Positions 1 to 42,857 of a DNA stretch of 42,857 nt are shown one piece after another. The notes beneath the pieces are model-generated. The model saw only the letters and a program-made list of their open reading frames with translations. It did no database searches and was not told the origin of the DNA. Each line of letters starts with the position of its first letter. Position 1 is the stretch's first letter. A program made the position numbers and the translations under genes. Source of the stretch: an uncultured Erysipelotrichaceae bacterium (GTDB lineage Bacteria; Bacillota_I; Bacilli_A; Erysipelotrichales; Erysipelotrichaceae); contig CAMNFS010000011.1 of assembly GCA_946537255.1 (NCBI GenBank), positions 1 to 42,857 of the forward strand, in the 5' to 3' direction.

Positions 1-128
1 CCTGGTCTAAGAGCCTCATTCAACTGGAAGTGGAATTTTCTCAACTCTCCCGTTATTTATGAATGTATTCTCTTTCATTATCATGGAACTGCAGGCAATG
101 AAAACAAGCAGCGATTAAGGAGGGTATC

Positions 129-671
129 ATGGACACATTGAAAATCGGACAGTATATCCAGCATCTTCGGAAGTCTGCCGGCATGACGCAGAAAGAACTG
201 GCAGAGAAGCTGAATATCTCTTTTCAGGCAGTCTCAAAATGGGAGAACGGGGATACGCTTCCCGATACCGGCATTCTTCTCGATCTGTGCGATCTGCTGA
301 ATACAACAGCAGACAGACTGCTCAACGGAGGCAGCTTCGCGGCAGCCGAGCGGAAGCTTATGAAGCTCGAGGATGTCATGACCGGTTTTCAGTATATGGA
401 AAGCATGGAAAGACTTTTCGGTGAGGACTGTACTTTTTTTACAGGCATGGTCGAGGGAATCAACGAAAAAATGAATCTTGACCTTCTGGCCAGCCTGAAG
501 GATCCCATGAGGCGGGAGGTACTGTATGCGGAAGTGCTGATTCAGGGAATTCTTTCCGGACGCACTGTAGATATGGACGAAATCGAGGCAAATCTCCAGA
601 ACAAAAAGATGGTAAATACAATTCGACGGTATCTGGCCAAGGCAAATGGGAATCCTCAGACAGCAGAATGA
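129..671 (+). CDS. XRE-family HTH transcriptional regulator
   Basis: A 180-residue protein whose residues 8-67 form a Cro/C1-type helix-turn-helix, recognisable from GMTQKELAEKLNISFQAVSKW followed by ENGDTLPD. Its role is inferred as a DNA-binding repressor or regulator. The remaining ~110 residues are helical, carry no domain I recognise, and probably mediate oligomerisation or ligand sensing. The start is well supported by TAAGGAGGG seven bases or so upstream. It is the first complete gene in the window and no partner gene overlaps it, so its target is unknown. The downstream esterase is a possible target but lies about 360 bases away. Family assignment is firm; function is not. Confidence 0.88.
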   Translation: MDTLKIGQYIQHLRKSAGMTQKELAEKLNISFQAVSKWENGDTLPDTGILLDLCDLLNTTADRLLNGGSFAAAERKLMKLEDVMTGFQYMESMERLFGEDCTFFTGMVEGINEKMNLDLLASLKDPMRREVLYAEVLIQGILSGRTVDMDEIEANLQNKKMVNTIRRYLAKANGNPQTAE

Positions 672-1034
672 ACCTTCTCCTGAAAACAATCCCCTTCCCG
701 CTGTTCAGAACAGAATACGGACTATCCCTTATGATACAGGACCATGGGTATTCCCCGAAGGAATGAAAGTGCCTGAAGAAGACGCATCTTTCCATGCCGT
801 TTGTCTTCTGATCCCTTATAATAAACAGGATGAAACAGAAAAAAGGAACATCCAGACTTCGCCTGCGCAAAAATCCCGGCAGAAAAGCACGGGCAGAGCG
901 CGAAGCTGAAACCCGCATTCTCAGGGGCGAAAGAATCCCCGGCACCCGTGTCATTCCCGACAAGCGGAATACCAGGAAAGAAGAGCGGATGAAAAAAGAA
1001 ATCAAAGAGGCATGAGACAGCAGGAGGTACCAGT
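672..1034 (+). other. Stretch between XRE regulator and esterase
   Basis: This 363-base stretch has no confidently assigned gene. It holds a TATAAT box at 817-822, a doubtful small basic reading frame at 830-1015, and the esterase ribosome site (AGGAGG near 1022). I see no convincing terminator after the XRE gene, only a weak CTGTTC/GAACAG inverted repeat near 701-713. Confidence 0.5.
830..1015 (+). CDS. Possible small highly basic protein
   Basis: A 61-residue frame extremely rich in Lys, Arg and Glu, with no domain I recognise. In its favour: the codons look like those of neighbouring genes (CTG, CGC, ATC, GGC, ACC), and the esterase start lies 20 bases after its stop. A perfect TATAAT at 817-822 sits 7 bases before the ATG, which would give a leaderless mRNA. 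Against it: there is no Shine-Dalgarno site and such basic frames also arise by chance. It may instead be untranslated leader of the esterase transcript. Confidence 0.3.
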   Translation: MKQKKGTSRLRLRKNPGRKARAEREAETRILRGERIPGTRVIPDKRNTRKEERMKKEIKEA

Positions 1035-1811
1035 ATGGGAACAGTCCGGACATTTTCACTTGGCGTAAAGCCGCAGACGCAGTCACCGCGACGGATCTAT
1101 GTATATCTGCCCACCGGGTATGAAAAAAGCAGCCGGATCTATCCGGTTCTTTATATGTTTGACGGTCATAATCTGTTTTTCGATGAAACCGCGACCTTTG
1201 GAAAATGCTGGGGAATCAAGGACTATCTCGACAGTCACAATATCCCGCTGGTAGTCATCGGTCAGGACTGCAGTCATATCGATGAAAACCGGATTCTGGA
1301 ATACTGCCCCTATCCCAACCGGACCGCGCGCTGGTTTCCGAAAGGAACGGTCAGCGGTGAAAGAACCGCGGAATGGTTTGTGAAAAAACTGAAGCCGGCC
1401 TGTGAGAAAAGATTCCGGATTCATTCCGACCGGGATCAGGTCGGAATCGCCGGATCGTCAATGGGAGGTCTCATGTCCGCATACATGATCAGCGCCTACA
1501 ATGACGTCTATTCCCGGGCGGCCTGTGTCTCCACCACCATGGATGTCTGTCACAGAGACATTATGGATCTCATCGAAAACTCATCGTTTCTCAGCAATAC
1601 CCGGATCTATATGGACTTTGGATCCAATGAAGTAAAGCCCAAGAAGAAGTTTGCGGAGTTTGTGGACCACATGCTGGAGATGAATCACGCATTTACGGAA
1701 AAGGGATGCCATACCTTTCCGAATGTCGTGGTCAATGGCTGGCATTCCGAGGCAACCTGGGAAACCATTTTCCCGCTGTTTCTGGAATTCCTTTATCCGG
1801 AACTGTTCTGA
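1035..1811 (+). CDS. Alpha/beta-hydrolase esterase (esterase D/PF00756-like)
   Basis: A 258-residue cytosolic serine hydrolase of the putative-esterase family (EsterD/IroE-like). The nucleophile elbow GSSMGG is at residues 140-145 with Ser142 as the likely nucleophile. The C-terminal NGWHSEATWE places the catalytic His near residue 237, and the acid is probably an Asp between them. The N-terminal pattern YLPTGYEKSSRIYPVLYMFD is typical of the family. Length is normal and there is no signal peptide. The start has an ideal AGGAGG 7-8 bases upstream. The substrate cannot be deduced; relatives cleave acyl, feruloyl or siderophore esters. A strong hairpin terminator follows at 2013-2070. Confidence 0.85.
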   Translation: MGTVRTFSLGVKPQTQSPRRIYVYLPTGYEKSSRIYPVLYMFDGHNLFFDETATFGKCWGIKDYLDSHNIPLVVIGQDCSHIDENRILEYCPYPNRTARWFPKGTVSGERTAEWFVKKLKPACEKRFRIHSDRDQVGIAGSSMGGLMSAYMISAYNDVYSRAACVSTTMDVCHRDIMDLIENSSFLSNTRIYMDFGSNEVKPKKKFAEFVDHMLEMNHAFTEKGCHTFPNVVVNGWHSEATWETIFPLFLEFLYPELF

Positions 1812-2012
1812 TCCTTCCATCTGATCCAAAAATCAGATTGGCAGCTGAATAGGTTCGGCAGATGGATTGAAATGCCGGCTGCTCAGAGGCAGAAATGATT
1901 GAACCTTCATCAATGCTCATGAAGACAGAAGATATTCCAAATCCAGAAATCCCCGATCTGATCACGGGCTTACACCATCCCTTCCGGACGCAGCACCCGA
2001 TACCGAAAGAAA

Positions 2013-2070
2013 AGCGGCAGCGCATGGATGAGAATTCGCATTCTCAGCTTTCCATTGGCTGCCGTTTTTT
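2013..2070. terminator. Large bidirectional terminator hairpin
   Basis: Outer arms CGGCAGC (2015-2021) and GCTGCCG (2058-2064) enclose ATGGA/TCCAT and then TGAGAAT/ATTCTCA around a TCGC loop, with a small GCTT bulge. Six T residues follow at 2065-2070 on the + strand, closing the esterase transcript. On the - strand the stem is followed by CTTTTCTTT, so it can also end the M18 aminopeptidase operon. Confidence 0.8.
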
Positions 2071-2075
2071 ATCAC

Positions 2076-3437
2076 TCACATTTTTTCCAGGAATACTTTA
2101 TAAGCCCGATAGCCTTCGTAGAGATCTGCCTTGGAGGCGATTTCACTCGGGGAGTGCATGTTCAGCACGGCAATTCCCGCGTCGATTACATCCATGTTGA
2201 GTTCCGCCAGGATATAGGCAATGGTGCCTCCTCCCCCTTCATCCACCTTGCCGAGCTCAGCGGTCTGAAAAACGATATGATTTTCATCCATGACGCGGCG
2301 TATTTTCGCGAAATACTCGGGATTTGCGTCGTTCGATCCGGATTTTCCGCGGGCACCTGTATATTTGTTGAAGACAATGCCTTTGCCAAGATACGCGGCG
2401 TTCTTTGCTTCAAACATCTCAGGGAAGTTGGGGTCCAGACCGGCTGAGACATCACTGCTCAGCATGCAGGAGTTTGTCAGCGTCTGGTTCAGATGAACAA
2501 GATCCGCCATGCCGAAATGATCCAGAAGTGAAATGACCGTGTTTTCAAACCACCGTGACTGCATGCCGGTTGCGCCGACACTGCCGATTTCTTCCTTGTC
2601 CACAAGAATGCAGCAGCTGGTGCGGGCAGGCTTCTCCATTTCAAGAATCGCCCGAAGACTGGTATAGGCACAGATTCTGTCATCGTGCCCATAGCCCATG
2701 ATCATCGAACTGTCGATCCCGAAGTTTCTGGCATGATCCGCCGGTACAACCTCAAGCTCGGCGGAAAGGAAGTCGTCCTCTTCCATGCCGTACGTTTTAT
2801 TCAGGTAATTCATGAGGAAGGTCTTCACCGGTTCCTTTTCCTCTTTTCCGGGAATTGAGCCGGCAATCAGATCGAGCTTTTCTCCTTCCACAGCCTCAGA
2901 CGCCTTTTTCTGCATCTGCTTGGCCGCGAGGTGAATCAGAATATCACTGACTCCGAGAACCGGATCCTCTTCATCCTCACCGATCACAACATCAATGACC
3001 GTACCGTCCTTTTTCACCACAACTCCATGGAGTGCCATGGGTCTGGCGACCCACTGGTATTTCTTGATTCCGCCATAGTAATGCGTATCAAGCATCGCAA
3101 AGCCTTCCTTTTCATAAAGCGGCCGCTGCTTGAGATCCAGGCGCGGGCTGTCGATATGCGCGCCGAGAATGCTGAGGCCATCGGTAAGCGGCTGTTCCCC
3201 GATTACATAGAGGACAATATTCTTTCCGCGGTTGATTGCGTACAGCTTATCGCCTGCCTTCAATGCTCCGGAAACGGAATCCATATTCACAAACCCACTG
3301 GCTTCCGCGAGCCTGACCGCCTCCTTTACAAATTCCCGTTCCGTCTTGGTACGGTTCAGGAAGAAACGGTAGTCTTTCGCAAAAGCCTCCATTTCCTCTC
3401 TTCTTTTTTCATCATACTCATTCCATACTGTTTTCAT
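2076..3437 (-). CDS. M18 family zinc aminopeptidase
   Basis: A 453-residue metallopeptidase of the M18 (aspartyl aminopeptidase/ApeA) family that releases N-terminal, often acidic, residues from peptides in the cytoplasm. The motif GAHIDSPRLD at residues 92-101 supplies the first metal-site His and Asp. GYGHDDRICAYTSLRA, DKEEIGSVGATGMQS and a C-terminal NMHSPSEIASKADL complete the two-metal site and the dodecamer-type signature. Length matches the family. The start, with GAGGT upstream, overlaps the hflX stop by 4 nt, so it is translationally coupled as the last gene of a four-gene operon. Confidence 0.95.
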   Translation of the reverse strand: MKTVWNEYDEKRREEMEAFAKDYRFFLNRTKTEREFVKEAVRLAEASGFVNMDSVSGALKAGDKLYAINRGKNIVLYVIGEQPLTDGLSILGAHIDSPRLDLKQRPLYEKEGFAMLDTHYYGGIKKYQWVARPMALHGVVVKKDGTVIDVVIGEDEEDPVLGVSDILIHLAAKQMQKKASEAVEGEKLDLIAGSIPGKEEKEPVKTFLMNYLNKTYGMEEDDFLSAELEVVPADHARNFGIDSSMIMGYGHDDRICAYTSLRAILEMEKPARTSCCILVDKEEIGSVGATGMQSRWFENTVISLLDHFGMADLVHLNQTLTNSCMLSSDVSAGLDPNFPEMFEAKNAAYLGKGIVFNKYTGARGKSGSNDANPEYFAKIRRVMDENHIVFQTAELGKVDEGGGGTIAYILAELNMDVIDAGIAVLNMHSPSEIASKADLYEGYRAYKVFLEKM

Positions 3438-4672
3438 TTCTTTACCTCATACAGAAGAAACGGCTTCAGCCGGGTTTTCTGACCGGTAATCCTTGCCAGA
3501 TACCCGGTTTCCGTTTCCTCCAAGATCATAACATCAACAACACTCTGATACATATGCAAAATTCCGGATTTCTCATAGGGTATGCAGACCACGATGGACT
3601 TTTCATCCGGATACAGACGGGATGTGATTTCCTTCAGCAGCGGCTCGATGCCCTCCAGGCTCAAAGAGGAAACGGAACAGACGCCATCCTCCTTTACAAA
3701 CCCCGGGGCATCCATTTTCGCATACACCCGCAGGATGGGAATCCCGTCCGCGTGAATCTGCCGGAGGGTTGCCTCGGCGGCTTCGGTCTTCTCATTCCGC
3801 AGAGGATCACTCCCGTCAATCACATGGACCAGAAGATCCGCCGAACAGGCCGCTTCCAGCGTGCTCTGAAACGCTTCGACAAGCGTGGTCGGAAGATCAC
3901 TCACAAAGCCGACCGTATCATAGAGCAGAAACTGCCGGCCCTGATATTCCATGTTGCGGACGCTGCTGTCAAGCGTCGCAAACAGCATGTCCTTTGCAAA
4001 GACCGAACGTTCCTCTTTGTTTTCATATCTGAGCATCGCATTCATGAGACTGCTTTTGCCGGCATTGGTATATCCGACCAGAGCGCATCTTGCCAGTCCT
4101 GACTTTCCTCTTCTCCGTTCCGCCGTTTCATTTTCCCGCCGTATTTCCGCAAGCGACTTTGTCAGCGCGGCAATCCGCCGCCGGTACGTGCGGGCGATTT
4201 CGGCGCTTCTGCTTTCACCGGCTCCCCGGGAGCGATACTGCCCGCCGCGGAAATGGGCTTCGCTTTCGTTTTCAAGGGAAAGAGAAGGAAGCGCATAGCG
4301 GAGTCTTGCGAGTTCCACCTGCATCTTTGCCTGTTTTGACTGCGCTCTTTTTGAGAAGATATCCAGAATCAGGGTAGTCCGATCAATCACCTGCACCCCG
4401 GTTTCCGCCTGAATCCGGTTCATGGCGGCGATTGAAAGATTGTTTACAAACACCACCATATCCGCATGCACTGCCGCAATCAAAGAGGCAAGCTCCTGCA
4501 GTTTGCCCGAGCGAAGCACTGTCTTTGGATCCAGAGAACGGGAAAACTGGACCAGTTCACTGACTGGCTCAATCTCGCACGCTTCACAAAGGGCAGCGCA
4601 TTCCATCATCCGCACCTTCTGCGTATCCTTTTCATTTTTCAGGCACACCATGGCCAGCACTGCTTTTTTCAA
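3434..4672 (-). CDS. hflX: GTPase HflX
   Basis: A 412-residue ribosome-associated GTPase of the HflX family, which splits or rescues stalled 70S and 50S particles in other bacteria. Residues 1-190 are the HflX N-terminal domain with its glycine-rich FRGGQYRSRGAGES stretch. The G domain follows: G1 GYTNAGKSS at 200-208, FATLD switch region at 231-235, DTVGFV at 252-257. The G4 motif reads AKMD at 318-321 rather than NKxD, an unusual loss of the guanine-contacting Asn. The start codon is TTG, overlapping the GNAT stop (TTGA), with AGGGAG upstream. It is third in the operon. Confidence 0.95.
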   Translation of the reverse strand: MKKAVLAMVCLKNEKDTQKVRMMECAALCEACEIEPVSELVQFSRSLDPKTVLRSGKLQELASLIAAVHADMVVFVNNLSIAAMNRIQAETGVQVIDRTTLILDIFSKRAQSKQAKMQVELARLRYALPSLSLENESEAHFRGGQYRSRGAGESRSAEIARTYRRRIAALTKSLAEIRRENETAERRRGKSGLARCALVGYTNAGKSSLMNAMLRYENKEERSVFAKDMLFATLDSSVRNMEYQGRQFLLYDTVGFVSDLPTTLVEAFQSTLEAACSADLLVHVIDGSDPLRNEKTEAAEATLRQIHADGIPILRVYAKMDAPGFVKEDGVCSVSSLSLEGIEPLLKEITSRLYPDEKSIVVCIPYEKSGILHMYQSVVDVMILEETETGYLARITGQKTRLKPFLLYEVKK

Positions 4673-5214
4673 ACTGTTTTCTCCCTGACTGTCACTTTCT
4701 GTATCTCCTGCGGCGGATTCTCATGAGCCGCGATATCCTTCGCAAACCACAGCACATCCAGCCATCGTCCCATTTTATATCCGGCATTTCTCATCGTCAT
4801 CAGTTTCTGATATCCAAGCTTTTCATGCATGGAAACGCTCGCTTTATTTTCCGCGGTAATGACGGATATCAGTTTCTGATATCCCGCTTCCTTTGCAAGT
4901 GCCTCCAGTTCCATCATGAGAATCCTGCCATATCCTTTTCCCCGGAATTCTGGATCGAGATAGACGGTCACATCCGCCATAAAGCGATAGGCTGAGCGAA
5001 GGCTGAACGGAGAAAGATGCGCATAGCCGATTACCCTTTTCTCACTTTCAAGAACGATCCATGGATACCGGGCCGTCACTTTCCGGATCCGCCTGGCATA
5101 TTCCTCGCTGTCCATCGGCGAAGTATCGAAGGTAACCGTGGTTTCTCTGACATACCAGTTGTAGATATTCATGCATGCAGGGATATCGCCGTCTGTGATC
5201 TCCCGGATTTTCAT
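4669..5214 (-). CDS. GNAT N-acetyltransferase (phosphinothricin acetyltransferase-like)
   Basis: A 181-residue acetyl-CoA-dependent N-acetyltransferase. IREITDGDIPACMNIYNWYV near the N-terminus and the acetyl-CoA loop RGKGYGRILM around residue 95, followed by ENKASVSMHEKLGY and a WLDVLWFAKDI end, match the PAT/YncA subgroup. That group acetylates phosphinothricin, methionine sulfone or related amino-acid analogues. The true substrate is unknown. The protein is cytosolic, full length, and overlaps both neighbours by 4 nt. Confidence 0.88.
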   Translation of the reverse strand: MKIREITDGDIPACMNIYNWYVRETTVTFDTSPMDSEEYARRIRKVTARYPWIVLESEKRVIGYAHLSPFSLRSAYRFMADVTVYLDPEFRGKGYGRILMMELEALAKEAGYQKLISVITAENKASVSMHEKLGYQKLMTMRNAGYKMGRWLDVLWFAKDIAAHENPPQEIQKVTVREKTV

Positions 5215-6773
5215 TCAAATACAGTCTCTCCGTTCATAACGGTCATAATCACTTTTGCCGTATGGATTTTCTCCGGGTCCATTCGGGTCAGATTCTGGTC
5301 AATGACGGCAAAATCCGCAAAACAGCCCGGGGCGATGCGGCCGATCCGATCCTCCATTCCGAATGCTCTGGCGCCGTTAACCGTATAGCTTTCAATTGCC
5401 TGATCCACGCTCATGCATTCTTCCGGATTCATGCATGCACTCCCGTCAAGACTTCTTCTTGTCACGGCAAGTTCAATTCCCTTCAGCACATCCGGTACTT
5501 CAACCGGGGCGTCTGATCCGTTGGAGGCACAGACATGTTCTGCCAGCGTTCTGAACGGATAGCTGCTTTCCGCCCGCTGCCTGCCGACTCTTTCGTTCAG
5601 AATCCTGGCGTCAGAGTCAATAAACAGGGACTGGAAATAGGCATTGAGCTTCATGTCACAGACCGCCTGGATCTGTTCTCTGTTCATGATCTGACAATGT
5701 ACCAGCCCGGCATGAAGCGGATTATTCTCAAGCACGGTTTCCTTCATGCATGCAAGGACCTCATCCACTGTCCGATCCCCGATGGCATGGACAATCGTGG
5801 GCATATTGTAGGAAGCCGCAAGCTTTACCCACGGCATCATCCCTTCCCTGTCCAGTATCAGAACTCCTTTTTCCTTCGGATCATCCGCGTAAGGTTCCTT
5901 CAGAGCCGCCGTACGGGCGCCCAGTGATCCATCCGCGATCAGTTTCAGCGGTCCGATGCGGAAACGATCGTCCCCCACATCCGTTGTATATCCCGCGTCC
6001 AGAAATTTCGCGAATTCTTCCAGGGACGGAAACTCACACTGCTCATTGACTCTCACGGTCAGCTCTTCCATATAGGAAAGCTTCTGGAAGGTATCCAGTA
6101 CCGTTTCCCAGTCGTCGGAAAGAGAAATAAAATCATCACTTCCAATGGCGGTGATGCCATATCGGTTCAGTTCCTTCTGCCCTTTCTGTATGATGTCTTT
6201 CAGACGTTCAAAGGTCAAAGCGGGAAAGGAATTTGTCACAAGGTTGATCGCATATTCTTCCAATACACCCCGCTCATAATCAATGACGCCGCCTTCCACT
6301 TCTGTGGTTTCATCAATCCCCGCTGCCTGAAGGGCTGCGGAATTGGCAGTCATGAGATGTCCGCAGGCTCTTGTCACAGCGATCGGATGGTCCGTGCTGA
6401 TCGCGTCCAGATCCGCTTTTGTGATCATTTCCGGATGATCAAACAGTTCTTCATTGAACCCCCTTGCCCGGATCCATTCCCCTTTTGCGGCAGTTTTCAC
6501 CCCTGACTTGATCCGGCTGAGCACTTCTTCTTTATTCCGGCAGTCAAGAAGCGGAATATTGGAGAGATAGGTGCCGTAATTCAGAAGATGCATATGACTG
6601 TCAATAAACCCCGGCACAACAAACGCATTGCCAAGATCAATGATCTCATCTTCCTTTCCGCATGCCGCTTCTATTTCATCTGAGGTTCCGATCTTCTGAA
6701 AAAGTCCATCCTCAACCAGAAAAGCGTCCTTTTCACTTCTCCATAGATCCGCATGTATAAATCCTCGTTTCAT
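5211..6773 (-). CDS. YtcJ-like metal-dependent amidohydrolase
   Basis: A 520-residue amidohydrolase-superfamily enzyme of the YtcJ/N-substituted formamide deformylase (Amidohydro_3) group. The metal-binding motif DSHMHLLNYG lies near residue 74, a central HAIGDRTVDEVLA supplies metal or catalytic residues, and SNGSDAPVEVPDVLKG near the C-terminus carries the conserved Asp. The open frame extends 18 codons further upstream. I place the start at the ATG at 6773 because AGAGG lies 9 bases before it and the product then begins MKRGFIHADLW. It is the first gene of the operon with the GNAT, hflX and M18 genes. The substrate is unknown. Confidence 0.88.
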   Translation of the reverse strand: MKRGFIHADLWRSEKDAFLVEDGLFQKIGTSDEIEAACGKEDEIIDLGNAFVVPGFIDSHMHLLNYGTYLSNIPLLDCRNKEEVLSRIKSGVKTAAKGEWIRARGFNEELFDHPEMITKADLDAISTDHPIAVTRACGHLMTANSAALQAAGIDETTEVEGGVIDYERGVLEEYAINLVTNSFPALTFERLKDIIQKGQKELNRYGITAIGSDDFISLSDDWETVLDTFQKLSYMEELTVRVNEQCEFPSLEEFAKFLDAGYTTDVGDDRFRIGPLKLIADGSLGARTAALKEPYADDPKEKGVLILDREGMMPWVKLAASYNMPTIVHAIGDRTVDEVLACMKETVLENNPLHAGLVHCQIMNREQIQAVCDMKLNAYFQSLFIDSDARILNERVGRQRAESSYPFRTLAEHVCASNGSDAPVEVPDVLKGIELAVTRRSLDGSACMNPEECMSVDQAIESYTVNGARAFGMEDRIGRIAPGCFADFAVIDQNLTRMDPEKIHTAKVIMTVMNGETVFE

Positions 6774-6798
6774 CAGCTGATTCCTCTTTCCAGACAAC

Positions 6799-6804
6799 AG
6801 TATA
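6799..6804 (-). promoter_or_regulatory. Candidate -10 box of the amidohydrolase-hflX operon
   Basis: TATACT on the - strand, 26 bases before the proposed ATG at 6773, leaving room for the AGAGG ribosome site. The -35 position (about 6822-6827, ATGAAC) is a poor match, so this is tentative. Confidence 0.4.
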
Positions 6805-6863
6805 GTACGCGTCCGGGATTTGTTCATACTTCCCGCCCGTTTTCAAAGGATCTTTCCTGAAAG

Positions 6864-6900
6864 AAAAGGGACAGTCCTTTTGACAGAGAACCGTCCCCTT
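6864..6900 (-). terminator. Terminator or REP-like hairpin after the beta-helix gene
   Basis: On the - strand AAGGGGACGGT (6900-6890) pairs with ACTGTCCCTTTT (6875-6864), with two G-U pairs and a 14-base loop, ending in a short T run. It lies 18 bases after the stop of the beta-helix protein gene, so it probably ends that operon. The GGGGACGGTTCTCTGTC wording also resembles REP hairpins spread by RAYT transposases in Bacillota; that resemblance is recalled, not tested. Confidence 0.6.
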
Positions 6901-6918
6901 AATGATTCAGATGATGCT

Positions 6919-9345
6919 TCAGAGCTTTCCGCCATTTACTTCCGTATTTTCGTCAATGGACTCTGTTCCGGGGTTTCCGTCTGTACGCGGAGTCGCCCCG
7001 GTATTCAGATCTTCGGAAGGCGCGGTGTCTCTGCGTCTTCTTCTGCCCATTCCTTCTCCTGGCATACCGTTTCCCGGTGCTGTCTCAGAAGGATCGGAAG
7101 AGAAGCCTTCCGGACGCTGAGAGCCGCCATGCTGGAACATACCGCCGGAAAACTGACTTCCCTGGGTGGTGTTGATCAGACTGATTGTATCGGATATCTC
7201 ACAAGTACCGATTTCCTTTCCATCCTGTTGAATGGTATAGGTTTTTCCTTTTTCCAGTCTGTCGGATGCGATCACCAGATCGCTGAAGGATTTTTCGCTT
7301 GCATAGCTGAGGATGGTTTTTCCATCCGCGTCACGGACTTCAACGGTTCCGGTTCCGGATATGCCGACTTTGATCATCCCGACGGACGCTTTGTTCGGAG
7401 CCTGTGCCATTCCGCTGGCGCCGCCGGCCAGGATGGTACCGCCGTTTACGGTGAAGCTGCCCGCGTAATCAATCGCGCCGTTGCCGGAGTTTTCCGGTCC
7501 GTAGACGGTGACCGTACCTGCGTTCATGGTGATGCTTCCATTGGCGTCAATGCCGTCGCCCTTTGCGTCCACAATGACAGTTCCGCCGTCAATCGTAATC
7601 GTGGAGCCATCATCCTGATTCATTCCATAGGATGTCTCACTCAGCTTGTTTGCGCAGTTGATGCCGTCATCACTCGCTTTTACGGTAACTGTTCCGTCCT
7701 TGACAGCGATATGGGTCGCCTCAATTCCTTCATAGCTTTCCGCAATCACGATATCGCCGCTTTCAATCGTCAGAGTGTCATCCGCATGCAGCGCGTCATC
7801 GCCAGCGCTGACCGTCAGTTTATTCACGGCAATGGTCAGGTTGCTGTCGGCGTTGACCGCATCGTCACTGGCATTGATCACATAGGTTCCGCCTTTGAGC
7901 GTAATCGAACCGTCCGTACTGATGCCTTTGGAAGACTCACTGGTATCCGTCGCTGTTTCTTCGGTGGTTTTTTCAGAAGCTTCGGTTTGCGTGGACTCGG
8001 TTTCCTTTGTGCTTTCTTTCGACTTCTTCTCGGTCGCTGCCTCGGTTTTATCCGTTTTGCCGGTGGTTTCTTCGTTTTCCTTTGTCTGTGATCCCGAGGT
8101 TTCCAAAGTTCCATCCTTTTCTTTTCCGCTTTCGTCCGTCTGTTCCATCAGGGAGCTGCTCTTTGGATCGCGGGGTGCAGGGATTTCTTCCGGCTCAATG
8201 AAACTGTAATCATCGAGATCATCGAGGAAACGCTCATAATCCTCCATGGACCACGGAACCATTCCATAGTAATCACTGAAGTCATCGTCATAGAAGAAAG
8301 AGCCAAACCACTCATCCCAGTCTTCCTCTTTCATCCCATTGTCAAGGGATCCAGGAGTTTCCATAGTCCCCTGTCCATTCAAACCGGAGGAGTCCCCGGG
8401 AACCGGCATGTTGTTTTCTTCCTGGAGCCGTCTGTTTCCGAAGAATCCGCCGTTTCCTTTTCCAAAGCTGTCGGTATGCGCTGGCGCGTTGACATATCCG
8501 CCGCCGGCGACAATTGAAATATCACTGTCATCGCCGCTGACATCTCCGGTTGCCTGAATGCCGTCATCCCCGGCTGTAATATTTATTACCCCGCCGCTGA
8601 TGGTCACATCCGCCTTTACGGTTACCTCACCGGTTGTATCATCACTGTCACCGGCCTTCAGTCCGTCTTTTTCGGAAGTAATGGTCAGAATTGAATCCTG
8701 AATCAGAAGATTCTGATTGGCGTCAATCCCGTCGGAAGCGGCTGTGATATTCACAAGCGCGCCGCTTACCGTTACCTTGTCATTGCCGTGAACCGCGTCT
8801 CCTTTTTCCGAGGTGAGATTCAATGATCCGCCGCCGGTAATCACAAGATCATCCTTGGCATAGACGGCGCCTTTCTTTTCATCGGCGTTTTCCCCGCTGG
8901 CGGAGATTGTTTCCGTAGTACCGGTCAGTGAGGTCAGAATGACTTCCTTTGCGTTTTTTACATAGATGGCCGGACCATTGGCACTGTGGATCTCTGCTCC
9001 GTTCAGAAACAGACGGACGCTGTCGCTGTCGGTGGTATCGATTGTCACACTGCCGTTATTCAGGGTTCCCGAAAGGACATAGGTACCGGCTGCCGTGATG
9101 GTAATGTCACTGCCGGAAACCGAAGCCCCGTTTCCTTTGATCTCCGCGCTTTCCCCTTTCAGAGAAATCTGTACCGCGGATGCTTCATCATAGGTTTCAT
9201 CCGCGGACGTTTCATAAAGGGAAAACGCTTTTGGAACGGAAATCTCAGCGGTGCTGTATGCCAGTGGTCCTGCACTCTGCACACTGGTGCATCCACTGGT
9301 CATCATGAGCGCGAGAACAGACGAGAGTATGGAACGAACGGTCAT
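6919..9345 (-). CDS. Exported beta-helix carbohydrate-binding protein (Cthe_2159/PF14262-like)
   Basis: An 808-residue exported protein. Residues 1-19 form a short signal peptide ending MTSGC, a weak lipobox, so it is probably a lipoprotein. After residue 70 the protein consists of repeats such as SDDGI, GDDGI, KGDGI and GDDAL alternating with ITI/VTV strands. This is the calcium-rich right-handed beta-helix of the Cthe_2159 family, known to bind cellulose and pectin-like acidic sugars. Residues ~290-465 are an acidic, then Thr/Glu/Lys/Ser-rich, low-complexity insert splitting the helix in two. The tail is polar with no anchor motif. AAGGAGG precedes the ATG. It lies 25 nt behind the DUF4956 gene, its usual partner. 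Confidence 0.88.
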   Translation of the reverse strand: MTVRSILSSVLALMMTSGCTSVQSAGPLAYSTAEISVPKAFSLYETSADETYDEASAVQISLKGESAEIKGNGASVSGSDITITAAGTYVLSGTLNNGSVTIDTTDSDSVRLFLNGAEIHSANGPAIYVKNAKEVILTSLTGTTETISASGENADEKKGAVYAKDDLVITGGGSLNLTSEKGDAVHGNDKVTVSGALVNITAASDGIDANQNLLIQDSILTITSEKDGLKAGDSDDTTGEVTVKADVTISGGVINITAGDDGIQATGDVSGDDSDISIVAGGGYVNAPAHTDSFGKGNGGFFGNRRLQEENNMPVPGDSSGLNGQGTMETPGSLDNGMKEEDWDEWFGSFFYDDDFSDYYGMVPWSMEDYERFLDDLDDYSFIEPEEIPAPRDPKSSSLMEQTDESGKEKDGTLETSGSQTKENEETTGKTDKTEAATEKKSKESTKETESTQTEASEKTTEETATDTSESSKGISTDGSITLKGGTYVINASDDAVNADSNLTIAVNKLTVSAGDDALHADDTLTIESGDIVIAESYEGIEATHIAVKDGTVTVKASDDGINCANKLSETSYGMNQDDGSTITIDGGTVIVDAKGDGIDANGSITMNAGTVTVYGPENSGNGAIDYAGSFTVNGGTILAGGASGMAQAPNKASVGMIKVGISGTGTVEVRDADGKTILSYASEKSFSDLVIASDRLEKGKTYTIQQDGKEIGTCEISDTISLINTTQGSQFSGGMFQHGGSQRPEGFSSDPSETAPGNGMPGEGMGRRRRRDTAPSEDLNTGATPRTDGNPGTESIDENTEVNGGKL

Positions 9346-9370
9346 ATTTCCTTCCTCCTTTTCTTTTCAA

Positions 9371-10039
9371 TCAGAGTTCTGTACCGGCAGGTGCCATCAG
9401 GCTTGACTGAACGGTCAGATTCCCGTTTCTGGTACGGATCATATCCAGCATTTCCTTTTCCTTGGCCGGATCTTTGAGAATGACTTCATAGCGCAGCTCA
9501 TAAAGCGCTCCGAGATTGACCGTGCGCATTGCAGTAAGATCAGCTCTCTTTGTATAAGTCGCGTAGATATCACGGAAGGCATCCGCGTAATCGAGATCCT
9601 CCGGAATCGTGATCATCAGATAACGAAGGCTTTCCGGCTGATCAAACAGTCTGGTTTTTGTCATCGCGTAGGCCATCGCGGTAATCAGCGCCGTCATTGC
9701 CATGGCGAAGGTCACATAGCCCATACCGCACGCCAGACCTGCCCCCATCGCGAGAAACACCGCGGCGATATCACTGCTCTTTCCAGGCAGGGACCGGAAT
9801 CTTACCAGCGAGAACGATCCCGCTACCGCGACTCCTACCCCGAGATTTCCATTGACCATCATGATGACGGCCATGACAATCACCGGCAGAAATGCGGTGG
9901 TCATCGCGAAGGCTTTGGAAGTATGACTGACTGATTTATACGCGATCGATATAATCATGCCGCAGACAATGGCTGAGGCGGTACAGAGAAGGATCTCTGT
10001 GGCGGTAAGTTCGGTGCTGACTAATATTGAATGAAACAT
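9371..10039 (-). CDS. DUF4956 membrane protein
   Basis: A 222-residue integral membrane protein of the DUF4956 family. About four hydrophobic segments lie between residues 14 and 127, with the conserved FSLVRFRSLPGKSSDIAAVF loop between them. The C-terminal ~85 residues form a soluble, ferredoxin-like region beginning near LMITIPEDLDYADAF. Its function is undefined in the literature I know. The family is nearly always encoded beside a VTC-domain polyphosphate polymerase-like protein and often a CotH or Cthe_2159 protein, as here. Its start overlaps the VTC gene end by 19 nt, and AAGGAGA precedes the ATG. Confidence 0.9.
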   Translation of the reverse strand: MFHSILVSTELTATEILLCTASAIVCGMIISIAYKSVSHTSKAFAMTTAFLPVIVMAVIMMVNGNLGVGVAVAGSFSLVRFRSLPGKSSDIAAVFLAMGAGLACGMGYVTFAMAMTALITAMAYAMTKTRLFDQPESLRYLMITIPEDLDYADAFRDIYATYTKRADLTAMRTVNLGALYELRYEVILKDPAKEKEMLDMIRTRNGNLTVQSSLMAPAGTEL

Positions 10040-10818
10040 GGTGCATTCTCCTTTCGTGTAAGTGCGGTGTGAAATACCGGTTCAGCAGCCGGGATCACGG
10101 ACACACTGTGTTTTCTGGAACGGTTCTCAAGATCAGAGTAGATCGCTCCGTATTTTGAAAATGTATGGCGATAGAGCTTCATTTCGCTCAGGATCTTCGT
10201 CAGCCACATCGGGTAACGGTCGCTGACCTTGATCTCAAGAAGCACATCATCGCTGCAGGTGATCAGCTTTTCCTCTCCGGTCCGATGCAGGGAAAGATGA
10301 TCCAGCCGGTAACAGATATCCGTATCGAAGGTGATTCTCAGATCCTTTTCTTCCTTTCCGGAAAAGGCTTTCCGATGGTAGGCAATGAACATTTTCTCCT
10401 TCAGATTCCGGGTTTTCACCAGATAGTCGATTTCTTTCGCGATCTGACTGTCCTGATTCAGAGCCTGGCCTTCTTCGATATATGCGTGAGCCTGTTCCTC
10501 ATTCAGGGAAATTCTCCGCTTGACTCCGGTCTTCCCGAATTTCTTTTTGATTTCGAGATAGCATGGTGTCCCGGCATCCGGTTCCCCATAGGTTCTCAGT
10601 CTCAGCTTTTCCTTGTACTGAGGATGATCAAGGCAGTTGATGATCAGCGCATGATCCTCTGTATCGTAATAGATGTTATGCAGTTCGTATTCCGGATACC
10701 TGTCCGGTACGATGTGCGCCATCGCCTTTTCAAGAAACGCTTCATACTGCTTCCTGTTCAGAGGGTATTTGTGCTCCACCCGCATCATGGTGGCCTCATA
10801 AACAGCTTCCTGATTCAT
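10021..10818 (-). CDS. VTC-domain polyphosphate polymerase-like protein
   Basis: A 265-residue cytosolic protein of the VTC/triphosphate-tunnel fold. MRVEHKYPLN near the N-terminus gives the basic tunnel residues. YYDTEDHALIINCLDHPQYKEK, KLRLRTYG, CYLEIKKKFG, KRRI and the late LLEIKVSDRYPMWLTKIL supply the alternating acidic and basic tunnel strands. Yeast Vtc4 makes polyphosphate with this fold; the bacterial DUF4956-linked group has not been shown to. The frame runs further upstream, but TAAGGAGG seven bases before the ATG at 10818 fixes the start. It is the first gene of a three-gene operon that also encodes a membrane and an exported beta-helix protein. Confidence 0.88.
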   Translation of the reverse strand: MNQEAVYEATMMRVEHKYPLNRKQYEAFLEKAMAHIVPDRYPEYELHNIYYDTEDHALIINCLDHPQYKEKLRLRTYGEPDAGTPCYLEIKKKFGKTGVKRRISLNEEQAHAYIEEGQALNQDSQIAKEIDYLVKTRNLKEKMFIAYHRKAFSGKEEKDLRITFDTDICYRLDHLSLHRTGEEKLITCSDDVLLEIKVSDRYPMWLTKILSEMKLYRHTFSKYGAIYSDLENRSRKHSVSVIPAAEPVFHTALTRKENAPCFIQY

Positions 10819-10850
10819 ATCCTGCCTCCTTACATGCAAAAGAATAGAAA

Positions 10851-10883
10851 ATGAATCTGTGAAGCGTTTGAATGAAATGTGAA
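10851..10883 (-). promoter_or_regulatory. TTCA direct repeats upstream of the VTC operon
   Basis: On the - strand TTCACA (10883-10878), TTCAAA (10872-10867) and TTCACA (10863-10858) are spaced 11 and 9 bases apart, 40-65 bases before the VTC start. The spacing recalls the TTAACA repeats bound by PhoP in Bacillus. That a polyphosphate-type gene would respond to phosphate is only an idea. The rest of 10884-11104 shows no clear hairpin or core promoter. Confidence 0.3.
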
Positions 10884-11104
10884 CTTTTTCTGAAGATCCT
10901 GAAGGTCTGAAAAACAGGTGTACTTCCCGCTCCCCGTGCTTCAAAGAACCCGTTTGATCCTTCTTATTCTTGTTTATCAGGACGGCGGGTAACTCATGGA
11001 AGCAATACGATCAGCCAGGCATGATATATAAACATCTTCTGCTCTTTTCTTTCTTCCCTCTTTTTACGGAAAGCATATGGAACCATAAAAAAGAGAACTG
11101 CAGG

Positions 11105-12325
11105 TTACAGTCCTCCGTTTGCGGCATTCAGCTGATAGTTCTGAATTCTTGAAATGCGGCGGGCAAGCAGTGCGCATAACGCCTCGATCCGCTCATTGGG
11201 TATTCCCGTCTGTGATTGATAGCGCACCATCTTGTCCGCAAATACCTGCGGCATGTCCTGCAGTACGCTGAAGTCAAACCGCTGTACATTCCCGCACAGG
11301 GTCAGAAGATCTTCGTGGCTGAAATGACGGGCGTTGAGAAACTTGCAGGTACGGTGATTCTCATAATCCGCAAGCTCCGGTGTCTTCACAAAGCAGCCAA
11401 GTCCCGTTCCGGTATCGAAAATCGGAGCCATGGCAATCCATTCATTGGTTTCCGCGTCCGTGAGAATTCCGTGATTCTGAAGATGCCGGTCTGTATTCAT
11501 CATGAGATAATCCAGTACAATCTGCTCATCGAGACGGTCACTGGCATCACTGATGCCATGATTTTCCAGGGTATCAAGAAACAGATCAATCCAGAATTCC
11601 TTTTTGCTGGTCTTTACGGTCTTGAGTACGTTTTCCGCCGTCACCAGATCCGTATGTTTGTTCAGAAAGTTTTCGCAGGCACTGACCAGCTGATGTTCAT
11701 AGATCCGCACGTCATAGGCCACTGCTTTCATTCCCAGCCGCAGCGCCATCTCGGACGCGAGCCATTCATTGATGCACTCCTGCTGATGAAAGCCGGTGCT
11801 TCCCTTCAGAAGATAGAGACTCTCTCCCTTCTTCATCCATGCCTTGCGGTGATATCCGCACAGGGTATTGTTCGGGGTATGCATGGCAGTCTCCGGGGGA
11901 TTGTAATGATCAATGCGGAACATCGCCTTGGCGAAGCCTTCCTGATCAAACGGCCGGTCAAAGAAATTCAGCCGGTGATAATGCAGGTCCTCATTCTCCG
12001 GCATCAGCCAGTAGTTGTCCGAAACCGAAAGCGCGTATTCCATCTCCAGAAGATCCTTGGCATCGTCAATGGAAAACCGTCGCTTCAGACGCTCCACATC
12101 CACCCGGTAATCGGGGATGCCCCGCCAGAACAGCCAGTAATTCAGACTCTGAACATCCAGGTCCTTTCCCGTCAGCACCACACCGACCGGTATATGGGTC
12201 GGATGGTGGATGACCCGTATCTTTCGAAATCCATGGGTATAGGTATCGTAGTCCCCGCTCAGTACTCTGTGGTTCCGGTGCATGAGCGTCACTTTCTTTG
12301 TCAGATGAGGAATCGTCAGTCTCAT
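11105..12325 (-). CDS. HipA-like Ser/Thr kinase domain protein, no HipB partner
   Basis: A 406-residue protein with the HipA C-terminal kinase fold. LYLLKGSTGFHQQECINEWLASEMA gives the P-loop-like region and helix, NTDRHLQNHG around residue 288 is the catalytic NxDRHxxN loop, and PIFDTGTGL is the metal-binding DFG-like motif. E. coli HipA phosphorylates glutamyl-tRNA synthetase; the target here is unknown. No HTH HipB antitoxin gene is adjacent. The frame opens with a GTG at 12331, but the ATG at 12325 is better placed: AGGTG is 3 bases upstream and a TAAAAT -10-like box is at 12334-12339. It is a single-gene unit. Confidence 0.82.
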   Translation of the reverse strand: MRLTIPHLTKKVTLMHRNHRVLSGDYDTYTHGFRKIRVIHHPTHIPVGVVLTGKDLDVQSLNYWLFWRGIPDYRVDVERLKRRFSIDDAKDLLEMEYALSVSDNYWLMPENEDLHYHRLNFFDRPFDQEGFAKAMFRIDHYNPPETAMHTPNNTLCGYHRKAWMKKGESLYLLKGSTGFHQQECINEWLASEMALRLGMKAVAYDVRIYEHQLVSACENFLNKHTDLVTAENVLKTVKTSKKEFWIDLFLDTLENHGISDASDRLDEQIVLDYLMMNTDRHLQNHGILTDAETNEWIAMAPIFDTGTGLGCFVKTPELADYENHRTCKFLNARHFSHEDLLTLCGNVQRFDFSVLQDMPQVFADKMVRYQSQTGIPNERIEALCALLARRISRIQNYQLNAANGGL

Positions 12326-12394
12326 ATGCACCTATTTTACATCATCCCTCTTTGAAAGAAAGCCTTGAAAATCCACGGGTACTGGCATGGAAAA

Positions 12395-12423
12395 GAAAAA
12401 CGATGCAGATTCAACTGCACCGT
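12395..12423 (-). terminator. Terminator of the TetR operon
   Basis: On the - strand ACGGTGCAG (12423-12415), loop TTGAAT, and CTGCATCGT (12408-12400) form a 9-bp stem with one G-U pair, then five T residues. It begins 5 bases after the stop codon of the coiled-coil gene. Confidence 0.8.
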
Positions 12424-12428
12424 CTTCA

Positions 12429-12779
12429 TCAGCGTTTCTCAATTGCGCTGAGCTGCGCCTCCAGAAGCTCAATCAGACGCCTCTTGTTCTGAATCAGATC
12501 CATCAGATCCGCGTCCTCGAACTCCCTGACGCCGTTTTTCCGGCTTTCATAATACGCTTCTCCAAGCCGCATATAGGCTTTGTTCAATGCTCTGCGGTGT
12601 TCACCGATCTCAGAGCGCAGTTCCATCTTCCTGCGTTCTTCCTCAATGGTTTTCCGGATATCCCGGGTACTGTCATTGACAAAGCTGACGACTTTGTCCG
12701 ACTGTACATCGACATTTCTGATCCAGGCTTCTGCCTGCTGTCTCAGCTGTTCCTTCAGTCTGTTGAGTTCATCTGCCAT
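12429..12779 (-). CDS. Small coiled-coil protein of unknown function
   Basis: A 116-residue charged, helical protein without signal peptide or membrane segment. Two long heptad-like stretches (roughly residues 1-25 and 35-115, rich in Leu, Ile, Glu, Arg and Lys) suggest a coiled-coil dimer. Residues around 58-75 (GEHRRALNKAYMRLGEAYYESRK) recall small zinc-ribbon-linked helical proteins of Bacillota, but the ribbon itself is absent here. I do not recognise a family. It overlaps the TetR gene by 11 nt and is co-transcribed with it, so it is probably produced in response to the TetR signal. Confidence 0.72.
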   Translation of the reverse strand: MADELNRLKEQLRQQAEAWIRNVDVQSDKVVSFVNDSTRDIRKTIEEERRKMELRSEIGEHRRALNKAYMRLGEAYYESRKNGVREFEDADLMDLIQNKRRLIELLEAQLSAIEKR

Positions 12780-13347
12780 TCTGGTTTCCTGCCTTTCTTA
12801 TCATATCTTCAATCATACGGTAGATTTCCTGAATATCCGTACCCGCATGTCCTGCCAGATCCGCCATACCGCTGACAAGAAGTTTGGCGAAATACTCCGG
12901 ATTCGGCACCTGGGTGCGATTCAGCCGGTTGCCTTCCTCCAGAAGCTGACGGAGTGTTTCAGACGCAGTCTCCTTGGCTTCATCGAGGGAACGGGACGAG
13001 AGGATGGTGAGGTCAATGTTGTCATTGACTCCATGCAGGTTCTCCCACATCACCCTGAAGCTTGCGATGGTGTTCTGAATGAATCCCTCCAGACGGTCAT
13101 CAAAATCGCTGCTCGGGTCGAGGGAATCCGCGATTGCCCTGCGGAATTCATTGTTATACTTGTCGGAGATCGCGTCAATCACATCATCCTTGGAGGAAAA
13201 ATAATAATAGAAGAGCCCTTTGGCTACGTTCATTTCCCTGACAATGGCATTAACGGTCGTATCTACGATTCCATTCTCCTTGAACAGCTTTTCCGCCGCT
13301 TCCACAAATTCCGTCCGACGGATTTCCGTATCCTTGTTTTCCTTCAT
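12769..13347 (-). CDS. TetR/AcrR-family transcriptional regulator
   Basis: A 192-residue repressor. Residues ~8-55 are the TetR DNA-binding domain: FVEAAEKLFKENGIVDTTVNAIV and then MNVAKGLFYYYFSSKDDVIDAI, the characteristic helix-turn-helix and Phe-Tyr-Tyr-Tyr signature. The C-terminal region is the usual helical ligand and dimer domain, whose inducer cannot be read. AGGAGG lies 8 bases before the ATG. It is the first gene of an operon with the coiled-coil protein, and a perfect palindrome overlaps its own promoter, strongly suggesting autorepression. No efflux pump is adjacent. Confidence 0.92.
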   Translation of the reverse strand: MKENKDTEIRRTEFVEAAEKLFKENGIVDTTVNAIVREMNVAKGLFYYYFSSKDDVIDAISDKYNNEFRRAIADSLDPSSDFDDRLEGFIQNTIASFRVMWENLHGVNDNIDLTILSSRSLDEAKETASETLRQLLEEGNRLNRTQVPNPEYFAKLLVSGMADLAGHAGTDIQEIYRMIEDMIRKAGNQNGR

Positions 13348-13367
13348 TTCTTCCGACCTCCTGTTTC

Positions 13368-13396
13368 AATATAATCACTGACTGACCGTCGGTCAA
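13368..13396 (-). promoter_or_regulatory. TetR promoter with overlapping palindromic operator
   Basis: On the - strand TTGACC (13396-13391), a 17-base spacer and TATATT (13373-13368) make a good sigma-A promoter. The 13-bp perfect palindrome TGACCGTCGGTCA at 13383-13395 covers the -35, and one arm is repeated as TGACTGAC just beside it. This is the expected position for TetR autorepression. Confidence 0.8.
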
Positions 13397-13430
13397 TAGA
13401 AGAATTCATTTTCCTTCTGCCATTTTCCGA

Positions 13431-13436
13431 TACAAT
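13431..13436 (+). promoter_or_regulatory. -10 box of rlmA giving a leaderless mRNA
   Basis: TACAAT ends 6 bases before the ATG at 13443, so the predicted transcription start falls on or next to the start codon. No Shine-Dalgarno sequence is present. Confidence 0.5.
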
Positions 13437-13442
13437 GAAGAT

Positions 13443-14213
13443 ATGATTCTGACCTGCCCTGTCTGTGGGAAACCACTGCTCAAGCAAGAACGCAGCTATG
13501 TCTGTGAAAACAGGCATTCCTTTGACTGCGCCAGAAGCGGCTATGTCAATCTTCTTCGCTCCTCTTCCTCTTCCCATGGGGACAACCGGGAGATGACAAA
13601 GGCAAGAACCGCCTTTCTTGAAACCGGAAGCTATGCCTTTCTGCGGGATGAACTGGCAGGGATTCTGGAAGAGAAACAGGATGGAATCCTATTGGATCTA
13701 GGCTGTGGTGAGGGCTATTACACCAGCGTCCTTCCTGCAAGGGAGCGCTATGGATTCGATATCTCGCGCGATATGATCAATCACGCCGCAAAGCGGGATA
13801 AAAAGACCATCTATGCCGTGGCCTCCATTTTCGATCTGCCGGCAGGCGATGCCTGTGCCGATGCCGTTCTTACCTGCTTTGCGCCTTGTTCCGAAGCGGA
13901 AATCCTGCGGATTCTGAAGGATGACGGCATGTTTGTATTTGTTTCACCCGGACCGTCTCATCTCAGGGAACTGAAGGAAGTGCTTTATGATGATGTCTAT
14001 GATAATGAGACTCAGGAGCGCTTTGTTTCTCTGCGCATGGAAAAAGAGCATCTGATCTCTTCCACATTCGCGGTGGATCACGATGCCCTTTCCAATCTGT
14101 TTCTGATGACGCCTTATTACTACCATACCGGCAGGGAACGGAGCGCGCGGCTTGACGCGATAGAATCCATGTCCCTGACTGCTGAATTTCTGATCCGGAT
14201 CTACCGGAAGTAG
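13443..14213 (+). CDS. rlmA: 23S rRNA (guanine-N1)-methyltransferase, RlmA type
   Basis: A 256-residue SAM-dependent methyltransferase. The N-terminus carries a zinc site formed by Cys5, Cys8, Cys21 and His25 (CPVCGKPLL and CENRHSFD), followed by SGYVNLL, exactly as in RlmA(I)/RlmA(II), which methylate G745 or G748 of 23S rRNA. The Rossmann SAM motif is ILLDLGCGEGYYT near residue 82, with YGFDISRDMINHAAKR after it. In Gram-positive bacteria the RlmA(II) enzyme modifies G748 and influences tylosin and telithromycin binding; which guanine is used here is inferred. It is divergent from the TetR gene and ends 1 base short of the malic enzyme gene on the opposite strand. Confidence 0.9.
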   Translation: MILTCPVCGKPLLKQERSYVCENRHSFDCARSGYVNLLRSSSSSHGDNREMTKARTAFLETGSYAFLRDELAGILEEKQDGILLDLGCGEGYYTSVLPARERYGFDISRDMINHAAKRDKKTIYAVASIFDLPAGDACADAVLTCFAPCSEAEILRILKDDGMFVFVSPGPSHLRELKEVLYDDVYDNETQERFVSLRMEKEHLISSTFAVDHDALSNLFLMTPYYYHTGRERSARLDAIESMSLTAEFLIRIYRK

Positions 14214-14214
14214 C

Positions 14215-15393
14215 TCATTTCCGGACAAACCCTTCCTGGACTGCCATTTCCCCTACCGCTTTGGCAACTGCCGAGACGACTCTTTCATCAAACGGGGAAA
14301 CAATGACATGATCCGGGGTCAGTTCTTCCTCTGAAATCAGTGACGCAATGGCCTTCGACGCGGCCATTTTCATATTCTCGGAAATCCGGGTCGCCTTATA
14401 ATCGAGCGCACCCCGGAAAATGCCCGGGAACGCCAGCAGATTGTTGACCTGATTGGGGTAGTCGCTGCGGCCGGTGCCGACAATGTACGCCCCTGCCCGC
14501 TTGCATGCGTCATAGGAGATTTCCGGTTCCGGATTGGCCATCGGGAAAACAATATTCTTTTCACTCATGGAAGCGACCATCTCCTCGCTCAGAAGATTCG
14601 GAGCGCTGACGCCGATGAACACATCCGCTCCCTTCAGCGCTTCGGCAATATTCGCGTACGCCTGATCGTCAGGATTGGTGAACTCAAACAGCTCCGCCTT
14701 GAGGGGGCTGGGATTCTTCAGGGTTCTGCGTCCGACAAGTCCCTTTGAGTCAAACACATAAATGCGCCGGAACCCATAGTGATACAGCATGCGGGCAATC
14801 GAACTGCCGGCTGCCCCGGCTCCGGATATGACGACCTTCAGATCTTCCGGCTTTTTATCAATAAGCCTGAGACAGTTGATCAATGCGGCCGTCACAACAA
14901 TCGCCGTACCGTGCTGATCATCATGAAACACCGGAATGCCGCATTCCTCAATCAGCCGCCGTTCAATCGTGACACATCGCGGCGCGCTGATATCCTCCAG
15001 GTTTACCGCGCCGAATCCCGGCGCCAGCGCCTTGACAATGGATACGATCTCATCCGGGTCCTTGGTATCAAGACAGATCGGCCAGGCATCCAGATTGCCG
15101 AACTTCTTCATTAAAAGTGCCTTGCCCTCCATGACCGGAAGAGCCGCTTCAGGGCCGATATCCCCAAGGCCAAGCACAGCCGTACCATCCGTCACAACCG
15201 CAACCGTATTCCATCTGGAGGTATAGCGGTAGGAATTTTCCTTGTCCCTGTGGATTTCCACACATGGCTGGGCGACACCCGGGGTATAGGCAAGGGAAAG
15301 ATCCCGGGCATTTTCCAGCGGTACCTTGGAAGCCGCCGCGAGCTTTCCGCGGTTTTCCTCATGAAGCTTCAGTGCATCCTCATAAACAGTCAT
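14215..15393 (-). CDS. Malic enzyme (NAD(P)-dependent malate dehydrogenase, decarboxylating)
   Basis: A 392-residue enzyme converting L-malate to pyruvate and CO2 with reduction of NAD(P). YTPGVAQPC contains the catalytic Tyr, MEGKALLMKKFGNLDAWPI the catalytic Lys, EDISAPRC and FHDDQHGTA the divalent-metal ligands, and GAGAAGSS the dinucleotide fold. Length is that of the short bacterial class. An upstream in-frame TTG at 15402 is only one base from GGAGG, so the ATG at 15393 is preferred. It is the last gene of an operon with fumarase alpha and beta and a metal exporter, so fumarate can be turned to malate and then pyruvate. Confidence 0.95.
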   Translation of the reverse strand: MTVYEDALKLHEENRGKLAAASKVPLENARDLSLAYTPGVAQPCVEIHRDKENSYRYTSRWNTVAVVTDGTAVLGLGDIGPEAALPVMEGKALLMKKFGNLDAWPICLDTKDPDEIVSIVKALAPGFGAVNLEDISAPRCVTIERRLIEECGIPVFHDDQHGTAIVVTAALINCLRLIDKKPEDLKVVISGAGAAGSSIARMLYHYGFRRIYVFDSKGLVGRRTLKNPSPLKAELFEFTNPDDQAYANIAEALKGADVFIGVSAPNLLSEEMVASMSEKNIVFPMANPEPEISYDACKRAGAYIVGTGRSDYPNQVNNLLAFPGIFRGALDYKATRISENMKMAASKAIASLISEEELTPDHVIVSPFDERVVSAVAKAVGEMAVQEGFVRK

Positions 15394-15398
15394 TTCAG

Positions 15399-15929
15399 TC
15401 AATCCTCCATCTCATAGATATCGTTTCCATCCGTATCAATTCCCACAAAGCAGGGAAAATCCTTTACGGTCAGCTTCACCACCGCCTCCGCAAGCAGATC
15501 CGGGTAGGCAACCGGCTCGGCTTCGATGATGGAATGCGACAGCAGCGCACCGGCCCCGCCGCAGGCGACAAAGTAGACCGCGCTGTTTTTCACAATGCTT
15601 TCCTTCACCGCCTCACTCCTTCTTCCCTTTCCGATCATGACCCGCAGCCCCATATCCAGCAGTTCCGGGGTATAGCGGTCCATGCGGGAACTGGTGGTCG
15701 GGCCGGCCGAACCGATCGCCTGACCGGGTTTTGCGGGAGTTGGCCCGACATAATAAATCGCTGCGTTTTCAATCGGAAACGGCAGACTTCTGCCTTTTTC
15801 ACAGTCGCTGAGCATCCGGGCATGCGCCGCGTCTCGTGCGGTATATACCGTTCCGGAAAGTTTCACCGCTTCTCCTGCCTTCAGGCTTTTCCGGGTTTCC
15901 TCGCTCATTGGAAGCAGAATCGTTCTCAC
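15399..15929 (-). CDS. Class I fumarate hydratase, beta subunit
   Basis: A 176-residue protein matching the C-terminal domain of class I [4Fe-4S] fumarases (TtdB/FumA C-terminal). It carries the family signatures LSGTVYTARDAAHARM, YVGPTPAKPGQAIGSAGPTTSSRMDRY and MIGKGRR. The frame extends upstream, but the GTG at 15929 sits behind a perfect GGAGGTGATTCT and overlaps the alpha-subunit stop (GTGA), so it is the likely start. With the alpha subunit it should interconvert fumarate and malate; the related L-tartrate dehydratase activity cannot be excluded by eye. Confidence 0.93.
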   Translation of the reverse strand: MRTILLPMSEETRKSLKAGEAVKLSGTVYTARDAAHARMLSDCEKGRSLPFPIENAAIYYVGPTPAKPGQAIGSAGPTTSSRMDRYTPELLDMGLRVMIGKGRRSEAVKESIVKNSAVYFVACGGAGALLSHSIIEAEPVAYPDLLAEAVVKLTVKDFPCFVGIDTDGNDIYEMED

Positions 15930-16771
15930 AGAATCACCTCCCTGTGCCGGCATGCATGACAGCAGATATTCACCGCGCATGGAAGTCCCGCGATATGCGT
16001 CGGAGCGTGCTCAATGAGAATCCGCAGCACCGTGGTTCTTCCGCCAAGCCCCATCGGGCCGATGCCCATCTCATTCGCCTTTTCCTCGAGTTCTGTTTCC
16101 AGAGCCCGGTAGTTTTCATCCGGGTTTTCTTCATCGAGATTCCTTAACAGCGCATGTTTTGCCATCACGGCGCTTTGATCAAAGGTCCCGCCGATTCCTA
16201 CTCCGACAATCATCGGCGGACAGGCATTCGGGCCGGCTCTGTGAATCGTGTCCAGAATGAACTGTCGGACTCCTTCCAGACCTTCCGCCGGTTTCAGCAT
16301 GGCGATCCGGCTCATGTTTTCGGATCCGAAGCCCTTGGCGGTCAGTTCAATACGGACCTCTTCCCCTTCGGTAATATCACAATAGAGCACTGCCGGCGTG
16401 TTGTCCCTGGTGTTGGTGCGGTCAAATACCGGATCCCTTACCACGGAGGCGCGCAGATAGTTTTCGGTATATCCTTCGCTGACCCCGCGCATCACGGCTT
16501 CCCTGAGGGAGCCTCCGATCAGGTGTACTTCCTGGCCGATATGAACATAGGCGGTAACCATGCCGGTATCCTGACACAGAGGAATCTGTTCCGCTTCGGC
16601 GATGCGGGCATTTTCCACCAGCATTTCAACCGCGGTAATCGATCGTTCATCCTTTTCCACGTCCCTTGCCTGCTTCAGACGCTTCAGAATATCCTCGCTG
16701 CAGTACACTGCCATCTCTCTGCAGGCCTGTTTTACTGCCGCTTCAATGCGGCTCACATTCATCTCTCTCAT
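15926..16771 (-). CDS. Class I fumarate hydratase, alpha subunit
   Basis: A 281-residue protein, the N-terminal half of class I fumarases or tartrate dehydratases. Cys66 in PLCQDTGM, Cys184 in PNACPPMIVG and one of Cys270/Cys271 in VNICCHACR are the expected ligands of the oxygen-labile [4Fe-4S] cluster, which fits an anaerobe. GIGGTFDQS and MGLGGRTT are family signatures. It overlaps the CDF gene by 4 nt (ATGA) and the beta subunit by 4 nt, a split fumarase translated as a coupled pair. Confidence 0.94.
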   Translation of the reverse strand: MREMNVSRIEAAVKQACREMAVYCSEDILKRLKQARDVEKDERSITAVEMLVENARIAEAEQIPLCQDTGMVTAYVHIGQEVHLIGGSLREAVMRGVSEGYTENYLRASVVRDPVFDRTNTRDNTPAVLYCDITEGEEVRIELTAKGFGSENMSRIAMLKPAEGLEGVRQFILDTIHRAGPNACPPMIVGVGIGGTFDQSAVMAKHALLRNLDEENPDENYRALETELEEKANEMGIGPMGLGGRTTVLRILIEHAPTHIAGLPCAVNICCHACRHREVIL

Positions 16772-17877
16772 TTCTGTCTCACAATATTCACATCAATACT
16801 GACTCGGGCATCCGGATAGATTTCCTTTATTTTCCGGCATACCTCACTGCGGTAGGAATCATAGTCACTTACGGAATAATCCACCGTCGCGTCAAAGGAG
16901 ATTTCATTTTCTTCCTTTTCCCAACAGAACGCGTGAATCGCTTTGGTCCCCTTCACGGACATGGCGGCCCGACAGCAGTTTTCCCTGACCAGAAGATGTT
17001 CCATATCCATCGGTCCGGCGGAACGCACCTGAATCAGAAGATCCACACCCGTTGCTTTCCGGACTTTCTCCCGCAGTTCAAAGATCAGATCATCCGCTTC
17101 CTTGATCGTAACGGATTCCTTCAGCTGAATCTTCACGGTCCCCACCTGATTCAAGGGACCGTAACTGTGCAGCACCAGGTCATAGACATCAATGACCTCC
17201 GGTGATTTCAGATGGGTCAGGATTTCCTGACTGAGGGAGCTTTCCTCTTTCGTCCCGATCAGCGCATCCATCGCTTCCATCAGGGTCTTCCAGCCGGATG
17301 ACAGCAGCATGATGGAAAAGACAGCGCCAGCCCAGGCGTCAAAATTGAGACCGGTCATTCCGGAAAGAAGCGAACACACAATCGCCGCGGCGGATTTCAG
17401 CACATCCACCCTCGCCTCACTTCCTGCCGCAGTCAGAATGGAATTGTTCCATTTCCTTCCCTGAGTAAGCTGATACCACGCAAGGCCGGATTTGAGCACC
17501 ACTGAGATGCCGAGAATGACGGCACTTCGTGTATCAAGAATGATATCCGCCGGCTTCAGAATGCGAAGAACGCTTGCCCGGAAAAGATCCCAGCCGGCAA
17601 TGATAAGAAGTACGGATACCGCAAGCGCCGCGATATACTCCACCCGTCCATAGCCATGGGGATGTTTCGGATCCGGAGGGCGTTTGGAAAGCACTTCGGA
17701 GACAATCGCGATGACGGAAGAAATCCCATCCATCAGATTATTCACGGCATCGGCCATGATCGTCACGGAATTGGAGCCAAGCCCGATCACGAACTTGATG
17801 CCCGCAAGGGCAGTATTGACAGCCAGACCGATCAGACCGGTTTTTCTGATAGCTTTGGATCGTACACTTTCAGTCAT
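16768..17877 (-). CDS. Cation diffusion facilitator (CDF) metal transporter
   Basis: A 369-residue inner-membrane metal/H+ antiporter with about six transmembrane segments over residues 12-210 and a cytosolic ferredoxin-like C-terminal domain. The TM2 site reads DAVNNLMDG, with Asn in place of the His of zinc CDFs, and the TM5 site reads EARVD. The Asn-type TM2 site is typical of manganese CDFs such as MntE, so Mn(II) or Fe(II) export is favoured by inference. The basic HPHGYGRVEY loop is conserved. It heads the fumarase-malic enzyme operon. The ATG has no Shine-Dalgarno site and follows a -10 box by 8 bases. Confidence 0.92.
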   Translation of the reverse strand: MTESVRSKAIRKTGLIGLAVNTALAGIKFVIGLGSNSVTIMADAVNNLMDGISSVIAIVSEVLSKRPPDPKHPHGYGRVEYIAALAVSVLLIIAGWDLFRASVLRILKPADIILDTRSAVILGISVVLKSGLAWYQLTQGRKWNNSILTAAGSEARVDVLKSAAAIVCSLLSGMTGLNFDAWAGAVFSIMLLSSGWKTLMEAMDALIGTKEESSLSQEILTHLKSPEVIDVYDLVLHSYGPLNQVGTVKIQLKESVTIKEADDLIFELREKVRKATGVDLLIQVRSAGPMDMEHLLVRENCCRAAMSVKGTKAIHAFCWEKEENEISFDATVDYSVSDYDSYRSEVCRKIKEIYPDARVSIDVNIVRQK

Positions 17878-17885
17878 GCGACTAT

Positions 17886-17894
17886 TTTATATCA
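17886..17894 (-). promoter_or_regulatory. Extended -10 of the CDF-fumarase-malic enzyme operon
   Basis: TGATATAAA on the - strand ends 8 bases before the ATG at 17877; the predicted transcript starts about 2 bases upstream of the start codon, so it is probably leaderless. It is divergent from, and about 50 bases away from, the htpG promoter. Confidence 0.55.
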
Positions 17895-17934
17895 AAACAG
17901 TTTTTCCGAAACACGAAATGTCTGTGAATCACCC

Positions 17935-17963
17935 TTGCGCAGAAAAGAAGAGAGTGCTATATT
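17935..17963 (+). promoter_or_regulatory. htpG promoter
   Basis: TTGCGC (17935-17940), a 17-base spacer and TATATT (17958-17963) form a sigma-A promoter whose start site would fall inside the CIRCE element directly downstream. Confidence 0.7.
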
Positions 17964-17990
17964 TTAGCAGTCAACATAAGAGAGTGCTAA
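17964..17990 (+). promoter_or_regulatory. CIRCE operator (HrcA site) of htpG
   Basis: TTAGCAGTC, nine bases, GAGTGCTAA. This is the HrcA-binding CIRCE consensus (TTAGCACTC-N9-GAGTGCTAA) with one mismatch. An extra GAGTGCTA half-site lies at 17953-17960 over the -10 box. HrcA repression of htpG with heat induction is the expected behaviour. Confidence 0.9.
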
Positions 17991-18014
17991 AAACAGAAGC
18001 GCAGGAGGTATATT

Positions 18015-19931
18015 ATGGCAAAAAAACAGTTTAAGGCAGAATCCAGACGGCTGCTGGAGCTGATGATTAACTCCATCTACACCAATAAGGAAATTTTCCT
18101 CAGAGAACTGATTTCCAACGCGAGCGACGCGCTGGACAAACGGTATTATGAAGGTCTTACCGACAGTTCCAGGAATGTCGCGAAGAAGGATCTCTGGATC
18201 AGAATCGAGCGGGACAATGAGAACCGCCGCCTCATTATTGAGGATACCGGCATCGGTATGACCGAGAGTGAGCTCGAGAAGAATCTCGGTACGATCGCGA
18301 AATCCGGCTCGGCGGAGTTCCGGGATGCCCTGGAAAAGGCAACGGAAAAGATCGATATCATCGGCCAGTTCGGAGTCGGTTTCTACAGTGCCTTCATGGT
18401 CGCCAAGAAGATCAGTGTCCTTTCCAGAGCTGCCGGCTCAGAGGAAGCGTACGAATGGGTTTCGACCGGTGAAGACGGTTATACCGTATCCAAAGCGGAA
18501 AAAGCAGAGACCGGAACAAGGATCACCCTTGATCTCAAGGATGATACAGAAGATGAAAAATACAGCGAGTATCTGGAGGAATGGACCATCCGGAATCTCA
18601 TCAAGAAATACAGTGACTATGTCCGCTATCCGATCCGCATGAATGTCACAAAGTCCATTCCGGATCCGACCGACGACAAGAAGATGATCGATACCGTGGA
18701 AGAGGAAACCCTGAATTCCATGATTCCTCTCTGGAAGAAAAAAAGGAACAGTATTTCCGACGAGGATTACAACGAGTTCTACAAGGCGAAGTTCTCCGAC
18801 TGGGAGAATCCTCTGAAGGTCATCCACTACAATGTCGAAGGAAATATCAGCTATACCGCCCTGCTCTATATCCCTTCCAAGACTCCGTTCAACTTCTACA
18901 ACACCGATTATGAATCCGGCATCCAGCTGTATTCCAAGGGCGTATTCATTCTCGATCAGGCCAAGGATCTTCTGCCGGAATGTTACCGGTTTGTAAAGGG
19001 TCTTGTGGACAGTGATGATCTGAACCTGAATATTTCCCGTGAAATACTCCAGCAGGACCGTCAGGTCAAGGCTCTGGCCAAATCCATAGACAAAAAGATC
19101 ACCCGCACCCTGGAGGAGATGCTGGAAAAGGAACGGGAGAACTATGAGAAGTTCTTTGAGAACTTCGGACTGAATCTCAAATACAGCATTTACAGAAGCT
19201 ATGGTGCGGATAAGGATAAACTGCAGGATCTGCTTCTGTACCGTTCTTCCCTGGAAGGAAAATATGTCACGCTCAAGGAATACACGGACCGCATGAAGGA
19301 AGATCAGAAGGAAATCTACTATGCCTGCGGCAGTTCCATTGAGGACATTGAGAAGCTGCCGGTGCTTGCCAAGGTCCGCAGTAAAGGATATGAAATCCTC
19401 TACTTCACAGACGCGGTGGATGAGTTTGTAATCCGGATGATGATGAACTATGCCGAAAAGCCGTTCCGTTCCATTACGGAAGCGGATCTCGATCTTGGCA
19501 GTGAAGAAGAGAAGAAGGCCCGGGAAGCAGCCGCGGAAGAAAACAAGGATCTGCTTACGGCCATGAAGGAAGCTCTCGGCTCAAATGTCAGTGAGGTCAG
19601 AATCTCCGGCCGTCTCAGTGATGACCCTGTCTGCATCGTAGCGGATCAGGGCATGTCCATCGAGATGGAAAAGGTTCTGTCTCAGGATCCGATGAACAAG
19701 GGGCTCAAGGCAACCAAAATCCTTGAAATCAATCCGAACCATCCGATCTTCACCAAGCTGAAAGCCGTCTTTGCGGAAAATCCGGACGCGATCCGGGATT
19801 ACGCGGATGTCCTCTATGATCAGGCACTTCTGATCGAAGGTCTGCCCATTGAGGATCCGGCTGCCTACGCAAGAAAGATTACGGAACTTCTTGTCGCAAG
19901 CGGCATGCCGGAAAAAAAGGAAAGTGAATAA
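18015..19931 (+). CDS. htpG: Molecular chaperone HtpG (Hsp90)
   Basis: A 638-residue Hsp90 ATPase chaperone, full length. The N-terminal ATP domain shows EIFLRELISNASDALDK, the ATP-site DTGIGMTESEL, GTIAKSGSAEF and GQFGVGFYSAFMV. The middle domain contains the catalytic Arg region NLNISREILQQD, and the C-terminal dimerisation domain ends with a short charged tail. AGGAGG is 7 bases before the ATG. The gene is monocistronic, under a CIRCE operator, with a strong terminator. CIRCE control of htpG differs from B. subtilis, where htpG is outside the HrcA regulon. Confidence 0.98.
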   Translation: MAKKQFKAESRRLLELMINSIYTNKEIFLRELISNASDALDKRYYEGLTDSSRNVAKKDLWIRIERDNENRRLIIEDTGIGMTESELEKNLGTIAKSGSAEFRDALEKATEKIDIIGQFGVGFYSAFMVAKKISVLSRAAGSEEAYEWVSTGEDGYTVSKAEKAETGTRITLDLKDDTEDEKYSEYLEEWTIRNLIKKYSDYVRYPIRMNVTKSIPDPTDDKKMIDTVEEETLNSMIPLWKKKRNSISDEDYNEFYKAKFSDWENPLKVIHYNVEGNISYTALLYIPSKTPFNFYNTDYESGIQLYSKGVFILDQAKDLLPECYRFVKGLVDSDDLNLNISREILQQDRQVKALAKSIDKKITRTLEEMLEKERENYEKFFENFGLNLKYSIYRSYGADKDKLQDLLLYRSSLEGKYVTLKEYTDRMKEDQKEIYYACGSSIEDIEKLPVLAKVRSKGYEILYFTDAVDEFVIRMMMNYAEKPFRSITEADLDLGSEEEKKAREAAAEENKDLLTAMKEALGSNVSEVRISGRLSDDPVCIVADQGMSIEMEKVLSQDPMNKGLKATKILEINPNHPIFTKLKAVFAENPDAIRDYADVLYDQALLIEGLPIEDPAAYARKITELLVASGMPEKKESE

Positions 19932-19945
19932 GCTTCTGAAACGGT

Positions 19946-19974
19946 AAAACCCTCTCACAGAAAGAGGGTTTTTT
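19946..19974 (+). terminator. htpG terminator
   Basis: CCCTCT (19950-19955), a short loop and AGAGGG (19963-19968), flanked by AAAA and followed by six T residues: a classic intrinsic terminator 15 bases after the htpG stop. Confidence 0.9.
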
Positions 19975-19991
19975 CATGCGTGCAGGGAAAG

Positions 19992-20014
19992 AAAAAACCA
20001 GGGCTTATCCCTGG
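19992..20014 (-). terminator. Terminator of the CDF-EamA operon with stop codon in the loop
   Basis: On the - strand CCAGGG (20014-20009), loop ATAAG, CCCTGG (20003-19998), then TTTTTT. The TAA stop of the EamA gene (20005-20007) lies inside the hairpin loop. Confidence 0.88.
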
Positions 20015-20874
20015 CGCTGGCTGAGCAGGACCGCCGCAAACATCAGGACACAGCCTGCCAGTTCCTTTATGGAAAGAACTTCATGAAGAATCAGATAGCC
20101 AAAAAGCGCCGCAAACACGGACTCAAGACTCAGGATCATGCTGGCCTGTGAGGGATCAGCAGTCTGTTGTCCCATGATCTGCAGGGTATAGCCAAGCCCT
20201 GCGGAAAACACACCCGCGTATAGAATCGGAATCGCCGCATTTACAAGTGAGGAAAGAGAAATATGCTCAAGAAAGAAAGCCCCGATGAAGGCAAGCACCC
20301 CGGCAGTAAGAAACTGCACGGCGGAAAACTTCAGGGCATCGACTCTTCCGGCATAATGATCAATGATCAGAATATGAACCGTAAAGCACAGGGCCGCAAG
20401 GATTTCCAGAAAATCCCCCTTCCCAATGGATCCGTTTTCCGGATTGGAAAGAAGATACAGCCCGAACAGCGCAAGAACAACTGCCGCAAAGACATGCGGC
20501 TTTGGCACGCGGTGAATCAGAAGGCCTGCCACAGGCACAAGAACCACATAGAGAGAAGTGATGAATCCCGCCTTGCCAGCCGTGGTCCAGGCGATACCGG
20601 CCTGCTGAAATACGCTGGCAATACAGAGCACAGCTCCCGCGAGAATCCCTGCCTTCCATAATCGCTCGGGATTCTCTTTTTCTGTTTTCTCCTGTTTTGT
20701 AAGGCGTCTCAGCATCGGCATGCATGCGGAAACCGTGACGGCCGCGATCAGAAAACGGATCCCGTTGAACGTGAGCGGACCGATCTGATCCGCGGCAGCG
20801 GACTGGGCGACAAACGCGCAGCCCCAGATCATCGCCGCCGCAAGCAGACAGAGATTTCCCTTAAGACGTTTCAC
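20005..20874 (-). CDS. EamA/DMT-family transporter
   Basis: A 289-residue polytopic membrane protein with ten predicted helices arranged as two EamA repeats (roughly residues 5-140 and 150-288). The N-terminal LLAAAMIWGCAFVAQSAA and the second-repeat PSQASMILSLESVFAALFGYLIL are the usual RhaT/YdcZ-like drug-metabolite transporter signatures. The exported metabolite is unknown. The start is GTG with GGAGG 6 bases upstream, overlapping the preceding CDF gene by 14 nt; it is the last gene of that operon. Confidence 0.9.
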   Translation of the reverse strand: MKRLKGNLCLLAAAMIWGCAFVAQSAAADQIGPLTFNGIRFLIAAVTVSACMPMLRRLTKQEKTEKENPERLWKAGILAGAVLCIASVFQQAGIAWTTAGKAGFITSLYVVLVPVAGLLIHRVPKPHVFAAVVLALFGLYLLSNPENGSIGKGDFLEILAALCFTVHILIIDHYAGRVDALKFSAVQFLTAGVLAFIGAFFLEHISLSSLVNAAIPILYAGVFSAGLGYTLQIMGQQTADPSQASMILSLESVFAALFGYLILHEVLSIKELAGCVLMFAAVLLSQRQG

Positions 20875-22057
20875 CCGGCTCCTCCGTATGACTCAGATAC
20901 CCATGATCAAAGGTAATGCGGCACTGGATGCGGGGATTCTTACGGCGCAGGGCTTCCTCTATCTGAAGCTTCCATTCATGATCCTTTCTTCCGGATGAAA
21001 ACGGACAGGCAAGATCAAACTTCAGAATGAGGTCATCCCCCTCCTTCCGGATATGAAAATCATGCATTTTCGATCCCGGCAGTACCGATTCCGTTACCGC
21101 CGCGGTCTCTTTCCGCCAGCGGGAGGTCTCTTCATCCATACTGACGGGATCCGGATGAATCGTCAGATCCACGTTCAGTTCCCTGCGGACCCGTTCTTCA
21201 CAGCGGTCTATGATTTCATGCGCTTTCAGAAGACTCATGTCCGCATCCAGCTCGCAGTGTACGCTTCCCAGGCAGTGTTCCGGTCCGTAATCATGAAGAA
21301 TGAGATCATGGACCCCCTTCACCTGGGGATCTTCAGAGATCATGTTCTGGATTTTTTCCCGCAGATCTTCACTGCTTTCCTCACCCAGAAGCTTGGAGAT
21401 GATATCCTTTGCGATCTCGACGCCGGAGAAAAAGATATAGACGGAGACAATCGCCCCGGCAATGCCGTCTGAAGGCACCGGCAGTTTCAGCATCGATACC
21501 AGCATGGAGACAATCGTCAGAGCGGTGGCGATCATGTCATTGCGGGAATCGACGGCACTGGCGAGAATCGAGGTGTGATGGATTTCCGTACCGATCCTGG
21601 TATAAAAGCGGCTCAGCCAGAATTTGACCAGAATCGTCAGAGAAAGAATGATCACGGAGGAAAGGCTCACGTTCAAAGGACGGGGTTCAATGATCTGACG
21701 AACGCTGGACTGAAACAGTTCAAACGCGGCGGAAAAGATAATGCCGCAGATCATCAGCGTAGCGATATATTCCAGGCGGCCATGGCCATAGGGATGTTCG
21801 CGGTCGGCTTCCCGGGCGGAGAGCTTTCCCGCAAGCAGAGAGATCAGGGAGGACAGACTGTCCGACAGATTATTCGCCGCGTCCGAGACAACCGATATGG
21901 AATGGGTCAGAAGCCCGATGATCAGCTTGACGGCAAAAAGCAGAAGATTGACGAAAATGCCGGTTTTTCCGGCAAGTTCGGTATAGGCGCAGCGCACCCC
22001 GGGATCACCGGGGTTTCCGCGGTTTTTAATAAATCGTTCGATCAGCCAGTCGGTCAT
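20861..22057 (-). CDS. Cation diffusion facilitator (CDF), MntE-like
   Basis: A 398-residue CDF exporter, a paralogue of the protein encoded at 16768-17877. The TM2 site is DAANNLSDS and the TM5 site DSRND, the Asn/Asp and Asp/Asp pattern reported for manganese-type CDFs. HPYGHGRLEY is the conserved cytosolic loop and the C-terminal domain is soluble. I start it at the ATG at 22057 (AGGGA 7 bases upstream). The longer frame from 22123 would lie mostly inside the upstream membrane-protein gene. It overlaps that gene by 32 nt and the EamA gene by 14 nt. Confidence 0.92.
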   Translation of the reverse strand: MTDWLIERFIKNRGNPGDPGVRCAYTELAGKTGIFVNLLLFAVKLIIGLLTHSISVVSDAANNLSDSLSSLISLLAGKLSAREADREHPYGHGRLEYIATLMICGIIFSAAFELFQSSVRQIIEPRPLNVSLSSVIILSLTILVKFWLSRFYTRIGTEIHHTSILASAVDSRNDMIATALTIVSMLVSMLKLPVPSDGIAGAIVSVYIFFSGVEIAKDIISKLLGEESSEDLREKIQNMISEDPQVKGVHDLILHDYGPEHCLGSVHCELDADMSLLKAHEIIDRCEERVRRELNVDLTIHPDPVSMDEETSRWRKETAAVTESVLPGSKMHDFHIRKEGDDLILKFDLACPFSSGRKDHEWKLQIEEALRRKNPRIQCRITFDHGYLSHTEEPGETS

Positions 22058-22586
22058 ACGGTTTCCCTGAATGAATTCTATTATACACTCGCCTTCTTTT
22101 CTTTCTCTTCCGTTTGAAGGCATAGGCTGAAAGGACCGGAAGAAACATCATGAGACACAGCAGCAAAAGACTGGCGCGGGAAATTTTCTGTCCGATCACA
22201 AAGACCAGCGCGGCTTCCGGAATCAGAACGCAGAGATACAGAAATACAGGGAATGTAATCAGAAGAATCCGCATGCCGCTGCGGATTGCCCGCATGGAGC
22301 TTTCCATCCAGAGCACGGAAACGACAGCGTTGCAGAAGGCGAGCACCGCCATCGTTTCCATCATTCCGGACAGCCCGGAAACAAGCAGAAGAGGAAGCTG
22401 AATCAGCACACAGCAGATCACCGCCGGCAGATTGTCGAAGAAACGACCGGGCGAATGGCAGATCACAGCCATAACCGCGGAACTGATTGCCAGGGCGAAC
22501 GCCGCATACGGAAATCCGGTCAGCGCATACGCATATGAGAGGAACAGCAGTCCTTCATTCATCATGAATCTGGATTCGTATTTCAT
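22026..22586 (-). CDS. Hypothetical polytopic membrane protein
   Basis: A 186-residue hydrophobic protein with five or six predicted membrane segments (about residues 12-28, 31-45, 55-75, 80-95, 105-130 and 135-160) and a very basic cytosolic tail rich in Lys and Arg near residues 162-170. I recognise no family. The start is set at the ATG at 22586, behind AGAGGTGG, rather than the GTG three codons earlier. It is the first gene of the operon with the CDF and EamA transporters, so a role in membrane transport is possible but unsupported. Confidence 0.7.
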   Translation of the reverse strand: MKYESRFMMNEGLLFLSYAYALTGFPYAAFALAISSAVMAVICHSPGRFFDNLPAVICCVLIQLPLLLVSGLSGMMETMAVLAFCNAVVSVLWMESSMRAIRSGMRILLITFPVFLYLCVLIPEAALVFVIGQKISRASLLLLCLMMFLPVLSAYAFKRKRKKRRRVYNRIHSGKPYDRLADRTIY

Positions 22587-22649
22587 CTTCCCCACCTCTT
22601 CTTTCCGCCTTCATGATAGTTCCGGATTCTGTTTTCACTGTCCATTTTT

Positions 22650-22658
22650 TGGTACACT
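22650..22658 (+). promoter_or_regulatory. Extended -10 of the WYL-sirtuin operon
   Basis: TGGTACACT ends 10 bases before the ATG at 22669; no Shine-Dalgarno site lies between, so the mRNA probably has a leader of only about 4 bases. Confidence 0.5.
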
Positions 22659-22668
22659 GAAATTAATT

Positions 22669-23640
22669 ATGAAAAAAGTCTACAAACACGATGAACGCAC
22701 CTTTGCCATTCTCAGGTTTCTGAGCGATGAAACCGATCCGGATCATTTTCTTTCTCTTCCGGCATTGATGGCAAGGCTGGAAGAAACGGGCATCCATTCG
22801 GAAAGAAAAGCGATTTACCGATCCGTTCACGCCCTGAAAGCAGCCGGTTTTGATGTCCGCTTTGTGCGCCGCAAGCCGCTTTCCGGTTATTATCTGTCCC
22901 GGCCGTTTTCTCCCTCGGAAATCCTGCTTCTGAGGCAGCTGGTCTCGGATTCCGTTTCCCTCAGTCAGAAAGAAAGTGAAACAATCCGGAACAAGCTGGA
23001 CCGGCTGATCAGCCCGTATGAAAAAGAGCTGCTTCCCCCTTCCATCGACGCGGAGGGAAAAACAGACAATACGGAAGTACTTGCCACTCTGGAAAAGACG
23101 GTACGGGCAATTGCCTCTCGGCATCTGCTGGAATTCCGCTACTATGATCTTTCCATCACCCGAAGAAAGCAGTACCGGAAAAACAACCGTCTGTACCGTC
23201 TGCTTCCCTGCGCAGTTGTTTCCAACGCCGGACGGCTCTATGCGGTATTCTATTCTCCCAAATATCAGAACTTCGCCAATTACCGGCTCGACAAGATGAG
23301 TACCGTGCAGGAAAGTCAGGAAGTGTGCGACCCGATCAGCTTCGACGCGAAACGATGGATCCAGCGATCCTTTCAGATGTATACGGGAGAAGCCGCCACC
23401 GTCACGCTGGACTGCGACAGCTCTCTGATTTCTCAGATCTATGATCAGTTCGGGACCGATCTCATTATTTCCAGGGTGGAAACCGACTGGTTCACCGTCA
23501 GTATCAAAACCTCCCTGACTCCCACACTGATCGCGTGGATTCTTACCTTCTATGACCGGATCACCGTAAGAAAACCGCAGGAGCTGATTGATCAACTGCG
23601 GCGGATTTCCGATGATATCAATCAGCGTTATCCGATATAA
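22669..23640 (+). CDS. WYL-domain transcriptional regulator
   Basis: A 323-residue regulator. Residues ~1-75 form a winged HTH in the DeoR/YafY style (AILRFLSDETDPDHF through RKAIYRSVHALKAAGFDVRF). Residues ~140-225 are the WYL domain (LEFRYYDLSITRRKQYR, LLPCAVVSNAGRLYAVFY, NYRLDKMSTVQ), followed by a WCX-like C-terminal extension. WYL domains sense nucleic-acid or nucleotide ligands in several defence and DNA-damage regulators. The frame is open for 79 codons upstream, but those codons overlap the divergent membrane-protein gene, so the ATG at 22669 is used. It probably forms an operon with the sirtuin 26 bases on. Confidence 0.9.
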   Translation: MKKVYKHDERTFAILRFLSDETDPDHFLSLPALMARLEETGIHSERKAIYRSVHALKAAGFDVRFVRRKPLSGYYLSRPFSPSEILLLRQLVSDSVSLSQKESETIRNKLDRLISPYEKELLPPSIDAEGKTDNTEVLATLEKTVRAIASRHLLEFRYYDLSITRRKQYRKNNRLYRLLPCAVVSNAGRLYAVFYSPKYQNFANYRLDKMSTVQESQEVCDPISFDAKRWIQRSFQMYTGEAATVTLDCDSSLISQIYDQFGTDLIISRVETDWFTVSIKTSLTPTLIAWILTFYDRITVRKPQELIDQLRRISDDINQRYPI

Positions 23641-23666
23641 AATAAAAGAAAAGAGAGGATACTGTC

Positions 23667-24401
23667 ATGAGTACACTGGAAGAAAAAATCGCACAGCTTC
23701 AGGACATCATCGATCATGCAAAACACATCGTTTTCTTCACCGGAGCCGGCGTCAGCACGGACAGCGGCATCCCCGATTTCCGCTCTCAGGATGGACTGTA
23801 TCATCTGAAATACAAATATCCTCCGGAGGAAATCGTTTCCCATCATTTCTTTGTCGAGAAACCAGAGGAGTTCTGGGAGTTCTACCGCGACAAGATGCTG
23901 AATCTCGATGCGGAACCGAATCTCACCCACCGCTTCATGGCAGAATGTGAAAAAGCCGGAAAAAGCCTTGGCGTTGTGACCCAGAATATCGACGGCCTGC
24001 ATCAGAAGGCCGGAAGCAGACAGGTCTATGAGCTCCATGGCTCCGTCCTGCGCAACTACTGTACCCGCTGCGGCGCTTTCTACGATGCCGCATATATCAA
24101 AAACAGCACCGGCATTCCGCATTGCGAAAAGGACGGCGCAATGATCAAGCCGGATGTGGTTCTTTATGAAGAAGGACTCAGCACCCCGGTCATCAACGGT
24201 GCCGTAGCCGCGATTCAGAGCGCGGATGTGCTGATTGTGCTCGGCACTTCGCTTGTGGTATATCCCGCCGCGGGATTAATCAACTATTTCTCCGGAAACC
24301 ATCTGGTGCTGATCAACCGGGATGTCACTCCGTATGACCGTAACGCGGATCTTCTGATTCAGGCAAGCTTCTCGGATGTCTTCCCAAAGCTCCATGTCTG
24401 A
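23667..24401 (+). CDS. cobB: NAD-dependent protein deacylase, Sir2 family
   Basis: A 244-residue class sirtuin. GAGVSTDSGIPDFRS at 26-40 and TQNIDGLHQKAG at 105-116 bind NAD, His124 in ELHGS is the catalytic base, and GTSLVVYPAAGL closes the Rossmann fold. The zinc ribbon has Cys132, Cys135 and Cys153, but the fourth position is Asp156 (CEKDGAMIKP instead of CxxCG), so the zinc site is atypical. It removes acyl groups from lysines and yields O-acyl-ADP-ribose and nicotinamide. GAGAGG precedes the ATG. Co-transcription with the WYL regulator is likely. Confidence 0.93.
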   Translation: MSTLEEKIAQLQDIIDHAKHIVFFTGAGVSTDSGIPDFRSQDGLYHLKYKYPPEEIVSHHFFVEKPEEFWEFYRDKMLNLDAEPNLTHRFMAECEKAGKSLGVVTQNIDGLHQKAGSRQVYELHGSVLRNYCTRCGAFYDAAYIKNSTGIPHCEKDGAMIKPDVVLYEEGLSTPVINGAVAAIQSADVLIVLGTSLVVYPAAGLINYFSGNHLVLINRDVTPYDRNADLLIQASFSDVFPKLHV

Positions 24402-24417
24402 ACATCTCCAGTCATGA

Positions 24418-24447
24418 AACAGCCGGCCTCTGCCGGTTGTTTCTTTT
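24418..24447 (+). terminator. Terminator of the WYL-sirtuin operon
   Basis: AACAGCCGGC and GCCGGTTGTT pair with one G-U wobble around CTCT, followed by TCTTTT, 17 bases after the sirtuin stop. Confidence 0.85.
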
Positions 24448-24496
24448 CCCGGATGATTTTAGAGCCACATACAGTCTGGATTATACTTCTGCAGAA

Positions 24497-24527
24497 GAAA
24501 AAAACTCCTGCGTCAGATCAGGAGGTT
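24497..24527 (-). terminator. Terminator of the CarD-like gene
   Basis: On the - strand CTCCTG (24524-24519), loop ATCTGACG, CAGGAG (24510-24505), then seven T residues. The TGA stop codon of the gene (24518-24520) lies at the loop-stem junction. Confidence 0.85.
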
Positions 24528-25027
24528 TTCTTACTGGAGATACGGCTGACTTCCTCTTCAAAGAAAGCCTTGCTTTCCTCAAATGTCATATTCAGAGCGA
24601 TACCGATTTCCGTGTACAGCAGTTTCTCAGCCTTTTTGAGGTACTCTGCGTCAATGCTCGCAAGCTTCTTATGATTCTTGGCCCGCTCATTATTTCTCAG
24701 ATAGGAGGTTTTGATGATACAGACCAGATCCTGAATTGAGTCGCCTTTCATAAGAGCAGCATACTGACTTTTCATATTGGCAGGCTTGGACGCGAGGGTT
24801 TCGATATCGGGAGCGCTCCGGATCAGATCATCGATCTGTTCCCGGCTGACAAGGTCTCTCAGATGACCGCCCTTGTTGGAAACCGGCACATGCATCATGA
24901 CCGAATTATCGGTGCTCCCGTAAGGAACAAGCACATAGCACTCTTCCCCGGAGAAATCACTCTTTCTGATATCCACAACCCGGCAGACATCCCGACGATA
25001 GACTACAATATCGTTTATTTTGTACAT
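24518..25027 (-). CDS. CarD-like transcriptional regulator
   Basis: A 169-residue protein with an N-terminal CarD/TRCF RNA-polymerase-interacting domain (YKINDIVVYRRDVCRVVDI near residues 2-20, then the beta-barrel through MMHVPVSNKG) and a helical C-terminal domain (residues ~75-169, ending with AEKLLYTEIGIALNM). CarD proteins bind the RNA polymerase beta subunit and stabilise open complexes at promoters. AGGAG precedes the ATG. The promoter overlaps a perfect palindrome, so the gene appears individually regulated. The hallmark C-terminal DNA-binding Trp is not obvious in this short form. Confidence 0.9.
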   Translation of the reverse strand: MYKINDIVVYRRDVCRVVDIRKSDFSGEECYVLVPYGSTDNSVMMHVPVSNKGGHLRDLVSREQIDDLIRSAPDIETLASKPANMKSQYAALMKGDSIQDLVCIIKTSYLRNNERAKNHKKLASIDAEYLKKAEKLLYTEIGIALNMTFEESKAFFEEEVSRISSKKTS

Positions 25028-25044
25028 TTACACGCTCCTTTCCT

Positions 25045-25065
25045 ATTTGTGATTATATCACAAAT
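25045..25065 (-). promoter_or_regulatory. Perfect palindrome over the carD-like promoter
   Basis: Arms ATTTGTGAT (25045-25053) and ATCACAAAT (25057-25065) flank a TAT centre. On the - strand the centre forms an extended -10, TGATATAAT, 18 bases upstream of the ATG. The symmetry over the -10 points to a dimeric repressor. TTGTGA/TCACAA half-sites resemble Rex or CRP sites but with a 5-base spacer instead of 6, so the regulator is unassigned. Confidence 0.75.
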
Positions 25066-25138
25066 GGTCCGTTTTCATGCAGGCAAATGCACCGGAAAGG
25101 GCTGTAACTGCAGACTGGAAGCGAAGTTATAGGGTTTT

Positions 25139-26359
25139 TCAGAGGATCTGAAGAACATAGAACTTCAGATATTCCGTCTCCGGAATGGCGGGATTTACCG
25201 GGTGATCCATGGCTGCCCCTCTTCGTTCCACAATCCGTAATCCTACCCCTGCCTCATCAGCGGCGTCCATCAGCATCCCTTCAAACGCAGCCCGGGGCAT
25301 GAAATGACTGCAGGAGGCAGTCAGAAGATACCCTCCCCGGGGCAGCGCCGCCATCGCAAGCCGGTTGATGCGCTGATACCCCGCTCTTGCGGAAGCTGCC
25401 GTACGGCGGCTTTTGGTAAAGGCGGGAGGATCGAGAACGATGACATCATAGTGTTTCCCACCCTGTCCAAGAGACTCAAGAAGATCAAATACATCAGAAA
25501 CCACAAAATCCATCCGGTCTTCCAGATGATTGCGGACCGCGTTGCTTTTTGCACAGGCAATCGCGGAGGCAGAGATATCCGCCGCCGTCACATGCGACGC
25601 TCCATCACGCGCCGCGTTCAGGGCAAAGCTGCCGATATGAGTACAGGTATCAAGCACCCTTCTGCCTCTGGCAAGTGTACGCAGAGTTCTGCGGTTATAT
25701 TTCTGATCCAGAAAGAAACCGGTCTTCTGGCCGTTTTCCACATCGATTTCATAGAAGATGCCGTTTTCTGAAATGATCTGCCGGGTGCTTTCCGGAAACG
25801 GCTGCCCGAAGTCATACCACCCCTTCTGCTGAGGCAGTCCTTCCTTGAGGCGAAGCGGCGATTCATTGCGCTCATAGATGCCCCGTACACACACGCCGTG
25901 TCCTGAAAGTTCCTGGATCAGAGCCTGATAGATGATATGCCGGCGCTGATCCATCCCGAATGACAATACCTCCGTCACCAGAATATCCTCGTATTTATCC
26001 ACCGTAAGGCCGCAGAGTCCGTCACTTTCCCCATGAATCAGACGCATGGATCCGGTCTCATCCATCACGGCATACCGATAGTCCAGGGCGTACCGGACGC
26101 GGCGTTCAAAAAAACTGTCCTGAAAGGTTTCATTGGCATTTCTGTCCAGAATCCGGATCCGGATTTTCGAGGCGCCGCTGTACAGGCCGCTGCCAAGATA
26201 TTTTCCCTTTGCGGAAAACACATCCGTCACTTCGCCATCCGCAATGCCTTCACTCTGTTCAATGATTTCATCCTCATACACCCAGGGATGACCAAGGCGC
26301 ACTGTCTTTTCCTGCTTCGGTGTGATCACCGCATAAGGAAATGTCCGTTTCTGTTTCAT
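25139..26359 (-). CDS. Class I SAM-dependent rRNA methyltransferase, RlmI/YwbD-like
   Basis: A 406-residue methyltransferase. Residues ~12-85 are a PUA-like RNA-binding domain (EKTVRLGHPWVYEDEI). An EEHEB-type linker follows, then the Rossmann domain with KTGFFLDQKYNRRTL, the SAM loop VLDTCTHIGSFALNAARDG and catalytic region VIVLDPPAFTKSR. E. coli RlmI makes m5C1962 in 23S rRNA; Gram-positive homologues such as YwbD are less studied, so the exact base is inferred. GGAAG precedes the ATG. It is divergent from the MBOAT gene. Confidence 0.9.
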   Translation of the reverse strand: MKQKRTFPYAVITPKQEKTVRLGHPWVYEDEIIEQSEGIADGEVTDVFSAKGKYLGSGLYSGASKIRIRILDRNANETFQDSFFERRVRYALDYRYAVMDETGSMRLIHGESDGLCGLTVDKYEDILVTEVLSFGMDQRRHIIYQALIQELSGHGVCVRGIYERNESPLRLKEGLPQQKGWYDFGQPFPESTRQIISENGIFYEIDVENGQKTGFFLDQKYNRRTLRTLARGRRVLDTCTHIGSFALNAARDGASHVTAADISASAIACAKSNAVRNHLEDRMDFVVSDVFDLLESLGQGGKHYDVIVLDPPAFTKSRRTAASARAGYQRINRLAMAALPRGGYLLTASCSHFMPRAAFEGMLMDAADEAGVGLRIVERRGAAMDHPVNPAIPETEYLKFYVLQIL

Positions 26360-26424
26360 CGCTTCTTCCTTTCCGATCTGCGGGTCTGACCATGACCTGC
26401 ACTCTGTTATTTCGGTATCCGCCT

Positions 26425-26433
26425 TGTTATAAT
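26425..26433 (+). promoter_or_regulatory. Extended -10 of the O-acetylation/RNA-modification operon
   Basis: TGTTATAAT ends 11 bases before the ATG at 26445. No Shine-Dalgarno sequence is present and the predicted leader is about 5 bases, so the transcript is likely leaderless. Confidence 0.6.
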
Positions 26434-26444
26434 AAGGGCTGTTT

Positions 26445-27842
26445 ATGGTATTCTCAAGTCTGACATTTCTGTATGCCTATCTGCCGATTGTACTGGCAGT
26501 TTATTTCGCTGTTCCGCTGCGCTGGCGCAATCTGGTCCTGCTGATTGTGTCCCTTTTTTTCTATGGCTGGGGAGAGCCGGTCTATGTTCTGATCATGATT
26601 GCCTCCATCATCATCAACTGGCTGTTTGGAAAAGGGATATCCGCGTACCGGGATAAGGACCGGAAACGGGCTGGAAAGCTGCTTGCGGTCTGCATGGTAT
26701 TCAACCTGCTTCTGCTTGGCTTTTTCAAATACTTTGACTTTTTCGCGGAAAACCTCAACGCGCTCGGACTTCATTTCATTCATCCTCTGCATCTTGGGCT
26801 TCCGATCGGCATATCCTTCTATACCTTTCAGACCATGTCCTATCCGATTGATCTCTACCGGCATGACACGGATCCGCAGAAGAGTCTTGTGTCCTTCGGT
26901 GCCTATGTATGCATGTTTCCCCAGCTGATCGCCGGTCCGATCGTGCGCTACACCGATATCGCAAAGCAGCTGAACTCCCGTACCATCACAGCGGAAGGAT
27001 TTTCCGAAGGAATCCTGCGGTTCATGACCGGACTTGCCAAAAAGGTGCTTCTGGCAAACAGTGTGGGACAGGTATATGAAAGCATCGCCGCCCTTTCCGT
27101 TTCCCAGCAGTCTGCTCTTACGGCGTGGCTTGGGGCCATCTGCTATACCTTTCAGATCTATTATGATTTCTCCGGGTATTCGGATATGGCGATCGGCCTT
27201 GGCAGGATGCTTGGCTTTGATTTTCTGGAGAACTTCAATTATCCGTACATCTCCCGGTCCATTACCGAATTCTGGAGAAGGTGGCATATGTCTCTGTCCT
27301 TCTGGTTCCGGGATTATGTATATATTCCCCTTGGCGGAAACCGCCTTGGCATGCGGCGTCAGATCTTCAACATCATGGTGGTCTGGCTTCTGACCGGATT
27401 CTGGCATGGCGCATCCTGGAATTTTGTTCTCTGGGGTGTCTTCTACGGCATCGTGCTGATCATGGAGAAGGTATTTCTGCTCAGACATCTCAGCAAAGCC
27501 CCGTCTGTTGTCTGTCACATCTATACCATGGTGCTGGTGATTCTCAACTGGGTGATCTTCGCGAATACGGATATTTCCAGGGGGTTCTCCTTTATCGGAC
27601 TGATGTTCGGATCAAACGGACAGCTCGCTAACGGCTATACCCTGTTCTATCTGCGGGATCATATCATCCTGCTTCTGGCTGCCCTTGTTGCCTGTACGCC
27701 TTCCGCCAGAGCCCGGCTCAGTTCTTTGAACATCAGATCCGGAAGAGTCCTGGCTCCGGTGCTTACGGTCGTGCTTCTTATCATCTGTACCGCTTTCATT
27801 GTCGATGCGAGTTATAACCCGTTTCTGTATTTCAGGTTCTGA
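26445..27842 (+). CDS. MBOAT-family O-acyltransferase (AlgI/PatA-like)
   Basis: A 465-residue polytopic membrane enzyme with about ten to twelve helices. RPIDLYR-like FYTFQTMSYPIDLYRHD, ISRSITEFWRRWHMSLSFWF, DYVYIPLGGNRLG and LTGFWHGASWNFVLWG, with the catalytic His in FWHG, are the AlgI signatures. MBOATs move acetyl groups across the membrane for transfer to an extracytoplasmic partner, here probably the DHHW protein encoded 6 bases downstream. The substrate, for example a wall or capsular polysaccharide, is not given by context. It is the first gene of a four-gene operon. Confidence 0.93.
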   Translation: MVFSSLTFLYAYLPIVLAVYFAVPLRWRNLVLLIVSLFFYGWGEPVYVLIMIASIIINWLFGKGISAYRDKDRKRAGKLLAVCMVFNLLLLGFFKYFDFFAENLNALGLHFIHPLHLGLPIGISFYTFQTMSYPIDLYRHDTDPQKSLVSFGAYVCMFPQLIAGPIVRYTDIAKQLNSRTITAEGFSEGILRFMTGLAKKVLLANSVGQVYESIAALSVSQQSALTAWLGAICYTFQIYYDFSGYSDMAIGLGRMLGFDFLENFNYPYISRSITEFWRRWHMSLSFWFRDYVYIPLGGNRLGMRRQIFNIMVVWLLTGFWHGASWNFVLWGVFYGIVLIMEKVFLLRHLSKAPSVVCHIYTMVLVILNWVIFANTDISRGFSFIGLMFGSNGQLANGYTLFYLRDHIILLLAALVACTPSARARLSSLNIRSGRVLAPVLTVVLLIICTAFIVDASYNPFLYFRF

Positions 27843-27848
27843 ATTCCT

Positions 27849-28967
27849 ATGAAAAGAAAAACACTGAAGAAATCTGTTGTCAGCACCGTGAATATCATTG
27901 CCTTTGTCGGATTGATATTCGGGTTTTCCATATGGAACGCGCTGGCCCCGAAAAAGACCGTAAGCTGGAATGAAAACCGCACCCTGGCATCACCCCCTTC
28001 CCTTTCCATCCAGCATATTCTGAGCGGAAGGTTCGATGATGACTTCGAAACCTGGTTTTCCGATCATTTTGTAAACCGGGACTTCTGGATTGAACTCAAA
28101 TCATTAACCCGCAGAGCGAGCCTCTGCATTGAAAACAACGAGATCTACTTCGCCAGGGGTGAACGGCTCGTTTCCCGCTTTGCGTCATTCCGTCAGGAAA
28201 CCCTCGATGCCAATATCGACCGGATTCAGGAATTTGCGGCTGAAAACCACGTTCAGGCAAATGTGCTGCTGGTGCCATCCGCTGTCTGGGGTGCCAAAGC
28301 TGATCTTCCCTTTGGCGCCCAGGATATCAATCAGGATGCCCTTCTGAAGGAAATTCAGGGAAAGCTCAGCGATCAGAAATGGATCCCGATCACGGACACC
28401 ATGACCAGAGACCCCGGGAATTATTTCCGTACCGATCATCACTGGAATGAAAAAGGAGCGTATCTTGGCTATGAGGCGATCTGCCGCGAGGTACTTGGCA
28501 GACAGCCGCAAAAGTTTGTGACGGAATGCGTCAATGAAAACTTCAGCGGCACGATGTATTCCAAGTCCGGTGCCTTCTGGACAAAGCCTGACAGGATTTA
28601 CCGCATCCTGCCGGAAAAACCATTTACGGCTTCCGTCAGTTTCGATGATGGAAAGACGCTGAACAGTCTGTACAGTGAAGAGCGGCTGCAGGAAAAGGAT
28701 AAGTACACATTCTATATCGACGGCAATCACGCCCTTACCAGCATTCATACAAGTAATGAGAATCATCGAAAAGCTCTGATCATCAAGGACAGCTATTCGC
28801 ATATTCTGATGCCGTATCTTGCGGCGGAATACGAAGAGCTGACTCTGGTTGACCTGCGCTATTACCATCAGCCGGTTTCCGGTCTGATGGATGAAACCAC
28901 CGATCTTTACTTCATTTACTCACTTGATAACTTTGCGGAGGATCCCAGCCTCGCATTCCTGAGGTAA
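27849..28967 (+). CDS. DHHW/AlgJ-like O-acetyl transferase partner
   Basis: A 372-residue exported protein anchored by an N-terminal helix (residues 10-30). After it come VSWNENRTLAS and the LSGRFDDDFETWFSDHF region typical of DHHW proteins. YFRTDHHWNEKGAYLGY near residue 197 gives the namesake Asp-His-His-Trp of an SGNH-like active site. IIKDSYSHILMPYLA probably supplies the GDS-like Ser. AlgJ/AlgX proteins receive acetyl from an MBOAT partner and esterify extracellular glycan. The start has no clear Shine-Dalgarno site and lies 6 bases after the MBOAT stop, suggesting translational coupling. Confidence 0.9.
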   Translation: MKRKTLKKSVVSTVNIIAFVGLIFGFSIWNALAPKKTVSWNENRTLASPPSLSIQHILSGRFDDDFETWFSDHFVNRDFWIELKSLTRRASLCIENNEIYFARGERLVSRFASFRQETLDANIDRIQEFAAENHVQANVLLVPSAVWGAKADLPFGAQDINQDALLKEIQGKLSDQKWIPITDTMTRDPGNYFRTDHHWNEKGAYLGYEAICREVLGRQPQKFVTECVNENFSGTMYSKSGAFWTKPDRIYRILPEKPFTASVSFDDGKTLNSLYSEERLQEKDKYTFYIDGNHALTSIHTSNENHRKALIIKDSYSHILMPYLAAEYEELTLVDLRYYHQPVSGLMDETTDLYFIYSLDNFAEDPSLAFLR

Positions 28968-28970
28968 GTC

Positions 28971-30314
28971 ATGAAACTGGATATTGTAAAAACCGGCATC
29001 AACGGGGAGGGCATCGCCTATCTCAACGGCAAACCCGTCTTCCTTCCCGGCGCGTTCCCAGATGAAACCGTCGATGTGATTCTCAAAGAGGAACAGGAAC
29101 GCTACGCCCGCGGAAAGGTCCGCTCCATTCTCGTTCCTTCGAGAGAACGGGTGGAATCTTCCTGCCTGGAAAAAGACTGTGACGGCTGTCCCTTCTACTT
29201 TCTCTCCTATCCCGCTCAGCTGAAGTACAAACGGCAGCTGCTCTGTGAAGCGGTATGGAAATACGGGCACGTACGGGAATCCTTTGTACGGGATATCAGA
29301 CCATCGCCCGAAGTCACCGGGTACCGCAGTTCCCTGAAGCTGCCGGTTCAGGACACGGAAACCGGAATCCGGTCCGGCATGTACCGCACCGGCTCCAATC
29401 ATTTCATTCCGATTGATACCTGTATCGCCCACGATCCCCGTCTGGAGGCGATCCGAAGAACCGTCATGGCCATCCTGCGGGAGGAACATTTCCCGGCATT
29501 TGATGGAAAGCACGGCCTGCGGACGCTTATCATGCGGCGGATCAGCGAACAGATTTCCATCGCCCTGATTACGGGAAATGATACCCTGAGCGGATCCTTG
29601 ATCGAAAAGCTCTCGGCGCTTCCTGAAGTGGTTTCGATTGTCCAGTCCGTCAATACGGAAAAGCACAGTCCCTACCCCTTCGGCAGCCGCTGCCGCGTCC
29701 TGTACGGAAGTGCCTTTCTGGAAGCCCAGTTCTGCGGTCTTTCCATCCGGCTGTCCCCGGAGTCCTTCTTCCAGGTGAATCTCAGACAGGCGGAAGCGCT
29801 GTACCGCATGGCGGTTTCCAAGATCGATCCCTGCGATGTGCTCTATGAGGCATACTGCGGAATCGGTGTGATGAGCCTTCTTGCAAGGGACAAAGCGAAG
29901 AAGATCTATGGCGCGGAAGCGATCGAGCAGGCCGTACAGAATGCCGCATGCAACGCTTCGGCTAACGGAGTTGAAAACTGTGAATTCCTCGTGGGGGACG
30001 CGGCGGAAGTGCTGAGACAGCTGAGCGCACAGACGAAAGTCGATACCCTGCTTGCGGATCCGCCCCGGACCGGCATGGATGATGCGATGATTGAAGCGAT
30101 TCTCTCTTCTTCGATCCGCAAGATTGTCTATGTCTCCTGCAGTCCCGCGACCCTTGGAAAAAACATCGGTGCTTTGAAAAAGGACTTCACGCTTCAGACC
30201 ATTCTCCCCTTTGACATGTTTCCCGGCACCCCGCATGTGGAAAGCATTTCCGTGCTTACCCGCAACGGAACCAGTGACCGGCAGAAAAAGAACAGACACA
30301 GAAAGCGCAGGTAA
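28971..30314 (+). CDS. rlmD: 23S rRNA (uracil-5)-methyltransferase, RlmD/RlmCD family
   Basis: A 447-residue TrmA/RumA-family enzyme. Residues 1-55 are a TRAM-like beta-barrel. Cys65, Cys70, Cys73 and Cys151 are the likely [4Fe-4S] ligands. The SAM domain shows ESFFQVNLRQAEALY, EAYCGIGVMSLLAR and LADPPRTGMD, and the catalytic Cys is in YVSCSPATLGKN near residue 385. The family makes m5U1939 and, in Gram-positive RlmCD, also m5U747. The gene starts 3 bases after the DHHW stop with GAGGT upstream and is co-transcribed with a pseudouridine synthase. Confidence 0.93.
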   Translation: MKLDIVKTGINGEGIAYLNGKPVFLPGAFPDETVDVILKEEQERYARGKVRSILVPSRERVESSCLEKDCDGCPFYFLSYPAQLKYKRQLLCEAVWKYGHVRESFVRDIRPSPEVTGYRSSLKLPVQDTETGIRSGMYRTGSNHFIPIDTCIAHDPRLEAIRRTVMAILREEHFPAFDGKHGLRTLIMRRISEQISIALITGNDTLSGSLIEKLSALPEVVSIVQSVNTEKHSPYPFGSRCRVLYGSAFLEAQFCGLSIRLSPESFFQVNLRQAEALYRMAVSKIDPCDVLYEAYCGIGVMSLLARDKAKKIYGAEAIEQAVQNAACNASANGVENCEFLVGDAAEVLRQLSAQTKVDTLLADPPRTGMDDAMIEAILSSSIRKIVYVSCSPATLGKNIGALKKDFTLQTILPFDMFPGTPHVESISVLTRNGTSDRQKKNRHRKRR

Positions 30315-30318
30315 AACC

Positions 30319-31203
30319 ATGCATTATGAAGTAAAATTCGGGCGTCTTGCCATTGATATCGACCGGAACTCTGATGGAATCATGCTCAATGATTTTCTGA
30401 AGGCATTTCACATTTCTTCTGCGAAGCGGAATGAACTGTTCACCCAGCATCAGATTACCCTGAACCGAAAGGACGCGGCCGTTTCCGATGTCCTTCATGA
30501 AAAGGACCATCTCGTCATTCAGATTCCCGATCAGAAAATCGACTACACCCCCAGTGAGCAGGAATGTGCGGTCGTATATGAAGATGATCTGATCTATGTC
30601 GCCCATAAGGATCCCGGACTCATCGTCCACGATGACAGGGAAATCTGTCTTGCCTCACAGGCCGCGGCTTTTCAGATGAATCACGGCATCATCCAGCCGG
30701 TCCGTTATATTCACCGGCTTGACCGGGAGACAACGGGTCTTGTGCTGTTTGTCAAAATTCCCCTTCTGCAGGGATGGTATGACGCGATGCTCGAGGAAAA
30801 ATGCATCGCCCGCCGATATCTTGCCATCACCGGCGGAAAAGGACACCGCGATCAGCGCTTTACCTACAACCAGAAAATCGGCAGAGACCGCCATCAGAGC
30901 AATGTCTACCGGTTCTCCGCTACCGGCAGGGATGCCGTGACGAAATGTGTGATTCTCGATCGGAAAAAAGACTGGCTTCTGTTCCGGTGTGATCTTGAAA
31001 CAGGGCGTACCCATCAGATCCGGGTTCATCTTTCCGGAAACCGGCATCCGATTATCAACGATCCGGTCTATGGCATTCCTTCCGCGGAATTTGAGCATAT
31101 GTGCCTCTGGGCGGATACCCTCATCATTCCGGATCCCTTTACCGGCGAAACGGTTACGGTAACCGATACGCCGAACCCGGATTTTTCCCGCTTTGTCTGG
31201 TGA
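30319..31203 (+). CDS. RluA-family pseudouridine synthase
   Basis: A 294-residue RNA pseudouridine synthase of the RluA/RluC/RluD group. An S4-like N-terminal region (LNDFLKAFHISSAKRNEL through HQITLNRKDAAVSDVL) is followed by the catalytic domain with VIYEDDLIYVAHKDPGL-type start, RYIHRLDRETTGLVLF carrying the catalytic Asp, and LETGRTHQIRVHLSGNRHPI. The target uridine is unknown. The frame opens earlier, inside rlmD, but the ATG at 30319 lies 5 bases after the rlmD stop with AGG upstream. It is the last gene of the operon, followed at once by a terminator. Confidence 0.93.
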   Translation: MHYEVKFGRLAIDIDRNSDGIMLNDFLKAFHISSAKRNELFTQHQITLNRKDAAVSDVLHEKDHLVIQIPDQKIDYTPSEQECAVVYEDDLIYVAHKDPGLIVHDDREICLASQAAAFQMNHGIIQPVRYIHRLDRETTGLVLFVKIPLLQGWYDAMLEEKCIARRYLAITGGKGHRDQRFTYNQKIGRDRHQSNVYRFSATGRDAVTKCVILDRKKDWLLFRCDLETGRTHQIRVHLSGNRHPIINDPVYGIPSAEFEHMCLWADTLIIPDPFTGETVTVTDTPNPDFSRFVW

Positions 31204-31226
31204 ACACGGTCTCCGTGTTCTTTTTT
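31202..31226 (+). terminator. Terminator of the MBOAT-RluA operon
   Basis: GAACACGG (31202-31209), loop TCT, CCGTGTTC (31213-31220), then six T residues. The stem overlaps the last two bases of the TGA stop codon. Confidence 0.92.
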
Positions 31227-31257
31227 CTTTCTTCCTGAACGGGATCATCCATAACCA

Positions 31258-31285
31258 AAAAAGACTCCTGTTTCCAGGAATCCCT
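31258..31285 (-). terminator. Terminator of the malQ-CpXC operon
   Basis: On the - strand ATTCCTG, loop GAAA, CAGGAGT form a 7-bp stem with one G-U pair, followed by CTTTTTT. Confidence 0.75.
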
Positions 31286-31294
31286 GCTTTTGGT

Positions 31295-31924
31295 TCAGGA
31301 ACCGCACTTTCTTTTTACCCAGTTCTGATCGATTTCCGTTTCGTGATCATCAAACTGACGGGCATGTTCCAGACGGTGATACAGCTCTTCATCAAAAGGA
31401 ATGGAACGGACAAAGTCGCCCTTTTCCTCAATCAGAAACTGCGGTCCGTTATCGGTCGGCAGATAGTAGAGATGTTCCGCGTCGGGGTTGGAGGAAAGAA
31501 ACCCCGCCTTCATCAGTTCCACAATCCTGTCATCATAACCGGCCTCAAAAACCGCGATTTTCTCCATGAGATCATTCGGGGTACGAACCGTACGCATCCG
31601 GTAACGGGACTTCATGTCTTCGCTCACCTGCCGCATCGCCGTATCCTCTGCGTCATCTCCCTGAAAGACATCCACAAAGGGATCCCCTTTCATGCCGCTG
31701 TCAACCAGCTGAACCATGAAGCGGCGGGATGGATCATGATAGAGAAACGGATAGATCACACCGTTGACCGTTCCGCAGGAAGGACAGACAAAATCGAAGA
31801 TACTGGCATCCATGACCTTGGCACGGTACTGCGGTTCTCTGGAAATATCCACTCCGTCATAGACGGCCTTCTGATGAACCTTCCCGCACTGTTCACAGCG
31901 AAACGGTATCAGTACTCTGCTCAT
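31295..31924 (-). CDS. CpXC-domain protein
   Basis: A 209-residue cytosolic protein whose N-terminus, FRCEQCGKVHQK followed by VCPSCGTVNGVIY, provides the paired CxxC zinc knuckles of the CpXC domain (residues ~8-130). The C-terminal half, with YYLPTDNGPQFLIEEKGD, has no recognised function. CpXC proteins are uncharacterised and scattered through Bacillota. The frame is open much further upstream inside malQ. The ATG at 31924 with GGGAG 8 bases before it gives a 32-nt overlap with the malQ end, so I treat the two as an operon. Confidence 0.85.
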   Translation of the reverse strand: MSRVLIPFRCEQCGKVHQKAVYDGVDISREPQYRAKVMDASIFDFVCPSCGTVNGVIYPFLYHDPSRRFMVQLVDSGMKGDPFVDVFQGDDAEDTAMRQVSEDMKSRYRMRTVRTPNDLMEKIAVFEAGYDDRIVELMKAGFLSSNPDAEHLYYLPTDNGPQFLIEEKGDFVRSIPFDEELYHRLEHARQFDDHETEIDQNWVKRKCGS

Positions 31925-33431
31925 CTTCTGTCTCCCTGATATATGGAATCCGGCCATAGGTCGCGGTGATTTCATGGATGGCCTCGGCAAGCTCATGGGA
32001 AAGGAACTTCGGAGGAATTCTCCAGGTCCAGTTTCCCTGAGAGGTACCCGGGGTATTGATTCTTGCCTCGTTTCCCTTGCAGAGATAGTCCTGCAGAGGA
32101 ATGATGCAGAGATCCGCAACGGAATGCATGGCCTCGCGGATCAGATCCCAGGTCATTGCGTTGAAATCAGTATTCCAGGAGCGGATATAACGGCGGGCAA
32201 AGGAAAGCTCCCCCTCACTGAGGGTTTCCAGCCATGCGCGGGTAGTCGGATTGTCATGGGTTCCGGTATAGATCACACAGTTCTTTTCCAGCTTGTGCGG
32301 CATGTAAATGCTGTCCCAGCTTGTGAATGCGTACTGAAGAATCTTCATGCCGGGAATTCCGGTCTCCAGAAGCAGCTGACGGTTTTCCTCCGTCACTTCT
32401 CCGAGATCCTCCGCAATCAGATCAATCTGCCCGAACCGTTTCTGAACGGCTTTGAAAAAGTCCATGCCCGGTCCCTTTTCAAAGATCCCGTGCTGGGCGT
32501 CCTTGTCCTTGAAGGGAATCGCGTAGTAGGAACTGAAGCCATGGAAATGATCAATCCTGATCACATCAAAGATGGACGCGGCATGTTCCAGACGGCGAAG
32601 CCACCAGACATAGCCGTTTTTCTTCATGGCTTTCCAGTCATAGACAGGATTGCCCCAGATCTGTCCCTTCGGTGAGAACGCATCCGGAGCCGTGCCGGCA
32701 GTAAACAGCGGCTGATGATCCTGATCCATCCGGAATATTTCGGCATGCGCCCAGGCATCCGCGCTGTCCATCGCGACATAGAACGGCATGTCTCCGATGA
32801 TCCGGATCCCTTTTTTCTTCGCGTAGGCGTGAAGCTTATGGTACTGCCGGTAGAACTCATACTGAATGAAGCAGAAGAACTCCATGAGTTCAGACAGTTC
32901 ATTGCGGGCATTGAGCACTGCGCTTTCCTCACGGTGGCGCAGCGGTGCTTCCCACTCCGTCCAGCTCTTTCCGTCATTTTTCCGTTTCAGTGCCATGAAC
33001 AGGGTATAATCATCCAGCCAGTCGGCTTCCCTGGTCTTGAATTCCGCGTAGTCTTCACTGGAAAGAAATCCTTTCTCAACGAAGGAATCATATGCTTTTT
33101 TCAGAAGCAGATACCGGTAGTTGTATAGTTTTCCGTAATCGATTGTTTCAGGATCGTCTCCGAAGGAAAACTCCTCAATCTCCTGACTGCTCAGAAGCCC
33201 GTCATCCTTCAGTCCCTCCGGATCAACATAATACGGATTTCCGGCAAATGCCGAAACCGACTGGTACGGACTGTCTCCAAACCCAGTCGGGCCGACTGGC
33301 AGGATCTGCCAGAAGGTCTGTCCGCTCTCCTTCAGAAAATCCACAAATGCATATGCCTCTCTGGAAAAACATCCGATTCCGTGTCTGGAATCCAGGGATG
33401 AAACCGGCATCAGTATTCCGCTGCTTCTCAT
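31893..33431 (-). CDS. malQ: 4-alpha-glucanotransferase (amylomaltase)
   Basis: A 512-residue GH77 enzyme that transfers maltosyl and longer alpha-1,4-glucan units. RSSGILMPVSSLDSRHGIG and QILPVGPTGFGDSPYQ mark the N-terminus. YSVRIDHF-type VIRIDHFHGF holds the catalytic Asp nucleophile, LIAEDLGEVT the acid/base Glu, and YTGTHDNPTTRAWL the third Asp. Length matches the short bacterial class. GGAGG lies 9-10 bases before the ATG. No other starch or glycogen gene is nearby; its only operon partner is the CpXC protein. Confidence 0.96.
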   Translation of the reverse strand: MRSSGILMPVSSLDSRHGIGCFSREAYAFVDFLKESGQTFWQILPVGPTGFGDSPYQSVSAFAGNPYYVDPEGLKDDGLLSSQEIEEFSFGDDPETIDYGKLYNYRYLLLKKAYDSFVEKGFLSSEDYAEFKTREADWLDDYTLFMALKRKNDGKSWTEWEAPLRHREESAVLNARNELSELMEFFCFIQYEFYRQYHKLHAYAKKKGIRIIGDMPFYVAMDSADAWAHAEIFRMDQDHQPLFTAGTAPDAFSPKGQIWGNPVYDWKAMKKNGYVWWLRRLEHAASIFDVIRIDHFHGFSSYYAIPFKDKDAQHGIFEKGPGMDFFKAVQKRFGQIDLIAEDLGEVTEENRQLLLETGIPGMKILQYAFTSWDSIYMPHKLEKNCVIYTGTHDNPTTRAWLETLSEGELSFARRYIRSWNTDFNAMTWDLIREAMHSVADLCIIPLQDYLCKGNEARINTPGTSQGNWTWRIPPKFLSHELAEAIHEITATYGRIPYIRETEDEQSTDTVSL

Positions 33432-33458
33432 AGTATTCTATCCTCCTGTCTGGGTACG

Positions 33459-33487
33459 AAAAAAGTTCTGTTATGCTTCAGAACTTT
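33459..33487 (-). terminator. Terminator of the SSB-like gene with stop codon in the loop
   Basis: On the - strand AAAGTTCTG (33487-33479), loop AAGCATAA, CAGAACTTT (33470-33462) form a perfect 9-bp stem, continuing into TTT. The TAA stop of the SSB-like gene is inside the loop. Confidence 0.88.
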
Positions 33488-34070
33488 CAGACTGTATCCG
33501 ATCCCCGTCCTGCGGGGCTGTAAGATCAATTTCCTCATGCGCTGCCTGAGGCTCAAGGAAGGAAGATGTTTCATCTTCGGCTTCCCGGCGGAGTGTGTGT
33601 TTCTGAGGAATAATCGATGTGGTCAGTGTCTGGGGACGGCGCCTGCGGCCAAGAACAAAACTGCTGTTTACGGTAATGCTCAGTTCCGGAAGACGGTCTT
33701 CTCCGCCGCTGTTCTGCCGGATATACGCCCGGCCGTCAATCAGTACCCGGTCCCCTTCATTCAGACTGTAGATTTCCTCAGCGTGCTTTTCTCTTGCAGC
33801 AAAGGAAATGATACAGTATGGACCCTGATCATCCACAGAACGCCAGTATACCCGGCTTCCGGTTTCCCGAAGCAGAATCCCGATCATCCGGTCTCTGCCG
33901 CGGATTGTCAGTTTTCCGAAAGCCATCCGGCGGTCTCCTTCCGTGCCAAGATCGCTGCGCATGCGGGTGACACCGTCTTTGTCGATCGTTCCGATCGCGG
34001 TCACGTGATAGCAGATAATTTCCCCGGCCCTATCCCGTATCGTCTCAAATGAAAAATAATCCTTTACCAT
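33471..34070 (-). CDS. SSB-like OB-fold protein
   Basis: A 199-residue protein whose residues ~15-140 follow the bacterial SSB pattern. A first strand pair is present (CYHVTAIGTIDKDGV), then FGKLTIRGRD, then CIISFAAREKHAEEIYSLNEGDRVLIDGRAYIR, the equivalent of the SSB stretch around VVWRKQAENVANYLKKGSLV. The C-terminal 50 residues are charged and ends in ESSEA, lacking the DDDIPF tip that docks partner proteins in housekeeping SSB. It is therefore probably a divergent or accessory ssDNA-binding protein. AGGAG precedes the ATG. It follows the TetM-Rae1 fusion gene on the same strand. Confidence 0.75.
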   Translation of the reverse strand: MVKDYFSFETIRDRAGEIICYHVTAIGTIDKDGVTRMRSDLGTEGDRRMAFGKLTIRGRDRMIGILLRETGSRVYWRSVDDQGPYCIISFAAREKHAEEIYSLNEGDRVLIDGRAYIRQNSGGEDRLPELSITVNSSFVLGRRRRPQTLTTSIIPQKHTLRREAEDETSSFLEPQAAHEEIDLTAPQDGDRIQSESSEA

Positions 34071-34133
34071 AGAACTCCTGATTCTCTGACATGAATGGTA
34101 CAGTTCAGTCTGTTTTTTATAAAATACCAGTAC

Positions 34134-34139
34134 ATTATA
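34134..34139 (-). promoter_or_regulatory. Candidate -10 box upstream of the SSB-like gene
   Basis: TATAAT on the - strand just after the stop of the TetM-Rae1 fusion gene, leaving a leader of about 60 bases. No good -35 is seen, and no terminator separates the two genes, so read-through is equally possible. Confidence 0.35.
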
Positions 34140-34150
34140 TTCCTGTCCAT

Positions 34151-36622
34151 TTATTTTTCGAAAAGTTTTTTTGCGTCTTTCATTTCCGCTTCCAGCATCC
34201 TCGCGCTGATCCGCTGAGCGCCCTGGGAAAATACGGAATTCTGTACCAGACCGTCACTGCTTGCGACGATCAGCTCACAGCTGTTCCTCAGTTCATGGGC
34301 AAGCTTTTCAATCCGCTCATCCGCGGTTTCCCCGGTCGCGGTATAGATCACCTGAAACATTCCCCGACCGGAAACAGAACCGGGATTATCCGTACGCTTA
34401 TACCCGTCAAACACCACAATCATCCGCTCTCCGGTATAGGCCTGAAAGGCACCGAGTTCATCAATCAGACGCTCTCTTGCGACACCGATCTCTTCCTTCA
34501 TCAGGCCACGGGTGGAATCGAAGGCATAGAGCATATTGTATCCGTCGATGATCCAGCACTTAGGAAGATGAACCGCCGGACGGGGCGGCTTCTGCTTTTC
34601 GGGCTCCTTCTTCTCCGGTTTCTTCTTGTTCGGATTGCGGTTGTTTCCGGAAGAAGCCGCAAGGATCGCCTTGAGTTCCTCCTCCCCGACATGGTAACGC
34701 TGATGAGTGTAGGAAGCTTCCGAGGCTTCCGTATATGGATGAACCGACATATAGGAATCGCTGTTTTCCCACGATACGGTAAACGTGCTTCCATGCGCGC
34801 AGAAGACCGACCCGGGAGGATTCCTGAGATCCGCAAGCGGATCATACCCGATCTCCTTTATCACTTCCTCGGGACTGGGACAGGGCTCATAGCCGGCTGA
34901 TTGAATCACACAGCGGCCAAGTCCTTTCGTATAGGTCAGTACCTGGCTTTGATAATTCATCAGCGTGCGCAGCGGACCCTTGCCGCAGACCTTCATGCCT
35001 GAGGGAGTTTCCTCCGCAGTAAATTCCGCTTCCCGGGTTTCAAGATCATACAGACAGCGGGAAAGCGACTGGGAAGGAAGCTGAATCTCAAACCGGCAGT
35101 ATGGTTCTAGAAGCACCGATTCGGCTTTCATGAGCCCCTGGCGGACAGCGCGTCTAGCGGCGTTGCGGAAATCTCCGCCTTCCGTATGCTTGAGATGCCC
35201 CTTTCCAGCAATCAGAACCAGCTCCGCGTCTGTCAAAGAAGCCCCGGTCAGAACACCTTTGTGCCGGATCGAGCTGAGGGCGGAAAGCGCGGCGGTCTGA
35301 AAATGCATCGGCATCTCATCCGCGCTGCATTCACTTCGAACACGGATGCCTGCTCCTCTTTCAAGAGGCACGATCCGTACGTGAACCTCGGCAAAATGAC
35401 GCAGCGGTTCAAAGTGCCCGCTTCCGATCACTTCATTGGCAATGGTTTCCTGATAGAGAATTCTTCCATCCGAAAATTTCACGGCGAGTCCGGTTTCCCG
35501 TTCCATGCGTTTCTTCAGAATCTCCGCCTGCATTTCACCCATGATCGAAATACCGATCGCGCCGGTTTCCTCATCGACCTCAACAGCCAGGGAGGGATCT
35601 TCCTCCTCCAGCTTTCTGAGATATTCCCCCAGCAGCTTGCGGTCGGAAATCCGTTCCGTTTCAAGCTCATAATGAAGGCATGGCTCAATCACCGGCCGGG
35701 GAAGATCCTTCTCCGCGCCAAGACCCATGCCGGCTTCAGTTTTCCGTAACCCCTTCAGCACCGCAATCTGTCCGCAGAATACTTCGTCAACCGTTTCATA
35801 CTCCGCGCCATGATAGATCCGGATCTGATCCACCTTCTCATCCGCATCGATCTTCTGTTTGGTTTTCAGACTGCCGCCGGTAATACGCACATGAACCAGC
35901 CGCTCTCCGTCCGCAGATGAAACCTTGAACGCCCGGGCAGAAAAGACGCCGGAATCTTCCTTTTCCTCTCCGAAAAGGGCAATTGTATCCAGAAGTTCCG
36001 TCATTTTGATGTCCTTCAGCGCGCTGCCGAAGAGTACCGGAAAAAACTGACGCGTCAAACACGCATGACGTATGAGTTCCTCCGGGATACTGCCGGTTTC
36101 AAGGTACGCGTTCATCATCGGCTCATTTACCATGGCGAGTGTTTCCTCGGCATCCTTGGAAAGCGGAATGCAGTCCTTGAAGTGCGCGTTGAGATCTTCG
36201 AGAAGCTTTGCTTCGCTGAAGTGGGAAATATCCATTTTATTGACAAAGAAAAGCACCGGAACCTGATAGAAAGCAAGCGTGTTCATGATCGTTTCGGTAT
36301 GGGCCTGCACCCCGTCTGTGCCGCTGATCAGTACAACCGCAAGATCGATTACAGAGAGAATCCGTTCCATTTCCGCGGAGAAATCCGCGTGCCCCGGTGT
36401 ATCGATCAGGCTGATTTCCGTATCCTTCCATGACAGAACGGCCTCCTTGGAATAGATCGTAATGCCATGGTCCCTCTCATCGCGGTCATAGTCGAGATTG
36501 GAATCGCCATGATCCACTCTTCCTCTTCTGCGGATAATCCCGCAGTGATACAGAAAAGATTCCACACAGGTGGTCTTTCCGGCATCGACATGGGCTAGTA
36601 TTCCTACACTGATTCGTTTCAT
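34151..36622 (-). CDS. TetM-like ribosomal GTPase fused to a Rae1/YacP NYN endonuclease domain
   Basis: An 823-residue fusion. Residues 1-654 are a complete EF-G/TetM-like translation GTPase: ILAHVDAGKTT at 8-18, switch I DERDHGITI, G3 DTPGHADF, G4 NKMD, G5 GSAL, then domains II-V. Residues ~655-687 form a flexible Lys/Pro/Glu linker. Residues 688-823 match YacP/Rae1: IIDGYNMLYAF, MIVVFDGYKR, ETADERIEKLAHEL, VASSDG and QRISARMLEAEM, carrying the conserved acidic residues. B. subtilis Rae1 cleaves mRNA in the ribosomal A site, where TetM domain IV also works, so GTPase-controlled mRNA cleavage on ribosomes is inferred. Start at 36622 gives MKRISVGILAHVDAGK; the longer frame is leader. The GTPase part may or may not confer tetracycline tolerance. 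Confidence 0.9.
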   Translation of the reverse strand: MKRISVGILAHVDAGKTTCVESFLYHCGIIRRRGRVDHGDSNLDYDRDERDHGITIYSKEAVLSWKDTEISLIDTPGHADFSAEMERILSVIDLAVVLISGTDGVQAHTETIMNTLAFYQVPVLFFVNKMDISHFSEAKLLEDLNAHFKDCIPLSKDAEETLAMVNEPMMNAYLETGSIPEELIRHACLTRQFFPVLFGSALKDIKMTELLDTIALFGEEKEDSGVFSARAFKVSSADGERLVHVRITGGSLKTKQKIDADEKVDQIRIYHGAEYETVDEVFCGQIAVLKGLRKTEAGMGLGAEKDLPRPVIEPCLHYELETERISDRKLLGEYLRKLEEEDPSLAVEVDEETGAIGISIMGEMQAEILKKRMERETGLAVKFSDGRILYQETIANEVIGSGHFEPLRHFAEVHVRIVPLERGAGIRVRSECSADEMPMHFQTAALSALSSIRHKGVLTGASLTDAELVLIAGKGHLKHTEGGDFRNAARRAVRQGLMKAESVLLEPYCRFEIQLPSQSLSRCLYDLETREAEFTAEETPSGMKVCGKGPLRTLMNYQSQVLTYTKGLGRCVIQSAGYEPCPSPEEVIKEIGYDPLADLRNPPGSVFCAHGSTFTVSWENSDSYMSVHPYTEASEASYTHQRYHVGEEELKAILAASSGNNRNPNKKKPEKKEPEKQKPPRPAVHLPKCWIIDGYNMLYAFDSTRGLMKEEIGVARERLIDELGAFQAYTGERMIVVFDGYKRTDNPGSVSGRGMFQVIYTATGETADERIEKLAHELRNSCELIVASSDGLVQNSVFSQGAQRISARMLEAEMKDAKKLFEK

Positions 36623-36632
36623 ACTCACAGGG

Positions 36633-36641
36633 ATTATAACA
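36633..36641 (-). promoter_or_regulatory. Proximal extended -10 (P2) of the TetM-Rae1 gene
   Basis: TGTTATAAT ends 10 bases before the ATG at 36622. The predicted transcript would have about 4 leader bases, and the gene has no Shine-Dalgarno site, so P2 would give a leaderless mRNA bypassing the upstream attenuator. Confidence 0.55.
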
Positions 36642-36684
36642 AAAAATAAAGGCGTACCATCGGTGCTAAGTTCCGATCTCCGCC
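36641..36684 (-). terminator. Attenuator terminator in the TetM-Rae1 leader
   Basis: On the - strand GGCG (36684-36681), GAG, AUCGG (36677-36673), loop of 9, CCGAU (36663-36659), GGUA, CGCC (36654-36651), then UUUAUUUUUU (36650-36641). The 5' arm AUCGG can instead pair with an earlier CCGAU at 36698-36694, giving a competing antiterminator. Confidence 0.65.
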
Positions 36685-36690
36685 TCCTTC

Positions 36691-36711
36691 TCAATCGGCA
36701 CGATTCATCAT
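36691..36711 (-). CDS. Leader uORF 2 (MMNRAD) upstream of the TetM-Rae1 gene
   Basis: A six-codon frame ATG ATG AAT CGT GCC GAT TGA with GGAGGAG about 8-10 bases upstream. Its last two sense codons contain the CCGAU that can pair with the terminator 5' arm, so ribosome position on this frame could decide between terminator and antiterminator. Short length makes it uncertain, but its placement fits a leader peptide. Confidence 0.45.
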   Translation of the reverse strand: MMNRAD

Positions 36712-36750
36712 GACGCCCGCTCCTCCGCAAATGATACGGAGCCGTCGCAG

Positions 36751-36765
36751 TCAATGCATACTCAT
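36751..36765 (-). CDS. Leader uORF 1 (MSMH) upstream of the TetM-Rae1 gene
   Basis: ATG AGT ATG CAT TGA beginning about 5 bases after the predicted P1 transcription start, with no Shine-Dalgarno site. It could be translated as a leaderless mini-ORF. A four-codon frame is weak evidence on its own. Confidence 0.3.
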   Translation of the reverse strand: MSMH

Positions 36766-36776
36766 GCAACAAAAAT

Positions 36777-36782
36777 ATTATA
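36777..36782 (-). promoter_or_regulatory. Distal -10 box (P1) of the TetM-Rae1 leader
   Basis: TATAAT on the - strand about 155 bases before the fusion start. The predicted leader of about 148 bases contains two mini-ORFs and the attenuator hairpin. No good -35 is visible at 16-18 bases. Confidence 0.45.
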
Positions 36783-36834
36783 ACCGAAAACTTTGGATCA
36801 AAGACAGACGATGTGTGAAGAATGCCTGAATTTT

Positions 36835-37773
36835 TCAGATCGCTGAACCAGGGCTGCCCTTGAGACTCTGATGAAAGGCATCCGCGTATTCCTTCTGAGA
36901 CAGGCGTTTCTCGTTTTCTTCCTTCAGAACCGTCTGAATGGCATCCCGCAGCGTGTCATCCGCCGCTTTGATCTGTTTTGGATCCACTGCCTGTTCACCG
37001 CTCTGTTCCATCGCGATCACAATGGCATGCCGGTAAAGAGGAAAGATATTCAGAATCAGCCGGCGCAGGTTTTCCGCCATTACCGTATCCGTTCCCTGGA
37101 TCAGCCGCAGTTCGGCAATGATCTGTACGGGCAGCTGCCGGCTGATGGACAGATCGCTGAGTTTTTTCTCAAACATCTGCAGATCCTCTGCCGCGTTTTT
37201 CAGAATGATCTGATCCTCCATCCGCCCGCTTTTCTGAGCGTTCTCAAGCAGACGCGGCTGAATGTCGCTGCGGTTTTCTGCAAGACAGACTTCACCGGCA
37301 TAAAGATACAGATCAAATTCCCGGATGATATTCAGATAACTGTCGGAATACCCTTCCAGCCGTTCAATATGACGCAGAAGCGAACTGCGCAAAAGATCCA
37401 GCCTTCTTGCACACTCGCTCATTCTGGAATTGAAACGGTCATACAGGGAATGGAATCTCTGAAAGGCTTCCTTTCCATCCAAACCAGGATTCTTCCGGCT
37501 GAGGGCTTCTTTTTCAAAGGCATTCAGCTGACTCAGAAGTTTTTTCAGAAGCGATTCCACTTCATTGAGATCACTTTCCGGAATGGCAAGATGGGCGGAT
37601 TCCGAAAGACGGTATACCCTGCGCTGTGCCTCGATCCCATACTGAAGCACCATTGTTCTGTTCTGAAGGTCAATTTTTTCCGCAAACAGGCGGGCACTGG
37701 CCAGCTCCTCATCACTCAGCTCCGTCCGTACCGTTTTTTCTGTATGATCCAGTTTCAGCATGATTTCATCCAT
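36835..37773 (-). CDS. TelA-like (toxic anion resistance family) protein
   Basis: A 312-residue, largely helical cytosolic protein. The C-terminal third, IIAELRLIQGTDTVMAENLRR followed by LNIFPLYRHAIVIAMEQ, matches the TelA/PF05816 signature. Residues 55-240 are heptad-rich and probably coiled-coil. TelA proteins are linked to tellurite, nisin and cell-envelope stress, with no known enzymatic activity. The frame begins with a GTG at 37809 behind AAGGAAG, which is a real alternative start adding 12 basic residues; I use the ATG at 37773 because it resembles the family N-terminus. It follows the GDPD gene on the same strand. Confidence 0.78.
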   Translation of the reverse strand: MDEIMLKLDHTEKTVRTELSDEELASARLFAEKIDLQNRTMVLQYGIEAQRRVYRLSESAHLAIPESDLNEVESLLKKLLSQLNAFEKEALSRKNPGLDGKEAFQRFHSLYDRFNSRMSECARRLDLLRSSLLRHIERLEGYSDSYLNIIREFDLYLYAGEVCLAENRSDIQPRLLENAQKSGRMEDQIILKNAAEDLQMFEKKLSDLSISRQLPVQIIAELRLIQGTDTVMAENLRRLILNIFPLYRHAIVIAMEQSGEQAVDPKQIKAADDTLRDAIQTVLKEENEKRLSQKEYADAFHQSLKGSPGSAI

Positions 37774-37891
37774 AAACCGTCTTCTTTCTGTTCCTTTCCC
37801 TTTTCCCACTGGCGTTTCTTCCTTTTCTGAAAACAGAAAAGAGTACTGGCCGGTGCGGTCTTCAGGAAGCTGCAGTTCACGTGCTTTCTAA

Positions 37892-39922
37892 TCAGATATA
37901 CTTGAGAATCTGGTTGATCCGCTCCATTACATCAAAGAAGCCTTCATGTTTGGCAAGCACCTCGGTACCCACAGCCGGATCATTCGTCAGAATCGCATCG
38001 ACATTCAGACTGATCAGCCGGTCCATGGTGTCCTTTTCATTGACCGTCCAGACAAAGACACGCTTGCCGCTGCGCTTCAGACGCTCCACGTTTTCAAAGG
38101 TCGCGAAGGTTTCCTGAATACTCATGATACTGGCGGCATCGAGTTCCTCGATCTGACCAAGGCCGATTACCGTAGTATACGCTGTGAGAATATCCGGATT
38201 GTATTCCTTGACCTTGACCAGGGTGTCATAATCCTGGGATGTGACATCACAGTAATCCATGAAGTCATTGTCCATGATAATATCCACAACCGCCTTTTCA
38301 ATTCCCTCATCATGGCCGGTACGCTTGATCTCAATATTCATGAACAGCTTGCCCCGGCAGAAATCAATCGCCTCATCCAGCGTCGGGACCCGGGTGCCGA
38401 CAAACTCCTTGCCGAAGAACGCACCGGCATCGTAACCTTTCACTTCATCATAGGTCGCTTCCCATACCGGCTTGTTCACTCCGCAGGTTCTCGCGAAGTT
38501 GTCATCATGCATGACGATGATCGTCCCGTCCTTGAGCATCTGTACATCCAGTTCCACAGCCTTTACCCCGGCCTGATATGCCGCATCAAAAGCCGGGATT
38601 GTGTTTTCAGGCGCCTTGGCGCTGTAACCGCGGTGAGCCATGATCATGGTTCGGCCGTTATCGGTATTCAGCATCCATTTGAACTGACGGTAACGCGGAG
38701 GAACCGAGAAGAAAATAACCACGGCACAGAAAATCCAGACCACCGCACGGGGAATCGGCTGACTGAGAAAGGTCCTGTGCGTCTGATATTCCGGGATGAT
38801 CCGTCCTGCCTTTTCCACCGCCCGGTAATAGAAATCCTGGATGATTGCATAGATGGCCAGACTGCTTGCCCAGAGATAGACGGTGGAGAATACGGTAATA
38901 ATCACCTCACTGATTTCCGGAGTAAACAGCCGCTCCGGAGTCGTGCCGGGCTCCAGCCACTTGCAGAAAAGAAAGACTCCCCCAAACAGCGTAATCAGCA
39001 GTATTAATTCACCGATCAGAACGCCCAGAATACATCCGATCCACATCAGAAGATAATCCGGAATTCCATTGGTCCGGATGGTTCTGCGGGAACGGCGGCA
39101 TGCGGTTTTGAAATCCACCTTCTCGATCGCCATGATCGGGATGGCAAAGACATAGAGCAGTCCGATAATCGTTACCGCAACGGAAAACGCTGTCCAGATC
39201 AGATTCAGCCAGTCCCGCTGTTCGATGAATTCAATGATGAATCCGGGAACGGCAATGAATCTTGTGATGCTGGTATTATCCAGATATCTCGACAGCGGCA
39301 GAACAAGCAGGCAGTATGGAAACAGCAGCAGGTTTTTCGGGTTCACAATCTGGTGGATGGCAAAATCAAAGCCCTCTCCGAAGATTTTCTGTACCGAAAG
39401 CTTTTTTCCGCTGGTCGCCGCGTGCAGGGCAATGGCAATTCCGCCGGACTCCCACAGGGTTCCGAATACCACGATCAGACAGATCAGAAAAAACACGATC
39501 CAGGTCAGAGGATTCCAGAGACTCATCAGAGCGTTGTATGCGGCCATATTCGACATGCCGTTCACAAAAAGAATCGCCCGTTCAAGATATGCCATCACCG
39601 GGAAAATCACAACAAGGCAAAGAACCCGGAAAAGAACACTGAATTCGATCATCGGAATAAAATCGGCAAACAGCAGTTTCACGGAACGCCGGGTTCTTAA
39701 AAGAAATCTTTTGGTTTTCTTTGGCTTCGTGTCTTTCTCCGCCGCCTTCAACGGATCACTGCCGGCCTCATCAGAAGCCGCCTGCGGCAATTCCTTTTTT
39801 TCTTCTGTGTTCAAAGGCTTTCCTTCCTCCTTCAAAGAAGGTTCCTTCCCTGAGGCAGAAGATGCATCATGGGATAAAGAGTTTTCTGTCTCCTCTGTAT
39901 TCTGAGTTTTCTTCTCACTCAT
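37892..39922 (-). CDS. Membrane glycerophosphodiester phosphodiesterase
   Basis: A 676-residue protein. Residues 1-75 are an acidic, Ser/Glu/Lys-rich cytosolic tail. Residues ~85-415 contain about seven or eight membrane helices of the GDPD membrane domain (GPDPase_memb). Residues ~425-675 are the catalytic GDPD TIM barrel, with MAHRGYSAKAPENTIPAF, VELDVQMLKDG, VMHDD and IEIKR giving the His/Arg, Glu, Asp and His metal-site residues. It hydrolyses glycerophosphodiesters to sn-glycerol-3-phosphate and alcohol, and membrane forms may act on lipoteichoic acid or lipid head groups. CAGGAG precedes the ATG. Confidence 0.93.
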   Translation of the reverse strand: MSEKKTQNTEETENSLSHDASSASGKEPSLKEEGKPLNTEEKKELPQAASDEAGSDPLKAAEKDTKPKKTKRFLLRTRRSVKLLFADFIPMIEFSVLFRVLCLVVIFPVMAYLERAILFVNGMSNMAAYNALMSLWNPLTWIVFFLICLIVVFGTLWESGGIAIALHAATSGKKLSVQKIFGEGFDFAIHQIVNPKNLLLFPYCLLVLPLSRYLDNTSITRFIAVPGFIIEFIEQRDWLNLIWTAFSVAVTIIGLLYVFAIPIMAIEKVDFKTACRRSRRTIRTNGIPDYLLMWIGCILGVLIGELILLITLFGGVFLFCKWLEPGTTPERLFTPEISEVIITVFSTVYLWASSLAIYAIIQDFYYRAVEKAGRIIPEYQTHRTFLSQPIPRAVVWIFCAVVIFFSVPPRYRQFKWMLNTDNGRTMIMAHRGYSAKAPENTIPAFDAAYQAGVKAVELDVQMLKDGTIIVMHDDNFARTCGVNKPVWEATYDEVKGYDAGAFFGKEFVGTRVPTLDEAIDFCRGKLFMNIEIKRTGHDEGIEKAVVDIIMDNDFMDYCDVTSQDYDTLVKVKEYNPDILTAYTTVIGLGQIEELDAASIMSIQETFATFENVERLKRSGKRVFVWTVNEKDTMDRLISLNVDAILTNDPAVGTEVLAKHEGFFDVMERINQILKYI

Positions 39923-39946
39923 TGTGCGGACTCCTGTTCGTGACTC

Positions 39947-39952
39947 ATTATA
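39947..39952 (-). promoter_or_regulatory. Candidate -10 box of the GDPD gene
   Basis: TATAAT on the - strand 25 bases before the ATG at 39922, leaving room for the CAGGAG ribosome site. No good -35 element is seen. Confidence 0.4.
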
Positions 39953-39997
39953 TATTCTTTTCCTTCATTCATCTGACTGCAGGCAGAAAATAAACTA

Positions 39998-40030
39998 AAA
40001 GACTTCCGGAAAATCAATCCGGAAGTCTTT
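39998..40030. terminator. Terminator of the PASTA lipoprotein gene (bidirectional stem)
   Basis: AAAGACTTCCGGA (39998-40010) and TCCGGAAGTCTTT (40018-40030) form a perfect 13-bp stem around a 7-base loop, with T residues continuing on the - strand. It begins 8 bases after the PASTA gene stop. Confidence 0.92.
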
Positions 40031-40038
40031 CCGTTTAC

Positions 40039-41721
40039 TCAGCCATTGGAATCGTCGTCATCATCATCGACGATGTCATCCTCGCCGTCATCCGGGAAAT
40101 ACTCCTCCTCTTCCTGAGGGATGTAAAGACCGATTCTGACGTGGATATCACCGTTTTCCTCCGGTCCCATGATCTGAAGCACCTTATTGCTATCGGAAGG
40201 ATCTCCGACATCAATCATGGACGGATGCAGTTCGACATCCGCACCGAAGCGGTTGACGCTGTTGATGTAATTTTCAAGACGGTCATACGGCAGTCCGATC
40301 CAGTCATCCGGATCCAGCGTGAATGCGCCGAGGCTGACTTCGTAGTCTACGGTTTCCTCCGGATAGAAGACGCCCGTTTCGTTCCAGGTAATATAACCTT
40401 CATCCACATATCTGGAATAGGTCTCTGTCCGTCTTCCTTCCCAGACGCCATAGGCATGAAGACTGCGCTTGAAATCATATTCGCTCATGCCGATCATCGA
40501 CGGAATCCGGACACGCGGATCCGCAGTCGGTGCCGGCGTCGGCTTTGCGGTAGGTTTGGGTGTTGGCGCTACTTTCTTGGCAATCACCATCGTAATGGTT
40601 TCACTCGGATTGATATATCCGCTGTTCGGGCTCTGGGAAAGAATCACACCGCTCTCACGGTCCGTGACTTCCTTCTCCGTGATTCTGACCTTCAGGCCGG
40701 CACTCTGGTTGTACTGGCTGTTGATCGAGTTGAACCAGCCAAGGAAATTATTCTGATAGGAAAGACCGGTATAGTCCTTGACCGGAATCGGTCCTACCGA
40801 AATGTAGACGCGCATGATATCACCGATCCGCATGATGCCGCTGTTGGGCTGATTCCAGAAAATCGTTCCGGCCGCGGTCTTGTTCCAGCACTGCAGCCAG
40901 GAAATCTGAACCCCGTTGTCAGAGCCCCATTTCTCAATCTGGGTACGGTTCATGCCGGTAAGATCAATCGCGGTGATCTCATTGCCGATTGAGAGGACTA
41001 CCTTGATCTTCGAACCGCCGGCTACTGTCTCCCCTGTTCCCGGCGAGAAGGTCACAACATTCCCGGCCGGAATCGACGCGGATCTTGTATATCCGTAATC
41101 AACGGATATCTGATTCATATTGGCCCAGTATTCCACCTGCTGCTTGGTCCATCCGTTCATGTTTTCCATCTTGACGGAAACCGTCTGCGGAGCGGTTTTT
41201 TCAGCTGCGAGCTTAACCACGATCGGCTGACTTCTGCGGACTTTCGTTTCCGTTGTATTCAGACCGACAAACTGACCGGCCGGAACGTTGGTATCCGTCA
41301 CATACTCAACCGTGACATTTGTAAATCCCTGATACATGAACCACTTCTGTATCTGTTCTGATGTCATCTGGGAAAAATCCACCAGTTCAACCATGCCGTC
41401 CGGATCCGGTCCATTGGAAAGAGTGACTGTCAGATTCTCATCCCCGAGAGGAAGTCCCGGAGCGATGGACTGACTGATGATCTTGCCCTCCTGAACCGTA
41501 TCGCTGTATTCATAGGCGTAGAATACCCGGTCACGGCTGATGGAATTCTGGTTGATCCATTCTTCCACCTCCAGCTTGGACATGCCTTCAAAGTTTACCA
41601 GAAGAACCTTGTCTTCTTTCTTCTGTGCCGAACCGGAGTCTTCTTTCTTTCCGCAGGCCGCAAGCGTCACGGTCATCACAAGGACCAGAAGCAGCTGCAG
41701 AAATGACTTGCTTTTCTTCAT
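40039..41721 (-). CDS. Lipoprotein with tandem PASTA-like domains
   Basis: A 560-residue exported lipoprotein with lipobox LAAC (residues 20-23, Cys23). After a short charged spacer there are about seven tandem PASTA-like units, near residues 38-108, 110-175, 177-247, 248-311, 312-383, 407-470 and 471-535. Each of the first five carries a conserved Trp in a xxWxxxN-type helix. A Pro/Thr-rich linker (TPKPTAKPTPAPT) separates units five and six, and the C-terminus is very acidic. PASTA units normally sit on PknB-type kinases or PBPs and bind peptidoglycan; here there is no kinase or transpeptidase domain. AAGGAATGG precedes the ATG. Confidence 0.88.
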   Translation of the reverse strand: MKKSKSFLQLLLVLVMTVTLAACGKKEDSGSAQKKEDKVLLVNFEGMSKLEVEEWINQNSISRDRVFYAYEYSDTVQEGKIISQSIAPGLPLGDENLTVTLSNGPDPDGMVELVDFSQMTSEQIQKWFMYQGFTNVTVEYVTDTNVPAGQFVGLNTTETKVRRSQPIVVKLAAEKTAPQTVSVKMENMNGWTKQQVEYWANMNQISVDYGYTRSASIPAGNVVTFSPGTGETVAGGSKIKVVLSIGNEITAIDLTGMNRTQIEKWGSDNGVQISWLQCWNKTAAGTIFWNQPNSGIMRIGDIMRVYISVGPIPVKDYTGLSYQNNFLGWFNSINSQYNQSAGLKVRITEKEVTDRESGVILSQSPNSGYINPSETITMVIAKKVAPTPKPTAKPTPAPTADPRVRIPSMIGMSEYDFKRSLHAYGVWEGRRTETYSRYVDEGYITWNETGVFYPEETVDYEVSLGAFTLDPDDWIGLPYDRLENYINSVNRFGADVELHPSMIDVGDPSDSNKVLQIMGPEENGDIHVRIGLYIPQEEEEYFPDDGEDDIVDDDDDDSNG

Positions 41722-41780
41722 TCACACCATTCCTTTCTTTTCTGACTAATATTTTATACGAACTGCGCGTCCCCCTGCCA

Positions 41781-41814
41781 CAAAAAACCGCCGGACAGAA
41801 ATACCGGCAGTTTT
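41781..41814 (-). terminator. Terminator of the tRNA-Arg transcript
   Basis: On the - strand AACTGCCGG, a 9-base loop and CCGGCGGTT pair with one wobble, followed by TTTT, starting 8 bases after the tRNA 3' end. Confidence 0.85.
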
Positions 41815-41821
41815 GATCAGG

Positions 41822-41895
41822 CGCGCCCGACAGGAGTCGAACCTGCGACCCTCAGATTCGGAATCTGATACTCTATCCAACTGAGCTACGGGCGC
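41822..41895 (-). tRNA. tRNA-Arg (anticodon CCG)
   Basis: A 74-base cloverleaf. The acceptor stem is GCGCCCG/CGGGCGC, the D-arm GCTC..GAGT, the anticodon stem TCAGA/TCTGA around the loop TTCCGAA (anticodon CCG, reading CGG), and the T-arm GCAGG-TTCGACT-CCTGT. The discriminator base is G and CCA is not encoded (the genome continues CCT). It has its own promoter and terminator. Confidence 0.95.
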
Positions 41896-41908
41896 GTACG
41901 CACTCAGG

Positions 41909-41917
41909 ATTATAACA
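41909..41917 (-). promoter_or_regulatory. tRNA-Arg promoter, extended -10
   Basis: TGTTATAAT on the - strand ends 13 bases before the tRNA 5' end; TTGAAA lies about 15 bases upstream of the TATAAT as a possible -35. Confidence 0.65.
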
Positions 41918-41956
41918 CAACCCTGTCAATTTCAACACCTCATTTTCGCGTTCGAT

Positions 41957-42367
41957 TCAGATCAGAATGCCATCGAGGTGATCCATCTCATGCTGGATGA
42001 TCTGAGCTGGCCAGCCGACGAAGGTCCGTTTCTGTTTTTTCCAGAATTCATCGCGGTATTCCACTTCAATCTTTTCCCAGCGCTTGGTACGGCGCAGTCC
42101 CTCCAGTGACAGACAGCCTTCTTCCGCCTGATAGGAACCGGATTCAGTGGTAATTACCGGGTTGAACATGAGTTCATCTTTCTCGCCGAGAGAAACGATG
42201 ATGATCCGCTTGCGGACACCGATCATATTCCCAGCCAGCCCGACACAGCGGCTCCGGTTGGCATTCAGGGTGTCTCTGAGATCCTTCCCGACAGGAATAT
42301 CCCCCTTCCTGGCATCCTCTGATCTCAGTCTGAGAAACAGTACATCCCGGACAATATCACAGACCAT
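41957..42367 (-). CDS. def: Peptide deformylase (short, divergent motif I)
   Basis: A 136-residue metalloenzyme that removes the formyl group from nascent N-formyl-Met. Motif II EEGCLSL (Cys85) and motif III QHEMDHLDG (His126, Glu127, His130) give the metal site. Motif I reads VGLAGNMIG at 42-50, where the usual form is GLAAPQIG. The oxyanion-type Gln is therefore Met48. Length is short, with no C-terminal helix beyond LDGILI, as in short clostridial-type forms. AGGGGG precedes the ATG. It is divergent from the HAD gene. Activity is likely but not certain given the Gln loss. Confidence 0.85.
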   Translation of the reverse strand: MVCDIVRDVLFLRLRSEDARKGDIPVGKDLRDTLNANRSRCVGLAGNMIGVRKRIIIVSLGEKDELMFNPVITTESGSYQAEEGCLSLEGLRRTKRWEKIEVEYRDEFWKKQKRTFVGWPAQIIQHEMDHLDGILI

Positions 42368-42391
42368 TTTCTTTTCCCCCTGTTTCAGTTA

Positions 42392-42419
42392 ATTATGGAC
42401 GGAATTCCACGGAAATCAA
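42392..42419 (-). promoter_or_regulatory. Candidate def promoter
   Basis: TTGATT (42419-42414), a 16-base spacer and CATAAT (42397-42392) on the - strand, with a leader of about 18 bases before the ATG. Confidence 0.5.
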
Positions 42420-42447
42420 TGCCATACCCTCCATTACCTGCATATCC

Positions 42448-42476
42448 TTGTTCAGGAAGATGTGCTGCTTTATACT
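42448..42476 (+). promoter_or_regulatory. HAD hydrolase promoter
   Basis: TTGTTC (42448-42453), exactly 17 bases, then TATACT (42471-42476), giving a leader of about 47 bases. Confidence 0.6.
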
Positions 42477-42529
42477 TTAAAGCGGAAAAACAGACTATTC
42501 TTTCCTTTGGTCTGAACAGGAGTCCGTCC

Positions 42530-42857
42530 ATGAAGAAAATACTGTTTCTTGATATCGACAATACGCTTTACAGCGGAAAAACCGGAAAGGTTCCTCCCTC
42601 GGCAATCACTGCGGTTGAACAGGCAAGAGCAAATGGGTCTCTCGTCTTTCTGTGCACCGGAAGAAGCCGGGCGGAAGCATCAAGATATCTGAACTATCCC
42701 GTAGACGGGTTTATTTTCAGCAGCGGATCCAGAATCGAAATCGGTTCCATTCTTCTTTATGATCATCCGATTCAGCCGAAGATGGTGGAGGAAATCGCGG
42801 AAATGATCCGTTCCTGTCATATGGGCGTATTGCTTGGCGGAGCAAAGTACGCCTATC
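42530..42857 (+). CDS. Cof-type HAD hydrolase, 5' part only
   Basis: The first 109 codons of a HAD-superfamily phosphatase, cut by the window end. ILFLDIDNTLYSGKTGKVP supplies the DxDxT nucleophile motif, FLCTGRSRAEASRYL the Thr/Ser motif II, and FIFSSGSRIEIG the start of the Cof-type cap, matching the YcsE/Cof family that dephosphorylates sugar phosphates or cofactors. CAGGAG lies 8 bases before the ATG. Confidence 0.85.
   Translation, partial: MKKILFLDIDNTLYSGKTGKVPPSAITAVEQARANGSLVFLCTGRSRAEASRYLNYPVDGFIFSSGSRIEIGSILLYDHPIQPKMVEEIAEMIRSCHMGVLLGGAKYAY

Follow-up and report, generated by a model that had tools for sequence, protein, structure and literature searches.

The window analysed here, a stretch of 42,857 nucleotides from an uncultured Erysipelotrichaceae bacterium, encodes a protein in which a translational GTPase related to EF-G and to the Tet ribosomal protection proteins is covalently joined to a Rae1-type NYN endonuclease. 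Rae1 cuts mRNA inside the ribosome, an activity known for only a few bacterial enzymes. Our preferred reading, to which we assign a probability of roughly 0.6, is that this protein is the cell's only Rae1-type endonuclease, moved from the rlmB-sigH operon and fused to a dedicated EF-G/Tet-like GTPase, and that it serves as a housekeeping, ribosome-directed mRNA endonuclease for which the GTPase is a helpful but dispensable delivery module. Behind this reading stand the architecture itself, the intact GTPase motifs and acidic residues of the NYN domain, an ancestral slot found empty, a conserved helix in the linker, and halves that occur alone elsewhere.

The architecture was already known: Atkinson 2015 (PMC4342817) reported it in two sentences for ten Clostridiales species and suggested a role in resistance, and those proteins, a Tet part with a YacP-like NYN domain in the same arrangement, almost certainly belong to the same family as the window protein. 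What is new is the wider range of the fusion, its replacement of the separate Rae1 gene, the placement of its GTPase in a clade of its own, the conserved linker helix and a natural deletion series; resistance, by comparison with that earlier report, looks unlikely. The literature searched, which did not extend to two works on Rae1 (Leroy 2017; Condon 2018, on distribution, where the fusion may be mentioned), contained no functional study of the fusion. In public annotation a Monoglobus copy is called a 'translation factor GTPase family protein', and the fusion of Agathobacter rectalis (L100:3616-6417) is labelled TetM/TetW/TetO/TetS family tetracycline resistance, which is probably a misannotation.

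Architecture of the fused protein

The initial annotation had read one 823-codon frame here, and the frame is indeed uninterrupted, opening with ATG and encoding 823 amino acids before its stop; the strand, missing from that reading, is minus (Table 1). The GTPase motifs that it listed (AHVDAGKTT, DTPGHADF and NKMD) are all present, and Pfam matches to GTP_EFTU (E 1.5e-46), EFG_III, EFG_IV and EFG_C give the protein the motifs and domain order of the EF2/EF-G family. Its proposal of a Rae1-type NYN domain at the C-terminus was confirmed by the profile search it had called for, with NYN_YacP matching at E 4.1e-35 (121.7 bits against a cut-off of 24.6) and the Bacillus subtilis YacP/Rae1 chains 5mq8 and 5mq9 matching in sequence at E 2.8e-21; the signature stretches IIDGYNML, VVFDG, TADERIEKLA and SSD align in register with those chains. 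Two features lie beyond that annotation, namely a conserved helix within the linker and a genome without a second NYN_YacP gene: a search of the organism's own genome found the fused gene to be the sole one, and the remaining translational GTPases scored far lower than the fusion.

Table 1. Features of the fused gene, in window positions and protein residues
Feature	Position	Strand	Basis
Whole gene: translational GTPase, linker, NYN_YacP; 823 aa	34151..36622	-	ORF and Pfam
G domain, residues 3-215 (HVDAGKTT, DTPGH, NKMD, GSALK)	35978..36616	-	Pfam GTP_EFTU, motifs
Domain II, about residues 228-300	35723..35941	-	weak Pfam EF-Tu_D2/EF-G_D2 matches below cut-off; EF-G/TetM fold match over residues 1-597 or more
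Domain III, residues 313-383	35474..35686	-	Pfam EFG_III
Domain IV, residues 387-501	35120..35464	-	Pfam EFG_IV; missing from G002 and G751
Domain IV loop HLKHTEGGDFR, residues 476-486, at the position of the Tet SPVST loop	35165..35197	-	alignment with TetM/O/W/S and EF-G
Domain V, residues 503-583	34874..35116	-	Pfam EFG_C
Post-domain-V module, SVFCAHG type, residues 584-626	34745..34873	-	alignments; no Pfam match there; pLDDT 81-91
Linker, Lys/Pro-rich, predicted mostly disordered, residues 627-687	34562..34744	-	pLDDT <50 at 631-647 and 658-682
Conserved linker helix EEELKAILAAS, residues 647-657	34652..34684	-	helix in model; motif count; present in GTPase-less forms
NYN_YacP (Rae1-type) nuclease domain, residues 691-819; Asp693, Asp739, Asp768, Asp790	34166..34552	-	Pfam and alignment to YacP/Rae1

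An AlphaFold2 model of the protein (64 sequences) reached a mean pLDDT of 83.9. In a structure search residues 1-597 of this model matched ribosome-bound EF-G with Z scores of 30-34 and TetM (3j9y) with 29.5 over 599 residues, in a list that was filled by EF-G and that covers the GTPase part while saying nothing on the NYN part. The NYN part alone, modelled without an alignment, came to a pLDDT of 40, and its likeness to 5mq8 rests on sequence.

The nuclease domain and its linker

The NYN domain is homologous to that of B. subtilis Rae1/YacP (PDB 5mq8, 5mq9) and carries the same acidic residues. By alignment, equivalents of Asp7, Asp53, Asp81, Asp104 and Glu85 (B. subtilis numbering) are all found in the window protein, and the four catalytic aspartates are retained in 116-117 of 117 fusions. 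Rae1 of B. subtilis is, however, a free protein of 170 aa encoded beside rlmB and sigH, whereas the NYN domain of the window is fused and located elsewhere. From the SARE serine on, the C-terminal tail of free Rae1 is nearly constant (47-54 aa), compared with 17-62 aa in fused copies and 18 aa in the window protein. We considered whether a basic tail (KWRRG) would mark free Rae1 and dropped the idea, the strict pattern being present in only 12 of 28 free copies.

A further difference lies N-terminal of the NYN domain, where the fused copies, unlike free Rae1, have the linker helix. In the AlphaFold2 model this helix is predicted at residues 647-657, between two stretches of low pLDDT (631-647 and 658-682), and its motif, which lies a median of 48 residues ahead of DGYN, was found in 108 of 117 linkers, whereas shuffled linkers gave 4.7 on average. 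The helix is retained in forms without the GTPase, which suggests that it belongs with the nuclease; it may be a docking element in its own right.

Occurrence among genomes

Profile searches found NYN_YacP in 34 of the 58 genomes of the window's family and, over the cut-off, in 39 of the 392 genomes of its phylum. Nearly all of these matches lie in frames of 600-1100 aa, that is, in fusions, and the short frames are accounted for by the edge of a contig in G019 and by a split gene in G303. Since the fusion protein is missing from 24 of the 58 family genomes, it is not essential. A scan of named genomes gave at least 598 matches, and the best 80 loci, which we examined, are nearly all from Clostridia; among these 80, the NYN domain shares a frame with the GTPase domains in 74, including one with a broken, weakly scoring NYN part (L106) and another in which the GTPase part is broken (L148). 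The remaining six of the best 80 comprise one split gene (L113), three loci cut by a contig end (L134, L151, L169), a Ruminococcus MAG with a GTPase ORF and the NYN on a different contig (L153), and a GTPase-only member in Bifidobacterium polysaccharolyticum (L181:2529-4550), whose genome is without NYN_YacP and which likely acquired the gene by horizontal transfer. Because dozens of family and phylum genomes carry the same fusion, as do 74 of the best 80 of at least 598 named matches, it is not a product of chance or of an assembly accident.

The split gene G303 comes from the window's own genus. Here (L075:9000-9160) the GTPase ORF ends in a Lys-rich linker and the NYN domain follows in the -1 frame, the two ORFs overlapping by 4 bases, with an A_AAA_AAG heptamer in the GTPase frame ahead of the stop. 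A programmed frameshift, a natural fission and a homopolymer sequencing error are each possible.

Loss of the separate Rae1 gene

A census of the phylum to which Eubacterium sp. 14-2 belongs, covering 299 genomes, found the GTPase family in 20, in 18 as the fusion and in two (G637, G662) as GTPase-only genes of 651-654 aa accompanied by a free Rae1 between rlmB and sigH. None of the 18 fused genomes in this census has a second NYN_YacP. Free Rae1 is found in 136 of the 281 census genomes without the fusion, against none of the 18 with it (Fisher p 2e-5, uncorrected for kinship).

The rlmB-sigH slot holds a NYN gene in 18 of 20 sampled genomes with free Rae1 and in six of six others (G637 and G662 included), as it does in B. 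subtilis and C. difficile. In all eight fused genomes in which it could be checked, with both genes on one contig, the slot contains no NYN and the gap is 10-291 bp. The window's own genome has a single non-NYN ORF after rlmB before the contig ends. The fused gene lies elsewhere than between rlmB and sigH, the usual place of Rae1/YacP, and from a slot that is empty in fused genomes and occupied by Rae1 in others it follows that the Rae1 gene has moved out of its ancestral operon and is now present as the fusion. This relocation and fusion apparently happened once. Fused and free copies separate in the NYN tree, one very long branch excepted, as would fit a single fusion event, and the GTPase tree sets all fused copies on one side of a branch (support 81); the GTPase trees gave no order for fused and GTPase-only forms.

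Shortened forms and halves found alone

Most species of a sister genus (g3) encode the complete protein of about 810-870 aa, and several have lost parts of it. G002 and G751, 64% identical to one another, cleanly lack domains IV and V and keep the G domain, domains II and III, the linker helix and the NYN domain, with GTPase motifs and acidic residues intact. Six others (G761, G769, G776, G773, G746 and the more divergent G768) encode NYN-only proteins of 201-218 aa, five of which start at the linker helix. The family GTPase was found in none of these six genomes, only general translational GTPases of 24-35% identity; four of the six are less than 80% complete, and G761 and G776 are 94% and 95% complete. 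In a tree the two forms without domain IV group together (98), as do five of the GTPase-less forms (99), within a group that includes full-length forms, and because of this nesting the absences of domains IV-V and of the GTPase look like secondary losses. The coupling between GTP hydrolysis and positioning of the nuclease that the initial annotation proposed cannot be obligatory, because one subclade has dropped the whole GTPase and kept the nuclease.

At five loci (L246, L247, L248, L250, L251) the GTPase-less NYN gene directly follows an ORF that resembles, by eye, uracil-DNA glycosylase and also adjoins one that resembles tRNA-dihydrouridine synthase. Members consisting of the GTPase only were found in Bifidobacterium, Ligilactobacillus salivarius and Paenibacillus; the one on a Ligilactobacillus salivarius plasmid (L215:3986-5920), which annotation labels a tetracycline resistance protein, adjoins a divergent rpsN gene (for ribosomal protein S14).

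Genomic surroundings

Family genes have no conserved neighbourhood: the commonest neighbour cluster, ABC-transporter-like by eye, was near 14 of 119 and occurred on either side of them, and no conserved resistance or mobile context was seen among the neighbours. In the window the gene upstream encodes a TelA family protein (Pfam PF05816; 36835-37809, minus strand) and the ORF downstream, of 199 aa, has no Pfam match (33471-34070, minus strand). An Rfam scan of the window returned one tRNA and nothing else. At 36640-36700 on the minus strand there is a terminator-like hairpin with a T-run; its end lies about 19 bases upstream of the start codon, and two very short ORFs precede it. Such hairpins, at 90 bases or less before the gene, are about twice as common for family genes (25/121) as for neighbouring genes (41/443), a control that includes operon-internal genes; no conserved leader was seen, and we do not claim an upstream attenuator.

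Relation of the GTPase to Tet proteins and EF-G

Release of Tet proteins, which like EF-G bind over the A site, is linked to their hydrolysis of GTP (PMC8161019). The fusion shares the five-domain GTPase of Tet(M)/Tet(O), from which it differs in its loop III, in the additional module after domain V and in forming its own clade. With EF-G as the root, the tree unites Tet(M/O/W/S) with a Tet(36)-like protein (99) and sets the fusion family apart in a clade of its own (99), placed by sequence as the sister clade to the true ribosomal protection proteins. Against the NCBIfam tet_protect model, with a cut-off of 775, the window protein scored 373.5 bits and further family members 378-425, compared with 878.6 for a Tet(M) control. 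Tetracycline is displaced by loop III of domain IV, which reads SPVST in Tet proteins. In Tet(M) this loop carries a proline that reaches C1054 (PMC8161019); SP[VA]ST is found in this domain IV loop in none of 108 fusions, which have KHTEGGDFR at that place. In these respects the family GTPase is no typical TETRACYCLINE protein. EF-G and EF-G2 share the fold and the GTPase motifs of the fusion and are its best structural matches, but with about 29% identity in structural alignments and a different domain IV tip sequence, and EF-G lies outside the group formed by Tet and the fusion family. The SVFCAHG-type module, predicted to be folded, is common to the fusion and its GTPase-only relatives.

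Discussion

Translation-dependent mRNA cleavage is established for B. subtilis Rae1, which probably acts in the A site (PMC10100781, PMC6613710, PMC12320835). By analogy with EF-G and TetM, the GTPase part of the fusion may bind the ribosomal factor site, in which case the flexible linker of about 60 residues would hold the nuclease beside the A site. EF-G-like proteins and Rae1 would compete for one A site, so the two parts would have to act in turn. A probable order, itself guesswork, is that the GTPase binds, hydrolyses GTP and leaves or clears the A site, whereupon the tethered nuclease could enter that site and cut the mRNA that a paused ribosome exposes. The fusion would likely serve in translation-dependent decay of mRNA or in rescuing paused ribosomes, a housekeeping function, with the GTPase raising local concentration or selecting the target and being inessential to the nuclease. 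Against this reading, the NYN occurs without the family GTPase in five or six g3 species, where delivery by the GTPase is hence not required, and the GTPase-only forms in Bifidobacterium (with no NYN at all) and Ligilactobacillus point to a GTPase job independent of the nuclease. A more ambitious version, in which the GTPase gates the nuclease by probing paused ribosomes, vacating the A site after GTP hydrolysis and handing it to the tethered Rae1-type domain to cut the mRNA, in which the fusion replaces free Rae1 across much of the gut Firmicutes and in which the linker helix is a docking element, is tentative and in our view somewhat less probable than its negation.

The suggestion of Atkinson 2015 (PMC4342817), taken up in part by the initial annotation, was that the protein protects the ribosome against tetracycline with an RNase as accessory, domain IV expelling the drug and the nuclease removing the stalled mRNA. 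Tet proteins are the closest non-EF-G relatives, as a sister clade with support of 99, and the Agathobacter rectalis copy bears a Tet family label. The replaced domain IV loop in all 108 fusions, model scores of 373-425 bits where TetM reaches 879, and neighbours free of conserved resistance or mobile context all speak against this suggestion, as do the two species without domains IV-V: the loss of domain IV, the part reaching the drug site, with GTPase core and nuclease kept, argues against drug protection as the conserved function. We therefore find tetracycline protection by the fusion unlikely and the suggested combination with cleavage quite improbable; what stands of the earlier reading is a Rae1-type NYN domain with its catalytic residues intact, tethered covalently to a TetM/EF-G-like GTPase and plausibly active on ribosomes, whereas protection from the drug finds no support.

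Alternatively, two independent halves, an EF-G-like or EF-G2-like accessory translocase or recycling factor and an ordinary Rae1, might have been joined for co-expression only. That each half occurs alone in other lineages, that one same-genus species has two ORFs overlapping by 4 bases, and that the linker is long and disordered would fit such an arrangement; fused forms are nevertheless the rule and splits rare, and the fusion has persisted in two orders and in Clostridia with its linker helix conserved, which makes the idea doubtful. It is also conceivable that the NYN processes rRNA or tRNA and that the GTPase brings it to ribosomes or assembly intermediates. NYN_YacP was first proposed for rRNA/tRNA maturation (Anantharaman and Aravind, as cited in PMC4342817), and the ancestral neighbours rlmB and mrnC are rRNA genes, but B. 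subtilis Rae1, the only tested member, cuts mRNA during translation (PMC10100781, PMC11780869), and we regard this proposal as highly improbable.

The preferred reading, of a housekeeping mRNA endonuclease delivered by its own GTPase, bears on resistance catalogues as well: our findings suggest that many gut commensals are annotated with a tetracycline-resistance gene that is probably absent from them, and the label on fusions of the Agathobacter rectalis type may inflate resistome counts. The natural variants without domain IV, without the GTPase or without the nuclease make the ribosome choice of Rae1 directly testable, and the family is a good test bed for the recruitment of ribosome-entering nucleases. 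The fusion is real and widespread, and in many gut bacteria it stands in for the separate Rae1 gene.
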